Part shown: piece by piece, positions 1 through 64,000 of the stretch
How the letters are laid out: every line of letters begins with the position of its first letter
Numbering within the stretch: the first letter of the stretch is position 1
Source: Seonamhaeicola sp. ML3
Lineage (GTDB): Bacteria; Bacteroidota; Bacteroidia; Flavobacteriales; Flavobacteriaceae
Length of the DNA: 64,000 bases
NCBI RefSeq assembly: GCF_023273855.1
Contig: NZ_CP096884.1
Location: 1,426,001-1,490,000 of the forward strand
Reading direction: 5' to 3'
Position numbers and translations under genes: made by a program
Notes under the pieces: model-generated
Databases searched by the model: none
Seen by the model: only the letters and a program-made list of their open reading frames with translations
Told to the model about the DNA's origin: nothing

Positions 1-2
1 TA

Positions 3-224
3 GTTACGTTGCAACGCGATAAATGTATTGGCTGTAATTACTGTGTAGAATTAGCGCCTATGCAATTTCAAATGTCAAAAAAAGACGGGAAAAGTGTGCT
101 TTTGCACGCCAAAGAAAAGAAAGGGTTTTATACGGTAAAGTCGCCCGACGAGTTTATTTTTGAGGATTGCGATAAAGCTGCAAAAGCCTGTCCAGTTAAA
201 ATAATTAGTGTAAAGAACGTTTAA
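3..224 (+). CDS. Ferredoxin, 4Fe-4S type (5' end outside window)
   Basis: A small electron carrier expected to be cytoplasmic. The visible 73 codons contain the cluster motif C-I-G-C-N-Y-C followed about 45 residues later by a single C-P (KACPVK), a pattern typical of monocluster 4Fe-4S ferredoxins of about 75-80 residues. The reading frame is open to the window edge (GTT ACG TTG CAA), so the start may lie upstream. A TTG at position 9 is a possible but less convincing start. The next gene, ricT, is also cysteine-rich, but a terminator separates them. Family confident, exact partner unknown. Confidence 0.85.
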   Translation, partial: VTLQRDKCIGCNYCVELAPMQFQMSKKDGKSVLLHAKEKKGFYTVKSPDEFIFEDCDKAAKACPVKIISVKNV

Positions 225-264
225 GACGCTATTTTAACTTGGCTAATTTTTAGGTAAGTATAAT

Positions 265-297
265 AATCTTATCTTTACGTCGATAAGATTCTTTTTT
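265..297 (+). terminator. Rho-independent terminator after ferredoxin gene
   Basis: Nine-base stem AATCTTATC / GATAAGATT with an 8-nt loop, followed by CTTTTTT. It lies 40 nt after the ferredoxin stop codon. Confidence 0.7.
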
Positions 298-311
298 GAA
301 ATTTCATTTCA

Positions 312-352
312 AAAAAACCATTAAATTGTCATTCTCGCGAAGGCGGGAAACT
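312..352. repeat. Dispersed repeat, GTCATTCTCGCGAAGGCGGG type
   Basis: Intergenic copy starting TTGTCATTCTCGCGAAGG, with CATTCGCAATAA some 30 nt further on. It belongs to the same loose family (GTCATT...GCGAAG...GCAAT) seen upstream of metG and inside mfd. Confidence 0.5.
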
Positions 353-415
353 AAATTAATTATAAATCTCCATTCGCAATAACTTAATTATTAGCGAATT
401 CAATATATAAAACAT

Positions 416-1606
416 ATGGCTTGCCAAAGCTGCGCAACTAAAGATGGCCAACCAAAAGGCTGTAAAAACAATGGTACTTGTGGTACAGACAGTTGTAATA
501 AATTAACTGTTTTCGATTGGTTATCTAACATGTCACTTCCAAGTGGTGAAAAACCATTTAATTGGGTTGAGGTTCGTTATAAAAACGGACGAAAAGAATA
601 CTACCACAATCCTGAAAATTTAACACTTAGTATTGGCGATATTGTAGCCACACAAGCAAAAGCAGGTCATGACATTGGTATGGTTACGCTTACTGGCGAA
701 TTGGTTCGCGTACAAATGAAGCGCAAGAATATTCCAGATAATATTGAAGAAGGGCTAAAAATTTATAGAAAAGCCTCTCAAAAAGATATAGATATTTGGC
801 AGAAAGCCCGTGATAGGGAAGAGCCCATGAAGGTAAAGGCAAGACAGTTTGCGATTGACCTTAAACTATCCATGAAAATTTCTGATATCGAATTTCAAGG
901 TGATGCCAGTAAAGCCACATTTTATTATACCGCCGAAGAACGTGTGGATTTTAGAGAACTCATTAAAGTTTTTGCGCGCGAGTTTAGAACCCGTATTGAG
1001 ATGAAACAGGTTGGGTTTAGACAAGAGGCGTCAAGATTAGGAGGTATAGGTTCTTGTGGGCGCGAGTTATGTTGTTCTACTTGGTTAACCGATTTCCGTT
1101 CGGTAAGTACATCGGCGGCACGTTATCAGCAATTATCACTAAATCCGCAGAAGTTAGCTGGACAGTGTGGTAAGTTAAAGTGTTGTTTGAATTACGAGTT
1201 AGATACTTATTTAGATGCCTTAAAAGATTTTCCAAAAACTGATACAAAACTCTACACAGAAAAGGGGACGGCTGTTTGCCAAAAAACCGATATTTTCAAA
1301 AGGCACATGTGGTATGCTTATGAAGGTGAGTGGGCCAATTGGCATAAATTAACTACCGATCAAGTACTGGAGATTATAGATTTAAATAAAAATAAAATAA
1401 AAGTAACTAGCCTTGAAGAATATGCATCAGATACAGCAGAAGATACTAAGGCAGAGTTTGAAAACGTTGTAGGTCAAGATAGTTTAACACGCTTTGATAA
1501 TCCAAAGTCCAATAAACGACGTAAAAATAATAGGAACAGAAAGAATAACAGAAATAGAAACAAAAACAGAAGAAAACCTCAAAACGCTAAAAATGCAGCA
1601 AAATAA
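416..1606 (+). CDS. ricT: RicT-like PSP1 domain protein
   Basis: A 396-residue PSP1-domain protein of the RicT/YaaT family. Family members in Bacillus form an iron-sulfur-containing complex that influences RNA processing. The two hallmark cysteine clusters are visible, GSCGRELCC near residues 213-220 and GQCGKLKCC near 249-257, plus an extra cysteine-rich N-terminus (CQSC...CGTDSC). The C-terminal 35 residues are an Arg/Lys/Asn-rich tail, probably disordered and RNA-contacting (inference). The 3' end overlaps gldH by 14 nt, so the two are co-transcribed, an arrangement usual in flavobacteria. No RicA or RicF homologue is visible here. Confidence 0.9.
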   Translation: MACQSCATKDGQPKGCKNNGTCGTDSCNKLTVFDWLSNMSLPSGEKPFNWVEVRYKNGRKEYYHNPENLTLSIGDIVATQAKAGHDIGMVTLTGELVRVQMKRKNIPDNIEEGLKIYRKASQKDIDIWQKARDREEPMKVKARQFAIDLKLSMKISDIEFQGDASKATFYYTAEERVDFRELIKVFAREFRTRIEMKQVGFRQEASRLGGIGSCGRELCCSTWLTDFRSVSTSAARYQQLSLNPQKLAGQCGKLKCCLNYELDTYLDALKDFPKTDTKLYTEKGTAVCQKTDIFKRHMWYAYEGEWANWHKLTTDQVLEIIDLNKNKIKVTSLEEYASDTAEDTKAEFENVVGQDSLTRFDNPKSNKRRKNNRNRKNNRNRNKNRRKPQNAKNAAK

Positions 1607-2087
1607 AATTTGGCTATTTTTTTTAATTGTTTCTTTTGTATTGGTTTCCTGTGATTCAAATCGTGTGTTCGATACATATAAATCTATTCCCAATACTTGG
1701 CATAAAGATTCTGTTGTTAGCTTTAATATTGCGCCTCCAGATTCTACAAATGCCTATAATTTATTTGTTAATCTAAGAAATACCAATGCCTATAAATACA
1801 ACAATTTGTTTTTAATTGTTGAAATGGTTTTCCCCAATGGAAAGACGATTAAAGATACTTTAGAGTACAGGATGGCAGATCCCACGGGTAAGTTGTTAGG
1901 CACAGGATTTACCGATATTAAAGAGAACAAACTTTGGTATAAGGAACATGTGGTTTTTCAAGAAGCTGGCACTTATACTGTTAACATTCAGCAAGCTATG
2001 CGAGAGCAGGGAAAAGTTCATGGTGTTATTGAGTTAGAAGGTATTACAGATGTTGGTTTTAGAATAGAAAAGCCCGAAACAAAATAA
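1593..2087 (+). CDS. gldH: Gliding motility lipoprotein GldH
   Basis: A 164-residue lipoprotein required for gliding in Flavobacterium johnsoniae. The signal peptide (hydrophobic stretch, residues 7-19) ends in the lipobox LVSC with Cys20. The mature part matches GldH by its NxWHKDS start and the beta-rich DPTGKLLGTG region. The start chosen is the ATG at 1593 because it gives a clean signal peptide. The frame stays open further upstream but only over ricT coding sequence. It probably acts at the outer or cytoplasmic membrane with other Gld proteins, none of which lie in this window. Its presence suggests surface gliding ability. Confidence 0.9.
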   Translation: MQQNKIWLFFLIVSFVLVSCDSNRVFDTYKSIPNTWHKDSVVSFNIAPPDSTNAYNLFVNLRNTNAYKYNNLFLIVEMVFPNGKTIKDTLEYRMADPTGKLLGTGFTDIKENKLWYKEHVVFQEAGTYTVNIQQAMREQGKVHGVIELEGITDVGFRIEKPETK

Positions 2088-2135
2088 TTGTCACTTCGAG
2101 TGATTTCGCTTAGGCGGAATTGTATCGAGAAGTAT
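2088..2135. repeat. Dispersed repeat of the TTCGAG...TCGAGAAG type
   Basis: Between gldH and the PBP gene, TGTCACTTCGAGTGATTTCG is followed by TATCGAGAAG. This is a degenerate member of the TTCGAGCGGAGTCGAGAA family found at many sites in this window. Confidence 0.5.
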
Positions 2136-2153
2136 TTAACAGTAAAGCATTAA

Positions 2154-4502
2154 ATGGCAAAAAAAGAAAAAAATACAACTCCTGATTTTTCGAAATTTAT
2201 TCGCTGGTTTTGGATCCTTTTTTCAGGAGGCATATTATCTGTAGTTTTTATTTTCTTAGCAGCTTCTTGGGGCTGGTTGGGCGAAATGCCAGATCATACG
2301 CAGTTAGAAAATTTAAAAACTAATTTAGCTACCGAGATTATCTCTTCAGATGGACAGACTTTAGGTAAGTTTTACCTAAACGATAATAGAACTCCAGTAA
2401 ATTATGAAGAACTCCCAAAACATCTGGTTGAGGCATTAATCGCTACCGAAGATGTTCGTTTTCATAAACATTCAGGCATTGATTTTCGAGGCACTTTACG
2501 AGCTATTGCCATGATGGGAAAAGGAGGTGGAGCCAGTACGATTTCTCAGCAATTGGCAAAACAACTTTTTACAAAGCAAGTTTCTAGCAGTAAAATAGAG
2601 CGGGCGTTTCAAAAAGTTAAAGAATGGATTATTGCTATCCGTCTAGAACGTCAATACACCAAAGAGGAAATTATTGCACAATACTTCAATATTTATGATT
2701 TTCTAAATAACGCAGATGGTATAAGAAGTGCTTCTTCAATTTATTTCGATAAAGAACTAAACGAACTCTCAATAAAGGAATCTGCTATGTTAGTAGGCAT
2801 GTTTAAGAACGCTGCTTATTTCAACCCAAGAAGAAATCCCGTTAAAGTAAAAGATAGACGAAATGTGGTATTGGCTCAGATGAACAAATATGAGTTTCTT
2901 GATAAAAGCACCACAGATTCTCTTCAAAAGACCGATTTGGATGTTAAATACACGCCGCAGTCTCACCGAGATGGCATTGCAACATATTTTAGGGGTTATT
3001 TAAATGATTTCATGAAAGATTGGATTAAGGCAAATCCCAAACCTGATGGTTCAAAATGGAATCTGTACAATGATGGTTTAAAAATCTACACAACCATAGA
3101 CTCGCGTATGCAAAAGTATGCCGAGGATGCTGTACAGCAACATATGCCCAGATTACAGGCCGAGTTTTTCCATCAAAATACACCAATGCGAAATCCTACG
3201 GCACCGTTTTTAGATTTAACCAGAGGGGCCATAGACACCCTAATGCGATTATCCATGCGCCGTTCTGAGCGTTGGAGACATATGCGTTATGATCTTAAGA
3301 AATCTGTAGAAGAAATTAAAGCATCTTTTCACAAGCCTATAAAAATGACCGTTTTTCAATGGAAAGATGGTAAAGCAAGTGAAGTAGATACCATTATGAA
3401 ACCTATAGATTCCATGCGTTATTACAAATCGTTTTTGCGAACCGGTATGATGTCTATGGATCCTCATACGGGTCATGTAAAAGCTTGGGTAGGTGGAATG
3501 AACTACAGGCATTTTCAGTACGATATGGTAAAGCAAGGTAAACGCCAAATAGGATCTACGTTTAAGCCTTTTGTATACGCTACCGCTATCGATCAATTAC
3601 ATTATTCACCATGCAAGGAGTTTCCGGACACGCCTTATTGTATTGAAAAAATGAAACATGGGAACATGGAAGAGTGGTGCCCTAGAAACTCGGGTGGTGA
3701 AAATGATTATGGAGGAAACAGAACTTTACAAGATGCTTTAGCTAATTCTGTGAATACCATTACTGCTAGATTAATCGATCAAGTTGGGCCACAACCTGTG
3801 GTTGATTTAGCAAGGAAATTAGGTGTTGAATCTGATATACTTCCTGTACCGTCTATTGCTCTGGGAACACCCGATTTAAGTGTTTATGAAATGGTGGGGG
3901 CGTATTCTACATTTGCCAATAAAGGCGTTTATACTAAACCGGTGATGGTAACCACCATTGAAGATAAAAATGGAACTGTACTCTATCAGTTTAAACCAGA
4001 AACTCGTGATGTTTTAAGTGAAGAGACAGCTTATGTAGCCGTAAAACTTATGGAAGGGGTTACCAAATATGGTTCTGGAGCTAGATTGAGAGGTAAAGGC
4101 AGAGAAAAAACGAGAGTTGATTTTAGGGAAATAATAACAGGTTATCCTTATGAATTTGAAAACCCAATAGCGGGGAAAACGGGAACGACCCAAAACCAAA
4201 GTGATGGTTGGTTCATGGGCATGGTGCCTAATTTAGTTACAGGTGTTTGGGTTGGTGCCGAAGATAGAGCGGCTCATTTTGCTAGTATAACATATGGACA
4301 AGGGGCAGCTATGGCATTACCAATTTGGGGAATTTATATGAAAAGCTGTTATGCCGACGAAACTTTAAACATATCTAAAGAAGAATTTGAAGAACCCGAA
4401 GCGTTATCTATTGTAGTGGATTGTTCTAAATTGACAGAAAAGGACATGCTAACAGATGATGATTTAGATAATGAAATCCCGGATGATTTAGAAGGGTTTT
4501 AA
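2154..4502 (+). CDS. mrcA: Class A penicillin-binding protein (PBP1A-like)
   Basis: A bifunctional peptidoglycan polymerase and cross-linking enzyme of 782 residues. There is one N-terminal membrane anchor (about residues 18-40). A GT51 transglycosylase domain follows, with ATEDVRFHKHSGID (catalytic Glu near 99) and GASTISQQLAKQLF, and YFNIYDF instead of the more common YLNxxYFG. The transpeptidase domain has the SxxK box STFK (Ser468-Lys471), the SxN motif SVN and the KTGTT box near residue 675. It acts on lipid II in the periplasm. It converges on the acetoacetyl-CoA synthetase gene with only four bases between the stop codons. Confidence 0.93.
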   Translation: MAKKEKNTTPDFSKFIRWFWILFSGGILSVVFIFLAASWGWLGEMPDHTQLENLKTNLATEIISSDGQTLGKFYLNDNRTPVNYEELPKHLVEALIATEDVRFHKHSGIDFRGTLRAIAMMGKGGGASTISQQLAKQLFTKQVSSSKIERAFQKVKEWIIAIRLERQYTKEEIIAQYFNIYDFLNNADGIRSASSIYFDKELNELSIKESAMLVGMFKNAAYFNPRRNPVKVKDRRNVVLAQMNKYEFLDKSTTDSLQKTDLDVKYTPQSHRDGIATYFRGYLNDFMKDWIKANPKPDGSKWNLYNDGLKIYTTIDSRMQKYAEDAVQQHMPRLQAEFFHQNTPMRNPTAPFLDLTRGAIDTLMRLSMRRSERWRHMRYDLKKSVEEIKASFHKPIKMTVFQWKDGKASEVDTIMKPIDSMRYYKSFLRTGMMSMDPHTGHVKAWVGGMNYRHFQYDMVKQGKRQIGSTFKPFVYATAIDQLHYSPCKEFPDTPYCIEKMKHGNMEEWCPRNSGGENDYGGNRTLQDALANSVNTITARLIDQVGPQPVVDLARKLGVESDILPVPSIALGTPDLSVYEMVGAYSTFANKGVYTKPVMVTTIEDKNGTVLYQFKPETRDVLSEETAYVAVKLMEGVTKYGSGARLRGKGREKTRVDFREIITGYPYEFENPIAGKTGTTQNQSDGWFMGMVPNLVTGVWVGAEDRAAHFASITYGQGAAMALPIWGIYMKSCYADETLNISKEEFEEPEALSIVVDCSKLTEKDMLTDDDLDNEIPDDLEGF

Positions 4503-4506
4503 AACT

Positions 4507-6465
4507 TTAGATAGTTTCTGCAAAATCGACATAAAATTTCACCGATTCTGGGTTACGCATAGCGTCTATATTTATAGACTTTTCAATAGGCATTTTAAGT
4601 AATATTTTCTTGATAGGAGCTTCCATTTTTTTTCCACTAATGGTATAAGGAATATCGGGAGCTTCGATAATAACATCTGGAACATGGCGTGGTGAATAAT
4701 CACTTTTTAATTGATGGTTTATGGCTTTTTTAATAGCCTCGGTTAGTACAATACCTGGTTTTAGTTTTACAAAAAGGGGCATATAGTGTTTGCCACCTTC
4801 TAATTCTAAATTTATTATAAGAGAATCTTCAACAGTATTAATTTTATTTACAGCGCTGTATATTTCGCTGGTTCCAATTCTTATACCATGTCGGTTTAAA
4901 GTAGCATCAGAGCGTCCGTAAATGACAAGTCCTTTGGTCTTGGAATTTATTTTTATAAAATCGCCGTGACGCCATTTCCCAGGATAGTCTTCAAAATAGC
5001 TTGAGAGGTATCTAGCATTATCTTTATCGTTCCAGAAATAAATAGGCATGGATGGCATGGGTTTATCTATTACCATTTCTCCTAAATCATTTTCAATGGG
5101 GTTTCCAAGCTCATCTAAAGCAAATAGCGACACTCCTAAGGCTCTACATTGTATTTCACCAGAATATACATTATTAAATGGAGAGCCACCAACAAAGGCG
5201 GTACAAACATCGGTTCCTCCAGCCATAGAACATAACCAAACATCATTTTTAATGTTATCGTAAACATAATTGAAGGCTTCGGCAGGCAAGGGTGCTCCTG
5301 TTGAACTTATGGATCTTATTGAAGATAGATTGTGTTTACTTTTTATATCAACATGTTTTTTCATATTGGCAACAAGAAACGGTGCGCTTGTTCCAAAATG
5401 TTGAATATTAAAATCGTCTGAAAACTTCCAAAGGGAATCAAAATTCGGGTGTGTAGGACTGCCGTCATATAAAACAATAGAAGCGCCCATTAATAAGGCA
5501 GATTGTAAAAAGTTCCACATCATCCAGCCTGTGGTAGTGAACCAAAAATAACACTCACCGGCATGTACATCATTATGAAATGCCATGTACTTGTAGTGTT
5601 CTAATAAAATGCCGCCATGCGAATGCACAATAGCTTTAGGAAGTCCAGTAGTCCCCGAGGAATACAAGACCCAAATAGGATGATTAAAATCAACAGGTTG
5701 AAATTCTAAAGTACCTTTATAATTGTTAAAAATGGTTTCAATATTTTCATACGTATCAGGGAAACTTTCTAGGGCATTTTTATCTAAATAGGGCAGTACA
5801 ATAACCTTTTCTAAAGTTGGTAAAGCGGCTACTATATCGTTGACCGTTTCGGTTTTACTATAGGGTTTTTCGTTATAGCTATAACCGTCTACAGCAAAAA
5901 GCACTTTAGGTTCGATTTGAGCAAATCGGTTAACTACGCTTTCTGTTCCAAAATCGGGAGATGTACTGGACCAAATCGCACCTAAGGCGTTAACTGCTAA
6001 AAATGCTATGGTCGTTTCGGGAACATTTGGCATAAATGCAACTACACGGTCTCCTTTTTTTATGCCTAGCAATTTTAGATAGCTTATCATTGAGGCCACT
6101 TTAGTCTCTAAAACTTGCCAAGATAGTTCTTGCCTATTACCTAATTCACTATTGAAAAAAATAGCTGTTTCGTTGGGTTTGGATTGCTTGAATATATGTT
6201 CTGCATAATTAAGAGTAGCGCCTTCAAACCATTTGCAGTTTGGCATAACTTGAGAGGACAAAATATTGCTATACGATGAATAAGATGTAATCTTAAAATA
6301 GTCCCATATGCTTTCCCAAAAGGTCTCGACATTAGCTACAGACCATTGCCATAATTCATGATAGGAGTAGAATGACAAATCCAGATTACTTTGTAGCCAA
6401 TTGCAATACGACTGTAATTGGCTATTATCTTTAAATTGATCGGTTGGTTCCCAAAGCTTATTCAT
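4507..6465 (-). CDS. Acetoacetate--CoA ligase
   Basis: A 652-residue ANL-superfamily ligase that activates acetoacetate to acetoacetyl-CoA using ATP. It shows the N-terminal acetoacetyl-CoA synthetase signature (LWEPT... then WxWSVANVETFWESIWDYF), the AMP-binding P-loop YSSGTTGLPKAIVHSHGG, and the C-terminal hinge/GRSDATLNRHGIRIG region followed by SGKKMEAPIKK with the catalytic lysine. Full length for the family. It likely serves ketone-body, leucine or polyhydroxybutyrate breakdown (inference). Monocistronic; a -7 box lies just upstream at 6488-6495. Confidence 0.92.
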   Translation of the reverse strand: MNKLWEPTDQFKDNSQLQSYCNWLQSNLDLSFYSYHELWQWSVANVETFWESIWDYFKITSYSSYSNILSSQVMPNCKWFEGATLNYAEHIFKQSKPNETAIFFNSELGNRQELSWQVLETKVASMISYLKLLGIKKGDRVVAFMPNVPETTIAFLAVNALGAIWSSTSPDFGTESVVNRFAQIEPKVLFAVDGYSYNEKPYSKTETVNDIVAALPTLEKVIVLPYLDKNALESFPDTYENIETIFNNYKGTLEFQPVDFNHPIWVLYSSGTTGLPKAIVHSHGGILLEHYKYMAFHNDVHAGECYFWFTTTGWMMWNFLQSALLMGASIVLYDGSPTHPNFDSLWKFSDDFNIQHFGTSAPFLVANMKKHVDIKSKHNLSSIRSISSTGAPLPAEAFNYVYDNIKNDVWLCSMAGGTDVCTAFVGGSPFNNVYSGEIQCRALGVSLFALDELGNPIENDLGEMVIDKPMPSMPIYFWNDKDNARYLSSYFEDYPGKWRHGDFIKINSKTKGLVIYGRSDATLNRHGIRIGTSEIYSAVNKINTVEDSLIINLELEGGKHYMPLFVKLKPGIVLTEAIKKAINHQLKSDYSPRHVPDVIIEAPDIPYTISGKKMEAPIKKILLKMPIEKSINIDAMRNPESVKFYVDFAETI

Positions 6466-6487
6466 AAAAATATAATATCGACTTACT

Positions 6488-6495
6488 CAAAGATA
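6488..6495 (-). promoter_or_regulatory. Candidate -7 box for the acetoacetate--CoA ligase gene
   Basis: Reads TATCTTTG on the minus strand (consensus TAnnTTTG), 23 nt before the start codon. No clear TTG -33 element is visible. Confidence 0.45.
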
Positions 6496-6691
6496 AATAT
6501 TTTAAATGGGGTATTTAATTAAGTCCAAAATTTAAGTTTTAGATAAAATGAAGTTTAAAACCTACAAAACAAAAAAATATTGTGCATTTCATCGAAAAAA
6601 AATGTTTTTTGACTTGTTTTTTGAAATAAAATTAGATATTAGCTATCCCAAATCAACCAAACCAAAATAGTTTTTTTGTTCCAAATCAACC

Positions 6692-6865
6692 ATGAACTTA
6701 ACCTACAAAATTATGGAACCAAATCTACCTGAACTGCCTACAGTTGAGACAAGCTCAATTGAAAAGGCTTCGTTTAAGGAAAGTAAGTTTCGGGAAACTT
6801 TAGATGAAAATTTACAGTTTTTTAGAGGCTTATTTTACTTGACAAAAAAAATATTCATGCTATAG
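6692..6865 (+). CDS. Possible small protein, 57 residues
   Basis: An ATG-initiated frame in the 394-nt gap between the ligase and ABC genes. It encodes a Glu/Pro-rich N-terminus (NLPELPTVETSSIEKASF) and a hydrophobic C-terminal stretch ([15 protein letters not shown]). The last six bases overlap the end of the convergent ABC gene. CCAAATCAACCA occurs just before the ATG and again 35 nt upstream. I do not recognise a family. It could be a real short gene or a chance frame. Confidence 0.3.
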   Translation: MNLTYKIMEPNLPELPTVETSSIEKASFKESKFRETLDENLQFFRGLFYLTKKIFML

Positions 6866-8539
6866 CCCTTTGGGTATAGCATGAATTAATTTTTTTGTGT
6901 ATTCTTTTTGCGGGTTATTATAGATAACATCTGCATCATCCAATTCTTCAATTTTACCTTGATTCATAACTAGTAATTGATCAGACATATATTTTACTAC
7001 GGCCAAATCGTGGGAAATAAAAATATAAGTGAATCCAAAATCTTCTTTTAGTTCGTTCAATAGATTGAGTACCTGAGCTTGAACGGAAATGTCTAATGCC
7101 GAAACAGATTCATCGCAAACAATTAGTTTAGGTTGTAAAGCAATGGTTCGCGCAATACCAATGCGTTGTCTTTGTCCGCCGGAAAACTCATGTGGATACC
7201 GATTAAAATAATCTTCAGTTAATCCAACGCGGTTAAGTATTTCAATGACTTTTTCCTTTCGTTCTCTTTCCGAATTGAAAAGATCATGAACACGCATGGG
7301 TTCTAAAATAGCCTCCCCAACAGGAATTCTTGGATTTAATGACGAGTATGGGTCTTGAAAAATGATTTGAATATCCTTCCGTAATTTTTTAATCGCGGAC
7401 TTGGAGAGTTTGGTAATATCAACCCCGTTGTAAATAATTGATCCAGCCGTGGCTTTATCAAGTTGTAAAATGGCGTTTCCAAGGGTAGATTTTCCACAAC
7501 CAGACTCACCAACTAATCCCAAGGTTTCACCTTCATAGAGTTTAAAACTCACGTTGTTTACTGCATTGAATTCTTTCGGTTTTGAAAACCATCCCGATTT
7601 ACTAAAGTATGTTTTTTCAACATTAATGACCTCAAGTAGTGGAGTTTTTCCATAAATTTTTTCATGCTGATTTTTTCGTTGTTCAGCAGTTATTATTTCA
7701 TCTGAAATAGCATCTTCTAAATAATCCTGAATAGTTGGTAATACTTTCAGTCTTGTATCTAATGATGGACGTGAATTAATAAGTGCTTTAGTGTAATTAT
7801 GTTGAGGATTATTGAAAATATCCGCAGCATGACCTTCTTCAACAATATTACCTTTGTACATAACCAATACCCTATCGGCTATTTCAGAAATGAGTGCTAG
7901 ATCATGGGTGATGAAAATCACGCTCATTTTAGTTTCCTCTTGAAGTGTTTTAAGTAATTTAATAATCTCTTTCTGAACAGTAACGTCTAGTGCTGTGGTA
8001 GGCTCGTCCGCAATTAAAATATCGGGTTTACAGGCAATAGCCATGGCAATCATAACCCGTTGTTTTTGTCCGCCGGAAATTTCGTGAGGGTAAGATTTAA
8101 ACACCCGATTAGGTTCAGGGAGTTTTACTTTTTCAAATAGCGAAATAACTTCTGTTTTGCTTTCGGCTTTAGATAAGTTTGTGTGCTGAAAAAGTATTTC
8201 TTGAACTTGCTTTCCGCAGGTCATTGAAGGGTTCAAAGAACTCATAGGTTCCTGAAAAATCATAGCTATTTTGTTACCCCGAATACTTTGAAATGCTTTA
8301 GGAGATAGTTGAGTTAAATCCTCCTGATTATAAAAGATACTACCAGAAGTGATTTTAGAAATGTTTTTAGGGAGTAACCCTAAAACAGATAATGACGATA
8401 CCGATTTACCAGAACCAGATTCACCAACAATACCTAAAATTTCGTTTTCAAAAAGATTATAGGAAATATTATGAATCACTTCGTTATTTCCAAACGAAAT
8501 GGCAAGGTCTTTAATTGATAGTATGGGTTCTTTTTGCAT
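6860..8539 (-). CDS. Two-domain peptide/nickel-type ABC transporter ATPase
   Basis: A 559-residue protein with two nucleotide-binding domains fused in tandem, like E. coli YejF and GsiA (DppD+DppF fusions). NBD1 has GESGSGKS, the signature SGGQKQR and Walker [13 protein letters not shown]2 has [15 protein letters not shown] and a variant Walker [10 protein letters not shown] with Asp-Glu-Ser. Each NBD is followed by the oligopeptide-family C-terminal extension. It should power import of oligopeptides or similar solutes, but no permease or binding protein gene is adjacent, so its membrane partners must be elsewhere. The downstream GIY-YIG gene lies on the same strand further upstream in transcription order. 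Confidence 0.9.
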
Positions 8540-8547
8540 TGATAGTT

Positions 8548-8937
8548 TTAATTAGGGTGGTTCTTGTCAGGTCGAGCGGAGTCGAGACCTTTATTTTTGT
8601 AGTGCGAATCATTTTTACACTCCGAGAGTGTGGGTAACAAGTCAAAATCACCCTTAATTAGAGCTTTCTTTTTGGCTTTACTCCATTTCTTTATTTTTTT
8701 CTCAAAAACTATGGCCTGATTTGGGTCAAAAAAATCTTGATTCCAAACTAATTTTATTGGTCTTCTTTTGAAGGTATAAGAATTGGGGTCAAATCCAGCT
8801 TTATGTTGAACTAAGCGTTTTTCTAAATTTGATGTAATACCTGTATAAAAGGTATTATCGTTACATTTTAGTATATACACGTAATATTTTTTCAATATAA
8901 TTTTTTGGTTCTCGACTCCGCTCGAACTGACATTCAT
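8548..8937 (-). CDS. GIY-YIG nuclease family protein (UPF0213/YhbQ type)
   Basis: A small single-domain GIY-YIG protein, core YYVYILKCNDNTFYTGIT, then EKRLVQHKAG (Arg) and a FEKKIKKW glutamate motif. Such proteins may cleave DNA, but the cellular role of this stand-alone class is poorly known. The first 14 codons after the ATG at 8937 and the last ~15 codons are read from two inverted copies of a dispersed palindromic repeat. The native start may therefore be the TTG at 8895, just before KKYYVY. The gene thus looks like a core coding sequence whose both ends have been replaced by repeats. Function not assigned beyond the fold. Confidence 0.8.
   Translation of the reverse strand: MNVSSSGVENQKIILKKYYVYILKCNDNTFYTGITSNLEKRLVQHKAGFDPNSYTFKRRPIKLVWNQDFFDPNQAIVFEKKIKKWSKAKKKALIKGDFDLLPTLSECKNDSHYKNKGLDSARPDKNHPN
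8565..8589. repeat. Dispersed palindromic repeat, left flank of GIY-YIG gene
   Basis: Contains TCGAGCGGAGTCGAGACC preceded by TGTCAGG. It is in inverted orientation relative to the copy at 8907-8932, so the pair forms imperfect terminal inverted repeats about 25 nt long around the gene. Confidence 0.75.
8907..8932. repeat. Dispersed palindromic repeat, right flank of GIY-YIG gene
   Basis: Reads GGTTCTCGACTCCGCTCGAA followed by CTGACA, the inverse of the 8565-8589 copy with about two differences. It supplies codons 3-11 of the annotated GIY-YIG frame (peptide VSSSGVEN). Confidence 0.75.
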
Positions 8938-8939
8938 AG

Positions 8940-9653
8940 TTATATATGAATAATTTCATCGTCATTTAATATTTCCTCCCCTTGAAATCTTAAGAAGATT
9001 TGAGCTACGGCAATCGTATCTTTTTCACAATACTGGATAATTCTGTCAATATTGTTTTCTTTGTAAAACACACCATAAACTTCGCTGCCGTCAATATCAT
9101 CTTTAGGAGAAGGAATTCCCAGAACATTGGTTAATAGTTTCAAGGATGTATAGGTTTTATAATCACCAAATTTCCATAATTCTAAAGTATCCAAATGTGG
9201 CACTTCCCATGGTTTTTTGCCAAAAAGGTTTAGCTTGTAAGGTAACTCAATGTTGTTAATAATCATGCGGCGTGCAATGTATGGAAAGTCGAATTCTTTT
9301 CCGTTATGAGCACAAAGTAAATGTTTATTCTGGCTAAAGTGTGTTATCAAGAGATTTTTGAAATCTTTTAAAATAGTTACCTCGTCTCCATAAAAGGAGG
9401 TTACCCTGAACTTTCTTAAATCACCTTGCATATTAAAATACCCTACCGAAATACAAACTATTTTACCAAATTCGGCCCAAATGCCAGCACGTTGGTAAAA
9501 CTCTTCGGCGGTATAATCCTCTTTCCTTTGGTATTTAGATTTACTTTCCCAGAGGGCCTGCTTGTCTTCATCTAAATCAGAGAAATATTGATGTTCTGGA
9601 ACGGTTTCAATATCTAAGAATAGTATGTTTTCAAGGTTTATTTTAGAAATCAT
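8940..9653 (-). CDS. Predicted 3'-5' exonuclease (PolB-exonuclease-like, DEDD fold)
   Basis: A 237-residue RNase H-like exonuclease resembling the proofreading domain of family B polymerases. Exo I is FLDIETVPE (Asp14, Glu16), Exo II lies in AHNGKEFDFPYIARR, and Exo III is YCEKDTIAV with Tyr four residues before Asp (DEDDy). It lacks polymerase domains, so it is a stand-alone nuclease for DNA or RNA. It starts inside the end of the upstream serine hydrolase gene (4-nt overlap), so the two are translationally coupled. Substrate unknown. Confidence 0.85.
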   Translation of the reverse strand: MISKINLENILFLDIETVPEHQYFSDLDEDKQALWESKSKYQRKEDYTAEEFYQRAGIWAEFGKIVCISVGYFNMQGDLRKFRVTSFYGDEVTILKDFKNLLITHFSQNKHLLCAHNGKEFDFPYIARRMIINNIELPYKLNLFGKKPWEVPHLDTLELWKFGDYKTYTSLKLLTNVLGIPSPKDDIDGSEVYGVFYKENNIDRIIQYCEKDTIAVAQIFLRFQGEEILNDDEIIHI

Positions 9654-10801
9654 TCACCAAGCATTTTATAGGCTTCAAAAATATAAGTATCAATATCTGA
9701 AGTGTAGTGTCCTACTTTAGTATTATCTCCTTTAGAGTGCCCTAAGCGTACAATAATCACATTATCGTTAGGCTCCACAATCACGTATTGCCCTAAATGT
9801 CCTCGCATCATAAAGAAGTTTTTGTCTTCAATAGATTTTAGCCACCACCCGTAGCCATAAACATCGCCATCTGGATATACGGGCTTTAATGACTTAGCAA
9901 CAAAAGCAGAATCTAGAATTTGCTTACCATTCCATTTACCGTGGTCTTTATAAAGTTTTCCAAAACGGGCAAAATCTTTGGCGTTACTGGCAATACAGCA
10001 ATAGGCTTTTACCAAATCATGTGCTTCACTATCTACTTGCCAGAGAGTTGGGTTTTCGCAGCCCAGTGGTTTCCAGAAGCTCTCTGTTAGATAATCATAG
10101 AGTTTTTTTCCTGTAGCTTTTTCAATAACCATAGCTAACATTTGTGTATCGCCACTGGAGTACTTGAAACTTTTTCCGGGTTCTTTTTCCATTTTTAAGC
10201 CCAACATCACTTTCTCTAGGTCATCGTCAAAATAGGCTCTGGTAACGATAGATAAAGGTGAATAGTAACGCTCGTCCCAAGTGGTTCCGGAGGCCATACT
10301 AGATAAATGACCAATGGTCATTTTAGCTGCTAAACCTTCATTAAATGTTGGAAGAAAATCGCCCACAGGTTGATCTAAACTTTTAATGTAGCCTTCTTCA
10401 ATAGCTTTGCCCATAAGTCCTGAAACATAACTTTTGGCCATAGAGAAGGAGTTAGACTGTGAATCTTCATTAAAACCATCATAGTAATTCTCGAACCAAA
10501 TACTATCGTTTTTTATAATAACGTATGCAATGGTGCCATTGGCTTCATTTATAGCTTTTAGGCCTTTAGTTTCTTCAACAGTATTATAATCTTTGTGGTT
10601 GGGCCAAGGTTGTGGTGTCCCATTTTCTATGGCTTGACTGTCGAATTTTTTATAATCCTCTAAATACGCTGTAGTATGGCCTGTTAGATAAATGGTTCTA
10701 ACTGCTTTTAGGAGATAATCGGTATCTGTTATGTAAAGTACCAAAACCAATACCCCAAAAAGAATAGCAATCCATTTTATAATTTTTTTCAAGAATTTCA
10801 T
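9650..10801 (-). CDS. Serine hydrolase, class C beta-lactamase fold
   Basis: A 383-residue membrane-anchored enzyme. It has an N-terminal transmembrane segment (residues 8-24) followed by a beta-lactamase/esterase domain. The nucleophile motif is SMAK (Ser120-Lys123), the second motif is Tyr214 in KYSSGD, and the C-terminal RGHLGQY replaces KTG, as in 6-aminohexanoate-dimer hydrolases and related esterases. It is likely periplasmic and acts on an ester or amide of unknown identity. It overlaps the exonuclease gene by 4 nt. Confidence 0.85.
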   Translation of the reverse strand: MKFLKKIIKWIAILFGVLVLVLYITDTDYLLKAVRTIYLTGHTTAYLEDYKKFDSQAIENGTPQPWPNHKDYNTVEETKGLKAINEANGTIAYVIIKNDSIWFENYYDGFNEDSQSNSFSMAKSYVSGLMGKAIEEGYIKSLDQPVGDFLPTFNEGLAAKMTIGHLSSMASGTTWDERYYSPLSIVTRAYFDDDLEKVMLGLKMEKEPGKSFKYSSGDTQMLAMVIEKATGKKLYDYLTESFWKPLGCENPTLWQVDSEAHDLVKAYCCIASNAKDFARFGKLYKDHGKWNGKQILDSAFVAKSLKPVYPDGDVYGYGWWLKSIEDKNFFMMRGHLGQYVIVEPNDNVIIVRLGHSKGDNTKVGHYTSDIDTYIFEAYKMLGE

Positions 10802-10856
10802 AGACTAGGTTTTGTGTGGAAACTAAAGATAAGAAAATTCTATACTATTGAAAACA

Positions 10857-11330
10857 CTAAAAAAGAGACATTTGTTTAAACGGACTTTCGTGATTAAGAA
10901 GCCATTGTTTTCGGTGTAATCCACCGGCATAGCCAGTTAGGCTGCCGTCTGAACCTATAATTCTGTGGCAGGGTATAACAATCCATATCGGGTTTTTCCC
11001 GTTGGCATTTGCCACGGCCCTTATGGCCTTGGAATCTCCCAGCGCTTTTGAAAGTTCTAAATACGAACATGTTTTGCCGTAAGGGATTTGTTCAAGATAT
11101 TCCCAAACTTTTTTTTGAAAATCGGTTCCTTGAGGATTTAGTTTTAAGCTGAATTGTTTTCGGGAACCGTCAAAATATTCCTTGAGTTGAATCGCACAGT
11201 CTTCAAGAACTTCAGGAATTATATCGGTGACTTTTTCTTCGGTATTTAAAATGGATATAGAAGTGATACCATCAACATCGCCAACAATTTTAGCATATCC
11301 CAAAGGCGTGTAGATGATACAAGTTTCCAT
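10857..11330 (-). CDS. ogt: Methylated-DNA--protein-cysteine methyltransferase
   Basis: A suicide DNA-repair enzyme that moves the alkyl group from O6-alkylguanine to its own cysteine. The 157-residue protein has the active-site PCHRIIG with Cys121, the recognition-helix arginine in KAIRAVANANGKNP and the ending GYAGGLHRKQWLLNHE. The short N-terminal domain and lack of an Ada AraC domain point to Ogt. It follows the CNNM gene by only 5 nt and is probably co-transcribed with it. Confidence 0.93.
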   Translation of the reverse strand: METCIIYTPLGYAKIVGDVDGITSISILNTEEKVTDIIPEVLEDCAIQLKEYFDGSRKQFSLKLNPQGTDFQKKVWEYLEQIPYGKTCSYLELSKALGDSKAIRAVANANGKNPIWIVIPCHRIIGSDGSLTGYAGGLHRKQWLLNHESPFKQMSLF

Positions 11331-11335
11331 TAGTC

Positions 11336-12439
11336 CTAGTCTTCAAGAATTCCTAATTTTTTAGCTCTAGCTTCCCAATTTTTACGTGCTTGTACTTGCA
11401 GATCCGATACATTATCACTTTCATCCATAATTTCCAGGCCTAGAAGGGTTTCAATAACGTCTTCCATGGTAACAAGACCGCTAACAGAACCATATTCATC
11501 AACCACAAGAGCCATGTGATTTCTGCTTTCAACAAGTTTTTCAAACAGCGTAGGTATAGGCAAATTTCTACTTACAACAATAATATCGCGTTTTAAATCT
11601 GCTAGTTTTTTTGTTCCTTTTTTCAAAGCCATTTCCTTGAAAATTTCATCTTTAAGTACAAGGCCTGATATATTGTCGGCGTTTTCGGAGTATACAGGGA
11701 TTCGTGAAAACCGTAAGTTTAGGTTTTTTTTAAAGAACTCTTCTACGGTAGAGGTTTCATTTTCCGTTTTCATGACCGTTCTTGGTGTCATAACGTCTTT
11801 TGCCTTCACTTCTTTAAACGTTAGGAGGTTTTTAATAACCTTACTTTCAGATTCTTGAAACACACCTTCCTCTTGGGCTATATCTGTCATGGCCATGAAT
11901 CCCTCTCTACTTAGAACACTGCCGTGTCCTTTACCTCCAACAAGTTTTGTGGTTAATTGCAGTAACCAAAGCATACCTGTCCATTTTAAAGGAAAAATAA
12001 GCACATTTAAGGCTTTTGCTGTAAAGTTTGAGAGTCCTTTCCAGTAAGTAGCTCCAATGGTTTTTGGGATAATTTCGGAGGCAATTAAAATTAAAATGGT
12101 CATGATTGTAGACACTACGCCCACCATCACATCTTCGGTATACTTTATCCCAAGAATGGTTTTCGTTTCAGAACCATACATTTCTGCGTAAGCTACTTTT
12201 GCTTGCACTCCCACTAAAATGGCACCAACTGTATGCGCAATTGTGTTTAAGGTTAGAATTGCAATTAAAGGTCGGTCTACATCTTTTTTAAGAGCCTCGA
12301 GTTCTAAGGCATAGGCTTTACCTTCCTTCTTTTTTACATTAATAAAGGTTGGGGTTACACTCAATAAAACGGCTTCGAGAATGGAACATAAAAATGAAAA
12401 GAATATGGAAATAATGCCGTAGAATATAAGTAAGGCCAT
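11336..12439 (-). CDS. CNNM/DUF21 and CBS-domain membrane protein
   Basis: A 367-residue member of the hemolysin-C/CorC-type family. The N-terminal DUF21 domain has about four membrane segments (near residues 1-25, 58-80, 95-120 and 135-155). A CBS pair follows (VMTPRTVM... and DEYGSVSGLVTMEDVIETLLG). Relatives transport or control magnesium and other divalent cations, and the CBS pair binds adenylates. The usual C-terminal CorC_HlyC domain is essentially missing; the protein ends shortly after the second CBS motif. First gene of a two-gene unit with ogt. Confidence 0.87.
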   Translation of the reverse strand: MALLIFYGIISIFFSFLCSILEAVLLSVTPTFINVKKKEGKAYALELEALKKDVDRPLIAILTLNTIAHTVGAILVGVQAKVAYAEMYGSETKTILGIKYTEDVMVGVVSTIMTILILIASEIIPKTIGATYWKGLSNFTAKALNVLIFPLKWTGMLWLLQLTTKLVGGKGHGSVLSREGFMAMTDIAQEEGVFQESESKVIKNLLTFKEVKAKDVMTPRTVMKTENETSTVEEFFKKNLNLRFSRIPVYSENADNISGLVLKDEIFKEMALKKGTKKLADLKRDIIVVSRNLPIPTLFEKLVESRNHMALVVDEYGSVSGLVTMEDVIETLLGLEIMDESDNVSDLQVQARKNWEARAKKLGILED

Positions 12440-12544
12440 GGATAAGTTTTAGTTTCGGGCTAATTTACAAAAGTTAATTAATACTAAATATTTCTAAAGG
12501 AGGTAGATTTTCTTTATTTTTAAAGAAAGAAAACACGTATAAGA

Positions 12545-15313
12545 ATGAAGAGATTTGTTGTCTGTTATTGTATCAAAATCTTTTTTCTATTCGTTTATGT
12601 TTATGGATTTGCTCAAACTAACGAGCCAATAGATAGCCTTAGAAAAGGTGTTTTCGCAGAAAAGATATACCTACAGTTAAGCAGTACTATATTTACCAAC
12701 AATGAGACGGTATGGTTAAAAGCTATCGTAACCAATTCTTTAGAACATAAACCCTCTAAACTAAGTCGTATCCTGTATGTGGAGTTAATTGATTTCGATG
12801 AGCAGGTTATAGACAAAAAGATGTTAAAACTTGATGATGGCATTGCACATACTTCAATTCAATTAGAAGAAGATTATCCACCAGGGCGATACTTGGTTCG
12901 GGCATATACCGAATGGAATAAAAACTTTGGGCAAAATTTCATAACCAATCGCTACATCGATGTTTTTGCATTTAATCAGGTTGGAGTAAAGAAAGAAGCT
13001 ATAAGGAATATAACATTATCTGAAATTGAAAAAGACAGGTTTGAACTATCAGCCCAGGTTTTCCCCAAAACTATAAATCCAGAATATAAAGGGAGGATAC
13101 GTTTAGGATTGGACATGGGTCTTGAGAAAGACACTATTATTTTAAACAAAAATGAATCTGGTTTATACCAATTTAACTATGTATTACCTGCTAATGTTGT
13201 TAAGGCTAAACTAGAACTTAAACTAGATTCGGCTAAAGTCAAAAATTTTGGCCGAGAGTTTTTGAATACTCAAAGTCAAACCGTAATTGTCGATGAAGAC
13301 TATTTGGATTTTCAGTGCTTCCCAGAAGGGGGAAGTCTCGTATCTGGGTTAACGTCTAAAGTTGGTTTTAAAGCATTGAATGCTCACAACAAAGGAAAAG
13401 CGGTAAAAGGCTATATAGTAGATAATTTGGATAACAAGATAGTGCCTTTTGTAAGTAATAATTTGGGTATGGGCTCCTTTAGATTGCTTCCAGAAAAAGA
13501 TAAATTATACTTTGCCCAGATAAAAGGAGATAATGGTGAGGTGTACAAGTATCCAATGCCCGATGTGAAAAAAGTTGGAAGTGTACTCTCTTTAAAAACC
13601 TATGAAAAGTATGTCCATCTAAAGGTTAAAACCAATCACGCTTTTCAAGATAGTCTAAAAATTAAGCTAACCTCTAGGGGTAAGACCTATCATGAATTAA
13701 GTTTAAAGTTTAAACCAGACAAGACTAATGTTATTTTTGAAAAAGAAATGTTACCTCAAGGTATTGTAATAATAACAGTTTACAATATGAGGAACCAGCC
13801 TATTTTGGAACGGTTATATTTTAACCATAAGGAAGACAACTTACTTGATATTAGTGCAGAAACCAATTTAGAATCTTATAGTAAAAGAGATAAAGCAACT
13901 ATTAATTTGAAAATAAAAGATTACCCTTTCCAAAACAAACCTTCAAATTTATCGGTATTAGTTTTTGATAAAGAAACTCTAGGTGAGTTGCCTCAATATA
14001 GGCCCAACATTTATTCGTATTTTTTTCTGACTTCCGAACTAAAGGGAAAAATTGAAAATGCAGCAAGCTATTTTAATCCGAACAACGATTCAAGATATAG
14101 AAATATGGATGCGTTAATGCTTACGCAAGGGTGGCGAAATTATAAATATAAACTTCTAGATTCTTTTGTGGTGAAGCATCAGCCAGAAAAGGAAATGCAT
14201 ATTTCTGGAAAACTTCGTGGGTATATAAATATAGACAAGAAACCACGAAAGCCTGTTGACTTAACACTTGTTGCTAAGGGAAAACCTTCAAGAATTTTTC
14301 AACAAAAGATTGATACCACGGGAAACTTTAGTTTTCCTCTAGGCGATATTTATGGCGACCCAATAGAGTTGTTGGTACAAACTACTAGCAGTAAAAACGG
14401 TAGGTTAAAGGATTTTACCTTTGTTCTTAATGAGAAAAAAGCCCCATTGATTAGTTTTAAAAGAGAAGAGAAAATTCAATTCCCAGACAGTATAAACTTT
14501 TATGTTGAGAAAAGTTTAGAGAGAAGAGAAACAGAAGACGATTTTAAAATCTCAAGCAATACGATTGCTTTGGATGTTGTGAATATTAGCGGTTATAAAA
14601 TGACGCCAGAACGCGAAGAAATGATAAAATTACAAGGTCCGCCGGATATTGTAATCGAAAATGACGAACTACAACAGAAAGTTGAAAAGTGGGATTTTGG
14701 GTTATATAGTGTTCTTTTGTATAAATTTCCGGATGATATTAGGATACGAGAAGGGGGAGACGGGGTTTTATATGCGATTTCACATAATGCAGATTTTACA
14801 TTTGTAATAGTTGATGGTGTACCTGTTAAAATTCAAGATTATAGGTTTTTAGAGACATTACCAACCAAGCAAATAAAAAGTATTGAAATAGTAAAGAGGC
14901 CTAAAAATGACAGACAGTATGAGATAGAAGTTTTCGGTAGATTATATGCACTCAAGCCTGATACAATAATTTCTTTCATAAATATTTATACCTATGCAGG
15001 CGAGGGACTTTTTTCTGTACAGCATGATACAGGTATAACGAGAACAAGAATACCTGGGTTTACCCCAATAAGGGAGTTTTATGCACCTAAATATGATGAT
15101 TTGAAAGATGAAGATTGGGATATACCAGATCTACGTTCGGTTATTCATTGGGAGCCTTCTATAACAACTAACGAAAGGGGTGAGGCTCAAATTAATTTTT
15201 ATAATGCAGATAACACAGGCGATATGCTGGTAGTAGTAGAGAGTATATCACCAGATGGAAGCATTGGCTATTTTGAAACATCTTATACCGTAGAAGAAAA
15301 CCATGAGAAGTAA
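12545..15313 (+). CDS. Large secreted MG2/plug-like protein, copy 1
   Basis: A 922-residue exported protein of unknown function. The signal peptide spans residues 1-23 (ending GFAQ). The N-terminal third looks like macroglobulin-type beta domains (FAEKIYLQLSSTIFTNNETVWLKA). The C-terminal part carries a plug-like stretch with VIVDGVPV, IKSIEIVKRPKN and SFINIYTYAG, as found before TonB-dependent barrels. No barrel follows; the protein ends about 90 residues later with a domain also shared by the next gene. It overlaps the next gene and has an aligned paralogue there, so the pair arose by duplication. It probably sits at the outer membrane or in the periplasm (inference). Confidence 0.7.
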   Translation: MKRFVVCYCIKIFFLFVYVYGFAQTNEPIDSLRKGVFAEKIYLQLSSTIFTNNETVWLKAIVTNSLEHKPSKLSRILYVELIDFDEQVIDKKMLKLDDGIAHTSIQLEEDYPPGRYLVRAYTEWNKNFGQNFITNRYIDVFAFNQVGVKKEAIRNITLSEIEKDRFELSAQVFPKTINPEYKGRIRLGLDMGLEKDTIILNKNESGLYQFNYVLPANVVKAKLELKLDSAKVKNFGREFLNTQSQTVIVDEDYLDFQCFPEGGSLVSGLTSKVGFKALNAHNKGKAVKGYIVDNLDNKIVPFVSNNLGMGSFRLLPEKDKLYFAQIKGDNGEVYKYPMPDVKKVGSVLSLKTYEKYVHLKVKTNHAFQDSLKIKLTSRGKTYHELSLKFKPDKTNVIFEKEMLPQGIVIITVYNMRNQPILERLYFNHKEDNLLDISAETNLESYSKRDKATINLKIKDYPFQNKPSNLSVLVFDKETLGELPQYRPNIYSYFFLTSELKGKIENAASYFNPNNDSRYRNMDALMLTQGWRNYKYKLLDSFVVKHQPEKEMHISGKLRGYINIDKKPRKPVDLTLVAKGKPSRIFQQKIDTTGNFSFPLGDIYGDPIELLVQTTSSKNGRLKDFTFVLNEKKAPLISFKREEKIQFPDSINFYVEKSLERRETEDDFKISSNTIALDVVNISGYKMTPEREEMIKLQGPPDIVIENDELQQKVEKWDFGLYSVLLYKFPDDIRIREGGDGVLYAISHNADFTFVIVDGVPVKIQDYRFLETLPTKQIKSIEIVKRPKNDRQYEIEVFGRLYALKPDTIISFINIYTYAGEGLFSVQHDTGITRTRIPGFTPIREFYAPKYDDLKDEDWDIPDLRSVIHWEPSITTNERGEAQINFYNADNTGDMLVVVESISPDGSIGYFETSYTVEENHEK

Positions 15314-15317
15314 TAAA

Positions 15318-18170
15318 ATGAAATCCTCCTATTTTACACTGGTGGCATGTGTTTGCCTATTCCTTTTTTTTGGGCCATTAACCGGAGCTCAAGAAGCTAA
15401 GAGTACAACAAAAGCTTCTAAATCATCATTTTCCGAGAAGATATACCTTCAGCTTAGTAATACTATTTTCGCTACCGGAGAAACCATTTGGTTTAAGGCT
15501 ATTGTTACCAATGCTTTAAATGCTCCGTCGAAATTAAGTGGTATTTTGCATGTAGAGCTTATCGATTTCGATGAGAACGTTGTAACCACAAAAAAGCTCA
15601 AGTTAGAAAATGGACTGGCCGATAGTTTTTTCGACTTAGGCGATAACCTTTCTCCGGGCCGTTATTTGTTAAGGGCCTATACGAGATGGAACAGTAATTT
15701 TGAGTCGGATTTTGTTTTTAAACAATATATCGATGTATTCAAGTTAAATCTTAAAAGAAAGCAAGACGTTGTTTCAGATGTAGCGTTAACTGAGACAGGA
15801 ACGAATGAATTAAAAATAACTGCAAAAATACACCCAGAAACACTAAAACGAGATTACAAAAAGGACTTAAGAATATACCTTGCCTCAGAAGAATTACAGG
15901 ATTCCATCGAGGTAAAACCTGTTAATGGACAATATGCAATTGAGTACGTAGTTCCTAAAGACCTATTTAAGCTAGAGCTTAGGGTAAAGTTAGAGGATAC
16001 CAAATTAAAAAACCGAAAGCGTAAGGTAGAAAGTACCTATTCTAAAACTATTGTACTCAATAATAACTTTTTAGACCTGCAATTTTTTCCAGAGGGCGGA
16101 AAGATGGTTGATGGTTTTACAAATAAAGTGGCCTACAAATCTATTAATGGTGAAGGTTTAGGAGCTGAAGTTAGCGGTTACATTGTTGATGAAACCGATA
16201 GTATAGTCACACCTTTTTCAACCAACAAAATAGGTATGGGGTTTGTGTTCTTTAAGCCCAATAAAAATAAGACCTATTATGGAAAGATAATGGGGGCCGA
16301 TGAACTAGCTTATAAATACCCTTTGCCAAAAGTGATGGAAACTGGGTATCTTTTGAGTGTAGGAGAAACGAGTGAGTTTATGGGTTTGAGCATAAAGAGC
16401 AATATCGAAACCAAAGACAGTCTTTATGTTGAAGTTAAAAGCCGCGGGGTATTAATCCAAAAACATCCTTTTATTTTAGAGAATGGAAAGCATGAAGCCC
16501 TAGTAAAGAAAACCGAACTCCCCAATGGTGTTGTTGGCATAACACTTTTTAATAGTTATAACCTACCTGTTTGCGAACGTTTGTTTTTTAATTTTGATGA
16601 AAGTAGTTTGCTCTATATAACAGCGAGTACAGATAAGGAGGCTTACACCAAGCGAGATAAAACGGTTTTAGACCTTAGTATTACAAATAAGGACGGTAAA
16701 TCCGTCCCAGCAAACTTCTCTACTCTGGTCATGGACAAGGATAAATTGTCTGCAAACCGAAATTATCATCCCGATATATTATCGTATTTTTTGTTGCACT
16801 CAGAATTAAAGGGTTTTATAGAAACCCCCAGCGTATATTTTGATAAAAAGAATATATATAGAAAACGCGATTTAGATGCGCTTATGCTCACCCAGGGTTG
16901 GCGAAATTATGTATTTAATAACAACGACACCAATTTTAGTTTCGATATAAAGCCCGAAGTTGCCATGCAAATCTCAGGACATATACGCTCTGCTTTTAAT
17001 GAGAAAAAAGCGCCTAAAAAACGCGTAGATTTAACCATGCTCACTTCAGGCAAACCACCAGGTATTTATACGCAAACCGTAGACAGTATCGGGAATTTTG
17101 TATTTAACTTAAGAGACCATTACACAGACGAACTCGAAATATTGATACAATCGGCAAATAAAAAAGGAAAGGCGAAAAATTTTGACATAAACATAGATAA
17201 ACCTTTACCAGCTCCAAAGATTGTTTACGAAAGGGCAGAAGCAGTGGCATTACCAGATACGATTATCTCAGAAATTTTAAAGATTAAAACCGAGGAAAAA
17301 CGAGTTACAGGTGGTTTTAACCTCTCTGATGATACTGTAGAACTCGATGCGGTAGAACTCACAGGATATAACGTAACTCCAGAGCGTGAAAAAATGTTTA
17401 AACTACATGGCGTACCCGATGTGGTAATCGAGAACAAAGAACTGGTTCAGGAGGAAGAAGCATGGATGTCTGGCCTTTATGATCTTCTACGTACTAAGTA
17501 CCCAGACGATATTTATTTTGAAAATTTTAGTTTTCCGGCAGAGGCCTTTTATCTTTATCCCGACCCTTTATTTACACCTCAAGATACAATTGTTAAGCAT
17601 ATAGAAATACCTAAAATTGCAGAAACACTTATTGCGTTCATAGTTATAGATGGAGAAGTGGTAGAAGGTATAGATTATCCACTTTTACCTTTTTTAGCTG
17701 TTGAAAATATAAAGAGTGTTGAAATTTTAAGAAAACCAAAGGGTAATTTAGCCGATTATTATTTTGAGGCATTTCCGCGACATCCATCTGATTCATTAGC
17801 CGAAAAATTTGGTTTATTACCTAACGCTGGGATTATTAGTATATACACCTACGGAAGTAATGGAATAGCAGCGCTTTCCCCGCCAAAGGGTATATATAAA
17901 GCTACTATTACAGGGCTTTCGGCCAAACGAGAGTTTTATGCCCCTAAATACGAAACTATAAAACCAGAAGATTGGGATATACCAGATTTGCGCCCGGTGA
18001 TTCATTGGCAACCTTCAATGACTGCCGATAAGAAAGGTGAAGCGCAACTGGAGTTTTATAATGATGACAGCACAGGCGATAAACTTATTCTCATCGAGGC
18101 CATTACCCAAGATGGGAAATTGGGTTATTTTGAAACAACCTATACTGTTGAAGAAAATCTGGAAAAGTAA
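15318..18170 (+). CDS. Large secreted MG2/plug-like protein, copy 2
   Basis: Paralogue of the preceding protein along its whole length, sharing FSEKIYLQLSNTIF near the N-terminus, ALMLTQGWRNY in the middle and EFYAPKYETIKPEDWDIPDL near the end. The start at 15318 gives a signal peptide (ending GAQ) of the same length as copy 1. An upstream in-frame ATG at 15303 overlaps copy 1 by 11 nt. The plug-like block (FIVIDGEVVEGIDY, NIKSVEILRKPKG, GIISIYTYG) is kept but again without a barrel. Divergence is large enough that the duplication is old. Function unknown; a role in handling a surface complex is only a guess. Confidence 0.7.
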   Translation: MKSSYFTLVACVCLFLFFGPLTGAQEAKSTTKASKSSFSEKIYLQLSNTIFATGETIWFKAIVTNALNAPSKLSGILHVELIDFDENVVTTKKLKLENGLADSFFDLGDNLSPGRYLLRAYTRWNSNFESDFVFKQYIDVFKLNLKRKQDVVSDVALTETGTNELKITAKIHPETLKRDYKKDLRIYLASEELQDSIEVKPVNGQYAIEYVVPKDLFKLELRVKLEDTKLKNRKRKVESTYSKTIVLNNNFLDLQFFPEGGKMVDGFTNKVAYKSINGEGLGAEVSGYIVDETDSIVTPFSTNKIGMGFVFFKPNKNKTYYGKIMGADELAYKYPLPKVMETGYLLSVGETSEFMGLSIKSNIETKDSLYVEVKSRGVLIQKHPFILENGKHEALVKKTELPNGVVGITLFNSYNLPVCERLFFNFDESSLLYITASTDKEAYTKRDKTVLDLSITNKDGKSVPANFSTLVMDKDKLSANRNYHPDILSYFLLHSELKGFIETPSVYFDKKNIYRKRDLDALMLTQGWRNYVFNNNDTNFSFDIKPEVAMQISGHIRSAFNEKKAPKKRVDLTMLTSGKPPGIYTQTVDSIGNFVFNLRDHYTDELEILIQSANKKGKAKNFDINIDKPLPAPKIVYERAEAVALPDTIISEILKIKTEEKRVTGGFNLSDDTVELDAVELTGYNVTPEREKMFKLHGVPDVVIENKELVQEEEAWMSGLYDLLRTKYPDDIYFENFSFPAEAFYLYPDPLFTPQDTIVKHIEIPKIAETLIAFIVIDGEVVEGIDYPLLPFLAVENIKSVEILRKPKGNLADYYFEAFPRHPSDSLAEKFGLLPNAGIISIYTYGSNGIAALSPPKGIYKATITGLSAKREFYAPKYETIKPEDWDIPDLRPVIHWQPSMTADKKGEAQLEFYNDDSTGDKLILIEAITQDGKLGYFETTYTVEENLEK

Positions 18171-18177
18171 ATTTTGA

Positions 18178-18579
18178 TTATTCTGAACTTAAGGAATAAG
18201 TAATATACCGGTAAACATATTCTATTTTTTGTTCGGTTAACTTTGGAAAAGACATGCATTCAACATTTCCAAAGACGTTTTCCCTATTCCGTTCTTCGTT
18301 TGTTACAAATTTTTGAAAACGCTCTAAAGTGTAATTCTTAAAGTTGTTTTGAAGTAATGGAGGGTCTACATTGCCTTTTAGTTGGTGACAAGAAGCACAA
18401 TTTATGTTGAAAATTATCTTACCTTCTTGTTGTTCGTCATTTAAAATACGTTCATTTCCACAAATCGGTTGAGGGTCTTTGGTGATATGTATTTCAGTTC
18501 TATTAACTCTCCAGACAAGAATTATTATTGTAAATCCTAAAATTACAACCAGTGAGAATATAAACGCAATTTTCTTCAA
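18178..18579 (-). CDS. Membrane-anchored c-type cytochrome
   Basis: A 133-residue protein with an N-terminal membrane helix (residues 4-22) and one haem-binding motif C-A-S-C-H near residue 60, with the probable axial methionine in ECMSFPKL near residue 107. It should be a periplasmic electron carrier attached to the cytoplasmic membrane. It starts 1 nt after hemB ends and is the last gene of the leftward hem cluster, a sensible place for a haem consumer. Its redox partners are unknown. Confidence 0.85.
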   Translation of the reverse strand: MKKIAFIFSLVVILGFTIIILVWRVNRTEIHITKDPQPICGNERILNDEQQEGKIIFNINCASCHQLKGNVDPPLLQNNFKNYTLERFQKFVTNEERNRENVFGNVECMSFPKLTEQKIEYVYRYITYSLSSE

Positions 18580-18580
18580 T

Positions 18581-19567
18581 CTATAATAATTTCACAACGT
18601 CTTTTGCAAAATAGGATGCTATAATATCGGCACCAGAACGCTTAAAAGCCATAGTGGTTTCCATCATTATTTGGTCATGGTCTAGCCAACCTTTTTCGGC
18701 AGCCGCTTTAATCATGGCATATTCTCCAGAAACTTGGTAAACTGCTACAGGGACATCGACATCGTTTTTTATTTCCCTAACAATATCTAAATAGGAAATT
18801 CCAGGTTTTACCATCACGATATCTGCGCCTTCATCTATATCCATTTCGGTTTCACGAACGGCTTCAAACCTATTGGCGTAATCCATTTGATAGGTTTTTT
18901 TGTCTTTTGGAATATCTTGAATATCTACAGGAGCAGAATCTAAAGCATCACGGAAAGGTCCATAAAATGCCGAAGCGTATTTAGCCGAATAGCTCATAAT
19001 GCCAGTATTAGTAAATCCTTCATCTTCTAACGCTTCACGAATAGTTAAAATACGGCCGTCCATCATATCACTTGGCGCAACAAAATCGGCACCAGCTTGC
19101 GCGTGAGATATACTCATATCTGCAAGAACTTCTGCAGTTTCGTCATTGATGATTTGTCCGTTTTCAATGATACCATCATGGCCATAAGCCGAATAAGGGT
19201 CAAGAGCCACATCGGTCATGACTAACATATCAGGACATGCATTTTTCACGGTTTTAATCGCGCGTTGCATTAATCCGTTTGGGTTTAAGGCCTCTGTGCC
19301 TTTATTATCTTTTAAATTATCGGGTACTTTAACAAAAAGCAGCACCGATTTTAATCCGAGTTTCCAAAGCTCTTTTACTTCGTTTTCAAGTAAATCTAAA
19401 CTATAACGATAGTAGTTGGGCATTGATGGAATTTCATCTTTAACCCCTTTGCCTTCAACCACAAAAAGTGGTACTAAAAAGTCGTTTGGTGTTATTACGG
19501 TTTCACGAACCAATGAACGAATAGCTTCGTTAGTTCTTAATCTTCGGTTTCTTCTAAGTGGATACAT
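18581..19567 (-). CDS. hemB: Delta-aminolevulinic acid dehydratase (porphobilinogen synthase)
   Basis: Condenses two 5-aminolevulinate molecules to porphobilinogen in the cytoplasm. The Schiff-base lysines are recognisable in TGIMSYSAKYASAFYGPFRDA-like and DIVMVKPG segments, with the metal/substrate region DVALDPYSAYGHDG. It lacks the zinc triple-cysteine motif, so it should be a magnesium-type enzyme. The start is set at the ATG at 19567 (MYPLRRNRRLR). An ATG seven codons upstream reads through a G/C-rich palindromic repeat and gives a non-conserved extension. Confidence 0.95.
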   Translation of the reverse strand: MYPLRRNRRLRTNEAIRSLVRETVITPNDFLVPLFVVEGKGVKDEIPSMPNYYRYSLDLLENEVKELWKLGLKSVLLFVKVPDNLKDNKGTEALNPNGLMQRAIKTVKNACPDMLVMTDVALDPYSAYGHDGIIENGQIINDETAEVLADMSISHAQAGADFVAPSDMMDGRILTIREALEDEGFTNTGIMSYSAKYASAFYGPFRDALDSAPVDIQDIPKDKKTYQMDYANRFEAVRETEMDIDEGADIVMVKPGISYLDIVREIKNDVDVPVAVYQVSGEYAMIKAAAEKGWLDHDQIMMETTMAFKRSGADIIASYFAKDVVKLL

Positions 19568-19571
19568 ACTT

Positions 19572-19597
19572 TGCCCCCTATCCCCCAAAGGGGGGAA
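19572..19597. repeat. G/C-rich palindromic repeat upstream of hemB
   Basis: Core CCCCCTATCCCCCAAAGGGG then GGAA. One of four related elements in the hem operon (also at 19695-19724, 21921-21953, 22012-22062), sharing a pyrimidine block, a TAAC/TATC hinge and CCCCC-AAA-GGGGG. Confidence 0.65.
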
Positions 19598-19694
19598 TAC
19601 CTATTAGGGGTGAATAGGGTTTAAAAACTTTTTCCCCAAAAATAGAGATAAAAAGTGACTATTATTTTTGTTTTTAAAATTTATGCGAGTAAGA

Positions 19695-19724
19695 GTTCCC
19701 CCTTTTGGGGGTTAGGGGGCTTTT
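19695..19724. repeat. G/C-rich palindromic repeat forming the end of hemF
   Basis: On the minus strand GCCCCCTAACCCCCAAAAGG then GGGAA. The TAA of the repeat is the hemF stop codon and its first bases encode the last residues (Lys-Ala-Pro). The CCCCC-AAAA-GGGGG arm may act as a weak hairpin. Confidence 0.7.
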
Positions 19725-20623
19725 ACCCAATCCACTGGATTTTTCAATACTGCTAGTAATTTTTCTTCTTCACTGCCTGCTTCTGGCTGATGATCATAAA
19801 CCCACTGCACGTGAGGCGGTAAGCTCATTAGGATACTCTCAATACGTCCGTTGGTTTTTAAACCGAACAATGTGCCTTTATCATGTACTAAATTAAATTC
19901 TACATAACGACCACGACGGATTTCCTGCCATGTTCTATTGGCTTCTGTGTATAGTAATTCTTTTCGTTTTTCAACAATTGGCACATAAGCATCCAAGAAA
20001 CTATCACCTACTTCGGTGACGAAATCATACCAGTTTTCCATAGTCATATCATCCGAAGCTTTACAATAATCAAAAAATAAACCGCCAATGCCTCTACCTT
20101 CGTTCCTATGTGCGTTATAAAAATACTCATCGCAACGTGCTTTATACTTAAGATAAAATTCTGGATTATGTTTGTCGCAGGCGGTTTTACATACCTCATG
20201 AAAGTGTTTGGCATCTTCTTCAAACAGGTAGTATGGTGTTAAATCCTGTCCGCCACCAAACCATTGATCAATAATAGCCCCATCTTCATCATACATTTCA
20301 AAATAGCGCCAGTTAGCATGTACTGTTGGCACCATTGGGTTTTTAGGGTGAATGACCAAGCTTAATCCGCAGGCAAAAAAGTCTACATCACCAACGTTAA
20401 AGTAAGCTTGCATAGACTTTGGTAGTTTGCCATGAACACCAGAAATATTGACACCGCCTTTTTCGAACACATTGCCATTTTCAATAACGCGCGTTCTTCC
20501 GCCTCCACCTTCCAGGCGTTTCCAAATGTCTTCCTGAAACGTAGCCTTACCATCTAGCTCTTCTAGTTTTGAGGTGATTTGATTTTGTAAATTTTGTATG
20601 TATTGATAGAACTTGTCTTTCAT
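19712..20623 (-). CDS. hemF: Oxygen-dependent coproporphyrinogen III oxidase
   Basis: A 303-residue enzyme that oxidatively decarboxylates coproporphyrinogen III to protoporphyrinogen IX using oxygen. Family signatures include the VIENGNVFEKGGVNISGVHG N-terminal block, WFGGGQDLTPYYLFEEDAKHFH with metal-site histidines, and the C-terminal YVEFNLVHDKGTLFGLKTNGRIESILMS-type region. It indicates aerobic haem synthesis. The final residues and stop codon come from a dispersed palindromic repeat. It starts 2 nt after the GNAT gene ends. Confidence 0.96.
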   Translation of the reverse strand: MKDKFYQYIQNLQNQITSKLEELDGKATFQEDIWKRLEGGGGRTRVIENGNVFEKGGVNISGVHGKLPKSMQAYFNVGDVDFFACGLSLVIHPKNPMVPTVHANWRYFEMYDEDGAIIDQWFGGGQDLTPYYLFEEDAKHFHEVCKTACDKHNPEFYLKYKARCDEYFYNAHRNEGRGIGGLFFDYCKASDDMTMENWYDFVTEVGDSFLDAYVPIVEKRKELLYTEANRTWQEIRRGRYVEFNLVHDKGTLFGLKTNGRIESILMSLPPHVQWVYDHQPEAGSEEEKLLAVLKNPVDWVKAP

Positions 20624-20625
20624 AA

Positions 20626-21168
20626 TTATTTTACTTCTTTATATAGTTCGTAAAGCTCCATATCTAAAGGGGCTTCTCCTGGCGGCGTATATTCTTTTTC
20701 TAATGTTTTTATCCAAGTAAAATTACAATTTTCAGCCACTTTTTTACTGCTTATATTGTCTTTGTGAACAATAATTTGAAGCGTTTTCAACTCAAATTCA
20801 TTAAAGGCATAATTGGATAAAAAATTGATAGACTTGGTTGTTATACCTTGTCCTTCATTTTCATAATGGATGCAATATGCAAATTCGCCTTGCTTTTTAT
20901 TCCAATTAATTTCTTTTAGGAAGATCAGTCCAATTATTTTATTGGTGTCTTTAGGTTTAAGGGTAAATAAAAAGAGTTCTTTCTTGTTAAACTGATTTAC
21001 CTTTTTGTCTACATAAAATTTAGATAAATCTGGATTTAAATTTTGAGCTAAGGTTTTTGGGAAATAACGCCTTAATCGGTCCTCATTGGCATTAACGAAA
21101 TTGCAGATATTCCAGGCATCTTGTGTATTGATGGGATTGATTTTAAAAGTACTGGAACTAAACAACAT
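20626..21168 (-). CDS. GNAT N-acetyltransferase (RimJ/RimL-like)
   Basis: A 180-residue acetyltransferase with the usual GNAT order: beta strands around IIGLIFLKEINWNKKQGEFAYCI, the acetyl-CoA loop region in ENEGQGITTKSINFL (replacing Q/RxxGxG/A), and FELKTLQIIVHKDNISSKKVAENCNF near the end. It probably acetylates a protein N-terminus or small amine. The substrate is unknown. It overlaps the EI24 gene by 11 nt within the hem operon, with no known link to haem. Confidence 0.85.
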   Translation of the reverse strand: MLFSSSTFKINPINTQDAWNICNFVNANEDRLRRYFPKTLAQNLNPDLSKFYVDKKVNQFNKKELFLFTLKPKDTNKIIGLIFLKEINWNKKQGEFAYCIHYENEGQGITTKSINFLSNYAFNEFELKTLQIIVHKDNISSKKVAENCNFTWIKTLEKEYTPPGEAPLDMELYELYKEVK

Positions 21169-21916
21169 GTTGCAGTTTGTTATCTAGGTTTAAGGTTTCC
21201 ACAGTTTTAACGGATGCCGCTGTAACCGAAAGCGGAAGCACTAAAATAACGCCAATTACTGGAACAAATAAAAGTAGCAAAAACACAATACCGTTTCCAA
21301 TAGTTACACCTTTATGTTTCCTCACAAATTGAATACTATCTCTATATGTAAAATGACGCTCTAACGTATAATCCATATTACCAAAACCAGCATAATAGGC
21401 TTGCATTAAAAATAACAGAATGGTTGAGAAAATGTTGACTATGGGAATGAATTTTAAAATGAGTATTGGAATGGTTAATACCAGTTCCATCATCAGGTTT
21501 CTAAGGTTTATTCTAATGCCACGCCACAACTGTTGCATAAACGAAGTGTCTCTATTGGAGTGAGGTTGGGTTCCAGTTAAATGGGCTTCAATTTTTTCTG
21601 AAACGGGACTCATAAATGGCGCCGAAAGCGCCATGATAATGTGTTTGAAAAGGATTAGGCCAATGATTAGAACAATTAATCCGCCAATAAATGAGCTAAT
21701 GGTTGCGAATGTTTCTTTGCCCCAATCCCAAATCCAAATTCTTGAAATAAAACTACCAATATTATCTGAAAGACCATAAGCGGAAGTGAATATGGCAATA
21801 GCTGTTATTAAACTAATACCCATAGGTACGGCAAAATACTTCCAAAGTTTTAGTTTAGATATTAAACCAAAGGCTCCGAAGTAGGCTTTAATTCCTGCTG
21901 ATATTTTTTTAATCAT
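21158..21916 (-). CDS. EI24 domain membrane protein (CysZ-like)
   Basis: A 252-residue integral membrane protein with four hydrophobic segments (roughly residues 30-50, 70-100, 140-170 and 205-235), matching the EI24/CysZ family. E. coli CysZ imports sulfate, but flavobacterial versions are regularly found inside hem clusters and have no proven substrate. The 11-nt overlap with the GNAT gene indicates coupled translation. A palindromic repeat lies just upstream of its start. Confidence 0.8.
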   Translation of the reverse strand: MIKKISAGIKAYFGAFGLISKLKLWKYFAVPMGISLITAIAIFTSAYGLSDNIGSFISRIWIWDWGKETFATISSFIGGLIVLIIGLILFKHIIMALSAPFMSPVSEKIEAHLTGTQPHSNRDTSFMQQLWRGIRINLRNLMMELVLTIPILILKFIPIVNIFSTILLFLMQAYYAGFGNMDYTLERHFTYRDSIQFVRKHKGVTIGNGIVFLLLLFVPVIGVILVLPLSVTAASVKTVETLNLDNKLQHVV

Positions 21917-21920
21917 AATG

Positions 21921-21953
21921 GCCTCTCCCTAACCCTCTCCAAGGAGAGGGAAT
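21921..21953. repeat. G/C-rich palindromic repeat upstream of the EI24 gene
   Basis: GCCTCTCCCTAACCCTCTCC then AAGGAGAGGGAA. The arms CCCTCTCC and GGAGAGGG pair perfectly over an AA loop. This copy is inverted relative to the hemE copy 60 nt away. Confidence 0.7.
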
Positions 21954-22011
21954 GGTTTACGTTTAAATTATTAGTTATCCGTAACTTATAAAAAACTTAT
22001 GAGTTACAGTT

Positions 22012-22062
22012 TCTCCCCCTTTGGGGAGACCTGCCTGTCGACAGACAGGTTAAGAGGGGCTT
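22012..22062. repeat. G/C-rich palindromic repeat forming the end of hemE
   Basis: Minus strand AAAGCCCCTCTTAACC, then a nested perfect palindrome around CCTGTCTGTCGACAGGCAGG, then TCTCCCCAAAGGGGGAGA. The hemE stop codon TAA lies inside it, and the preceding bases encode Lys-Ser-Pro-Ser. Confidence 0.7.
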
Positions 22063-23081
22063 TTATATTCTTTTACAGCATCTATAAATGCTTTAGCATT
22101 GTCTAAAGGTATGTTTGGCAAAATTCCATGACCTAAATTTACAATGTATTTATCCTTGCCAAAATCGTTAATCATTTGAGTAACCATTTTTTTGATTTCA
22201 GCAGGTGGTGATAACAATCTTGAGGGGTCAAAATTACCCTGTAACGTAATGTTTCCACCGGTTAAATAACGGGCATTTCGCGGAGAACAGGTCCAATCTA
22301 CACCTAATGCCGAAGCATTACTCTTAGCCATATCTCCAAGCGCAAACCAACACCCTTTACCAAAGGCAATTACAGGAGCTTCGTCTTTAAGAGCTTCAAT
22401 AATCTGATTGATATACTGCCAGGAAAACTCTTGATAATCGTTTGGTGATAACATGCCTCCCCAAGAATCGAATACTTGAACCGCGTTAACACCAGCTTTT
22501 ACTTTTTCTTTAAGATAAGCAATAGTGGTATCGGTTATTTTTTGAAGCATTTGGTGTGCAGCTATCGGATTCGTAAAACAGAATTCCTTGGCTTTGTCAA
22601 ACGTTTTACTGCCTTGGCCTTGTACACAATAACAAAGAATGGTCCATGGAGACCCCGCAAAACCAATCAACGGAATGTCATCATTTAATAATTCCTTGGT
22701 AGCTTTTATGGCCTGATAAACATAATCCAATTCAACTTTTACGTCTGGAACGATAACATTATCAACGTCTTTTTGAGAGCGAACAGGATTTGGCAGATAA
22801 GGCCCAAAATTTGGTTTCATTTGTACCTCAATATTCATGGCTTGCGGAATTACCAAAATATCACTGAATAAAATAGCAGCATCCATACCATATCTGCGGA
22901 TAGGTTGCACCGTAATTTCACTGGCTAATTCGGGAGTTCGGCATCGTGTAAAAAAGTCGTATTTCTCACGGATGGCCATAAATTCTGGTAAATAACGTCC
23001 TGCTTGACGCATCATCCATACTGGCGGGCGGTCAACCGTTTCACCTTTTAGTGCTCTTAAAAATAAATCGTTCTTTATCAT
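22050..23081 (-). CDS. hemE: Uroporphyrinogen decarboxylase
   Basis: A 343-residue cytoplasmic enzyme removing four carboxyl groups from uroporphyrinogen III to give coproporphyrinogen III. Signature 1 is [15 protein letters not shown] near the N-terminus (substrate-binding arginines), and signature 2 is in [16 protein letters not shown]. The catalytic aspartate lies in [12 protein letters not shown]. Full length. The last four residues derive from a palindromic repeat. Third gene of the leftward hem operon, separated from hemC-hemD by the inserted four-helix-bundle gene. Confidence 0.96.
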
Positions 23082-23082
23082 A

Positions 23083-23117
23083 GTTAGCGTTTAGCTTTTG
23101 GCTTTTAGCTATTAGCT
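23083..23117. repeat. Direct repeat, left flank of four-helix-bundle gene
   Basis: The block 23089-23117 matches 23493-23521 at 27 of 29 positions in the same orientation. Internally it is a degenerate 7-bp array: GTTAGCG TTTAGCT TTTGGCT, then two more TTAGC units. Confidence 0.8.
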
Positions 23118-23125
23118 GAAAAGCG

Positions 23126-23482
23126 TTAACTGTTTTTAATTTTATTTATTAAACTATTTATCATTTTCGCTTCTTTTTGGACTAAAGTAAAAATAGATTC
23201 TAGTTCTTTTTCTTCTATAAATTTTAATTTTTGAGCAATTACTAGTTGGGTTTCCACTTCGAATAAAGAGCCGATTGCTATCTCAAGAAAGCGTTTAAAC
23301 TCTACTTCACTATTTCTGCTACAACCCTCAGCAATATTCGATGGAACTGAAACAGCCGCTCTTGTAATCTGACTTCTTAAACCAAACTTTTCTTCGGAAG
23401 GTAATTTGTCGGATAATTGATATATCTGCGTTACCAGTTCAATTCCGTTCTTCCATATGTCTAGTTTTCTGAAATCTCTCAT
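23126..23482 (-). CDS. Four-helix-bundle protein (S23/23S rRNA intervening-sequence family)
   Basis: A 118-residue helical protein of the four-helix-bundle family (TIGR02436 type). Recognisable blocks are FRKLDIWKNGIELVTQIYQL, SQITRAAVSVPSNIAEG and RFLEIAIGSLFEVETQL. Such proteins are encoded inside 23S rRNA intervening sequences of some bacteria and are related to Avd of diversity-generating retroelements. Here no rRNA or retroelement is nearby. The gene sits in the hem operon between hemC-hemD and hemE and is flanked by 29-bp direct repeats and a 7-bp tandem array, so it looks like a mobile insertion. Molecular role unknown, probably nucleic-acid binding. Confidence 0.85.
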   Translation of the reverse strand: MRDFRKLDIWKNGIELVTQIYQLSDKLPSEEKFGLRSQITRAAVSVPSNIAEGCSRNSEVEFKRFLEIAIGSLFEVETQLVIAQKLKFIEEKELESIFTLVQKEAKMINSLINKIKNS

Positions 23483-23492
23483 TTTTTTTGGT

Positions 23493-23521
23493 GTTTAGCT
23501 TTTGGCCTTTGGCTATTAGCT
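23493..23521. repeat. Direct repeat, right flank of four-helix-bundle gene
   Basis: Same-orientation partner of 23089-23117, with two differences in 29 positions (T/C and A/G). It starts 11 nt upstream of the four-helix-bundle start codon. Confidence 0.8.
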
Positions 23522-23531
23522 TAATAGGTTT

Positions 23532-23647
23532 GCTAACAGCTAACAGCTAACAGCTAACAGCTAACAGCTAACAGCTAACAGCTAACAGCTAACAGCTAAC
23601 AGCTAACAGCTAACAGCTAACAGCTAACAGCTAACAGCTAACAGCTA
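23532..23647. repeat. Tandem array of 16 GCTAACA heptamers
   Basis: Sixteen perfect 7-bp units (23532-23643) plus a partial GCTA. The array runs into the hemC-hemD stop codon at 23645-23647. Its unit is the reverse complement of the TGTTAGC-like units in the flanking direct repeats. It does not resemble CRISPR because there are no spacers. Confidence 0.95.
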
Positions 23648-25219
23648 TACATAATGCTCATTCACCAACTCAATAACACTTTCTACCGTTGGCACTTTAG
23701 CTATTTTAACTTCCTTAAAATGCTTACGTGCTTCCTTTGCAGTGGTTTCTCCAATGCAAAATGCCACAATGTCTTTATCGTTTTTCTGCTTATAACTTTG
23801 AACTGTTGATGGACTGTAAAACATCACACTATTTACAGTATCATCAAGCGCTATGCCGTCAAATTTTGTTTGGTAGGCTTCCACCTCATTTACCTTGATA
23901 TGATTTTCCTCCAATATGGTAGGTAAATCATCTAATCTTAAATCACTACAGAAGTAGGTAACTTCAGTTCCTTCAATAAATTCAACCAAGTATTCTGCCA
24001 AGGCCTTAGCGTTTTTTTCAGAATGGGTAACCTTACCAATTTTATTTTCAACAAGTCGTTTGGTGCGTCTACCAACGCAATAAATATTTTTAAACTGTAA
24101 TTCTTCCGGAGGAAAGTTCATAAGCAGAGCATCTACTGCATTCTTACTGGTTATGATAACGTTTTGAATTTCTTCTTTTACAACGCGCTTATGAATTCGG
24201 TTCGGATTTGTTTTTATGAAATCAGAGCTATCTGCCTTTACTTTTTCATGAAATAACAACCGTTGGTCTTCAGTTAGTGATTTGGTGGAGTAGACATTCG
24301 TTTTTTTGCTTTCATTTTTAATATCATCCATTAAACGTTTACCGCCACGTTCAATGATATAGTTAGCGGCATATTCCGCAATATCTTGATGTCTTCCTAA
24401 TTGCTGAACCCGTTTTATCTCAATCTTTTTAGAACCATCTTTACTTAAAAGCACGCCTTTAAAGGTGATTTCCTCGTCTTTAATCCTTGCTAAAGCGCCA
24501 ATAGGAGCCGTACAGCCGCCTTCTAGTTTATTTAAAAACTCACGTTCTATAGTGGTACAGATTTCGGTTTCTTCATGATTTAACTGGGCACAAGCCTCTA
24601 CGGCATAATCATTCTCACCTAAAGCCGCTATCATGATAGCACCTTGAGCAGGTGCAGGCACCATCCAATCAAGGTTTATGGATTCATCTGGTCTAATGCC
24701 AATTCTACCAATTCCTGCTGCGGCAAAAATAGCACCATTCCAATCATTATCTTTTAATTTTTGCAAACGGGAATTCACATTACCACGCAAATCTACAACC
24801 GTATGGGTTGGATAGCGATTTAACCACATGGCACGTCTTCTTAAACTTCCTGTAGCAATAATAGCTTCCTTTGCGCTTAGAAATTCTTCGTTATTTTTAA
24901 AAACAAGCGTATCATTTACATTACCACGTTTTAAAACGGCCACCTGAACAATGCCTTTTGGCAAAATGGTTGGTACATCTTTTAGTGAATGTACGGCGAT
25001 ATCGATGTCGTTATTCAATAAAGCAATATCTAACGTTTTTGTAAATATGCCTGTAATACCAAGCTCGTAGAGGGGTTTGTCTAATACAATATCGCCGGTA
25101 GATTTAACCGGGACTAGTTCTGTTTTGTAACCTAAATTTTCAAGTTGTTGCTGAACAGTTTTGGCCTGCCATAGTGCTAATTCACTATCGCGAGTACCAA
25201 TTTTAATGGTTTTAGACAT
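23645..25219 (-). CDS. hemC-hemD: Fused hydroxymethylbilane synthase / uroporphyrinogen-III synthase
   Basis: A 524-residue bifunctional haem enzyme. Residues 1 to about 300 are porphobilinogen deaminase: KIGTRDSELALWQAK start, AVHSLKDVPT, RGNVNSRLQKL and the dipyrromethane-cofactor cysteine in LEGGCTAPIGA. After a linker near residues 300-340, the remainder matches HemD with its SKNAVDALL, CVGRRTKRLVENK and CIGETTAKEARK blocks. It makes uroporphyrinogen III from porphobilinogen without releasing hydroxymethylbilane. It overlaps hemA by 8 nt. The stop codon lies in the tandem heptamer array. Confidence 0.95.
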   Translation of the reverse strand: MSKTIKIGTRDSELALWQAKTVQQQLENLGYKTELVPVKSTGDIVLDKPLYELGITGIFTKTLDIALLNNDIDIAVHSLKDVPTILPKGIVQVAVLKRGNVNDTLVFKNNEEFLSAKEAIIATGSLRRRAMWLNRYPTHTVVDLRGNVNSRLQKLKDNDWNGAIFAAAGIGRIGIRPDESINLDWMVPAPAQGAIMIAALGENDYAVEACAQLNHEETEICTTIEREFLNKLEGGCTAPIGALARIKDEEITFKGVLLSKDGSKKIEIKRVQQLGRHQDIAEYAANYIIERGGKRLMDDIKNESKKTNVYSTKSLTEDQRLLFHEKVKADSSDFIKTNPNRIHKRVVKEEIQNVIITSKNAVDALLMNFPPEELQFKNIYCVGRRTKRLVENKIGKVTHSEKNAKALAEYLVEFIEGTEVTYFCSDLRLDDLPTILEENHIKVNEVEAYQTKFDGIALDDTVNSVMFYSPSTVQSYKQKNDKDIVAFCIGETTAKEARKHFKEVKIAKVPTVESVIELVNEHYV

Positions 25220-26471
25220 TTTGGGATCCTTCTAGCTGAAACACTTTTTTAATAAGTTCTAGACTATCGTCTGTAGAACTATTGTCATCTTTTAGGTGAT
25301 GTGCAAAGTGATTAGTGATTTTCTGAATAATATTTTTACTGATAATGTTGGCTTGCTCTTCGTTAAAGTCGGATAATTTTTTACGTTGTGTATCCAATTC
25401 TGCAGTAGCAAAATCAGCAAGTTTATGCTTTAAAGCCTTGATTGTAGGCGCAAATTTCCTGGTTTCCAGCCAAGCATTAAACTCGGCATTCACTTCCGCA
25501 ATAATATTTTCTGCTTGAGGAATATAGGCTTTGCGTTTTTCTAGAGTTTCATCGGTCATTTGCGATAAATAATCTAAATGAACAAGTGTGACGTTATCTA
25601 GGTCGTTTACATTTTCATCTACATTCTTTGGTATAGACAGATCTAAGATAAGTAAAGGTTTTTTAGATTGTATTAGTTGTTTATCTATGGTTGGTCTATG
25701 TGCTCCGGTTGCAACAATTAATATATCTGAACTACTAACTTCCTCCTGTAGGTTGGCATAATCTTTAACTATTAAGTTAAATTTTCCAGCTATTCTTTCG
25801 GCCTTATCTTTTGTACGATTAATTAAGGTGATGTGCTCGTTTTTGGTATGCTTTACCAAATTTTCACAAGTATTTCTTCCAATTTTACCAGTACCAAACA
25901 GCAATATGTTTTTGCTAGAAACATCTTCAATATGTTTTTGTATATATTGAACCGACGCAAAAGACACAGAAGTTGCTCCAGAAGACAGTTCCGTTTCGTT
26001 TTTAATACGTTTGCTGGCCTGAATGACTACATTTATTAGGCGCTCCAGGAATGGATTAAGTAAGTTATGCTCTTTGGAAAGGTTGGCGCTTGATTTTAAC
26101 TGACTGATAATTTCAAAATCACCTAAAATCTGACTATCTAATCCAGAACCAACGCGAAACATGTGGCTTATGGCTTCTTTATTTTTGTAAACGTAGGCTA
26201 CTTTTTGGAATTCGTCAACTGTACCTTCGGTATTATCGCAAAGTAATTTTATGAGTTGAAATGGATGCTCTGCAAAGCCATAAATTTCAGTTCGGTTACA
26301 CGTAGAGGTAACTATCAAACTTTCAATATGACTTTCTTTGGCCTGTTCGAGCAAAAGAGTTCTAGAATCATCACTTAAACTAAAGTGACCTCTTATTTTC
26401 GCATCGGCTTTTTTGTAGCTTAAACCAATGGCATAAAAGTTTTTACTTCTAGAAATATTGTATGTGTGCAT
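25212..26471 (-). CDS. hemA: Glutamyl-tRNA reductase
   Basis: A 419-residue enzyme reducing glutamyl-tRNA(Glu) to glutamate-1-semialdehyde, the first committed step of C5-pathway haem synthesis. The catalytic cysteine is Cys58 in TSTCNRTEIYG. GSGLDSQILGDFEI and the NADPH-binding FGTGKIGRNTCENL follow, then a C-terminal dimerisation helix. First gene of the leftward hem operon, divergent from an AraC regulator. The partner hemL is not in this window. Confidence 0.96.
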   Translation of the reverse strand: MHTYNISRSKNFYAIGLSYKKADAKIRGHFSLSDDSRTLLLEQAKESHIESLIVTSTCNRTEIYGFAEHPFQLIKLLCDNTEGTVDEFQKVAYVYKNKEAISHMFRVGSGLDSQILGDFEIISQLKSSANLSKEHNLLNPFLERLINVVIQASKRIKNETELSSGATSVSFASVQYIQKHIEDVSSKNILLFGTGKIGRNTCENLVKHTKNEHITLINRTKDKAERIAGKFNLIVKDYANLQEEVSSSDILIVATGAHRPTIDKQLIQSKKPLLILDLSIPKNVDENVNDLDNVTLVHLDYLSQMTDETLEKRKAYIPQAENIIAEVNAEFNAWLETRKFAPTIKALKHKLADFATAELDTQRKKLSDFNEEQANIISKNIIQKITNHFAHHLKDDNSSTDDSLELIKKVFQLEGSQNV

Positions 26472-26493
26472 AATGTTACCTGACTGTGCAGAG

Positions 26494-26501
26494 CAAAAAT
26501 A
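26494..26501 (-). promoter_or_regulatory. Candidate -7 box for the hemA operon
   Basis: Minus-strand TATTTTTG (TAnnTTTG consensus), 23 nt upstream of the hemA start codon in the divergent hemA/AraC intergenic region. Confidence 0.5.
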
Positions 26502-26595
26502 GAACCATCGCTAAAAAAAAAATAACGCTCAAAGAACTTTTAGTATCGTTTTAAGTTTTTTAACCACTTTTCATGTTAAAATATGATAAATGTCA

Positions 26596-26603
26596 TATTT
26601 TTG
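26596..26603 (+). promoter_or_regulatory. Candidate -7 box for the AraC gene divergent from hemA
   Basis: TATTTTTG on the plus strand, 60 nt before the AraC start. No convincing -33 TTG is present. Confidence 0.45.
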
Positions 26604-26662
26604 TAGTGAAATAGGCAGTTTTCAAAGGGTTAATCTGGAATCATTCTAAATAATAAGCAAAT

Positions 26663-27559
26663 ATGAGTGAAAAAATAGTCGAAAAAAATGTCGCTGAAAG
26701 TGCTTTCAACGAAACAAATGTTGATGACGGAGTTTTGGTCCTGACCTTTAAAAACGAAAAAAGTATCGCTCAAAGTGTTTCTAAAGACATAGATAGTTCT
26801 TTTATACAGTTTCATTTTTGTGTAAAAGGGACGGCAAAGTTTGTTTTTAACCAAGGGCGATACATGCTTGATATACACGAAGAAAACTCTTTATTGTTAT
26901 ACAACCCACAGAGAGAGTTACCCATTAATCTTCAAGTAGCTCCTAATTCGTGGATTGTTTCAGTTCTCATACCAATTAAAAAATTTCACGGACTCTTTTC
27001 TCAAGAAGCTGATCATATAGTCTTCTTGAATGAAGAGAATAAGGACAAGAAGTATTACAAAGATGGTGTTATTTCACCATCTATGGCCATTGTTTTAAAT
27101 CAGCTAATAAACTATAATCTTAACACTGCCATTAAACACATATACTTTAAGGGCAAAGCATATGAGCTGCTGAGTTTGTATTTCAATAGAAGTGAGGAAG
27201 CCGATGTGGAGCAATGTCCTTTTTTAGTTGACGAAGCCAATGTTATAAAAATTAGAAATGCTAAGGATATCATTGTATCTCGTATGGCCGAACCTCCAAG
27301 CTTACAAGAGCTAGCGGATGAAATCGGGCTTAGTTTAAAGAAATTAAAGGAGGGCTTTAAGCAAATTTATGGCGATTCGGTGTTTAGCTTTTTGTTCGAT
27401 TATAAAATGGAAGTGGCTCGAAAGTTACTAGAATCTGGCGATGATAATGTAAACGAAGTAGGACTTAAGGTTGGTTATAGCACCTCAAGTCATTTCATCG
27501 CTGCATTTAAGAAAAAGTATGGGACAACACCAAAAAAATACCTGATGTCTCTAAGTTAG
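26663..27559 (+). CDS. AraC-family transcriptional regulator between hemA and hemH
   Basis: A 298-residue regulator resembling PchR-type proteins: an N-terminal ligand-binding region of about 190 residues, then two helix-turn-helix motifs (PPSLQELADEIGLSLKKLKEGF and the C-terminal VGYSTSSHFIAAFKKKYGTTPKKY). It is divergent from the hemA operon and precedes hemH, so control of haem or iron genes is a reasonable inference. The ligand is unknown. Confidence 0.88.
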   Translation: MSEKIVEKNVAESAFNETNVDDGVLVLTFKNEKSIAQSVSKDIDSSFIQFHFCVKGTAKFVFNQGRYMLDIHEENSLLLYNPQRELPINLQVAPNSWIVSVLIPIKKFHGLFSQEADHIVFLNEENKDKKYYKDGVISPSMAIVLNQLINYNLNTAIKHIYFKGKAYELLSLYFNRSEEADVEQCPFLVDEANVIKIRNAKDIIVSRMAEPPSLQELADEIGLSLKKLKEGFKQIYGDSVFSFLFDYKMEVARKLLESGDDNVNEVGLKVGYSTSSHFIAAFKKKYGTTPKKYLMSLS

Positions 27560-27582
27560 CGCATTCCTATTTGTAGGGTTTT

Positions 27583-27613
27583 TTGCGTTAATTATATTTT
27601 TTTAGTATTTTTG
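27583..27613 (+). promoter_or_regulatory. Promoter for the 59-residue small ORF
   Basis: TTG (27583-27585), 20-nt spacer, TATTTTTG (27606-27613): a close match to the Bacteroidota consensus TTG-N19/20-TAnnTTTG. Predicted start near 27620, 36 nt before the ORF. Confidence 0.6.
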
Positions 27614-27655
27614 AGTACATAGAGATTAAAAATTTTTAACCTAAACCCCCAAGTC

Positions 27656-27835
27656 ATGAAATTTTTATCCCCAGAAATCGAAGCGTTTTATAAACGTCGC
27701 AACGGTACTACAAGTAAAAAATCTTTAATAAGGCAGAGTAAATCCTGTGGTATTTTTCAAGATTGTTATGATCATGAAAAAAAGCCGCTTTCATACCATT
27801 ATCAAACTGCTAAAAAACATAATTTAAATACATAA
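27656..27835 (+). CDS. Small protein, 59 residues, downstream of AraC gene
   Basis: ATG-initiated frame encoding a basic peptide that begins MKFLSPEIEAFYKRRNG and has two cysteines (SCGIFQDCYDHE). It has its own consensus promoter. Another AraC gene (52301) is also followed by a roughly 55-residue basic Cys/His peptide whose start context (AAGTCATGAA versus AAGTCATGAA) is nearly identical. I do not recognise a characterised family. Confidence 0.55.
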   Translation: MKFLSPEIEAFYKRRNGTTSKKSLIRQSKSCGIFQDCYDHEKKPLSYHYQTAKKHNLNT

Positions 27836-28016
27836 CTAGAGGTCTGTTGTTTAGATTTTGTGTTGTATTTTTACAACATAAAATGAACACAGATAAATTT
27901 AATTTGTTGTTTACCGACCTAAATAATTAAACTCTTCTATTGTAAAAGCGTGTTGGTTGATCTAAGCATAAAGTTTTTATTTGTTTCATTATCAGGAAAT
28001 AAAAATTTTGCATTAG

Positions 28017-29036
28017 ATGAAAAAAGGAATCTTACTCGTTAATCTTGGCTCTCCAGATAGTCCAGACCCAAAAGATGTAAAAAAGTATTTAGGCGAATTT
28101 TTAATGGATGAGCGTGTCATCGATATACCATACACGGCAAGAGCATTGCTGGTAAGGGGTATCATTCTAAAAACCCGCCCCAAAGCTTCTGCCGCTGCTT
28201 ACAAGAAAATTTGGTGGGAAGAAGGTTCCCCGCTTATTGTAATCTCAGAGCGTCTTCAAGATAAAATTCAAAAACAAGTTGATGTTCCCGTGGCATTAGC
28301 TATGCGTTACGGTAGTATGACCATAGAAAAAGGTCTCAGGGAATTGGTAGACCAAGGAGTTGATGAGGTGTTGCTTTTCCCCTTGTATCCCCAGTTTGCA
28401 ATGGCTACTACTGAAACCATTTTAGTTAAGGCAGAAGAGTTGAGAAAGCTTCATTTTCCAAACCTTAAAATAGATTCTGTACCCGCGTTCTATAACAGAG
28501 CAGACTATATTGAGGTACTCGCTAATTCCATTAAACATCATCTGCAGGGTAAAAATTACGAACATTTATTGTTCTCTTATCATGGGGTTCCAGAGCGCCA
28601 CATTAGAAAAAGTGACGTTACTAAATCGCATTGTAAAATTGATGGCAGTTGTTGTGCCACGCCAAGTAAAGCACACGAGTTTTGCTATAGACACCAATGT
28701 TTGGAGGTAACCCGACTGGTTGGCGAATTTCTTCAGCTTGAAGAAGGTACATATTCTACATCATTTCAATCGCGTTTAGGATTCGACCCATGGTTACAGC
28801 CTTACACCGATAGGACTATAGAACGCCTGGGAAAACAGGGCACTAAAAACATGGCTATTGTTACACCTGCCTTTGTTAGTGATTGCTTGGAAACACTCGA
28901 AGAAATTGCTATGGAAGGGGAGGAGATATTCCACGAAGTGGGAGGTGACCAGTTTACTACAATTCCATGTTTAAATGATGATGATGACTTCGTAAATTTA
29001 TTATCAAAATGGATAACCGATTGGTCTAAAAACTAA
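28017..29036 (+). CDS. hemH: Ferrochelatase
   Basis: Inserts ferrous iron into protoporphyrin IX, the last step of haem synthesis. The 339-residue protein has the start GILLVNLGSPDSP, the active-site segment LLFSYHGVPERH with the metal-handling histidine, and the conserved PAFVSDCLETLEEI glutamates. A cysteine group (HCKIDGSCC...CYRHQC) after the active site may be a metal or Fe-S site, seen in several bacterial ferrochelatases; whether a cluster forms here is inference. hemJ follows 5 nt later. Confidence 0.96.
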   Translation: MKKGILLVNLGSPDSPDPKDVKKYLGEFLMDERVIDIPYTARALLVRGIILKTRPKASAAAYKKIWWEEGSPLIVISERLQDKIQKQVDVPVALAMRYGSMTIEKGLRELVDQGVDEVLLFPLYPQFAMATTETILVKAEELRKLHFPNLKIDSVPAFYNRADYIEVLANSIKHHLQGKNYEHLLFSYHGVPERHIRKSDVTKSHCKIDGSCCATPSKAHEFCYRHQCLEVTRLVGEFLQLEEGTYSTSFQSRLGFDPWLQPYTDRTIERLGKQGTKNMAIVTPAFVSDCLETLEEIAMEGEEIFHEVGGDQFTTIPCLNDDDDFVNLLSKWITDWSKN

Positions 29037-29041
29037 CCTTA

Positions 29042-29590
29042 ATGGACTATTATAATTACATAAAGTCGTTTCATTTAATTTTTGTAGTTACTTGGTTTGC
29101 AGGGTTATTTTATATTCCAAGGTTATTTGTATATCAGATTGAAGCGTCTCAAAAACCATCGCCAGAGAAGGAGATTTTGGGCAAGCAGCTTAAGCTCATG
29201 GCCAAGCGTTTATGGTATATCATTACATGGCCCTCGGCGATTTTATGTACCATCTTCGCCATATGGTTATTAATTATCAATCCTTTTTGGCTAAAACAAC
29301 CCTGGATGCACGTAAAGTTGGGGTTCGTCGTTTTACTTTTCATATATCATCTTGTGAGTCATAAATACTACAAGCAGCTTCAAAACGATACTTGTAAAAA
29401 ATCGTCGAGTTACATGCGTATTTGGAATGAGGGAGCTACCTTCATTCTATTCGCTGTCATCTTTTTGGTCATTTTAAAAAGTAGTATCAATTGGATTTGG
29501 GGTATTGTAGGGATGTTGATTTTGGGAGTGCTTATTATGCTTGGCTTCAAAATTTACAAGCGTATCAGGGAGAAAAACCCAGAAGCCTAA
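29042..29590 (+). CDS. hemJ: Protoporphyrinogen IX oxidase HemJ (CopD-like)
   Basis: A 182-residue membrane enzyme converting protoporphyrinogen IX to protoporphyrin IX. Four to five hydrophobic segments are visible. The conserved histidine lies in IKSFHLIFVVTWFAGLFY and the conserved lysine in QPWMHVKLGFVV. It lies directly behind hemH, forming the pair for the last two steps. It explains the lack of hemG and hemY in the cluster. Confidence 0.9.
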   Translation: MDYYNYIKSFHLIFVVTWFAGLFYIPRLFVYQIEASQKPSPEKEILGKQLKLMAKRLWYIITWPSAILCTIFAIWLLIINPFWLKQPWMHVKLGFVVLLFIYHLVSHKYYKQLQNDTCKKSSSYMRIWNEGATFILFAVIFLVILKSSINWIWGIVGMLILGVLIMLGFKIYKRIREKNPEA

Positions 29591-29719
29591 CTAAATTTCA
29601 AGTTATAAGAACCAAAGTCTAAATGGTATTTGTTTAGAGTTTGAACTTTTTAAAATTGGAATTTAATGCATCGCATTTTTTGGTGCGATTATTGTTATCT
29701 TTAAGCATTAAATTACCAA

Positions 29720-31204
29720 ATGAACTTAAAAAATCTTTCCTTACGTACCCGTATTTTTTTAGCAATGATTCTTTTGGTGTTAATGGCCTCTGTGCTAATT
29801 TCTGCCGTAGCTATTTATCAGTATAAGGAACAAAGTACAGACTATCATTCTAACCGATTAAAACGTAAGGAAAAGAATATACAAACGCACTTAAAACGGT
29901 TTTTAAATGGCAGGTATAACACCTGGGAAATAAAGACCGAAAATCTGCCTTTAATCTTTAAGGATGAAATCTATAACGTTGCTAATATTCACAGGCTTCA
30001 AATTAATCTTTACGATTTAGAAGGGAACCTCTTATTGTCGTCTCGAGCAGGAATTCAGTACAACGAAGCATCTCAGTGTCTTGATGCCGAAATCCTGAAT
30101 GCCATATTTAATAAGATAGAATTAAGTGAAATTTCTAACACACCAGAGCATAGGCATGTAGACACTTTAAGCGAAAATGGAGAAACGTTTCAGTCGTCTT
30201 ACACCTTTCTTTTAGATAAAAATTCTAAACCTTTGGCCATACTAAATCTTCCCTATTTAGAAAAAGGCGATTTTTTAGAAATGGAGCTTATGGAGTTCTT
30301 AAAACGTATTGGTTTTGCGTTTATAATTATTCTTTTAACAGCGATTGCCATCGCCTTTTTATTGTCTAAGTTTATTACCAAATCGTTGCAAGCTATTAGT
30401 GATAAAATTTTATCTACACGCCTAGAAAAACGTAATAAGAAAATCGATATCGATGCTACCAGCGAAGAAATTTCGATACTGGTAAATTCGTATAATAATA
30501 TGATTGATGAGCTCGAAGAAAGTGCTGTTAAATTAGCACGCAGCGAGCGTGAACAGGCCTGGCGTGAAATGGCAAAGCAAGTGGCCCATGAAATTAAGAA
30601 TCCATTAACGCCCATGCGTTTAACAGTACAGAATTTTCAACGTAAGTTCGACCCTAAAGACCCTAATATTAATTTAAAAGTCGACGAGTACAGTAAAACA
30701 CTCATTCAGCAGATTGATACCATGAGCTCAATAGCTTCGGCTTTTTCCAATTTTGCTAAAATGCCAGCGCAGCAAAATGAAACGCTTAATGTTGTAAAGA
30801 TTGTAAAGTTGGCTTTAGATATTTTTAATGAAGATTATATAGTCTTTACATCGGAGTTTGATGAGGTTATCGCTAAGTTCGACCGAACCCAACTCATTAG
30901 GGTAGTTACCAATTTGGTTAAGAATGGGATTCAGGCCATGCCAGAAAACCGAACGCCACGAATTGCAGTTCATGTAAGTACAAAAAACAAAAATGTGGTC
31001 CTAACCGTATCCGATAATGGTTCGGGAGTTTCCGAAGAAAATAAAGATAAGGTATTCGAACCTAAGTTTACAACCAAAACCAGTGGCATGGGGCTTGGTT
31101 TGGCTATGGTAAAAAATATTGTAGATACGTATAACGGCAATATTTCGTTTCAGTCTAAAAAAGATAAAGGCACAACCTTTAAAGTAACATTTCCTAAAGA
31201 ATAA
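29720..31204 (+). CDS. Membrane sensor histidine kinase (HAMP-HisKA-HATPase)
   Basis: A 494-residue kinase. There are two membrane helices (about residues 12-33 and 190-215) around an extracytoplasmic domain of about 155 residues, then HAMP. The phospho-acceptor box is VAHEIKNPLTPMR, typical of NtrY-like kinases. The ATP-binding domain has the N box LVKNGIQAMP, G1 SDNGSGV and G2 GMGLGLAMV. No response regulator is adjacent, so its partner is elsewhere. The signal is unknown. Confidence 0.9.
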   Translation: MNLKNLSLRTRIFLAMILLVLMASVLISAVAIYQYKEQSTDYHSNRLKRKEKNIQTHLKRFLNGRYNTWEIKTENLPLIFKDEIYNVANIHRLQINLYDLEGNLLLSSRAGIQYNEASQCLDAEILNAIFNKIELSEISNTPEHRHVDTLSENGETFQSSYTFLLDKNSKPLAILNLPYLEKGDFLEMELMEFLKRIGFAFIIILLTAIAIAFLLSKFITKSLQAISDKILSTRLEKRNKKIDIDATSEEISILVNSYNNMIDELEESAVKLARSEREQAWREMAKQVAHEIKNPLTPMRLTVQNFQRKFDPKDPNINLKVDEYSKTLIQQIDTMSSIASAFSNFAKMPAQQNETLNVVKIVKLALDIFNEDYIVFTSEFDEVIAKFDRTQLIRVVTNLVKNGIQAMPENRTPRIAVHVSTKNKNVVLTVSDNGSGVSEENKDKVFEPKFTTKTSGMGLGLAMVKNIVDTYNGNISFQSKKDKGTTFKVTFPKE

Positions 31205-31218
31205 AATTTCCTGAAAAT

Positions 31219-31252
31219 CCCTTTGTCGCACTGAGCGTAGTCGAAGTGACTA
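31219..31252. repeat. Dispersed repeat of the CTGAGCGTAGTCGAAG type
   Basis: TTTGTCGCACTGAGCGTAGT followed by CGAAGTGAC, an intergenic member of the same palindromic family as the repeats near 8570, 8920 and 57610. Confidence 0.6.
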
Positions 31253-31282
31253 AGGAAAGTAGGAATCCATAACATATTAAAA

Positions 31283-32065
31283 ATGAATTTCAATAACATC
31301 CTTACCGAATATGATAATGGCATTACGACCATTACCATTAACCGCCCCAAAAAGTTAAATGCCTTAAACCAAGAAACCATTAATGAGTTGCACCACGCGT
31401 TTAAAGAGGCGGATTTAGACGAAGATACCAAAGTCATTATTCTAACCGGAAGCGGTGAAAAAGCCTTTGTTGCTGGTGCAGATATTAGTGAGTTTGCAGA
31501 TTATACCATAGAAGAGGGCGAGTATTTAGCGGCTAATGGCCAAAAAATACTATTTAGTTTTGTAGAGCAATTGTCTACGCCTGTTATTGCTGCGGTAAAC
31601 GGATTTGCTTTAGGTGGCGGTTTGGAATTGGCTATGGCCTGTCATTTTAGAGTGGCCAGCGATAATGCTAAAATGGGACTTCCGGAGGTTTCTCTTGGGG
31701 TTATTCCGGGTTATGGTGGTACACAACGTTTAACCCAATTGGTGGGTAAGGGGCGTGCTATGGAAATGATCATGACCGCCGGTATGATAGATGCCAATAA
31801 GGCGCTAGACTTTGGTTTGGTAAATCATGTGACCACGCAAGATGAACTATTACCACTTTGCGAAACCATAGCAAATAAGATTACAAAAAACTCAATGGTT
31901 GCTGTTGCTGAAGCTATTAAAGCCGTTAATGCTAGTTTTGAAGAGGGTATTAATGGTTACGAGGTTGAAATTAAAGCCTTTGGTAAATGCTTTGGAACTG
32001 AAGATTTCACCGAAGGTACCACAGCTTTTTTAGAAAAACGTAAGGCTGAGTTTCCGGGGAAATAG
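31283..32065 (+). CDS. Enoyl-CoA hydratase/isomerase family protein
   Basis: A 260-residue crotonase-fold protein. The first oxyanion-hole region is VAGADISEF. GGGLELAMACHFRVAS follows, then LPEVSLGVIPGYGGTQRL with both catalytic glutamates of hydratases in place. It probably hydrates trans-2-enoyl-CoA in fatty acid breakdown, or 3-hydroxybutyryl-CoA dehydration. The neighbours do not decide which. Monocistronic. Confidence 0.9.
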   Translation: MNFNNILTEYDNGITTITINRPKKLNALNQETINELHHAFKEADLDEDTKVIILTGSGEKAFVAGADISEFADYTIEEGEYLAANGQKILFSFVEQLSTPVIAAVNGFALGGGLELAMACHFRVASDNAKMGLPEVSLGVIPGYGGTQRLTQLVGKGRAMEMIMTAGMIDANKALDFGLVNHVTTQDELLPLCETIANKITKNSMVAVAEAIKAVNASFEEGINGYEVEIKAFGKCFGTEDFTEGTTAFLEKRKAEFPGK

Positions 32066-32257
32066 GTTGGGTTTTGTTTAATGCATAGATAAAGTTTCGT
32101 TTCAATGAACCTTATGAGTTGTTAAACGAAGGTAGATGAAATTTTTTACAAAATCAATATTGTTAATAACCCATTTTTGCTTTAACATTTTTGAGTTGAA
32201 TTTCTAAGTACTTTTATAAAGCAGGTATTCCCAATAACTTTTTAAATTTTCACAATT

Positions 32258-33331
32258 ATGGACCCCAAGTCTGTTATAAAAGGACGTGGCGCGCAGCTTA
32301 ACGTCCCTAATCGTTTTTTCGAATTAAGTCACGACACCCGAGACGATTTTCTGGAGTTTTGCCATAAAGAAGGCGAAAAGGCCGATACAAATAAAACGCG
32401 ATATTTAGAGGTCTTTCCTAAAAGTATAATTAATAAGGTAAAGAGTCCGGATGTTGGCATGATGTATAGCATGAATGCTTACCAAGGCTGTGAGCATGGT
32501 TGTATTTATTGTTATGCTCGAAACACACACGAATACTGGGGTTACAGTGCGGGTTTAGATTTTGAAAGGCGTATTTTGGTAAAAAAAGAAGCGCCAAAAC
32601 TTCTGGAGGACACATTAAAAAAATCTAGCTGGAAAGCACAAACCATTGTTATGTCTGGGAATACAGATTGTTATCAGCCTGCGGAACAAACTTATAAGAT
32701 CACAAGGCAGTGTTTAGAAGTGTTTTTAAAGTACCGGCATCCGGTTGGTATCATAACTAAGAATGCACTTATTTTAAGGGATTTAGATATCGTAAAAGCA
32801 TTGGCAAAAGAGGGCTTAATTGGAGTGAACATTTCCATTACCTCGTTATCTGAAAAAACTAGACGCATACTAGAGCCCAGAACAGCCAGTATTAAGCGCA
32901 GGTTAGAAACGGTTAAAACCCTAACCGAAAATGGAGTTCCTGTAAATGTGATGATTGCTCCCATTATTCCCGCCATAAACAGTCATGAAATTTTGCCCCT
33001 GGCCAAAGCAGCTGCCGATTATGGTGCCTTATCGATAGGACATACGGTTGTTAGATTAAATGGTGCTATTGGCGAAATTTTCACCGATTGGATAAAAAAA
33101 ACCATGCCCGATAGAGCAGATAAAGTTTTGCATCAAATAGAAAATTGCCATGGCGGCAGTTTAAATGATAGTAGGTATGGTACTAGAATGCGTGGTGAAG
33201 GAAAAATTGCAGAGCAAATTAATACTTTGGTAAGATTGGCTAAGCTCAAGTATTTTAAAAACAAAACAATGCCCAAGCTTAATACCCATCTGCATGAGCA
33301 GTATAAACACGGACAATTAAAACTGTTTTGA
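32258..33331 (+). CDS. Radical SAM protein, PA0069/SPL-like family
   Basis: A 357-residue radical SAM protein with cluster motif C-E-H-G-C-I-Y-C (Cx3Cx2C) near residue 78 in MNAYQGCEHGCIYCYARNTH. The SAM-binding region is MSGNTDCYQPAEQ, with a C-terminal accessory region containing MRGEGKIAEQI. Family members are often annotated PA0069 or Rv2578c and resemble spore photoproduct lyase. The substrate is not known. A terminator on the opposite strand lies just downstream. Confidence 0.88.
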   Translation: MDPKSVIKGRGAQLNVPNRFFELSHDTRDDFLEFCHKEGEKADTNKTRYLEVFPKSIINKVKSPDVGMMYSMNAYQGCEHGCIYCYARNTHEYWGYSAGLDFERRILVKKEAPKLLEDTLKKSSWKAQTIVMSGNTDCYQPAEQTYKITRQCLEVFLKYRHPVGIITKNALILRDLDIVKALAKEGLIGVNISITSLSEKTRRILEPRTASIKRRLETVKTLTENGVPVNVMIAPIIPAINSHEILPLAKAAADYGALSIGHTVVRLNGAIGEIFTDWIKKTMPDRADKVLHQIENCHGGSLNDSRYGTRMRGEGKIAEQINTLVRLAKLKYFKNKTMPKLNTHLHEQYKHGQLKLF

Positions 33332-33364
33332 ATGGGCGTTTAGTTGCTTTATTAAAAAGACATT

Positions 33365-33390
33365 AAAAAAGCGCGCCATTGGCGCGCTTT
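33365..33390 (-). terminator. Strong terminator for the first small secreted paralogue
   Basis: Perfect 10-bp stem AAAGCGCGCC / GGCGCGCTTT with a 3-nt loop, followed on the minus strand by TTTT. It can also slow plus-strand transcription from the radical SAM gene. Confidence 0.75.
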
Positions 33391-33420
33391 CTAGCAAAAC
33401 TAAATAAACTAAGAACTAAA

Positions 33421-34017
33421 CTATTTATTGATAAACTTTGTAAATTCCTTGTTGTTGGTTGAGAATACAATCTTATATCTTCCTGCTTCTAGTTTATAAA
33501 TACGCTCAATGCTTTGCGTATCTGTAATGGTTTCAGAAAACAAAAGCTCTGAGTCATTGTCATATAGCCCAAAAACTTTAACAGCCAACGGCTCTTTTGC
33601 TGGTGCTAGTTTGGTAATGTATATTAAACCGTCTTTTTGATCTACATGAGGTTTATAAACTGTCGTTTCTTGATTTTCATTTACAGTAACTTCTTTAAAA
33701 TCGACTGTAAATGGCATGGTTTTAATTTCCATATCCTTTTCTAGTTCAAAAGAATAATTACCATCTGGAAGTGCCGTTAGGTCAAATCCTTTTGTATAAA
33801 GACCTGTTTGCTCTATAACTTCTTTATATAGTACGCTTCCATATACATCTTTAATAAAAAGTAAGTTGCCTTCTTTAACATTTTCTATTGTTAAAGCGGT
33901 AGATTTTAGATCTTTACCATATCTAGTTAAAGAAATCTCGTTTGCGTAACCCATAACCGTAGCCATTGTTGCTACTATTAAGATTACTTTTTTGGTGTTT
34001 GATAATACGTTTTTCAT
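33421..34017 (-). CDS. Small secreted protein, tandem copy 1
   Basis: A 198-residue exported protein with signal peptide ending VMGYA. The body appears to be two beta-sandwich-like repeats with phrases IENVKEGNLLFIKDVYGSVL and GRYKIVFSTNNKEFTKFIN. The start at 34017 (MKNVLSNTKK) matches its paralogue; an upstream in-frame ATG at 34047 is not supported. Copy 2 lies immediately upstream and a decayed copy 3 beyond. Function unknown; the fold resembles periplasmic or surface adhesion modules of Bacteroidota (guess). Confidence 0.75.
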   Translation of the reverse strand: MKNVLSNTKKVILIVATMATVMGYANEISLTRYGKDLKSTALTIENVKEGNLLFIKDVYGSVLYKEVIEQTGLYTKGFDLTALPDGNYSFELEKDMEIKTMPFTVDFKEVTVNENQETTVYKPHVDQKDGLIYITKLAPAKEPLAVKVFGLYDNDSELLFSETITDTQSIERIYKLEAGRYKIVFSTNNKEFTKFINK

Positions 34018-34044
34018 CTGTATTGTTTTTAACGTTTTACACTT

Positions 34045-34052
34045 CAAATTTA
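34045..34052 (-). promoter_or_regulatory. Candidate -7 box, tandem copy 1
   Basis: Minus-strand TAAATTTG 28 nt before the start. The upstream sequence to about 34230 closely repeats the region upstream of copy 2. Confidence 0.45.
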
Positions 34053-34223
34053 TGGGGATTTAGAATAACTTAAAACATTGATTTTGATGTATTTATATGC
34101 TAAATTATCTGTTAATTTTATATCAAGTTTTGGTTAAGATAAAATACCATAAGTTGGAGTTAATTTCCTTTAGAAAACCGATTTAGGTATCTATTACAGT
34201 AAATAGACTTTTTTAGAATTAGA

Positions 34224-34254
34224 GCAAAAAAAAGTGGGCCACCACAGCCCACTT
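34224..34254 (-). terminator. Terminator of tandem copy 2
   Basis: Minus-strand stem AAGTGGGC / GCCCACTT followed by TTTTTTT. Nearly the same 30 bp recur at 35098-35127 behind the decayed copy 3. Confidence 0.8.
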
Positions 34255-34283
34255 CTACCAACTAAACTAAATAAGACATTAAA

Positions 34284-34880
34284 CTAATAATTAATGAATT
34301 TTGTAAAATCTTTATTATTGGAACGAATTACAATTTTGTAGCTTCCTTCTTCTAATTTATAAGCCCTTTCAATGGCTTGAGTTCCTTTTATGGTTTCAGA
34401 GAATAGTAATTCGGTATCACCATCATAAATACCATATACTTTTACGTAAAGTGGTTCTTTTTCAAGAGCTAGCTTTGTAACAAGTATAAGCCCATCACTT
34501 TCTCGTACATACGGCTTATAAACTGTAGTTTCTTCTTCTTTGTTAAAAGAAACCTCGTTTAGCGCCACGGTAAAAGGAATGGTGTTGATTTCCATATCTT
34601 TTTCCAGTTCTAGTATATAACTACCATCTTTAAAGCTGCTAAGATCAAAGTCCTTATTATATAGTCCGTTTTGTTCTATTACTTCTTTATATAATGTGAC
34701 ACCTTTTACATCTTTAATAGAGAGTAGGTTGCCTTGCTTAACATTTTCGATTGTTAATGAGGCAGATCTAAGATCGCTTTCATAATTAATAAAAGAAATC
34801 TCGTTAGCGTAACCCATAACCGTAGCCATTGTTGCTACCATTAAAATTACTTTTTTTGTGTTTGATAATACGTTTTTCAT
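34284..34880 (-). CDS. Small secreted protein, tandem copy 2
   Basis: A 198-residue paralogue of copy 1 with an almost identical signal peptide and about half the mature residues shared (TIENVKQGNLLSIKDVKGVT; LEEGSYKIVIRSNNKDFTKF). Both copies carry their own -7 box and terminator, so each is a complete transcription unit. Function unknown. Confidence 0.75.
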   Translation of the reverse strand: MKNVLSNTKKVILMVATMATVMGYANEISFINYESDLRSASLTIENVKQGNLLSIKDVKGVTLYKEVIEQNGLYNKDFDLSSFKDGSYILELEKDMEINTIPFTVALNEVSFNKEEETTVYKPYVRESDGLILVTKLALEKEPLYVKVYGIYDGDTELLFSETIKGTQAIERAYKLEEGSYKIVIRSNNKDFTKFINY

Positions 34881-34908
34881 GATTTGGTGTTTTTAACGTT
34901 TTATACTA

Positions 34909-34916
34909 CAAATGTA
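34909..34916 (-). promoter_or_regulatory. Candidate -7 box, tandem copy 2
   Basis: Minus-strand TACATTTG 29 nt before the start codon of copy 2, at the position equivalent to the boxes of copies 1 and 3. Confidence 0.45.
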
Positions 34917-35097
34917 TAGGGGTTTTAGGAAGCATAAAACATTGATTTTGACAAATTTGTATGCTAAATTACCTGTTAATTTTATGCTAAGTTTATGTTA
35001 AGTTAATATACCATAAGTTGGAGTTAATTTCCTTTAGAATTTAGGAAATCGATTTAGGTATATATATTGAGTAAATAGAATTTTTCAGAATTAAAGC

Positions 35098-35127
35098 AAA
35101 AAAAAAGTGGGCCACCACAGCCCACTT
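35098..35127 (-). terminator. Terminator of decayed tandem copy 3
   Basis: AAGTGGGC / GCCCACTT stem followed by eight or more T on the minus strand, duplicated from the copy 2 terminator. Confidence 0.75.
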
Positions 35128-35270
35128 CTACCAACTAAACTAAATAAGACATTAAACTAATTATTAATGTATGCTTTATGAAAATTTTTACTATTTCTCA
35201 TAGAAGTTCAAAAAACTTCCTGTTTTGCAACTCGTTGTTTTCGATAACAACAACTTACGGTACAAAGATA
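35128..35270 (-). pseudogene. Decayed third copy of the small secreted protein, now a possible small RNA gene
   Basis: The 3' part (35157-35210) still encodes a C-terminus similar to copy 2: minus-strand MRNSKNFHKAYINN versus NNKDFTKFINY. An in-frame TGA lies just before it and almost the whole coding region is gone. A -7 box TATCTTTG remains at 35263-35270 and the terminator at 35098-35127, so transcription would give an RNA of about 155 nt. It contains an inverted pair GAAGTT / AACTTC. The remaining upstream DNA to 35438 resembles the promoter regions of copies 1 and 2. Confidence 0.55.
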
Positions 35271-35438
35271 CAGCAGTAATACACCTTGAAAAACATCAAT
35301 TTTTGCTTATTTCTATGCTATATTAACCATTACCTATATGTTAACTTAATGTTAAGGTAATTTAGTACACAATAATGGTAATACTATATATAATGTATGC
35401 ATAATATGTTGTAATTTTGTTTTAAAAGAAAACCCTCT

Positions 35439-36314
35439 ATGATCACTAAGAAACCTACATTTAAAAAACTGTCGCCTTCCTTTGGTACTTCCATATTGGT
35501 GAAACAGCACAACGATACATTAGATAGGGGTGAAATGTTTTGGCATTTTCACCCAGAAATTGAACTTATATATATTAACCGTGGCCAAGGGAAAACCCAT
35601 ATTGGTAACCATTTATCGTATTTTAACAATAGCCAATTAATTTTAATAGGCTCTAATTTACCACACAATGGTTTTACAGATAGGTTAACAGCCGCCGGAA
35701 TAGAGACTACCGTACAATTTAGTCCAGAATTTTTAGGAGAAGATTTTTTTAAAAGCGTGCCAGAGGCAGCCGCTATAGCCTCTCTTTTTGAACGGGCCAA
35801 AAATGGTATTAAGTTTAATAGAATAGCCAAGGATTTTGTGGGTTCTAAAATTGAAGGTTTAGAGGAATACACCGGATTGGATAGGATTTTAAAACTTCTT
35901 GAGATTTTAGAATATTTAGCAACTACAGATGATTACACCATCTTAAACGCCGATGGTTTTATGTTTGAAACAGAACCACAGGATACCGATAAAATTAAAA
36001 CCATATACAAATATGTAAATGCTCATTTTAAAGAGCACATTGCACTAGAGGAAATAGCAGATAAAGTAAGTATGACCGTTCCTGCATTTTGTAGGTACTT
36101 TAAAAAGACAACGGGAAAAACCTTTACTCAGGTTGTAAACGAGATAAGGATTGTACATGCCACGAAATTGCTAAACGAGAGTAAAATGAGTATTGCAGAC
36201 ATTTGTTTTGAATGCGGATTTAATAATTTTTCGCATTTCAATAAACAGTTTAATGAGATAATCGGTAAAAGTGCCTCTAACTACAGGAAGGAAATTAAAC
36301 AGATTATTCAGTAG
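35439..36314 (+). CDS. AraC-family regulator with cupin sensor domain
   Basis: A 291-residue regulator. The N-terminal cupin half has histidines in MFWHFHPEIELIYINRGQG and LPHNGF. The C-terminal AraC DNA-binding domain has helix-turn-helix motifs LEEIADKVSMTVPAFCRYFKK and ICFECGFNNFSHFNKQF. This architecture is typical of sugar-responsive regulators (RhaS/XylS-like), but no sugar genes are adjacent. It is separated from the next genes by a terminator, so its targets are not obvious. Confidence 0.88.
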   Translation: MITKKPTFKKLSPSFGTSILVKQHNDTLDRGEMFWHFHPEIELIYINRGQGKTHIGNHLSYFNNSQLILIGSNLPHNGFTDRLTAAGIETTVQFSPEFLGEDFFKSVPEAAAIASLFERAKNGIKFNRIAKDFVGSKIEGLEEYTGLDRILKLLEILEYLATTDDYTILNADGFMFETEPQDTDKIKTIYKYVNAHFKEHIALEEIADKVSMTVPAFCRYFKKTTGKTFTQVVNEIRIVHATKLLNESKMSIADICFECGFNNFSHFNKQFNEIIGKSASNYRKEIKQIIQ

Positions 36315-36335
36315 TTTATTTTACCACAATAACTT

Positions 36336-36371
36336 AAAACCCCTTTACAAAACTGTAAAGGGGTTTTTTTT
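36336..36371 (+). terminator. Rho-independent terminator after AraC gene
   Basis: Thirteen-base perfect stem AAAACCCCTTTAC / GTAAAGGGGTTTT, 6-nt loop, then TTTT. Confidence 0.85.
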
Positions 36372-36391
36372 GTATTAAGGGAATTTTGCGC

Positions 36392-36514
36392 CTACATGAA
36401 CCTAAACCACAATATTAAAATACCTGTTATAACAGGTAATGTTAAGAATAACATTAAAAGGTAAAGTACCGCATCAAGATTTTCCTTCTTTCTACTTTTA
36501 ATGGTTGCTTTCAT
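36392..36514 (-). CDS. Small single-span membrane protein, 40 residues
   Basis: ATG frame in the gap between the AraC and HD genes. It encodes a basic N-terminus (KATIKSRKKENLD) followed by one hydrophobic helix of about 22 residues and the ending WFRFM. The layout is that of a genuine small membrane protein. An 18-bp perfect palindrome, TACCTGTTATAACAGGTA (36421-36438), lies within the helix codons. No family recognised. Confidence 0.45.
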   Translation of the reverse strand: MKATIKSRKKENLDAVLYLLMLFLTLPVITGILILWFRFM

Positions 36515-36658
36515 TTTTAATAGTTTTAGAATTATGTTGTAAAGGTACAGTCTTTACCTGGTGGCTAAAACAGGAATATTGACGAATATATGTGTTATAT
36601 TGATTGTTAAATCATTGTAAATAAACAAGATATGTCGTAAGCTAATGGTTTGTTATCG

Positions 36659-37312
36659 TTAAACTTCACCATTCCATTCCATATAAAATTGCCTAAGGAA
36701 GTTTTCCATATAGGTATGTCTTTCTTTAGCCAACTGTTTACCGGTTTTAGTATTCATACGGTCTTTTAAGAGCAGTAGCTTTTCATAAAAATGGTTAATT
36801 GTTGGTGCGGTAGACGATTTATATTCGACCTTGCTCATGTTTAAATTAGGCTTAATATCTGGGTTGTAGAGTTGTCTGTTCTTGTAACCTCCGTAATTAA
36901 AAGTTCTTGCTATGCCAATGGCTCCTATGGCATCTAAGCGATCGGCATCCTGGATGACATCCAATTCTGGTGAATGGAACTTTTGAGATTCATTTCCGCC
37001 TTTAAACGAAATGTTTTCTATAATTTTTACCACATGTTCTATAACAGCAGAGTCTATATTTAGCTTGAATAAAAATTTACGTGCTAAATTAGGCCCTACG
37101 GTTTCATCACCATCATGGAATTTACTATCTGCTATATCGTGAAGTAAAGCTCCCAGAGCGACTATAAAAGCATCTACGGGCTCGTTTTTTGCAATCAACA
37201 GAGCATTGTTAAGTACGCGTTCTGTATGAAACCAATCATGTCCACCTTCTGCATCAGAAAGTGTTTCTTTAACAAAGGTTTTTGTTTTATCTATTATTTC
37301 TGTAGAACTCAT
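36659..37312 (-). CDS. HD-domain phosphohydrolase (YedJ-like)
   Basis: A 217-residue metal-dependent hydrolase. Motifs are GGHDWFHTERV (first His), ALLHDIADSKFHDGD (HD pair) and VIQDADRLDAIGAIGIAR (C-terminal Asp), matching the YedJ/YpgQ class, some of which hydrolyse nucleotides. The physiological substrate is unknown. It starts 3 nt after a small conserved gene ends, so the two are probably co-transcribed. Confidence 0.88.
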   Translation of the reverse strand: MSSTEIIDKTKTFVKETLSDAEGGHDWFHTERVLNNALLIAKNEPVDAFIVALGALLHDIADSKFHDGDETVGPNLARKFLFKLNIDSAVIEHVVKIIENISFKGGNESQKFHSPELDVIQDADRLDAIGAIGIARTFNYGGYKNRQLYNPDIKPNLNMSKVEYKSSTAPTINHFYEKLLLLKDRMNTKTGKQLAKERHTYMENFLRQFYMEWNGEV

Positions 37313-37315
37313 AGT

Positions 37316-37654
37316 TTAGATCTCTTCTAAAACGGATTGCCCTTTACTTTTATCTCCAGAGGTCCATTGCCAAGTTTCATGGAGTCTAATTTTACCGTTA
37401 GGCGTTATTTCTGGGTAAGATGAGCATATTCCTGTCATGAGGTCTCCATTTGAGTTAACTTGGTGGTACCTCATGTCTATATGCCCTTTATCGTCTACTG
37501 TACCAATAAGGTGACCCTCCACAATATTACCACCTTTATAATTACAGCTTAAAATATGGCCTGTCTGTTGGTAATGAAATACCATACTTGTATTTATCTC
37601 GCTATTGTTAGAGTTTGATATTAAACGGAACTTTTTATTATGGTAGTTAATCAA
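37316..37654 (-). CDS. Conserved 112-residue protein of unknown function
   Basis: Beta-rich small protein with repeated phrases such as FHYQQTGHILSCNYKGGNIVEGHLIG. Similar flavobacterial proteins are often labelled n-acetylglutamate synthase, but there is no acetyltransferase motif here and I do not accept that label. The regular spacing of G-x-I-x-G suggests a beta-barrel-like lipocalin fold (inference). Operonic with the HD hydrolase. Confidence 0.7.
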   Translation of the reverse strand: MINYHNKKFRLISNSNNSEINTSMVFHYQQTGHILSCNYKGGNIVEGHLIGTVDDKGHIDMRYHQVNSNGDLMTGICSSYPEITPNGKIRLHETWQWTSGDKSKGQSVLEEI

Positions 37655-37668
37655 AGTTACTTTATAGT

Positions 37669-38661
37669 CTATTTAATGATTGCGGGTTCTACCCATTTAA
37701 ACTGAAATGAATTTTCAGGAATCTTCATTCTATCAGCAAGTCTATACATTCTATCTGGTAGCTTCATTAAATAATCCCTGGCTTTTTCGGCCTCGTCTGT
37801 TAAGTTGGTTATTTTATCTATTTCCCAGCGATTTATTAGCTTTTGTAAAATGTCTACATAGTCTTTTGAGGTGTAAACCCCAATTCGTTGCGCCGTATTC
37901 GAAAACTCTTCGAAAGCCGTACTTATGTTATCTCCTGATTCTCTTAAAAAATGGGCTGGCATAGTAATTTTTTGTTTCATCATATAATGAAAAGCCATCA
38001 TCATTTGGCTAGGGTCTACTTCAAAAATACGTTCAACAAATTCAGAATAGGCATTATGATGTCTCATTTCATCTCCCGATATGATTTGGCACATTCTCGC
38101 TAATCTTTTATTACCGTTTTTTTTGGCAATTTTAGCCACCCTATTATGGGAAATGTAAGTGGCTAATTCTTGAAAACTCGTATAAACAAAGTTCTTGTAA
38201 GGGTCTCTGTCGGTTCCAATATCAAATCCATCAGAAATTAAATATTGTGTAGTTACTTCAATTTCTCGCATATTTACCCTTCCAGAAAGGTAAAGGTATT
38301 TATTAAGCACATCACCATGGCGATTTTCTTCACCAGTCCAATGTTTTACCCATTTAGACCACCCGTTAGGGTTATCCACTTGGTCTATACCTTCAACATC
38401 CATTAACCAAGACTCGTAGGTAGGTAGCGCTTCTTCAGTAATCATATCACCAACCAAAACGACCCAAAAATCATAAGGTAATTCTTTGGCAAGCTCCCTT
38501 ATTTCATGAATTTCATCGAAAAACTCTTCGCCTTCAGAATTAGGGAGGAAATCGGTTGGTTGCCAAATTTTATCAATTGGGACTAAGTATTTTTCTATAA
38601 GTGCGTCAACATCTTTTTCCAAAAACTTCATGACTTCTAATCGCACGTTTTTTAATGACAT
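37669..38661 (-). CDS. Acyl-ACP desaturase
   Basis: A 330-residue soluble di-iron desaturase introducing a double bond into acyl-ACP. The two iron-binding motifs are EENRHGD (EExxH) near residue 113 and GDEMRHHNAY (DExRH) near residue 200, with further carboxylates in LATYISH. It likely makes monounsaturated fatty acids for membrane fluidity, as also suggested by the acyltransferase gene that precedes it by 10 nt in the same direction. The electron donor is unknown. Confidence 0.9.
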   Translation of the reverse strand: MSLKNVRLEVMKFLEKDVDALIEKYLVPIDKIWQPTDFLPNSEGEEFFDEIHEIRELAKELPYDFWVVLVGDMITEEALPTYESWLMDVEGIDQVDNPNGWSKWVKHWTGEENRHGDVLNKYLYLSGRVNMREIEVTTQYLISDGFDIGTDRDPYKNFVYTSFQELATYISHNRVAKIAKKNGNKRLARMCQIISGDEMRHHNAYSEFVERIFEVDPSQMMMAFHYMMKQKITMPAHFLRESGDNISTAFEEFSNTAQRIGVYTSKDYVDILQKLINRWEIDKITNLTDEAEKARDYLMKLPDRMYRLADRMKIPENSFQFKWVEPAIIK

Positions 38662-38671
38662 TAATTATGTT

Positions 38672-39436
38672 TTAAGGGTGAATATTATTTGTAATGGTGG
38701 TTTCTACCAATTTTAAAAGTTCCGAACGGTCTTTATAATCAGAAATTTTTATCGGTTTATGAACTTTAAACGTTATGTGGTTGCCAATGCCCATGGGAAA
38801 CTTACCATAGCGAAACATTTTCCATGAATTATTAACGGTAATAGGCACGACTAAAGCCGAAGGTACTTTTTTAAACAGAATTTCCAAACCTTTAGTCTGA
38901 AAAGGTTTAGGTTTTCCGGTTTTGCTTCGTGTTCCTTCGGGAAAAATAACGGCAGCACGTTTGTTGGTTTCTATGTACTCCCCAAATTTCATAATGGCAG
39001 GCAGGGATTGTCTGGGGTTTTTTCTATCTATTAAAACAGAACCACCATGTCTAAGATTGTAAGACACACTTGGGATACCTTTTCCTAATTCTATTTTACT
39101 TATAAATTTAGTATGGTGTTTTCGCATGTGCCACATTATAGGTGATATGTCGTACATGCTTTGGTGATTTGCGACAATAATAAGGGGCGTATTTGTTGGT
39201 ATATTATGTTCGTTATGAAACGAAATTCTTGTACCCAAAACCTTAGTGGAATGTACAAGGAAAAACTGAAGCATATCCACACTTTTCTTATGTGCTTGAT
39301 ACCCAAATACATTAAAGCAAAACCACTGTATAGGATGAAAAATAACCAGTATTAGTAGAAAACACAGGTAATAAATTATTGTTAAAGGGTATGCTAAAAT
39401 TTTAATCATGCCCAAAAGTACATGATTTTTTCCCAT
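38672..39436 (-). CDS. plsC: Lysophospholipid acyltransferase (PlsC family)
   Basis: A 254-residue 1-acylglycerol-3-phosphate acyltransferase-type enzyme. It has an N-terminal membrane segment (residues 12-33), the HX4D catalytic motif NHQSMYD, the substrate motif FPEGTRSK and the later block VPITVNNSW. It adds an acyl chain to lysophosphatidate or a related lipid at the inner membrane face. Operon with the acyl-ACP desaturase supports a phospholipid role. Confidence 0.88.
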   Translation of the reverse strand: MGKNHVLLGMIKILAYPLTIIYYLCFLLILVIFHPIQWFCFNVFGYQAHKKSVDMLQFFLVHSTKVLGTRISFHNEHNIPTNTPLIIVANHQSMYDISPIMWHMRKHHTKFISKIELGKGIPSVSYNLRHGGSVLIDRKNPRQSLPAIMKFGEYIETNKRAAVIFPEGTRSKTGKPKPFQTKGLEILFKKVPSALVVPITVNNSWKMFRYGKFPMGIGNHITFKVHKPIKISDYKDRSELLKLVETTITNNIHP

Positions 39437-39516
39437 TTAAAAATTGCCTAAATGCTAAATGAAAAATTTTTATTTCAATTCGTGAAGTCTGTAAATTAAG
39501 TAGTAAGAAAAACACC

Positions 39517-39915
39517 TTAGTAGATGGCAACACATTTGTTGTTCTCACAAATAACATCGGTGGGTTGTGCTGGTACAGAACAATCTGATGCCAAGCCCCA
39601 TTTAGAGTTGAAAGCTGCTTCTAGGGTATTGTACTGTTCTACTTTGGCTTCTAAATCGTTGGTATCTATAGAGGTAGAATATACCAAAAACCCCCAAGGT
39701 CCTCCACATGGTTTGCTGCCAAAAGCGATAAATCTACATTCCGAACTATCATTGCAAACCGATGAATCTGCTAAAGTTTCTATGTCTTCCCTTAAAGCAG
39801 TAAGCGTTTCAAGTTCTTCGTTGTATACAGGAGATTGGTCTTCTTCGGTTAAACAAGCAGTTAATAGTAAACATAGCGCTGGTACTATGTAAATAAATTT
39901 TGTGGCAGTTCGCAT
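39517..39915 (-). CDS. Cysteine-rich lipoprotein of unknown function
   Basis: A 132-residue lipoprotein. The signal peptide ends in the lipobox LLTAC (Cys21). The mature part has about six cysteines in a pattern CNDSSECRF, KPCGGPWG, SDCSVPA and CENNKC, likely forming disulfides in the periplasm. I recognise the pattern from flavobacterial hypothetical lipoproteins but no function is known. Monocistronic. Confidence 0.75.
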   Translation of the reverse strand: MRTATKFIYIVPALCLLLTACLTEEDQSPVYNEELETLTALREDIETLADSSVCNDSSECRFIAFGSKPCGGPWGFLVYSTSIDTNDLEAKVEQYNTLEAAFNSKWGLASDCSVPAQPTDVICENNKCVAIY

Positions 39916-39969
39916 ATCTTTTTAGTTTTAAGATGGGTTTGGTAAAAAAAGGTTGCGTATAAAGACATA

Positions 39970-39999
39970 AAAAAAGCCACGATTGAAATATCGTGGCTT
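39970..39999 (-). terminator. Terminator of the bacilliredoxin gene
   Basis: Stem AAGCCACGAT / ATCGTGGCTT, 6-nt loop, followed by TTTTTTT on the minus strand, 20 nt after the bacilliredoxin stop. Confidence 0.75.
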
Positions 40000-40020
40000 G
40001 ACTTTTCTAAACTGTTATGC

Positions 40021-40431
40021 CTAGCAATGTTCGTTATAAGCATCTACTAAATTTTCAGCAATAAGTTCTGCTGGGCGACCTTCAATATGGTGACGCTCTA
40101 ACATGTGTACTAGCTCACCATCTTTAAATAGGGCCATACTAGGAGAACTTGGCGGAAATGGAATCATATATTCTCTTGCCTTTGTAACTGCTTCTTTATC
40201 AACTCCTGCAAAAACCGTAACGATGTTATCTGGTTTTTTGCTGTTTTGTAAACTCATTTTAGCTCCAGGACGTGCATTGGCAGCAGCACAACCACAAACA
40301 GAATTTACCACAACCAATGTCGTACCTTCTTTTGCTAAAGCAGCATCGACAGCATCAACAGTGTGTAATTCTTCAAAACCAACATTCGTTAGGTCTTCTC
40401 GCATGGGTTTTACCAGTTCTGGTGGATACAT
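40021..40431 (-). CDS. BrxA/BrxB-family bacilliredoxin
   Basis: A 136-residue thioredoxin-like protein with the characteristic CGC active site in VVNSVCGCAAANARPG. Bacillus homologues (YphP/YqiW) remove bacillithiol from oxidised protein thiols, and many Bacteroidota make bacillithiol. The C-terminal GRPAELIAENLVDAYNEHC is also family-typical. Cytoplasmic redox repair role. Monocistronic with its own terminator. Confidence 0.92.
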   Translation of the reverse strand: MYPPELVKPMREDLTNVGFEELHTVDAVDAALAKEGTTLVVVNSVCGCAAANARPGAKMSLQNSKKPDNIVTVFAGVDKEAVTKAREYMIPFPPSSPSMALFKDGELVHMLERHHIEGRPAELIAENLVDAYNEHC

Positions 40432-40637
40432 ATTTTTAAATTTTAATATTTAACAATTTTTTAGCCTTGCAAAGATATCAATTGTGTAACAAAAAGGCGT
40501 CCTAATCAACTAACTATATTATATTTACTCAGCTATTTAACATTTTATTAAATAAGTCTGAGTGAACCTACAAAAGTTACAGGTTTTTTGATATTGCCAA
40601 TTAATATGTAGGTTTGACGAAAAAAAAATAGTAATAC

Positions 40638-41408
40638 ATGGGGTTTTCAAAATGGATTGGAGGTGCCTTAGGTTGGTCTTTTGGAGGGCCAATTGGCGCT
40701 ATTATAGGAGTGGCTTTAGGAAGTATCGTAGATGCGATGTCTAACGGTGGCGGAGACACGCTTCTTGGAGAAGGAAAAAAACGTTCACAGCGAACAACAT
40801 ACAATAGAGGGCCGCAACGCCCACAAACACAATCGGGAGATTTTGAGGTTAGCTTGTTGATTTTAGCCTCTATTGTGATAAAAGCCGATGGAGTTCAAGA
40901 TCAACGAGAACTGGATTATGTACGTCAGCAGTTTGCCAATATGTATGGAAAAGAGCGTGCCAATCATGCATTTCAGTTATTTAAAGGTATAAGCAAGCAA
41001 AAAATATCTAAAAGGCAGGTGTGCTTACAGATAAAACGTATGATGGATCATCCTTCGCGACTTCAGCTTATGCACTTTTTATTTGGTATTGCTAAAGCCG
41101 ATGGTGTGGTTACTCAAGATGAAGAACGCCAAATACAAATCATGGCTGGTTATTTGGGAATTAGCGCCAGAGATTACGAAAGTATCAAGGCCATGTTCTA
41201 TAACAGTAGCGATAATGCTTACACGGTTTTAGAGATTGAAAAAGGAGCATCTGTAGACGAAATAAAGAAGGCCTACAGAAAGATGGCGAAAAAATATCAC
41301 CCCGATAGAGTGATTCATTTAGGGAAGGAACACCAAAAAGGGGCTGAAGAAAAATTCAGACAGGTGCAGGAGGCTTATGAGCACTTGCAGAAAGAACTGA
41401 AGTTCTAG
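40638..41408 (+). CDS. TerB-like and DnaJ-domain protein (DjlA-like)
   Basis: A 256-residue protein. A short glycine-rich N-terminal hydrophobic part ([21 protein letters not shown]) may insert in membrane. A TerB-like helical domain follows (about residues 70-180), then a C-terminal J domain [23 protein letters not shown] with the HPD motif in KYHPDR. It should stimulate a DnaK partner near the membrane, as does E. coli DjlA. A second TerB-only protein is encoded at 58790. Confidence 0.9.
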
Positions 41409-41539
41409 TATGTTTAGTAATTCTTGCGAGATGTGCTGAAACTATTTTCAGTAACAGAGCAATCTACGTTTATTTTAAATTATTTTATTTTTATGGGAGA
41501 CCTTTTAGCAATTTCACCATTAAGAAGTAAAGTAGTTTA

Positions 41540-42079
41540 ATGAACGATAAAAAAATCTTAGAACTTTTTAAACAAGGTCAACGCGAAAAGGCATTTAGTA
41601 AGTTATACAGCTTATACCCTAAAATTGAATCCCTTATTCTTTCAAAAGGCGGACAGAAACAAGATGCTTCTGATGTTTTTCAGGAAGCACTCATTATTCT
41701 AAATAGAAATTTAGAGAAGGCAGATTTCAAACTTACATCATCATTTTATACCTATTTATATTCGGTATCTCGATTTATTTGGAAGGATGCCCAAAATAAA
41801 TTTTTAAAACAAGAACTACATGATTTAAGCGATACTGAAGTAGAATATTTTCATAATGTACTTGAGGAGAATAAATATCGACTTGCCGAACGTGCATTTC
41901 TCCAATTAGGAAACCGATGTCAAGAACTTTTAAGATTGTTTTATCACAAGGCTATGTCTTTTAGAGAGATAGCAAAAGTGATGCAATTTAAATCTGAAAA
42001 AATTGCAAAAAACCAGAAGTATAAATGTCTTGCAAAGGCAAAAGACATCTATCAAACAAGTAAAACGGTTCAATCTTAA
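41540..42079 (+). CDS. ECF-type RNA polymerase sigma factor
   Basis: A 179-residue sigma-70 family protein with region 2 (DVFQEALIILNRNLEK... LYSVSRFIWKDAQ) and a region 4 helix-turn-helix (RCQELLRLFYHKAMSFREIAKVMQF). The C-terminal KNQKYKCLAKAK is usual. The next gene begins 12 nt downstream with a short cytosolic domain and one membrane helix, consistent with an anti-sigma partner. The target promoters are unknown. Confidence 0.87.
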   Translation: MNDKKILELFKQGQREKAFSKLYSLYPKIESLILSKGGQKQDASDVFQEALIILNRNLEKADFKLTSSFYTYLYSVSRFIWKDAQNKFLKQELHDLSDTEVEYFHNVLEENKYRLAERAFLQLGNRCQELLRLFYHKAMSFREIAKVMQFKSEKIAKNQKYKCLAKAKDIYQTSKTVQS

Positions 42080-42090
42080 TTCGGGGTATT

Positions 42091-45045
42091 ATGGAAGCAC
42101 AAATTCAAGACATAGAGTTAATAAATAAGTATTTAAACAACAGGCTTTCTACGGAAGCTGTTAAGGATTTTGAAACCCGATTAAAAAGCGATGATACATT
42201 TAGGTTGCTTTATGAGGAGCATATGGTTTTACTTGAAGGTATTAAAAGACAAAAGTTAAAGACAGAAATCAAAACTGGAAAGCAAAGATATATTAGGGGT
42301 AAATGGTTAAGATATTTGGGAGGCTTGTTAGGAACGGTAGTGCTGTTCGCTATTATTTATTTTAATGTGTATAATTCTGATAAAGCGTATTTAAAGGAGC
42401 GGGTAAACTTTGAGTCGGAGTATCTTCAAAATTATTATGTTTCAGCAGATTCTTTAGTAGAAATTATTGGCGAAAAGGGTACTGTGGTAAGATTTAATCC
42501 TAACGATTTAGAAACGAGTTCTAAAAAACCGTTTTCGGTAGATTCTTTACAAGTGGAGTTAATAGAATTGGTCAACAAACAAGATTTGTTATTGGCTAAT
42601 GCCCAAACTATTTCAAATGGTAACTGGTTAATTTCTGGGGGCGCTTTTAAAATTGATATCAAGACGAATAACGAATCTTTAGTTTTAAAGGAAGGTAAAA
42701 CTATTAACGCGATGTTTCCTAAGAATACCAATGAAGCTAATATGGAACTATTTTATGGTGAAAGGGATAAAGAAGGGTATATGAATTGGGAATCCGCTGA
42801 TGATACTTTTAGACCGAACCCCTTTATTATTTCAATTGAAGAAGCTTATGTGGTTGATACTGTTATCACTAAGCGTTATGGAGTTGACAGCTTTAAAGAA
42901 GTTCATGTTTCGGATACTTTAGGCTTTATGAGTGTTGTAGATTTAAAGGAGAGATTTCCAAAAGGAAATTTTTACAATAAAGATATCGACACCATTCGAT
43001 TGTTAAAAGAGAGTGTGCGTATTATCGATCATAGATATGATTGTGACTTATCATGGCTAGACAACAGGAAGACTTTTAAAACAAAGGTTTTAGATTCTTT
43101 ATACAATAAAAAAGATGTGGTTATCGATTCGATTTTAATCGATTTAGAGCAGATAGTTTGGTCCGAATGTAGAGAAATATATGGAGAATTGACCAAGCAG
43201 ATTTCTAAACAAGAACATGATGCTATAGAGGATGTAATGCCTAGAGAAGAATACAAGGCTCTATTGTCAAAATATAATGAAGAAGCCAAAACATTCAACT
43301 ATTTCAATAGGGTCTCAAACAGTTTCTACAGGTCCATAGATATTTCCAATCTAGGTTGGATAAACATAGATAAATTATCCCAAGATGAAGAAACCGTAGA
43401 GGTTAAACTTAACTTTAATGTAAAGACTAATCATAACGAAATCTATCTTATTGATGAACGAAGTAATTCAGTATTGAATATTTATAACAATGAAATAAAT
43501 TTACCTGTAAACAGGAGCTTCAAGATTATTGCGCTAGGTATTAAAGGAAAGGATATATATGGGTTTAAAAGATCTTTTAGATTAAGAAAAGAAGGCGATT
43601 TACAAATAGATTTCAAAAAAATAAACGAATCGCAAATAAGGGCATTTTTAACTTTAGAAGGTGTTGAGCAGCCAGAAAATCCTATTAAAGCTATAAAAAA
43701 AACTAAAATTCTTAAACAAGATAGTACAAGCGTTAAAAATGAAGACATAAAGCCTAATGAAGAAATAGGAGATATCGAAATTCCTGAAAAAACTTCAAAG
43801 ACCTTTTTTATAAACCTAAACAAAGACACCTTAGTGGTTTGCAAAGAGGGAACCAAATTAATGATAAAAGCAAATTCATTTATAGACCAAAATGATCAAA
43901 CTATTTTCGGGGAAATTAATTTAAAAGTTACAGAATATTATAAACTTTCTGAGGTGTTATTAGCGAACTTGTCTACCCAGTCTAATGATAAATTATTAGA
44001 AACAGGCGGTATGCTTTTTATAGAAGCTAAACAAAATGGAAAGTCATTAGGTCTCAAAGAAAATAAACCTATCGAAATCATATTTCCAACTAAAGAGAAA
44101 GACATGCAATTATTTACTGGAAATTGGGAAGGAGGTATTATAAATTGGGAACTTCAAAATAAAATTGCGCTTCTAGATGAGGTTGAAGAGAATCATGTTG
44201 AAGAGGATATTCAAGTTCCGTTTGCTGTTGTTGAAGAAGTTCCCGTTTTTCCAGGTTGTGAAAATTTAAATAGAGATGAAACTAGAAAATGTACGAGTGA
44301 TAAAATTAATCAGTTTGTTCAAAGAAAGTTTAACGGCGACAATATAGCCAACGATTTAGGTTTGGGAGGAAGACAAAGGATTAATGTTCTTTTCAATATT
44401 GATAAAAATGGCGATGTCGCTAAAATTCGATCTAGAAGTTCAGAACCAGAATTAGAAGTTGAGGCAGAAAGAGTCATAGCCATGTTGCCTAAAATGAAAC
44501 CAGGTAAACAAAGAGGTAAGGCGGTTCATGTTCCTTATTCACTGCCTATTGTGTTTCAAGTCGATGGTATAGCTAATGTGGGTCGTTCATCTAAAGATAG
44601 AGAACGTAGGGATTCAATGTTTATGAGAAAAGTTGAGGACAAATTAGCCAAGGCAGATAAAAAAGACGTTACTATTACCGAGGTTAAAAGCTATATTTTA
44701 AGAGCCTCAAAATTAGGATGGATAAATTGCGACAGATTTATAAATACTAAGAATAATATTAGGTATAATGTTACAATGAACGATGCAGATGGAGAAATAA
44801 GACTGAATGTGGTTTTTAAATCTTGGCGTTCTGTGTTATCAGGTAGACGCTCAGGTAGAGTATTCGATTTTAAAATGATTCCTAAAAATGAAAAAGTCCT
44901 ACTTATTGCTTTAAAAAAGTATAAAGGGAAAATGTTTCTGGATGTTGTAGAAACCTTTACTAAAGAAAACCCCAATATAAAATTCAACTTTAAAGAAGTT
45001 GATTTAAAAACCTTAAAAAGCCAATTAGAGACGATAGTTGAATAA
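42091..45045 (+). CDS. Large membrane protein with embedded TonB C-terminal domain, putative anti-sigma partner
   Basis: A 984-residue protein. Residues 1-70 are cytosolic and resemble anti-sigma N-termini (INKYLNNRLSTEAVKDFETRL). There is one membrane helix near 72-93. The long periplasmic part contains repeated beta modules (e.g. NGNWLISGGAFKIDIKTN and later SFIDQNDQTIFGEINLKVT...GGMLFIEAKQNGK). A TonB-C-like domain sits internally near residues 715-825 (VPVFPGCENLNR ... VLFNIDKNGDVAKIRSRSS). TonB domains are usually C-terminal, so the further 160 residues after it are odd. It is likely co-expressed with the sigma factor 12 nt upstream. Function is inference. Confidence 0.65.
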   Translation: MEAQIQDIELINKYLNNRLSTEAVKDFETRLKSDDTFRLLYEEHMVLLEGIKRQKLKTEIKTGKQRYIRGKWLRYLGGLLGTVVLFAIIYFNVYNSDKAYLKERVNFESEYLQNYYVSADSLVEIIGEKGTVVRFNPNDLETSSKKPFSVDSLQVELIELVNKQDLLLANAQTISNGNWLISGGAFKIDIKTNNESLVLKEGKTINAMFPKNTNEANMELFYGERDKEGYMNWESADDTFRPNPFIISIEEAYVVDTVITKRYGVDSFKEVHVSDTLGFMSVVDLKERFPKGNFYNKDIDTIRLLKESVRIIDHRYDCDLSWLDNRKTFKTKVLDSLYNKKDVVIDSILIDLEQIVWSECREIYGELTKQISKQEHDAIEDVMPREEYKALLSKYNEEAKTFNYFNRVSNSFYRSIDISNLGWINIDKLSQDEETVEVKLNFNVKTNHNEIYLIDERSNSVLNIYNNEINLPVNRSFKIIALGIKGKDIYGFKRSFRLRKEGDLQIDFKKINESQIRAFLTLEGVEQPENPIKAIKKTKILKQDSTSVKNEDIKPNEEIGDIEIPEKTSKTFFINLNKDTLVVCKEGTKLMIKANSFIDQNDQTIFGEINLKVTEYYKLSEVLLANLSTQSNDKLLETGGMLFIEAKQNGKSLGLKENKPIEIIFPTKEKDMQLFTGNWEGGIINWELQNKIALLDEVEENHVEEDIQVPFAVVEEVPVFPGCENLNRDETRKCTSDKINQFVQRKFNGDNIANDLGLGGRQRINVLFNIDKNGDVAKIRSRSSEPELEVEAERVIAMLPKMKPGKQRGKAVHVPYSLPIVFQVDGIANVGRSSKDRERRDSMFMRKVEDKLAKADKKDVTITEVKSYILRASKLGWINCDRFINTKNNIRYNVTMNDADGEIRLNVVFKSWRSVLSGRRSGRVFDFKMIPKNEKVLLIALKKYKGKMFLDVVETFTKENPNIKFNFKEVDLKTLKSQLETIVE

Positions 45046-45059
45046 CCTTTTTTAATTTT

Positions 45060-45150
45060 TATCTATCCTTTTACCTAAAAGAAAAGCTCTGATATAGGGT
45101 TCATGATTCGCAGGCAATTTAAAAGCAACAGGTTCTTTAAACGCTTTACA
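45060..45150 (-). pseudogene. Remnant of a second LD-carboxypeptidase gene
   Basis: The minus strand encodes VAFKLPANHEPYIRAFLLGK, matching IAFNMSAGHEPDNRALVLGK near the end of the intact gene at 45567-46589. The DNA also aligns (45074-45140 with 45625-45690). Only about 25 codons of the 3' region remain. The fragment is cut off by an inverted-repeat element at 45158. Confidence 0.6.
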
Positions 45151-45157
45151 TTTTGTT

Positions 45158-45213
45158 TGTCTCGTCTTTCATAAATAAGTCATTTTTGTGTCAACTTATT
45201 TCAGGACGAGACA
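45158..45213. mobile_element. Collapsed insertion-sequence ends (56-bp MITE-like remnant)
   Basis: Bounded by TGTCTCGTC (45158-45166) and GACGAGACA (45205-45213), perfect terminal inverted repeats, with further inner pairing AATAAG / CTTATT. No transposase remains. The ends look like those of an IS that lost its centre. It lies exactly where the LD-carboxypeptidase remnant is truncated. Confidence 0.5.
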
Positions 45214-45222
45214 TATTAAACA

Positions 45223-45255
45223 AAAAAGCCAACTACAAATCGTAGTTGGCTTTTT
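45223..45255 (-). terminator. Bidirectional terminator between sigma partner and small exported protein
   Basis: Fourteen-base stem AAAAAGCCAACTAC / GTAGTTGGCTTTTT with a 5-nt loop and T runs on both strands. Confidence 0.8.
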
Positions 45256-45272
45256 AGACAAGTTTTAGTTGT

Positions 45273-45527
45273 TTAGTCAGTAAAAGTTTCGTTACTAGTG
45301 TAGATCTTGGTGTCATCGCCTTTATCAAAAATCATAACTAGTTTGTTGTCAGCGTTTAAGTACACAGACGCTAAATCCCAACCAGAAGTTTTAGTAGCTT
45401 CTAATAAACACTTTCTAACATCTGGGTTATTTAAGTTTAAATCTGAATTTTTGATTGTGTCTGCATGGGCATTAATACCTAACATAAGTACTATTGCAGC
45501 TGTAAAAAATTGTAGTTTTCTCATCAT
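45273..45527 (-). CDS. Small exported protein, 84 residues
   Basis: A signal peptide (hydrophobic residues 6-18, cleavage after AHA) is followed by a roughly 62-residue mature domain with one cysteine (VRKCLLEATKTSGWDLASVY). A second ATG one codon later (45524) could also start it. No family is recognised. It has its own terminator and stands alone. Probably periplasmic. Confidence 0.65.
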   Translation of the reverse strand: MMRKLQFFTAAIVLMLGINAHADTIKNSDLNLNNPDVRKCLLEATKTSGWDLASVYLNADNKLVMIFDKGDDTKIYTSNETFTD

Positions 45528-45566
45528 AGGAAAAGTTTAAATTAGACTACAATTTTAAGATAAAAA

Positions 45567-46589
45567 CTAGTTTTCCTTAAAAATAATAGTTGAATGCTCT
45601 CTTTTAACGTTTAAATTCAACATTTTACCTAAAACCAGAGCTCTATTATCGGGTTCATGACCCGCGGACATGTTAAAAGCAATAGGGAAGTTGTACTCCG
45701 AAAGCACATCTAATATGAGTTGTTCTATAGAAGTTCCCCACACAGTAGTATTCGATTTTATCTTACTCATATCGCCAACAATCACACCAGCACAATCATC
45801 AAAATACCCCGCACGCTTTAAACTTTGTAGCATACGGTCGATGTGATATTTGTACTCGCCAATGTCCTCAATGAAAAGAATTTTACCCGAGGTATCAATA
45901 CTTGTATTAGAGCCCAACATAGAATGCAACATGGTTAAATTACCACCTACAATTGGAGCAGATATTATGCCGGGTCTATTATATTCCGAACCTTTTAAAG
46001 TGTAGTTCAGATTCTTACCAAAGAGACCATCTTTTAAAGAATTGATAGTTTCCTTGATAGTTGAAGGGTCGTCTTGTAAACTCGTACACATCATACCATG
46101 AATGGACTGAATCCCCAGATTATGAACTGTATTATGAATTGCCGTTATATCGCTATAACCAATAATCCATTTTGGATTTTCTTTAAATGTAGACCAATCT
46201 AATTTATCCAAAATCCTTACCGAGCCATAGCCACCTCTAGCACACCAAATCGCCTTTATACTCTTATCATCCAGAGCTTTTTGAAAATCTTCACAGCGTT
46301 CATCGTCAGTTCCTGCAAAATGATTGTTTTGATTGAATAGGTGTTCACCAAGAATACTATGCAATCCCCAACTTTTAAGTAGTATCTGGGCTTGCGTAAT
46401 TTCATGCTTTTTATTTTTTAAAATACCTGAAGGCGCTACAATGGCCACGGTATCTCCTGCTTTCAAATAAGGTGGTTGTTTCAATGTAATATTTTGTTTT
46501 TGTATGCTGTTATTTTGAGCTGTCGAGACACTATTTCTTAAGAAAAATAAAGCACAAAACACACATAAAATTAGTAGGTTTCTTGACAT
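45567..46589 (-). CDS. ldcA: Serine LD-carboxypeptidase, S66 family
   Basis: A muropeptide LD-carboxypeptidase that trims the terminal D-alanine of tetrapeptides in murein recycling. The 340-residue protein shows CARGGYGSVRIL, the nucleophile serine in WIIGYSDITAIHN, the glutamate in LFIEDIGEYKYHIDR and the histidine in SAGHEPDNR. An N-terminal hydrophobic segment suggests export, unlike cytoplasmic E. coli LdcA. Start set at 46589 (MSRNLLIL); an upstream ATG at 46604 is possible. Confidence 0.88.
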   Translation of the reverse strand: MSRNLLILCVFCALFFLRNSVSTAQNNSIQKQNITLKQPPYLKAGDTVAIVAPSGILKNKKHEITQAQILLKSWGLHSILGEHLFNQNNHFAGTDDERCEDFQKALDDKSIKAIWCARGGYGSVRILDKLDWSTFKENPKWIIGYSDITAIHNTVHNLGIQSIHGMMCTSLQDDPSTIKETINSLKDGLFGKNLNYTLKGSEYNRPGIISAPIVGGNLTMLHSMLGSNTSIDTSGKILFIEDIGEYKYHIDRMLQSLKRAGYFDDCAGVIVGDMSKIKSNTTVWGTSIEQLILDVLSEYNFPIAFNMSAGHEPDNRALVLGKMLNLNVKREHSTIIFKEN

Positions 46590-46652
46590 ATTGTAAATGT
46601 ACATTTTTTTTCGAAAACGCTTTTAAAATGTGTACTTTTGCTGTTTTTAAAG

Positions 46653-46742
46653 ACGCGTCATTCCGAGCGAAGCGTGGTAACCTAAGCATTGTTATTCTAA
46701 ACTTTTTAAGATTGCCGAAATCCTGCCTCCATCGCAATGACT
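46653..46742. repeat. Dispersed GTCATT...AATGAC palindromic repeat upstream of metG
   Basis: Starts GTCATTCCGAGCGAAGCG and ends CATCGCAATGAC, with AAGATTGCC between. It is an intergenic relative of the element inside mfd at 63091-63162. Confidence 0.65.
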
Positions 46743-46764
46743 CAGTAACGTGAATAAGATTATA

Positions 46765-48831
46765 ATGAACAAACCAAAAAGATATACCGTAACAACAGCA
46801 TTACCTTACACCAACGGACCAATTCACATTGGGCATTTAGCAGGTGTTTACGTACCAGCAGATATTTATGTGCGCTATTTACGTTTAACTGGGAATGATG
46901 TTGCCTTTATTGGTGGAAGTGATGAACACGGCGTGCCTATTACCATTAAGGCAAAAAATGAAGGTGTTACGCCGCAAGATATAGTAGATAAATACCATGA
47001 TATTATCAAGCAATCGTTTGAAGATTTTGGCATTACTTACGATAATTACTCGCGTACAACAGCGCCAATTCATCATAAAACCGCTTCAGATTTCTTTAAA
47101 ACCTTACATGAAAAAGGCGAGTTTATAGAGGAAACTACAGAGCAGTTGTATGATGAAGAGGCCAATCAGTTCTTAGCTGATAGATTTGTAATTGGTACTT
47201 GCCCTAAATGTGGCAATGAAGAGAGTTACGGCGACCAATGCGAAAGTTGTGGAACAAGCCACAATGCAACCGATTTAATTAATCCTAAATCGGCAATTAC
47301 AGGCAACACTCCAACTTTAAAACAAACAAAACACTGGTTTTTACCTCTAGATAAACACGAGGATTTCTTAAAAGAGTGGATTTTAGAAGGCCATAAAAAA
47401 GATTGGAAACCGAATGTATACGGACAAGTAAAATCGTGGATTGATGACGGATTGCGCCCAAGAGCTGTAACCCGGGATTTAGATTGGGGAATTCCTGTTC
47501 CTGCAGAAGGTGGAGAAGGAAAAGTATTGTACGTTTGGTTCGATGCTCCAATAGGGTATATATCCTCTACCATTGAGTGGGCAGAGCGCGAAGGAAAAGA
47601 TTGGGAACCGTACTGGAAAGATGAAGACACTAAACTGGTACATTTTATCGGAAAGGATAACATTGTGTTTCACTGTATCATTTTCCCGTCTATGCTTAAG
47701 GCCGAGGGCAGCTATATTTTACCAGAAAATGTTCCAGCTAACGAGTTTTTAAATCTTGAAGGAAATAAATTATCAACCTCTAAGAACTGGGCCGTTTGGT
47801 TGCCTGAATACTTAAAAGATTTCCCTAATCAGCAAGACGTATTGCGTTATGCATTAAATGCTAATGCCCCAGAAACTAAGGATAATGATTTTACATGGAA
47901 AGATTTTCAGGCTAGAAATAACAATGAGTTGGTGGCTATCTTCGGTAACTTCATTAACCGTGTGGTGGTCTTAACCAATAAATATTACGATGGTGTTGTA
48001 CCAACACCTAGCGAGTTTACGCAAGTTGATGAAGAAACTTTAGCTGCTGTAAAAGCTTACCCGAGTGTTATTGCAAGTTCCATTGAGCGCTACAGATTTA
48101 GAGAAGCTGGGCAAGAATTAATGAATTTGGCACGCTTAGGAAACAAGTATTTGGCGGATGAAGAACCTTGGAAAAAAATAAAGGAAGACGAAGCAAGAAC
48201 CCAAACCATTATGTATGTGGCATTGCAAATAGCAAGTGCCTTATCAACTTTATGTGAACCATTTTTGCCCTTTACGGCCGAGAAGTTAAAGAGAATCCTT
48301 AATGTCGCGTCGAGTGGAGTCGAGACGTCTTGGAATGATATTCCAACTAAAGCGGTGCTTTTGCCAGCCAACCACCAAATAGGAAAAGCAGAGTTGCTGT
48401 TCACAAAAATTGAAGACAAAACCATACAAGCACAATTAGATAAATTAGAAGCCAATAAAAAGGCAAACGAAGCGGCTAATAAAAAGACAGAGCCTCAAAA
48501 AGATACCATCACTTTTGAAGACTTTACTAAGTTAGATATTCGGGTAGGCACTATTCTAGAGGCCGAAAAAATGCCTAAAACCAAGAAGTTGCTAAAATTA
48601 AAGGTTGATACGGGTATCGATGTAAGAACCATAGTGTCTGGTATTGCTGAAAGTTTTTCAGCAGAGGAAGTTATTGGAAGACGAGTAACCGTATTGGTTA
48701 ATCTTGCACCACGTGCCTTAAGAGGAGTGGAAAGCCAAGGTATGATTTTAATGACCGAGTCTCCAGATGGTAAATTGGTGTTTGTAAACCCAGATGATGC
48801 TTCTGTAGCAAATGGGTTGCAGATTAGTTAA
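46765..48831 (+). CDS. metG: Methionyl-tRNA synthetase with C-terminal tRNA-binding domain
   Basis: Charges tRNA-Met with methionine. The catalytic domain has [14 protein letters not shown] (HIGH), a zinc knuckle [18 protein letters not shown], and the KMSKS-like KLSTSKNW. An anticodon-binding helical domain follows, and a C-terminal TRBD/EMAP domain starts near residue 590 ([17 protein letters not shown]). The start is the ATG at 46765; an in-frame GTG at 46750 is less likely. Residues around [14 protein letters not shown] come from an in-frame copy of a dispersed palindromic repeat (48305-48328), so the protein has an insertion in the anticodon-binding/linker region. Confidence 0.96.
48305..48328. 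repeat. Palindromic repeat inside metG coding sequence
   Basis: GCGTCGAGTGGAGTCGAGAC in the metG reading frame, encoding VASSGVET. The same repeat encodes VSSSGVEN at the start of the GIY-YIG frame. Confidence 0.75.
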
Positions 48832-48834
48832 AGG

Positions 48835-49158
48835 TCACTTAACCACTAGTTTCTTAGTCTCAACCCTATTCTTTTCATCTACTACTTTAATAATGTAAAT
48901 GCCTTTTTTAAGGTATGAGACATTTAGTTTTATGATGCTTTTATTGTAGATGTAAATAGCAGCACGTTTTCCTAAAACATCTATAAATTCAACCGATTTT
49001 ATCTTATTGGTGCCAAGTATATACAATTCGTCCTCTACCGGGTTGGGGTGACATTTAAAAACCGGATTTAATTTTGAAGCAGGAGCATGGGCATGGTCTT
49101 GAGCAGGTAATAAATTATATGTTGCTAAGCAGAAAAGTATAGTAAACAATATTTTCAC
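48835..49158 (-). CDS. Small secreted protein with type IX sorting domain
   Basis: A 107-residue exported protein. A signal peptide (ending LPAQ) and a short His/Ala/Pro spacer precede what is essentially only a Por-type C-terminal sorting domain (HPNPVEDELYIL ... VEFIDVLGKRAAIYI ... LKKGIYIIKVVDEKNRVETKKLVVK). Such domains direct cargo to the type IX system. Here there is almost no cargo, which is unusual. It may be a truncated surface protein or a minimal cargo. Confidence 0.82.
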   Translation of the reverse strand: MKILFTILFCLATYNLLPAQDHAHAPASKLNPVFKCHPNPVEDELYILGTNKIKSVEFIDVLGKRAAIYIYNKSIIKLNVSYLKKGIYIIKVVDEKNRVETKKLVVK

Positions 49159-49306
49159 AATAACTTTTTTTAAACAGGGGGCTATACTATAACGTATTTT
49201 ATCAGTTTTAAATTATGTTTTTTACAATAAGAAGGATTGTTTATTATGTTTAGACAATTTATTTATATTTAAAAAAATACTTAACTTATATAAAAAATAA
49301 AGAAAC

Positions 49307-49828
49307 ATGTTATCAAAAACTATAGAAGAAGCATTAAACAACCAGATTAAAATAGAAGCAGAATCATCGCAAATATATTTAGCCATGGCTTGTTGGGCAG
49401 AGGTAAAAGGATTAGAAGGTGTTGCTGGTTTTATGTATGCGCAATCTGATGAAGAACGAGAACACATGCTTAAGTTAGTGAAGTTTGTTAATGAACGTGG
49501 AGGTCATGCTAAAGTGTCTGCATTAAAAGCACCAGACGTAACGTTCACTTCTTTTAAGGATATGTTCGAGTTGTTGCTTAAGCACGAAATGTTTGTATCG
49601 CAAAGTATTAATGAGTTGGTTCATATTACACTTCAAGAGAAGGATTATGCAACTCATAACTTTTTACAGTGGTACGTTTCAGAACAAATAGAAGAAGAGG
49701 CAGTTGCAAGAACTATTCTCGATAAAATTAACCTTATCGGCGACGATAAAGGCGGATTATATTTATTCGATAGAGATATAGAAAACCTAACTGTAAGTAC
49801 TGCTGCACAAGACACTACTGGAGTGTAA
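49307..49828 (+). CDS. ftnA: Ferritin
   Basis: A 173-residue non-haem ferritin that oxidises and stores iron in a 24-subunit shell. Ferroxidase-site residues are recognisable in EAESSQIYLAMACWAE, DEEREHMLKLV and FLQWYVSEQIEEEAVA. Family-typical length. Given the haem and redox genes nearby it fits iron handling, but it forms its own unit. Confidence 0.94.
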   Translation: MLSKTIEEALNNQIKIEAESSQIYLAMACWAEVKGLEGVAGFMYAQSDEEREHMLKLVKFVNERGGHAKVSALKAPDVTFTSFKDMFELLLKHEMFVSQSINELVHITLQEKDYATHNFLQWYVSEQIEEEAVARTILDKINLIGDDKGGLYLFDRDIENLTVSTAAQDTTGV

Positions 49829-49868
49829 TTTTAACATTTAATCTTATTTAGATTAATTAAAAATAAAT

Positions 49869-49876
49869 TATATTTG
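49869..49876 (+). promoter_or_regulatory. Candidate -7 box for the small Lys/Cys protein
   Basis: TATATTTG, 28 nt upstream of the TTG start. A -33 element is weak. Confidence 0.4.
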
Positions 49877-49904
49877 CCCAGAATTTGTAATTAAAATTCA
49901 AGTT

Positions 49905-50075
49905 TTGGGCAAAAAGAAAAAAAAGAAGGCAGTAAAAAAGATAAAAGAGCTAAAAGAACTAGGTATCATAACTACCGATAAAGTTAAAACCAGCTGCTGT
50001 AAAAAGTTTAAGAAAGGCGAAAATAAACGCTGTAAAAAATGCCCATGCTACGATTTACTCAAAAAAGTAGCATAA
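49905..50075 (+). CDS. Small Lys/Cys-rich protein, 56 residues
   Basis: TTG-initiated frame starting MGKKKKKKAVKKIKELKELG and ending with a cysteine cluster CCKKFKKGENKRCKKCPCYD (CC-x9-C-x2-C-x-C). The basic tail plus possible zinc knuckle suggests nucleic-acid or ribosome binding (inference). I recognise the general pattern as a widespread flavobacterial hypothetical protein. Between ferritin and tex genes on the same strand. Confidence 0.75.
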   Translation: MGKKKKKKAVKKIKELKELGIITTDKVKTSCCKKFKKGENKRCKKCPCYDLLKKVA

Positions 50076-50140
50076 ACTTTTCAAGACATTTTCCAAAACA
50101 AGATTCTTTCCTAAATTGCGTTTGTTTCAAATTAAAATAA

Positions 50141-52270
50141 ATGCAAATTCTTAATTATATAGTTCGTCTTACCCAATTACCAGAAGTATCGGTAAAAAAC
50201 ACTTTAGATTTACTCAATGAAGACTGTACGGTGCCTTTTATTTCTAGATACAGAAAGGAAAGAACGGGTAATTTAGATGAGGTCCAAATTGGAGATATCG
50301 TAAAATTTAAAGAGCAATTTGAAACTTTAGAAAAACGAAAAAAAGCCATTCTTAAATCTCTAACTGAACAAGGTGTATTGACCGAAGATTTAGAACGGAA
50401 GTTAGTTTCTACTCAGGATTTAACAACATTAGAGGACCTGTATTTACCTTTTAAGAAGAGCCGAAAAACTAAAGCTGAAAAAGCAAGACAACTTGGCCTG
50501 GAGCCTTTGGCGAAAATCATTATGAGCCAAAATGCAAACGATATTGAATCGGTCGCTTATAGGTATGTAAAAGGAGAGGTTATATCCCAAGATGCTGCAT
50601 TAGAAGGCGCAAGGCACATTATTGCAGAGTGGATTAACGAACGCACAGATATTAGAAATAACATTAGATATCAGTTAGAACGATTTGCAAGGATTTCCAC
50701 CAAGATTGTAAAGGCAAAGGAAAACGAAGAAAGTGCTCAAAAGTTTAAGGATTATTTTGATTGGGAAGAAGAGTTAAGCCGAATTCCGTCGCACCGACTG
50801 TTAGCTATTTTAAGAGCCGAAAAAGAAGGTGTGGTTAAATTAAAGATTTCAATAGATGACGACAGGGCTTTAGATAAAATAGAACAACGTTTAATTAGGT
50901 CTAATAATGATTGTGCCGAACAAATTGAAATAGCCGCTAAAGACGCTTACAAAAGATTGTTACTGCCTTCATTAAGTAACGAGGCACTTCAAATAGCTAA
51001 AGAAAAAGCCGATGAAGCGGCCATAAATGTTTTTGCAAAAAACCTAAAGCAATTACTATTGGGTTCTCCGCTTGGAGAAAAACGGGTTTTGGCCATAGAC
51101 CCCGGGTTTAGAACGGGTTGTAAGGTGGTTTGCTTAGATGCTCAAGGACAGTTATTGTATAATGAAACCATATATCCGCATCCACCAAAAAATGACAGTA
51201 TAGGGGCGATGAAGAAGATAAGTTCCTTGGCCGATGCTTATAATACGGAAGCAATTGCTATTGGTAATGGAACGGCATCAAGAGAAACAGAAGCCTTAAT
51301 TAGAAAGATTCGCTTTAAAAACGATATCCAAGTGTTTGTGGTAAGCGAAGCTGGCGCTAGCATCTATTCGGCGTCGAAAATGGCTCGAGAAGAGTTCCCT
51401 AATTATGATGTTACGGTGCGAGGTGCTGTGTCTATTGGAAGGCGACTACAAGATCCACTTGCAGAGTTGGTTAAAATTGATGCAAAGTCCATTGGTGTAG
51501 GTCAGTATCAACATGATGTAGACCAAGTTAAACTCCAAAAGTCTTTGGATAGTGTTGTTGAAAATTGTGTAAATGCCGTTGGGGTAAATCTCAATACGGC
51601 GAGCAAATCACTATTAAGCTATGTATCAGGTATTGGGCCTAAGTTGGCAGAAAATGTATTTAATTATAGACAAGAAAAGGGTGCATTTATTTCTAGAAAA
51701 GACCTTAAAAGTGTACCTAGATTAGGCGGTAAAGCGTTTGAGCAGAGCGCCGCTTTTTTAAGAATAAAGGATGCCGAAAACCCTTTAGATGACTCCTCTG
51801 TACACCCTGAAAGCTATGCCATTGTTTCTAAAATGGCAAAAGATATGGGTAAATCGGTAAATGCTTTAATTGGTAAACCCGATACATTAAAGGCAATCAA
51901 CTTAAAGGATTATTGTACAGATACCGTTGGGCTGCCTACTTTGCAAGATATATTAAAAGAACTTGAAAAGCCTGGTTTAGACATAAGAGCACAAGCCAAG
52001 GTATTTGCATTCAACCAGAATATAAAAACAATTACAGATTTGCGACCGGATCAATTATTGCCAGGTATTGTAAATAATATTACCAATTTTGGGTGTTTTG
52101 TAGATGTTGGTATAAAAGAAAGCGGTTTAATTCATGTCTCTAATTTATCCGATAGTTTTGTTAAAGATGTGAATGACCATGTGCATTTACATGAACAGAT
52201 TATCGTAAAAGTTCTAGAGGTCGATTTAGCTAGAAAGCGTGTTAAGTTAAAACTTCACAAGAAAATGTAA
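50141..52270 (+). CDS. tex: Tex family S1 RNA-binding protein
   Basis: A 709-residue transcription accessory factor of the Tex/YhgF type. Order: N-terminal helical Tex domain (ISRYRKERTGNLDE), YqgF/RNase H-like domain (RVLAIDPGFRTGCKVVCLD), helix-hairpin-helix motifs (LLSYVSGIGPKLAENVF) and a C-terminal S1 domain (GIVNNITNFGCFVDVGIKES). It binds RNA and the transcription machinery in the cytoplasm. Full length. Confidence 0.95.
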   Translation: MQILNYIVRLTQLPEVSVKNTLDLLNEDCTVPFISRYRKERTGNLDEVQIGDIVKFKEQFETLEKRKKAILKSLTEQGVLTEDLERKLVSTQDLTTLEDLYLPFKKSRKTKAEKARQLGLEPLAKIIMSQNANDIESVAYRYVKGEVISQDAALEGARHIIAEWINERTDIRNNIRYQLERFARISTKIVKAKENEESAQKFKDYFDWEEELSRIPSHRLLAILRAEKEGVVKLKISIDDDRALDKIEQRLIRSNNDCAEQIEIAAKDAYKRLLLPSLSNEALQIAKEKADEAAINVFAKNLKQLLLGSPLGEKRVLAIDPGFRTGCKVVCLDAQGQLLYNETIYPHPPKNDSIGAMKKISSLADAYNTEAIAIGNGTASRETEALIRKIRFKNDIQVFVVSEAGASIYSASKMAREEFPNYDVTVRGAVSIGRRLQDPLAELVKIDAKSIGVGQYQHDVDQVKLQKSLDSVVENCVNAVGVNLNTASKSLLSYVSGIGPKLAENVFNYRQEKGAFISRKDLKSVPRLGGKAFEQSAAFLRIKDAENPLDDSSVHPESYAIVSKMAKDMGKSVNALIGKPDTLKAINLKDYCTDTVGLPTLQDILKELEKPGLDIRAQAKVFAFNQNIKTITDLRPDQLLPGIVNNITNFGCFVDVGIKESGLIHVSNLSDSFVKDVNDHVHLHEQIIVKVLEVDLARKRVKLKLHKKM

Positions 52271-52285
52271 TGAAACGCTACAAAA

Positions 52286-52300
52286 GTAGACCTAGTCTAC
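52286..52300 (+). promoter_or_regulatory. Inverted repeat abutting the AraC start codon
   Basis: GTAGAC-CTA-GTCTAC ends exactly at the base before ATG 52301. It could be an operator for autoregulation or an RNA hairpin hiding the start site. Confidence 0.35.
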
Positions 52301-53143
52301 ATGATTTATTCTTTTTCTGAGTTTTCTACAAATGCAATTTTAAAAGTTGGTGATGAGTCTCTGCTAACGCCTTTCAAAGTATCCAAACAACTTAATATTT
52401 TTGCCTTTATAAGGACAGGTACTGAAAAAGCAGAAATTATTGTAGATAGTATCCCCATTACCTTAGAACCTTACACTGTTATTGCTCTTACCAATGTACA
52501 GTTTTTTCAATATGTTTCTGGAACGGGTTTAAAAGTTTACTTTTTTAATCGAGAATTCTACTGTATTAAAGATCATGATAAAGAAGTTGGTTGTGCTGGT
52601 TTGTTATTTTTTGGCGCGGAACAAAACCCTATAATTCATCTAAACGAAAATGAACAGCTCAAGTTTAATATGCTTCATGATATTTTTGTAGATGAAATTG
52701 AAACAAAAGACAATATTCAAGCCGAAATGCTTAGAATGTTAATGGCGAGGCTCATTATAAAGATTACTCGTTTACTCAAAGAAAAAGAGCAAATAGATAC
52801 CAATAAAAAAGATACTAAAAGCGAGTTACTTCGTGCTTTTAATCTTTTAGTAGAAGCTCATTTTAGAAATGAGCACAGTGTGCAATTCTATGCCGATCAA
52901 CTTTTTAAATCCCCTAAAACACTTTCCAACTCCTTTGCAAGGTTTAATAAAAGTCCGTTAAAGCTAATTCACGAACGTGTGGTACTTGAGGCTAAACGCT
53001 TACTGATATATACAGACAAGACAGCCAAAGAGATTGCTTTCGATTTAGGTTTCGAAGACGCCTCTCATTTAAGCCGATTATTTAAAAAATACACTTCACT
53101 ATCCCCTTCAGATTTTAAAAAGCAGCTCAAAAAAGCATCTTAG
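52301..53143 (+). CDS. AraC-family regulator upstream of the CMD/cupredoxin genes
   Basis: A 280-residue regulator with an N-terminal cupin-like sensor (FAFIRTGTEKAEIIVDSIPI) and a C-terminal AraC domain (VQFYADQLFKSPKTLSNSFARF and IAFDLGFEDASHLSRLFKKYTSLSPSDFK). Two identical-looking operator sites precede the next two transcription units (53143 and 53402), so it probably controls them. The signal is unknown; AhpD-like and cupredoxin-like targets hint at an oxidant or metal. Confidence 0.88.
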   Translation: MIYSFSEFSTNAILKVGDESLLTPFKVSKQLNIFAFIRTGTEKAEIIVDSIPITLEPYTVIALTNVQFFQYVSGTGLKVYFFNREFYCIKDHDKEVGCAGLLFFGAEQNPIIHLNENEQLKFNMLHDIFVDEIETKDNIQAEMLRMLMARLIIKITRLLKEKEQIDTNKKDTKSELLRAFNLLVEAHFRNEHSVQFYADQLFKSPKTLSNSFARFNKSPLKLIHERVVLEAKRLLIYTDKTAKEIAFDLGFEDASHLSRLFKKYTSLSPSDFKKQLKKAS

Positions 53144-53208
53144 GGAAAAATTGACATACTCTAAGGAAATTCATCTATTCATTACCTGTTGTATAAAGTT
53201 CATCTTTG
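53143..53208 (+). promoter_or_regulatory. AraC operator plus promoter, copy A
   Basis: Operator-like block starting GGGAAAAATTGACATACTCT then AAGGA (to 53167), and a -7-like box CATCTTTG at 53201-53208. It matches copy B at 24 of 30 positions, with the same 34-nt distance between block and -7 box. Confidence 0.65.
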
Positions 53209-53233
53209 TAGTGTAATTAAAAAACACAAAGTC

Positions 53234-53401
53234 ATGAATTTAAAACATAAATCGATTTTCAATTTAATTGAAATTTTCAGAGGAAACAGTAACCCATCAT
53301 TGATTAAAAGATTGAGCACAAAAACACATTGTGAGCAAAAACATCATCATGATTTTTATTGTGATATGGAAAGACCTTTTATAGGTGTTAAAAACCAATA
53401 A
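53234..53401 (+). CDS. Small basic Cys/His protein, 55 residues
   Basis: The frame starting MNLKHKSIFNLIEIFRG continues with a His/Cys segment CEQKHHHDFYCDMERPF that could bind a metal. The start at 53234 is preferred over an upstream ATG at 53189, which would lie before the -7 box. It is expressed from the AraC-type promoter copy A. It resembles the small ORF at 27656 in size, charge, start context and position after an AraC gene. No known family. Confidence 0.6.
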   Translation: MNLKHKSIFNLIEIFRGNSNPSLIKRLSTKTHCEQKHHHDFYCDMERPFIGVKNQ

Positions 53402-53467
53402 GGGAATAATTGACAAATTATAAGGAGGTTTTTACATGGTTTAACATCCATTTATAATCCAACTTTG
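53402..53467 (+). promoter_or_regulatory. AraC operator plus promoter, copy B
   Basis: Block GGGAATAATTGACAAATTAT then AAGGA (to 53426), and CAACTTTG at 53460-53467. Same architecture as copy A, driving the CMD gene. Confidence 0.65.
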
Positions 53468-53505
53468 CATCAAGAAATTTTAATACATAAAAACAAAATA
53501 AAATT

Positions 53506-54054
53506 ATGAGCACATTTAATGTTCCAAAACGAGAAGAAGTAAGTGAAAATAATCAAGCCATTTTCGATCACTTAGAAAAAGCTGTAGGCTTTGTTCCTAA
53601 CCTATATGCAACTTATGCACATAGTAATACGGCCCTAGAAAACTATTTAAATTTTTCAAATGCTAAAACGTCACTTTCTGCCAAAGAAAAGGAAGTTGTA
53701 AACCTTGCTGTTAGTGAAGTAAACCAATGTGTTTATTGTTTGTCTGCACATACAGCAATAGGCAAAATGAACGGATTTACAGATGAGCAAATCTTGGAAT
53801 TACGCTCTGGTAAAGCATCTTTCGACAACAAACTTGATGCTTTAGCGCAATTGGCTAAGAACATTACAGAGAATAGAGGTGCTACAGACCAAGCGGTTAT
53901 TGAAAACTTCTTAAGCGCAGGTTACACCAAAGGAAGTATTGTCGATGTAATTTCTTTGGTAGGCGATAAAACCATATCTAACTACCTCCATAAAACGACA
54001 AACGTACCAGTAGATTTTCCAGTTGTTGAGCCATTGTCACTTGTAGGGGTTTAA
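53506..54054 (+). CDS. Carboxymuconolactone decarboxylase (AhpD-like) family protein
   Basis: A 182-residue all-helical protein with the AhpD-type redox motif C-V-Y-C-L-S-A-H near residues 78-85, surrounded by KEKEVVNLAVSEVNQ. Such proteins reduce peroxiredoxin-like partners or act as alkylhydroperoxidase-type enzymes. The promoter is AraC-like. The cupredoxin-like gene follows after 59 nt and is probably in the same transcript. Confidence 0.88.
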   Translation: MSTFNVPKREEVSENNQAIFDHLEKAVGFVPNLYATYAHSNTALENYLNFSNAKTSLSAKEKEVVNLAVSEVNQCVYCLSAHTAIGKMNGFTDEQILELRSGKASFDNKLDALAQLAKNITENRGATDQAVIENFLSAGYTKGSIVDVISLVGDKTISNYLHKTTNVPVDFPVVEPLSLVGV

Positions 54055-54113
54055 AACATTCAGAATCAAATAAATATTAGAATAAATAGTAATAATAATA
54101 AATAATTTAAAAA

Positions 54114-54503
54114 ATGAATAGAGTAATTGCAATTTTAGTAGTAGCATTAGGGTTTGCTTTAAACGGTAATGCACAAGACACCATGATGAAAAAAGAAGCT
54201 GTAAAAACGATAGCTTTAGAGCAAACACCAGGTGAGTTTACACAAAAGGGATTAACTGTTAGCGAAGGGTCTTATATTTTTGAAATAAGCAACAATCATT
54301 CTGGTACAGACGTTGGGTTTGTATTGGTGCCTAAGGGTAAAGATGCCAGTAACGCAGAAAACCACATAAAAACTGCGTATGTTACTGCCGTTGTAAAAGA
54401 AGGAAACGTAGAAACCTCTAATGCAACTAAGCTGTCTAAAGGAGAGTACGTGTACTTTTGTCCTCTAAACAAAACACCGCAATACACACTTACAGTAGAG
54501 TAA
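54114..54503 (+). CDS. Exported cupredoxin-like protein
   Basis: A 129-residue protein with a signal peptide (ending GNAQ) and one beta-sandwich domain ending GEYVYFCPLNKTPQYTLTVE. This resembles the cupredoxin C-terminal copper loop with Cys, but the expected His/Met ligands around it are unclear, so copper binding is not assured. Co-transcription with the AhpD-like gene suggests a stress-linked extracytoplasmic role. A terminator follows. Confidence 0.7.
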   Translation: MNRVIAILVVALGFALNGNAQDTMMKKEAVKTIALEQTPGEFTQKGLTVSEGSYIFEISNNHSGTDVGFVLVPKGKDASNAENHIKTAYVTAVVKEGNVETSNATKLSKGEYVYFCPLNKTPQYTLTVE

Positions 54504-54526
54504 ATTTCGAATTTTAAATAATAGCA

Positions 54527-54560
54527 GAAAAAGGTTGTCTTGTTATAGGCGACCTTTTTT
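54527..54560 (+). terminator. Terminator after the cupredoxin-like gene
   Basis: AAAAAGGTTG pairs with CGACCTTTTT (one G-T pair) over an 11-nt loop, followed by T residues. Confidence 0.65.
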
Positions 54561-54572
54561 GTTATAACAACT

Positions 54573-55409
54573 TTAGACTTGAATTTCTAAATTCAGGTTT
54601 GAAAAATAAACCCCTTGATGATTCATAAAAGTATCCTGTTGTTTATTTAGCTCTAAAGTTTCACCACTATAAGTAGTTGCAGGCAAACCAATTTCTTGGT
54701 AAATACAAGCTGTGGCAGCATAATCCCAAATGCTACCACCGCCCAGGTCTTTTTTTGGAAGTTTTATGAAACAGGCTGGTCCGTTTTCTAAAACTGAAAT
54801 AGCACACATTACGGCGCCTTTACCAGCTATTTCTTTAATGTTGGTTAAGCCTAAACGCGTTTTGTGATTATTCAGAATTTTTACGATTTTTTCAGATTCA
54901 GGCGTGTTGCTCAAAGTCTTATCGGTTAAGTAAGTTAAATAATAATTAGTATTATTAATGGCCCAAGGTTTTTTGTTTTTAAACACACACTGTCCTTTAA
55001 TGGCATGATATAGGGTTTCTGAAACTGGGTCAAAAACAACGCCAATTAAAGGGGTGCCTTCATTAGAGACTAAAGCAATAGACACCGAAAACCCACTAGT
55101 TTTGTTAATAAAGGCCAATGTACCATCTATAGGGTCGACACACCAAAAGCAATCTTTTTCAAAACGGCTGCCGTTATCGTCGGTTTCCTCGGTTAGTAAA
55201 CCAATATTAAATGTGTTGCAAGTTGGCATCAAATACGATAAAATAATAGCTTCACATTCGTAATCCACTTTTGTAACTACTTGCGAGGCATAGTTTGAAC
55301 CACCTTTCTTTTGCTCCACAAGAACATCTTCATTCATATACTTCTGAATGACTTTACCCGCAGAAAGTGCAGCTTCAATAGCAATATTTGCTAATTGTTG
55401 TAAATCCAT
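54573..55409 (-). CDS. Inositol monophosphatase superfamily phosphatase (CysQ-like)
   Basis: A 278-residue magnesium-dependent phosphatase. Metal-site motifs are LTEETDDNG, DPIDGTLAFI and GGSIWDYAATA. It is most like 3'(2'),5'-bisphosphate nucleotidase CysQ, with an insert in the first half. The start overlaps the upstream kinase-fold gene by 1 nt, so the two act in one transcript, perhaps phosphorylating and dephosphorylating a common small metabolite (inference). Confidence 0.83.
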   Translation of the reverse strand: MDLQQLANIAIEAALSAGKVIQKYMNEDVLVEQKKGGSNYASQVVTKVDYECEAIILSYLMPTCNTFNIGLLTEETDDNGSRFEKDCFWCVDPIDGTLAFINKTSGFSVSIALVSNEGTPLIGVVFDPVSETLYHAIKGQCVFKNKKPWAINNTNYYLTYLTDKTLSNTPESEKIVKILNNHKTRLGLTNIKEIAGKGAVMCAISVLENGPACFIKLPKKDLGGGSIWDYAATACIYQEIGLPATTYSGETLELNKQQDTFMNHQGVYFSNLNLEIQV

Positions 55410-56359
55410 TACTGTAGATTTTTAACGACTTTAGCGGTAATACGTTCACTATAGCTATTAATTTTCCAATGACCGGGACTCCATCCTTTTAAAAACCTAT
55501 GGAAATCTGCCCAGGCAACGTGGTACAAAACGCGCCATTCGTTTTCCAAAGCCTCATTTTTTTTGCCAAGAGCTTTGTGTAAGTGATTAAAATAGGTGTC
55601 TAAAACTTGTTGTTCTAAACGCTCACAATCACTTTCGTAAAGACAACTCCCAACAAAATAAGCGACATCTTTCATACCGCATCCACCACCAACATATTGA
55701 AAATCTACACCAGCGACTTCTCCATTGTTTGAAAAACAAAAGTTTGCCAATTTTGCATCGCCGTGAACGAAGGTTTTAAAAGTACAATCATTCAATTTTG
55801 CATCGATTTTAGAAGCTGTAGTTTTTAAGGCCATATCCTCTAAAATTTCAAGTTCTTGAGGTCGGGTATCTAAGTGCCAATAGGTGCCAATGTCCCAAAG
55901 TCCGTTAGGTTCTTTTCTTAAATAGCTAGTATGAAATTGAGCCAACCATTCCAAGCATTTATCAATATCCTGCCATGTTACACTTTGTTTTCGCAATGGA
56001 AAACCCGCTTTATCCAAATCTTCCAGAATTATAAGGACTTCATCTTGATGATGCGCTACAGCAATGCATTTTGGTAAACGAGCCATACTAGAATTAGCGT
56101 ACTTGGTGTACCAAGTGGTTTCAACCTGATAAGATTTTAATTTTCTTAGATGCCCGATGTCGCTATTCCATCCTCTTGGGTGTTTGCTTTTTTGGGGTAG
56201 TTGCACATGTTTAACAACAACGCTTTCTAAAGCTGAATCTTCGAGGGAAACTCGAATAATTTTACCATAACCACTCCATAGTTCTTGAATAACTTCCTTT
56301 TCTTTTAAAGATGATGCGCCAGTGGTTTGTAGAATTATGGATTTGAAATAATTATTCAT
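55409..56359 (-). CDS. Kinase-fold phosphotransferase (ecdysteroid-kinase/choline-kinase-like)
   Basis: A 316-residue aminoglycoside-phosphotransferase-fold protein with catalytic loop [12 protein letters not shown] (HGDxKxxN) and metal motif VDFQYVGGG. An N-terminal segment with [13 protein letters not shown]-like nucleotide-binding character precedes it. The substrate is unknown; related flavobacterial proteins are annotated as oxidoreductase or EcKinase family. Upstream on this strand lies the long noncoding RNA region. Confidence 0.78.
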
Positions 56360-56451
56360 AGGGTTTCAAAGGTAGGGAAAAGTGAATTCAAATAAACCTT
56401 GACTTCAAATTCTACGACAACTCTTCTCTTTAAGCTAAAGCGGTATTATAT

Positions 56452-56484
56452 TTAAAAAAGCGCGCTGAGAATACCTTCGCTTTT
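56452..56484 (-). terminator. Terminator ending the large structured RNA
   Basis: Minus-strand stem AAAAGCG / CGCTTTT with a 15-nt loop followed by TTTT. It separates the RNA from the kinase gene. Confidence 0.6.
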
Positions 56485-57290
56485 AGACAAACTTTCCCAG
56501 GATTATAGCCGTAGCTCTTCCCCGGTTTTCCACGTTTTTCCCATTGCATAGGGAATCACGTACTTGTCTGATGCCTCAATACATTACAACCGTTCGGCAA
56601 CTTAGACTTGGCTTGCATAGAGGCTTTATATCCACGCTTTGCAATTACAAGGGTTGGCTCCCTCACCATTAATAGGCGTCCTCTTTTTGAGGCGGCCTAC
56701 TAGAATGTTCACCGCACAATAAAGGTTTGCGACCTCTATTGTCCCATATATTTCAATGGGTTTAGGCAACTACTAGCTGCTGCAATGCCCGAAGTCTTGT
56801 ACATTTCATTTTTACTCTTCCAATAGAGATTTATCCAATTTTCCTGTGAGGATACTAGGAATCGAACCTAGATATAAAAACCTTTGGCCTAGGAGAAGGG
56901 CTTCGGAAATGGCTCCGTAGATTTTAGCCTACAAAATACCAACCTTCTCCTTGTGTGTTTCCCAACACACGGTATTTCAAGCTACCGAGCAGTTTCCTAC
57001 CGGGTAACTTTAATACTGCAATACGCTCCGTATGGTTGGATGACCAAGACGTAACCCATTACTACAACTTTTCCTGTTGATGTCTCCATCGCAAACCTTT
57101 TTATCGGCTATAAACCCTTATATACTTTAGCAGTTGCCCTTCGTTTATAATGATTTATGTGAGTTGCTTGCTTACATGTACTGTTTCATGAAAAACAGTC
57201 TCTACGCACAGTGCCTGCTTGTAGATTTATCCTTGTTACCAAGTTTATCTAAGGACGATAAGCCGCCCCGTCACGCTATAGTCAAGATTA
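56455..57290 (-). ncRNA. Large, highly structured noncoding RNA of unknown family (about 0.8 kb)
   Basis: There is no credible ORF over more than 800 nt, G+C is higher than in surrounding intergenic DNA, and there are many stable local stems. They include an 11-bp stem 56716-56726/56732-56742, TAGGC+CCTC paired with GAGG+GCCTA (56673-56699), CCTTCTCC/GGAGAAGG (56943-56950 with 56892-56899, closing a 42-nt domain), a 7-bp GTGTGTT hairpin (56953-56970) and a 7-bp ACTGTTT/AAACAGT hairpin (57180-57199). GNRA (GTAA, GAAA) and UACG loops occur. A tRNA-type T-arm, CTAGG-TTCGATT-CCTAG, is at 56855-56871. It follows tRNA-Tyr and a tRNA-like element on the same strand and ends in a terminator. The 5' end is uncertain. 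Confidence 0.6.
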
Positions 57291-57360
57291 AAGAATGACG
57301 ATTTTTTTCAGTGATGAAATCTCGAAAAATCTCACCTTATTTCAATGAACTTTATGTTGC

Positions 57361-57487
57361 GGAACAGATAGGATTCGAACCTATATCTATGCATTTTAAC
57401 TCAATGAATTCTATTTTAAGAAATAGGTTTCGTTGAATTCATAAAATCATTTCAGTGCATTGCATTGACCAACTTTGCTACCGTTCC
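57361..57487 (-). tRNA. tRNA cloverleaf with a 55-nt insertion in the anticodon loop (Phe-GAA-like)
   Basis: Acceptor GGAACGG / CTGTTCC (one G-T), D-arm 57478-57462 with TTGG loop, anticodon stem ATGCA / TGCAT, 4-nt variable loop, T-arm ATAGG-TTCGAAT-CCTAT. All of these are standard. The anticodon loop, however, is 62 nt instead of 7. It starts CTGAAA, as in tRNA-Phe (GAA at 57453-57451), and ends AA. The extra 55 nt fold into a hairpin (ATGAATT/AATTCAT and CTATTT/AAATAG). Discriminator base is G, not the A usual for Phe, and CCA is not encoded. It may be an intron-bearing tRNA, a disrupted pseudo-tRNA or part of the adjacent RNA. Confidence 0.6.
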
Positions 57488-57500
57488 AGTTTTTATCTTG

Positions 57501-57584
57501 TGGGAATTGAAGGATTCGAACCTACTAAGCCTAAAGGCAACAGATTTACAGTCTGCCTCAGCTCTCCAACGCTGACGAATTCCC
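57501..57584 (-). tRNA. tRNA-Tyr (GTA)
   Basis: An 84-nt class II tRNA. Acceptor GGGAATT / AATTCCC, anticodon loop ACTGTAAAT with GTA, long variable arm, T-arm TAGG-TTCGAAT-CCTT. Discriminator A, CCA not encoded. It lies 4 nt downstream of a hairpin that closes the TPR gene, with no separate promoter visible, so co-transcription from the TPR promoter is possible. Confidence 0.93.
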
Positions 57585-57588
57585 TTTT

Positions 57589-57641
57589 AAAATCGGCGAA
57601 GCCTACCCTGAGCGGAGTCGAAGGGTTACTTCGCCGATTTT
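57589..57641 (-). terminator. Hairpin at the end of the TPR gene with a palindromic repeat in its loop
   Basis: Perfect 13-bp arms AAAATCGGCGAAG (57589-57601) and CTTCGCCGATTTT (57629-57641). The 27-nt loop is a dispersed repeat containing CCTGAGCGGAGTCGAAGG. The arm on the gene side overlaps the last codons and stop of the TPR gene. The T run is short (TTTTAAAA), so it may be an RNA-processing hairpin rather than an efficient terminator. Confidence 0.55.
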
Positions 57642-58171
57642 TCAGCTTTCTTGCTTTTCTTTTTCTTTGACTTTTTCTTCTTCTTTTTAGGTTTTATTTT
57701 TTTCTTAACACGGCTCAATTCGTTTTCTACATAGTTAATAATGCAGTTATCAGTTGCTAACTTTAAAGCTGTTTTATAAACTTTAATAGCTGCCTTAAAT
57801 AGGCCCCGCTCTTCTAATAAAACCGCTTTGTAATAGTGTAAAATAGCTTTGTTTACACCTTTTAAAGTCAAAGCAAATGCTATTAGCTTTTCGGCTTCAT
57901 CATAATCTTCATTCCATAGTAAGGTTTGAATGTAGAACGGATATGTTTTTGGCATGTCCATCTCATGTGCCACGGCTTCTGCATAATAGTATTTAGCAGT
58001 TTCGTAATCTTTTAATTGTTCGGCATAAACACGTCCCATTAAGCATAAAGCCTGGGCATCTTTACTGTTATATGACAAAGCGTAGTTCAATGCTTCCAAG
58101 GTTTCTTCTAACTCGTACGGATACGCATCTAAAGCTTTAAACAAATAGTTGTTATGTAAATTATTTTCCAT
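57626..58171 (-). CDS. TPR-repeat protein with poly-lysine tail
   Basis: A 181-residue cytosolic protein of about four tetratricopeptide-like helix pairs (AQALCLMGRVYAEQLKDYETA and KAILHYYKAVLLEERGLFKA). A C-terminal tail of about 27 residues is more than 60% lysine (KPKKKKKKSKKKKSKK). The tail suggests RNA or DNA binding. The gene follows a long structured leader and precedes tRNA-Tyr and the large RNA on the same strand, so a role with these RNAs is conceivable but unproven. No characterised homologue recognised. Confidence 0.75.
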   Translation of the reverse strand: MENNLHNNYLFKALDAYPYELEETLEALNYALSYNSKDAQALCLMGRVYAEQLKDYETAKYYYAEAVAHEMDMPKTYPFYIQTLLWNEDYDEAEKLIAFALTLKGVNKAILHYYKAVLLEERGLFKAAIKVYKTALKLATDNCIINYVENELSRVKKKIKPKKKKKKSKKKKSKKAEKSAK

Positions 58172-58517
58172 TGTTTTTAATAAATATTATCCAGGATGAA
58201 TTGTTCAAATAGTATTGAACAGCCATCTAATTAATGATTAAACCCGTTACGGGTGATTTAAGAGCACAGCTTATGTGTTCTTAAATAGAATCGGAACTAA
58301 ATTATTCTGGGAATAAAAAAAATCCGAAACAGTTGTCTTGCTTCGGATGCTTTTCTGGAAAATATACCTACTTAAAGCAGGTGGGTAGAAAATACCGAAG
58401 CCTCATGAGTGATTCAAAATCACTATACCTATTCCAAAACGGTATACTATGCTGTAACATGGCTTCTTGTTTAAAATTATTATTTCTCTTGACAGTTGTT
58501 TCTTTAAAACTGCGTTG
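58172..58517 (-). ncRNA. Structured leader / attenuator upstream of the TPR gene
   Basis: A 5' domain with a three-stem junction: P1 GAAGCC/GGCTTC (58461-58466 with 58397-58402), P2 TATACC/GGTATA (58441-58446 with 58424-58429), P3 GTGAT/ATCAC (58419-58423 with 58409-58413). A terminator ATCCGAA/TTCGGAT with eight T follows (58342-58348, 58322-58328, T run to 58313). The 3' side of P1 (GCTTCGG, 58395-58401) is perfectly complementary to the terminator's 5' side (CCGAAGC, 58340-58346), so P1 and terminator together exclude an antiterminator. Three further hairpins lie between the terminator and the TPR start. It looks like a riboswitch or attenuator, or a stand-alone roughly 200-nt RNA. Confidence 0.55.
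58313..58348 (-). terminator. Intrinsic terminator within the TPR leader
   Basis: Stem ATCCGAA / TTCGGAT, 13-nt loop, then TTTTTTTT on the minus strand, about 140 nt before the TPR start codon. Confidence 0.75.
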
Positions 58518-58549
58518 CAAAGATTAAAACTATTTTTTAAATAACAAAA
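58518..58549 (-). promoter_or_regulatory. Promoter of the TPR leader
   Basis: Minus-strand TTTTG (58549-58545), 18-nt spacer, TAATCTTTG (58526-58518), near the Bacteroidota consensus with one extra base in the -7 box. Confidence 0.55.
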
Positions 58550-58731
58550 CTTTTTTCAATTTAAATTATTGAAAATCAGTTAGTTATGATAAAATATAAA
58601 ATAAGCAATTCCTGTCCGCTTTTTAGCAGATACTCGAGGTTTATGGCAAAAGTTTGTATCCCAGTTGCTTACACTCCAAAGGCCTATATTTTAGTTTTTA
58701 AAATCTTTACTCAATTAATTCTAAATTTTTT

Positions 58732-58761
58732 CAAAAAAAAACGTCCAACACATGTTGGACG
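58732..58761 (-). terminator. Terminator of the TerB-like gene
   Basis: Perfect palindrome CGTCCAACACATGTTGGACG, followed on the minus strand by TTTTTTTT. Confidence 0.8.
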
Positions 58762-58789
58762 CTTTAAATATGATTGTTTTTAAGATATC

Positions 58790-59221
58790 TTATCTATTCA
58801 TATTCTTTATTTGGTCCACAAAATTGTCTAAATCTGCTTCTTGACTTATTAAAGTAGAAGCTTTATCTATGATGTATTTCACGTTTACCGCGTGAAAACC
58901 AAGTCCAACAGCAATCTTTTTCAGAAGTAATAATTCTGGTTCTCCTTCAATATTATCAACATAAACCATTCTTACTAAATCGTATAAACGCTCTAAACGC
59001 TCATCGTAAGATATTGGTGGATTGATTGGGTGATCATTATAATTCTTTAAAATTGTCTTATAGTCAACTTCATTAATTTCCAATCTATGTGCCAACCTGT
59101 CTAAAAAGGCACGTTCTTCATCGGTAATGATACCATCGGCCATAGCTACTCTTACTATAGCTGCAAAATGGCTTTCGTTACGCTTTTTAAATCCACTATC
59201 AAATAAATCTGAAATCGACAT
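58790..59221 (-). CDS. TerB-like helical protein
   Basis: A 143-residue all-helical protein of the TerB family. It has the acidic metal-binding pattern of the two internal repeats: ADGIITDEERAFLDRLAHRL in the first and LLLKKIAVGLGF in the second. TerB proteins are linked to tellurite and metal stress in operons with TerD-type genes, which are absent here. Stand-alone copies are common and of unknown role. Own terminator. The DnaJ-linked TerB domain at 40638 is a distant relative. Confidence 0.85.
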   Translation of the reverse strand: MSISDLFDSGFKKRNESHFAAIVRVAMADGIITDEERAFLDRLAHRLEINEVDYKTILKNYNDHPINPPISYDERLERLYDLVRMVYVDNIEGEPELLLLKKIAVGLGFHAVNVKYIIDKASTLISQEADLDNFVDQIKNMNR

Positions 59222-59315
59222 ATCTTATTGTTTTTTAGTGCTGCAAACGTACATATTATTTTTAAGATTTTAAACCCAAATTTCAATTTTTTGGGCGCCT
59301 GCATACCTGTGTCAT

Positions 59316-59330
59316 GTTAGGTAACATTTA
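59316..59330 (+). repeat. GTTAGGTAACATTTA boundary repeat (left)
   Basis: Inverted partner of the site at 60325-60339, 14 of 15 positions matching. Together they bound a 1.0-kb unit with the 270-residue gene. Confidence 0.6.
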
Positions 59331-59500
59331 TCCTGAACTTTTTTAGGAAACTAGGCTGAACTTAGAATTTATAGATTACGTCGTCGTACCTCCTCCTTTA
59401 GATTAACATTTATAAAATATAAATAAATTTAAAAATAAACATTAATAAATCAATGTATATCAGTAGGTTAAATTAACAACTTTTGTTTTATACATCTTTG

Positions 59501-60313
59501 TTAGGCGACGTGTTTTCCTAGATTAAATAATGCTTTTATTGACATTCCTAAAACTTCTCTCATTTTTTCAACTTTATCTTTTTCTCTCTGTTCTGGTTTT
59601 AGTTCGTTTTCAATTGTCGAAAATTCAAGTCCAAAATATTGATGAAAACCAACATAAAATAATAAAGTCAGCATATTATGGTTATGCTTAATTAACTCCT
59701 GCATATCTGTTTTAAATTCTTTTGAGTCAATTTGTATTTTCTTACTCTTATCGAAATGGTCTAAATATTTCGGTATAGGTTCTTTAATTGGATAGCCATC
59801 GTAATGCTTTACGCAGTTACAAATCCAATTTATTTTTCGTGTTATAGGAAAATTATGAGTTGTTTTTTTTAATTCAACATCGAATTCGGACTTTAAATAT
59901 TCCGTTGTCGGCAAAAATTTATTGTCAGAATCAATTTCTTTGAAAAATTCATCCATCATCGGAATTAGGTTTTTCAAAAAGCTTTCATATTTGTGAAAAG
60001 CACCAACATACCCTAATCTAACAGTTTCAAAATAATTTTCTTTGTATTCATCTTCGGTTAAATTGAAGAATTGTTTATACTTTGAAAACTTAAGTTCTCT
60101 TTTAAAAATTTGTATGGATTTTAATGAAGCAGGAAAGTAGAACTGAACAAATAAATCTTGATATGAGTGAAATTCGGAAACAAAACTGACTACAAAATCA
60201 AAAAGTTTTTTTCCGAGTGGGTCATTTTGAGTAAGTTCAAAGTTCGGAATTTTTGAAAATTCCTTTTGAAGATTTTCAATTAATAAATCTACAGAGTTTA
60301 CTTTATTTTTCAA
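59501..60313 (-). CDS. Hypothetical protein in a cassette-like unit
   Basis: A 270-residue, soluble, mostly helical protein with many Phe and Lys and no motif I recognise. It starts with TTG at 60313 (MKNKVNSVDLLIENLQKEF). An integron-type core site GTTAGGC lies 20 nt upstream on the coding strand, and its complement GCCTAAC overlaps the stop codon region (59500-59506), the arrangement of a gene cassette. The codons are AT-rich compared with neighbours, fitting recent acquisition. Function unknown. Confidence 0.65.
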   Translation of the reverse strand: MKNKVNSVDLLIENLQKEFSKIPNFELTQNDPLGKKLFDFVVSFVSEFHSYQDLFVQFYFPASLKSIQIFKRELKFSKYKQFFNLTEDEYKENYFETVRLGYVGAFHKYESFLKNLIPMMDEFFKEIDSDNKFLPTTEYLKSEFDVELKKTTHNFPITRKINWICNCVKHYDGYPIKEPIPKYLDHFDKSKKIQIDSKEFKTDMQELIKHNHNMLTLLFYVGFHQYFGLEFSTIENELKPEQREKDKVEKMREVLGMSIKALFNLGKHVA

Positions 60314-60324
60314 TACGGTTTTCC

Positions 60325-60339
60325 TAAATGTTGCCTAAC
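60325..60339 (-). repeat. GTTAGGCAACATTTA boundary repeat (right)
   Basis: Minus-strand copy of the boundary repeat, upstream of the hypothetical gene. It contains an exact GTTRRRY-type core (GTTAGGC). Confidence 0.6.
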
Positions 60340-60414
60340 GTGGAGATAGACTTCCGTTTTAATACTGAAACAAGTTCAGCACAGGTGAAGTTTATCGATT
60401 GCTAAACGCAATTT

Positions 60415-60523
60415 CGATAATTTTTCTGACAAAATCAAGATTAATAACGAGCTACTTCAAACAAAAAATCTTTTCGTTTAAGAGTAGCTAAATCATCTAC
60501 AAAACATATTAGGGGCTTATGTT
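60415..60523 (+). repeat. Direct repeat flanking the cyclase gene, copy 1
   Basis: About 110 bp aligning in the same orientation with 61951-62057 at roughly 70% identity, including CGAYAATTTTT, CAAAAATCTTTT and AGTAGCTAAATCAT blocks. It lies between the hypothetical and cyclase genes in a 308-nt gap. Confidence 0.7.
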
Positions 60524-60621
60524 GTGGTAGATTGTATTAAATATGTGTTATTGATGAGTCACAAACCTCTGTAGTTAGAAATGATTACAGGTTAATTCTA
60601 CGATTTACTATTCCCCAGAAT

Positions 60622-61842
60622 TTATTTCACAAAATGCATTTCCAATTCTCCTTTCCCTTTGGTAAAAATCTTTCCACGGGGAAGACATGCGAATTCGTCT
60701 TTTACCAGTTCATAAGTAGACGCCGAGATATTGATTCTGCCCGATTCACCTGTAGATTCCATTCTGCTAGCTGTATTTATGGTATCTCCAAAAAGGTCGT
60801 ATGCAAACTTCTTTTTGCCTACCACACCTGAAACTACCATTCCTGAATGTATGCCAACCCGCATTTTCCATTTTAATTCGTGGGTCTTATTCCTTTCCTC
60901 AAGGTAGGATAGCATCTTTTTTGCGGCTGTGATACAATGCACAGCATGGTTGGTAATTTCATCTTCAAGACCACAAGCGGCCATGTAGGCATCACCAATG
61001 GTTTCAATCTTTTCAACGTTAGTTTCTTCCATGATTTCGTCGAAACGTCCGAAGATATCATTTAGCTCATTGACCAAGGTGATTGCCGATGTAGATGCTA
61101 CCAACTCGGTAAAACCTTCAAAATCGGTAAACAGAATTGAAACGTTCCTGTGTCTTTTTGGAATGGTCTTACCGCTTTCCTTTAAGTCTCTTACAATGTT
61201 TGCAGGTAGGATATTGTGCAGGAGGTCATCAGATTTTTTCTGTTCAGCAATCAAAGAATCTTCAGATTTATCAATCAGCACCGATAAGCTCCAAATCAAT
61301 GCGAGACATATTAATGCCGTCATGCCCATATTTACAATTTGCGATAAATAGGGATCCATATCCTTATTGTGAGCATAGAATTCCGATTGAAAGACAACAG
61401 TAATAATTAAAGTTAAGCAAGCCAATAAACTAAAGCCATGAGCAAGAGTTCTTGCTTTTCGGGGGAAAGTCATGTAGGGTAAGATAATTGTTAAAAAACA
61501 AACGCTGCTAATCCCTGAGGCGTAACCAGACAAATAAAGAAATACGAGCACCGAAATGTATGCAGAGATAGCAAGCCATGCCGAGGCGGCAATACGCTTT
61601 CCTTTATGGTTTAGAACCAATACCATTAGAAACATTAAGCCCAATATTATATTCCATACCGCACTTGTAATTTCTGAGATGGATAGGGCAATAAACATCC
61701 ATAATAAACTAAACAAAACCCCAAGTATTGCGGCTATATTGCATACTTGTAGATACCTTTTTTCTGTTACCAAAAAATTCTCTTTTAAACCAATATCAGC
61801 AATTCTTTGAAAAAGAGTCCTTTTTGTGTCATCAACAGCCAT
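60622..61842 (-). CDS. Membrane class III adenylate/guanylate cyclase
   Basis: A 406-residue cyclase. About six membrane helices lie in residues 30-190. The C-terminal catalytic domain has metal motifs ILFTDFEGFTELV and KIETIGDAYMAACG, and the dimer region GIHSGMVVSGVVGKKKFAYDLFGDT. It makes cAMP or cGMP (the base-selecting residues do not decide). It resembles Bacteroidota CHASE-less cyclases. It is bracketed by long direct repeats and a near-core GTTGGCT site upstream, so it may be a mobile cassette. Confidence 0.88.
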   Translation of the reverse strand: MAVDDTKRTLFQRIADIGLKENFLVTEKRYLQVCNIAAILGVLFSLLWMFIALSISEITSAVWNIILGLMFLMVLVLNHKGKRIAASAWLAISAYISVLVFLYLSGYASGISSVCFLTIILPYMTFPRKARTLAHGFSLLACLTLIITVVFQSEFYAHNKDMDPYLSQIVNMGMTALICLALIWSLSVLIDKSEDSLIAEQKKSDDLLHNILPANIVRDLKESGKTIPKRHRNVSILFTDFEGFTELVASTSAITLVNELNDIFGRFDEIMEETNVEKIETIGDAYMAACGLEDEITNHAVHCITAAKKMLSYLEERNKTHELKWKMRVGIHSGMVVSGVVGKKKFAYDLFGDTINTASRMESTGESGRINISASTYELVKDEFACLPRGKIFTKGKGELEMHFVK

Positions 61843-61950
61843 TTAGTAATTCTTGTTTACTTTAGTTTACGGGTTTGTAATTAGTTCTAGCCAACGGTTA
61901 CCATGAATACGCGCAATTTTAATGGCTTAGATGCTTGCTTGAACGAAGTT

Positions 61951-62057
61951 CGACAATTTTTATGATAAATTCAAGCTGGGTAATGCATTGTAAAACACAA
62001 AAATCTTTTTGTTTAACAGTAGCTAAATCATTCATAAAATGAATTTAAGGTTTATAT
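61951..62057 (+). repeat. Direct repeat flanking the cyclase gene, copy 2
   Basis: Partner of 60415-60523. It lies between the cyclase gene and the start of mfd. The preceding sequence GGCTTAGATGCTTGCTTGAA also resembles the 5' extension of copy 1. Confidence 0.7.
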
Positions 62058-62079
62058 TTGCACCTCTAAATAAAAATAG

Positions 62080-64000
62080 GTGAGTCAACCCCATATTTCT
62101 CAAACCTATGCACAGACTTTGCAAACGCAAAATCTGCGGTCTGCTATTGCCCAACCCTTCGGCTCCGCTCAGGGCAAGCCTAATAAAACACATCTAAAAG
62201 GATTAGTAGGCTCCGCCTTTTCCTATGTTATTTCAAGTGTTTTTAAAGCTTCAGAAAAACCTTTTCTATTAATTTTTAATGATAAAGAAGAGGCGGCACA
62301 TTACCTAAACGATTTAGAACAGCTTATTAACGATAAAGATGTGTTGTTCTATCCGGGGAGTTACCGTAGGCCATATCAGATTGAAGAGACAGACAATGCC
62401 AACGTTTTGTTGCGGGCCGAGGTTTTAAATAGAATCAATTCCCGTAAAAAACCGGCAATAATTGTCACTTATCCAGATGCGCTTTTTGAGAAAGTGGTCA
62501 CCAGAAGGGAGTTGGAGCGTAATACCCTAAAAGTTGCTGTTGGTGATAATCTGTCTATAGATTTTGTAAATGAAGTTTTGTTTGAATACCAATTCAAGCG
62601 TGTAGATTTTGTGACCGAGCCTGGAGAGTTTTCGGTTCGTGGTGGTATAGTAGATGTGTTTTCATTTTCACATGATGAACCCTACCGTATTGAGTTTTTT
62701 GGGGATGAGGTAGATAGTATCAGGACTTTTGATGTAGAATCGCAACTTTCGGTAGACCAGATTAAAAAAATCAATGTTATACCCAATGTTGCCAATAAGT
62801 TTTTGGAAGAAAGCCGCCAGAGTTTCCTAAAATATATCGCTCAGAAGACAGTAGTTTGTTTGAAGAATGCAGACTTGTGCTTTTCAAGGATTGATGATTT
62901 CTTCAGTAAGGCCGAAGACGCTTTTAAAGAACTATCTACAGAATTGAAGCACAGCAAGCCGGAAGAACTGTTTTGTAATTCTGAATTACTAAAAAAGCAA
63001 TTGTTGGATTTCTCTTTGATTGAGTTTGGGACACAGCGTTTCTTTTGTCATTCAGAGCGAAGCGAAGAATCTCTTAAGGACACCTCAGGCGTCATTGCGA
63101 ATGAAATGAAGCAATCTCTTCAAAATAATGAGATTACCACGTCGCAAGCTCCTCGTAATGACAACGTCATAAATTTTAACACCACCCCACAACCAGCTTT
63201 CAATAAGCAATTCAACTTATTGATAGATGATTTAAACTCCAATCATGATAAAGGTTACGTCAATTTTATAGCCTGCGTAAGTGAGCAACAGGCCAAACGT
63301 TTTCACGATATTTTTGATGATGTAGACCAGGAGGTACATTACAAAACCATTGTACAATCGCTGCACCAGGGGTTTGTAGACCATGACAATAAAATAGTTT
63401 GTTACACAGACCATCAAATATTTGAGCGTTATCATAAGTTCCACATTAAAAATGGGTATGCTAAAAAGCAGGCGATTACTCTAAAGGAACTCACCAACTT
63501 AGATGTTGGGGATTATGTTACGCACATAGACCATGGTATTGGTCGTTTTGGAGGGCTAAAAAAAATAGATGTAGAAGGTAAGAAACAGGAAGCCATCAAA
63601 TTGATTTACGGCGAGCGTGATATTCTGTATTTAAGCATCCATTCGCTTCATAAAATTACAAAGTACACAGGGAAGGATGGTAAGCCCCCAAAAGTCTATA
63701 AACTTGGTAGTTCGGCATGGAAAACCCTTAAACAGAAAACCAAGGCTCGCGTAAAGCATATTGCCTTTAACCTGATAAAGTTATACGCCAAACGAAAGAC
63801 CAGAAAGGGCTATCAATACAACCCTGATAGCTACATGCAGCATGAGTTGGAGGCTTCTTTTATTTACGAAGACACTCCAGACCAAAGTACTGCTACGGCA
63901 GATATAAAAGCCGATATGGAAAGCGAGCGTCCCATGGATCGTTTAGTTTGTGGCGATGTTGGTTTTGGGAAAACCGAAGTAGCTATTCGTGCAGCCTTTA
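62080..64000 (+). CDS. mfd: Transcription-repair coupling factor (3' end outside window)
   Basis: Mfd releases stalled RNA polymerase and recruits UvrA. Translation from GTG 62080 (in-frame stop TAG just upstream) gives 640 residues without a stop: UvrB-homology region (RVDFVTEPGEFSVRGGIVDVFSF), the polymerase-interacting domain (VGDYVTHIDHGIGRFGGLKK) and the start of the translocase with VCGDVGFGKTEVAIRAAF (Walker A). Two segments are not normal Mfd: PFGSAQGKP near residue 27, and about 43 residues near 322-365 (CHSERSEES ... SQAPRNDN). Both are in-frame copies of dispersed palindromic repeats. The reading frame is intact throughout. Confidence 0.93.
   Translation, partial: MSQPHISQTYAQTLQTQNLRSAIAQPFGSAQGKPNKTHLKGLVGSAFSYVISSVFKASEKPFLLIFNDKEEAAHYLNDLEQLINDKDVLFYPGSYRRPYQIEETDNANVLLRAEVLNRINSRKKPAIIVTYPDALFEKVVTRRELERNTLKVAVGDNLSIDFVNEVLFEYQFKRVDFVTEPGEFSVRGGIVDVFSFSHDEPYRIEFFGDEVDSIRTFDVESQLSVDQIKKINVIPNVANKFLEESRQSFLKYIAQKTVVCLKNADLCFSRIDDFFSKAEDAFKELSTELKHSKPEELFCNSELLKKQLLDFSLIEFGTQRFFCHSERSEESLKDTSGVIANEMKQSLQNNEITTSQAPRNDNVINFNTTPQPAFNKQFNLLIDDLNSNHDKGYVNFIACVSEQQAKRFHDIFDDVDQEVHYKTIVQSLHQGFVDHDNKIVCYTDHQIFERYHKFHIKNGYAKKQAITLKELTNLDVGDYVTHIDHGIGRFGGLKKIDVEGKKQEAIKLIYGERDILYLSIHSLHKITKYTGKDGKPPKVYKLGSSAWKTLKQKTKARVKHIAFNLIKLYAKRKTRKGYQYNPDSYMQHELEASFIYEDTPDQSTATADIKADMESERPMDRLVCGDVGFGKTEVAIRAAF
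62149..62183. repeat. Palindromic repeat inside the 5' part of mfd
   Basis: CCCTTCGGCTCCGCTCAGGG within the coding sequence, encoding PFGSAQG. The same family as the repeat at 57602-57628. Confidence 0.7.
63043..63166. repeat. Two palindromic repeats in frame inside mfd
   Basis: First TTGTCATTCAGAGCGAAGCG plus AAGAATCTC, then an element starting GTCATTGCGA (63091) and ending CGTAATGAC (63162) with inner arms AATCTC / GAGATT. The whole block stays in frame and has no stop codon. Confidence 0.8.

What the first reader, a model, noticed from the sequence alone, without database searches (positions are those of the whole stretch)
56455..57290. Large ornate noncoding RNA next to tRNA-Tyr, family not recognised
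Over 800 nt without a credible ORF fold locally into at least eight solid stems on the minus strand, several with GNRA or UACG loops, plus a tRNA-type T-arm at 56855-56871. A terminator ends it at 56452-56484. Size, ornate folding and tRNA neighbourhood recall the giant phage- and element-borne RNAs GOLLD and ROOL, but here the setting is chromosomal with no phage genes. That comparison is inference; the stems are seen directly.
Basis: partly seen in the sequence, partly recalled or inferred. Interest (0 to 1): 0.8.

Follow-up and report, generated by a model that had tools for sequence, protein, structure and literature searches.

The report
Cage-forming RNA carrying a rearranged tRNA
This stretch encodes GOLLD, a giant bacterial RNA of which one relative is known to assemble into a hollow cage, and in this bacterial family the part expected to lie inside the cage carries a tRNA-like piece whose two halves are in swapped order, a clue to what such cages may hold.

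Summary
In detail: about 815 nt on the minus strand (57269-56454) are a strongly structured noncoding RNA. The family is known: a permissive Rfam search gives GOLLD (RF02032), whole model, 118 bits, E 4e-32; the default search misses it because the cut-off is 150 bits. Fifteen aligned Flavobacteriaceae copies support 221 pairs, 86 with two-sided changes; the window keeps 215. It follows a decayed tRNA array (tRNA-Tyr and a tRNA-Phe split by a 56-nt insert). New: in this family the linker, which in the solved GOLLD lies inside the cage, holds a circularly permuted tRNA (T-arm, acceptor hairpin, D-arm, often anticodon arm). A finder sees it in 14 of 17 family copies, 0 of 16 other genomic and 0 of 108 viral GOLLDs; all seven acceptor pairs co-vary. 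The window copy is reduced: T-arm intact, acceptor 5 bp, D-arm-like hairpin, no anticodon arm; alone it does not fold as a cloverleaf. The closest precedent is bacterial Y RNA. Most likely role, inferred only: a tethered, non-decoding tRNA mimic presented inside an RNA cage.

The parts
56454..57269 (-). GOLLD RNA, full length (first conserved base to end of the terminal T-run)
   Evidence: Rfam GOLLD match 56951-56461, model 1-416 of 416, 118 bits, E 4.1e-32; alignment with 14 homologues over the whole length
57339..57352 (-). boxA-like element AAGTTCATTGAAAT, starting 84 nt upstream of the conserved GGGG start (antitermination role inferred; the name boxA is recalled)
   Evidence: a motif of this form upstream of 14 of 15 Flavobacteriaceae GOLLDs tested (not L198) and of 8 of 12 other GOLLDs with enough upstream sequence; resemblance to GAGTTCATAGACAT in the host 16S leader is by eye, the script's pattern did not match there
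56952..57269 (-). 5' region of GOLLD (cap domain in the solved homologue)
   Evidence: aligned with homologues; its start (57268-57226) matches viral-contig GOLLD loci by BLAST, best E 1e-5
56461..56951 (-). 3' region of GOLLD (the Rfam model; ring domain in the solved homologue), interrupted by the linker
56801..56890 (-). internal linker carrying the permuted tRNA-like module, just after the first stem of the 3' region (56950-56892)
   Evidence: falls in the unpaired stretch of the model after about position 62; homologue linkers
56855..56871 (-). T-arm CTAGG TTCGATT CCTAG
   Evidence: 5 of 5 T-stem pairs in all 17 family copies; coordinates
56829..56854 (-). acceptor hairpin: TATCC (56854-56850) with GGATA (56836-56832), 5 bp in the window copy
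   Evidence: second coordinate counted
56815..56828 (-). D-arm-like hairpin CTCT ATTGGA AGAG
56808..56881 (-). flanking helix GTTTTTAT (56881-56874) with GTAAAAAT (56815-56808) enclosing the T-arm, acceptor and D-arm
   Evidence: single-sequence prediction only, and that same prediction breaks the T-arm
56454..56483 (-). terminal hairpin and T-run
57360..57487 (-). tRNA-Phe-like gene with a 56-nt insert in the anticodon loop (57449-57394)
57500..57584 (-). tRNA-Tyr (GTA), remaining intact member of the upstream tRNA array
   Evidence: a second tRNA-Tyr lies elsewhere in the genome

Best explanation
The feature is a full-length chromosomal GOLLD RNA of a Flavobacteriaceae branch, encoded on the minus strand at the end of a decayed, phage-type tRNA array. 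By homology it should fold into a 5' cap region and a 3' ring region and self-assemble into a hollow multimer with the linker inside. In this branch the linker is a circularly permuted tRNA, which probably arose by duplication of an embedded linear tRNA and loss of the outer halves. Because its 5' and 3' halves are swapped, tRNA-processing enzymes could not cut it out whole: uncut, it is a closed, uncharged tRNA mimic; cut in the acceptor loop, it would split GOLLD into two pieces held together by the tRNA fold. The most likely function is a tethered non-decoding tRNA mimic that offers the T/D elbow and acceptor to a tRNA-handling protein in the cage. Shown: family, conservation, swapped order, co-variation. 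Inferred: expression, assembly, processing, partner. My confidence in the GOLLD identity is about 0.97, in the permuted module in this branch 0.9, in the stated function about 0.35.
For: Identity: Rfam GOLLD, full model, E 4.1e-32; eight of eight sister loci scanned score 119-136 bits; 215 of 221 consensus pairs kept in the window. Constraint: identity of the window to the other 14 copies is 0.81 before and 0.845 after the linker, against 0.63 in the linker; 9 private departures in 744 body columns, others 0-29. Permuted module: T-arm, then D-arm, in all 17 family copies by my reading; acceptor strands pair 97 of 119, best of six registers, against 71.4 +/- 5.2 with partners swapped among loci under the same choice, 0 of 5000 as high; on 16 copies all 7 acceptor pairs show two-sided changes, and the whole module has 41 two-sided cells against 14.6 in shuffles and covariation 0.487 against 0.181; rotated to linear order, ARAGORN calls a tRNA in 11 of 11 copies with a 5-7-5 anticodon arm, in native order in 1 of 11. 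Specificity: finder 14 of 17, 0 of 16, 0 of 108, and 0 of 705 shuffled regions. L186 and L195 are 94% alike in the body but 65% in the linker, both permuted. Cage and linker position: PMC12286853 (passages and section 7). Precedent for a permuted tRNA mimic: bacterial Y RNA, PMC11472068 (passages).
Against: The score is below Rfam's curated cut-off (118 against 150). The window's own module has no anticodon arm, 5 acceptor pairs, and does not fold as a cloverleaf alone (z +0.56); of five linkers folded, two (L162, L189) give the whole permuted cloverleaf and even these only at z -1.1 and -1.0. Six of 17 copies have no 5-7-5 anticodon arm by script (window, L173, L176, L183, L184, L195; L195 has by eye a 5-bp stem with an 8-nt loop); encoded CCA is patchy. 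In the acceptor helix 79.6% of cells pair and the outermost pair fails in 8 of 14; the number of pairs with two-sided change, 10, is reached by 29 of 500 shuffles. ARAGORN is lenient: with acceptor parts from other loci it still calls a mean of 4.8 and up to 9 of 11. The flanks that I compared are short (7 and 25-27 columns), so the contrast with the flanks is weak. GOLLD is sparse: strict motif in 2 of 397 sampled family genomes, the host being one, and 10 of 68 genomes of one genus. No expression, assembly or binding data exist here.
Confidence: 0.7

Rival explanations
1. The window GOLLD is a relic of a past phage or mobile tRNA array, kept by chance and without function in this host; the linker module is decaying cargo.
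For: The tRNA array is reduced to one intact and one interrupted tRNA; the linker module is reduced; GOLLD is sparse in the family; a same-genus genome (G001) keeps the flanking genes but has five other ORFs of 120 aa or more, no tRNA and no GOLLD-like stretch by blastn in the slot.
Against: The GOLLD body is as conserved as in the other copies (0.81 and 0.845 to homologues, 9 private departures in 744 columns); 215 of 221 pairs are intact.
Confidence: 0.25
2. The linker module is a tolerated spacer: the cage interior accepts any insert, and permuted or linear tRNAs land there without a role of their own.
For: Linkers vary from no recognised tRNA to linear tRNA to permuted tRNA; anticodon arm and CCA are missing in several copies.
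Against: Acceptor pairs co-vary and the T-arm is intact in all 17 copies; L186 and L195 are 94% alike in the body and 65% in the linker, with different D-arms and acceptors, yet both are in the permuted order, as if the layout itself were kept.
Confidence: 0.3
3. The T-arm and the D-arm are halves of two different neighbouring tRNAs, not one permuted tRNA.
For: Any tandem tRNA array has the order T-arm, acceptor 3' strand, spacer, acceptor 5' strand, D-arm.
Against: The two acceptor strands pair with each other far more than strands swapped among loci (97 against 71.4, 0 of 5000) and change on both sides at 7 of 7 positions.
Confidence: 0.05
4. The linker module is a true Y RNA (YrlA) fused into GOLLD and bound by a Ro60/Rsr protein.
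For: YrlA has the same order T-arm, acceptor hairpin, D-arm; the L177 linker matches YrlA weakly (29.1 bits, E 0.034).
Against: No YrlA match in the window up to E 10; TROVE/Rsr gene in 1 of 13 genomes tested, not in the host; 11 of 17 linkers keep a 5-7-5 anticodon arm and are open at the variable loop, not at the anticodon stem.
Confidence: 0.08

Closest known systems
GOLLD RNA (Rfam RF02032), env-38 14-mer nanocage
   Same: Full Rfam model, conserved 5' start, variable linker, tRNA neighbourhood, terminal hairpin
   Different: Chromosomal Flavobacteriaceae branch below the Rfam cut-off; linker holds a permuted tRNA instead of a linear tRNA or none; no phage-specific genes among nine neighbours tested
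Mycobacterial GOLLD in tRNA arrays (PMC6582537, passages)
   Same: Chromosomal, within a tRNA cluster of presumed phage origin, pseudo-tRNA inside the RNA
   Different: L172 (Mycolicibacillus) has a linear tRNA call in the linker region; here the order is swapped
Bacterial Y RNA, YrlA (RF02553; PDB 6CU1)
   Same: Circularly permuted tRNA mimic: T-arm, closed acceptor hairpin, D-arm
   Different: Free small RNA with a Ro60/Rsr partner, opened at the anticodon stem; here embedded in GOLLD, mostly with anticodon arm, opened at the variable loop, and no Rsr gene in 12 of 13 genomes tested
Circularly permuted tRNA genes of algae and Thermofilum (PMC3978253, PMC4033280; passages)
   Same: 3' half of the tRNA upstream of the 5' half
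   Different: Those are spliced and circularised to make working tRNAs; here the module sits inside a long structured RNA, and bacteria are not known to have that splicing route (recalled)
Two-piece (permuted) tmRNA
   Same: Permuted tRNA-like domain; processing in the acceptor loop would leave two pieces
   Different: No tmRNA match listed in the window stretch
ROOL RNA
   Same: Large phage-type cage RNA near tRNAs (PMC12286853, passages)
   Different: No ROOL match up to E 10

Membership tests
GOLLD (RF02032) | Conserved 3' region matching the covariance model end to end | tested here: met
   Positions 1-416 of 416, 118 bits, E 4.1e-32
GOLLD (RF02032) | Score at or above Rfam's curated gathering cut-off (a listing convention, not an anatomical feature) | tested here: not met
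   118 against 150 bits; eight sister loci 119-136. I still file it as GOLLD because the anatomical features tested are met
GOLLD (RF02032) | 5' region with the GOLLD start | tested here: met
   Query positions 23-65 match viral-contig GOLLD loci, best E 1e-5
GOLLD (RF02032) | Variable linker, sometimes with a tRNA | tested here: met
   Linker 56890-56801; the tRNA is permuted
GOLLD (RF02032) | Close to tRNA genes | tested here: met
   tRNA-Tyr and interrupted tRNA-Phe directly upstream
GOLLD (RF02032) | Carried by a phage or prophage (usual setting, not a condition) | tested here: not met
   Nine neighbouring ORFs without phage-specific matches; mycobacterial GOLLDs are an in-print exception
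GOLLD (RF02032) | Assembly into a 14-mer cage | not testable with these tools
   Shown for env-38 in PMC12286853 (section 7)
YrlA Y RNA (RF02553) | Order T-arm, acceptor hairpin, D-arm | tested here: met
   17 linkers by reading, 14 by finder; YrlA consensus
YrlA Y RNA (RF02553) | Rfam match | tested here: not met
   None in the window stretch to E 10; 29.1 bits in the L177 linker, cut-off 69
YrlA Y RNA (RF02553) | Ro60/Rsr partner gene | tested here: not met
   PF05731 in 1 of 13 genomes (G427), not in the host
Functional permuted tRNA gene | Complete cloverleaf with anticodon | tested here: not met
   Window has no anticodon arm; 11 of 17 copies have a 5-7-5 arm

The most novel reading that the evidence does not exclude
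GOLLD cages of Flavobacteriaceae carry one tethered permuted tRNA per chain; RNase P and tRNase Z cut its acceptor loop, so that each chain becomes a two-piece RNA displaying a maturable 3' end inside the cage. Together with the tRNA array, a second roughly 600-nt RNA with two more permuted tRNAs, and an SPFH-domain protein (all present in relatives, the last two absent beside the window copy), this would form a dedicated chromosomal RNA-cage system for capturing tRNA-handling or tRNA-damaging proteins.
Probability: 0.2. Interest if true: 0.95.

Novelty: new variant of a known kind. Interest (0 to 1): 0.72.

Why it matters
What GOLLD cages hold and what they do is an open question. A co-varying permuted tRNA in the very linker that points into the cage gives a concrete cargo to test, and the natural contrast (linear tRNA or none in the viral copies sampled, permuted tRNA in chromosomal Flavobacteriaceae copies) makes the tRNA-cargo idea directly testable. 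A 2014 review calls bacterial tRNA genes 'surprisingly uniform' and names permuted tRNAs for an archaeon and algae only (PMC4033280, passages); a permuted tRNA with anticodon arm inside a bacterial RNA would extend that. The case also shows that Rfam's default cut-off hides this GOLLD branch.

Tried and rejected
Default Rfam search of the whole window: only a tRNA; the permissive search of the 1.3-kb stretch was needed. BLAST of the whole RNA against phages and plasmids: nothing; against 59 genomes including the host: the host itself and one 28-base match. A GOLLD 3' motif recovered relatives instead. A viral scan for T-arm, D-arm and AAAGAC returned 13 loci; reading them, I judged them not GOLLD and probably intron-containing or array tRNA genes (my judgement, not tested). 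A family-specific GOLLD pattern found nothing in viral contigs. Fusion with a true Y RNA was considered and rejected. A sigma-70 scan found no promoter, uninformative because Bacteroidota promoters differ (recalled). The junction of two different tRNAs was rejected by acceptor pairing. A Rfam scan of seven related loci around the flanking genes found nothing up to E 0.01; it did not cover the middle of the G001 slot, which was checked by blastn and ARAGORN only.

Rows dropped: of 48 genome contigs pattern hits, 14 were set aside by eye as chance matches without the GOLLD tail (list typed, tails seen); L158 and L180 were truncated (L180 replaced by L228 of the same genome) and L154 was too short. 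L183 was left out of A1 because its stretch equals that of L173; A2 holds 15 of 17 copies (without L183 and L228). The finder missed L177, L186 and L187, which I count as permuted by eye. In one search the script stopped with an error after 8 of 12 loci. In one search, 12 of 20 sequences had a recognisable end and were aligned. L166, titled Flavobacteriales MAG, has no module and is counted among the other 16.

Full report
Observation. No closed ORF of 60 aa or more overlaps 56455-57290. The minus strand folds at z -7.2 against 20 shuffles, has a perfect T-arm at 56871-56855 and ends in a hairpin plus T-run at 56483-56454.

Identity. The default Rfam search gives only a tRNA, but the permissive search of 56360-57650 gives GOLLD over its full model at 118 bits, E 4.1e-32; the curated cut-off is 150. 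The host genome holds one copy. The RNA's start (query 23-65) matches viral-contig GOLLD loci. Eight of eight sister loci scanned score 119-136 bits, just under the cut-off. Kretsch et al. used E 1e-5 and counted 806 GOLLDs, so such copies may sit in their set; their main text has no occurrence of 'flavobacteri' (PMC12286853, passages).

Relatives. With the window and L228 this gives 17 Flavobacteriaceae copies. The host's family rests on G378, called 'same family' by the tool, whose contig has the length of the Croceitalea contig of L173.

Structure and constraint. In 15 copies RNAalifold predicts 221 pairs, 86 with two-sided changes; ten column-shuffled alignments give 5-12. The window keeps 215 of 221. 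Its identity to the other copies is 0.81 before the linker, 0.845 after it and 0.63 in the linker. The short flanks (7 and 25-27 columns) give 0.50 and 0.61, too little for a firm contrast. I infer that the RNA remained under constraint although its array decayed.

Setting. Upstream on the same strand lie tRNA-Tyr and a tRNA-Phe-like gene with a 56-nt insert; intact tRNA-Phe and tRNA-Tyr genes lie elsewhere in the genome. In L157, L169, L171, L173 and L176 the GOLLD follows 11-16 tRNAs; in L177 three remain. A homologue of the window's TPR gene precedes the array in 7 of 15 GOLLD genomes searched (L169, L171, L177, L184, L185, L187, L189), several of the others being cut short. In G001, of the same genus, the flanking TerB-like, TPR, phosphotransferase and inositol-phosphatase genes are kept, but the slot holds five ORFs of 120 aa or more, no tRNA and no GOLLD-like stretch. 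Among nine ORFs from 50141 to 61842 none has a phage-specific match.

The linker. In the solved GOLLD the linker points into the empty cage, and tRNAs are sometimes present in it (PMC12286853). In the Flavobacteriaceae copies the order is T-arm, acceptor 3' strand, loop (often ACC or ACCA), acceptor 5' strand, D-arm, often anticodon arm. The T-stem has 5 of 5 pairs in 17 of 17. Acceptor pairing totals 97 of 119, best of six registers, against 71.4 +/- 5.2 for strands swapped among loci under the same choice, 0 of 5000 as high. On a 16-sequence alignment all 7 acceptor pairs show two-sided changes; the whole module has 41 two-sided cells against 14.6 in shuffles and a covariation score of 0.487 against 0.181, while the count of pairs with two-sided change (10) is reached by 29 of 500 shuffles. 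Rotated back to linear order, 11 of 11 copies with a 5-7-5 anticodon arm are called tRNAs by ARAGORN, against 1 of 11 in native order; with acceptor parts swapped among loci the mean is 4.8 and the maximum 9, and 0 when all letters are shuffled. An automatic finder scores 14 of 17 Flavobacteriaceae, 0 of 16 other genomic and 0 of 108 viral GOLLDs; linear tRNAs are found in 1, 8 and 11 of these. The Dokdonia copy (L198) has a T-arm before and another after the D- and anticodon arms, as a duplication intermediate would; duplication followed by loss of outer segments is the model described for permuted RNAs (PMC3978253, passages). L186 and L195 are 94% alike in the body and 65% in the linker, both permuted.

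Against. The window module is the weakest reading: 5 acceptor pairs, no anticodon arm, and its linker alone does not fold as a cloverleaf (z +0.56). Of five linkers folded, L162 and L189 give the whole permuted cloverleaf (z -1.1 and -1.0), L186 only T-arm and acceptor, L173 only T-arm and D-arm. Anticodon arm and CCA are missing in several copies. The strict motif occurs in 2 of 397 family genomes, the host being one, and 10 of 68 genomes of L177's genus. Nothing here shows expression.

Mechanism. A linear tRNA in the linker could be excised by RNase P and tRNase Z; a permuted one cannot be released whole. Either it stays closed, as a tRNA mimic like bacterial Y RNA, which superimposes on tRNA with a circular permutation (PMC11472068, passages; order also seen in the YrlA consensus), or it is nicked in the acceptor loop and GOLLD becomes two-piece, as permuted tmRNA does (PMC3978253, passages). 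I favour the tethered, non-decoding mimic, because anticodon arm and CCA are the parts that are lost and T- and D-arms the parts that stay. It is not a Y RNA: no match in the window and no Rsr gene in 12 of 13 genomes.

Novelty. A 2014 review names permuted tRNAs for an archaeon and algae and calls bacterial tRNA genes uniform (PMC4033280, passages). A search for GOLLD with 'permuted' gave four papers, none on this RNA by title and abstract; one for 'permuted tRNA' with 'bacteria' gave 39 papers, of which I saw 30 listings and passages of a few; GOLLD with 'Bacteroidetes' gave none; further searches listed nothing of the kind. The original GOLLD and Y RNA papers were not available, so absence in print is not proven.

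Noticed in passing
L169, L171, L173, L176, L185, L187, L189, L195 (downstream of GOLLD); L246-L257: A second conserved noncoding element of about 600 nt with two tandem permuted tRNA modules in the loci read (acceptors such as CTTCCCC/GGGGAAG in L173, CATAAAC/GTTTATG in L247; not seen in L251). In the loci scanned Rfam gives only weak tRNA, YrlA and tmRNA sub-hits there. RNAalifold on 12 of 20 sequences: 55 of 115 pairs with two-sided changes, -84.4 against a mean of -0.6 for shuffled columns. Motif (up to 1 mismatch) in 17 of 199 family genomes, reversed-pattern control 0, not in the host; 0 in viral contigs. Possibly a new large RNA class, independent of GOLLD.
   Followed up: partly
L157, L169, L171, L173, L176, L177, L180, L183, L185, L187, L189, L195 (downstream of GOLLD); L246-L250, L252, L253: A conserved gene for a ~365-aa SPFH/Band 7 protein (PF01145, E 1.2e-27 for the L171 copy) follows GOLLD on the same strand in 12 of 14 loci printed and element 2 in 7 of 8 printed. 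Beside the window copy there is none: a phosphotransferase gene starts at 56359.
   Followed up: partly
57394-57449 in the window; L185 tRNA gene with ARAGORN insert: The 56-nt insert in the anticodon loop of the window tRNA-Phe-like gene has a homologue in a different tRNA of L185 (shared GAATTCAACGAAACCTAT and TGAGTTAAAA). It looks like a very short tRNA intron or mobile insert; no viral-contig match to one pattern.
   Followed up: partly
57339-57352: A boxA-like element upstream of GOLLD resembles by eye one in the host's 16S rRNA leader, suggesting rRNA-type antitermination of this long RNA.
   Followed up: partly
L186 and L195: Two Winogradskyella copies 94% alike in the GOLLD body carry permuted modules only 65% alike, apparently from different tRNAs, as if the module were exchanged while keeping the permuted order.
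   Followed up: partly
viral GOLLD linkers L114, L126, L132: ARAGORN calls linear tRNA-Pyl (CTA) in three viral GOLLD linker regions, that is, suppressor-type anticodons.
   Followed up: no
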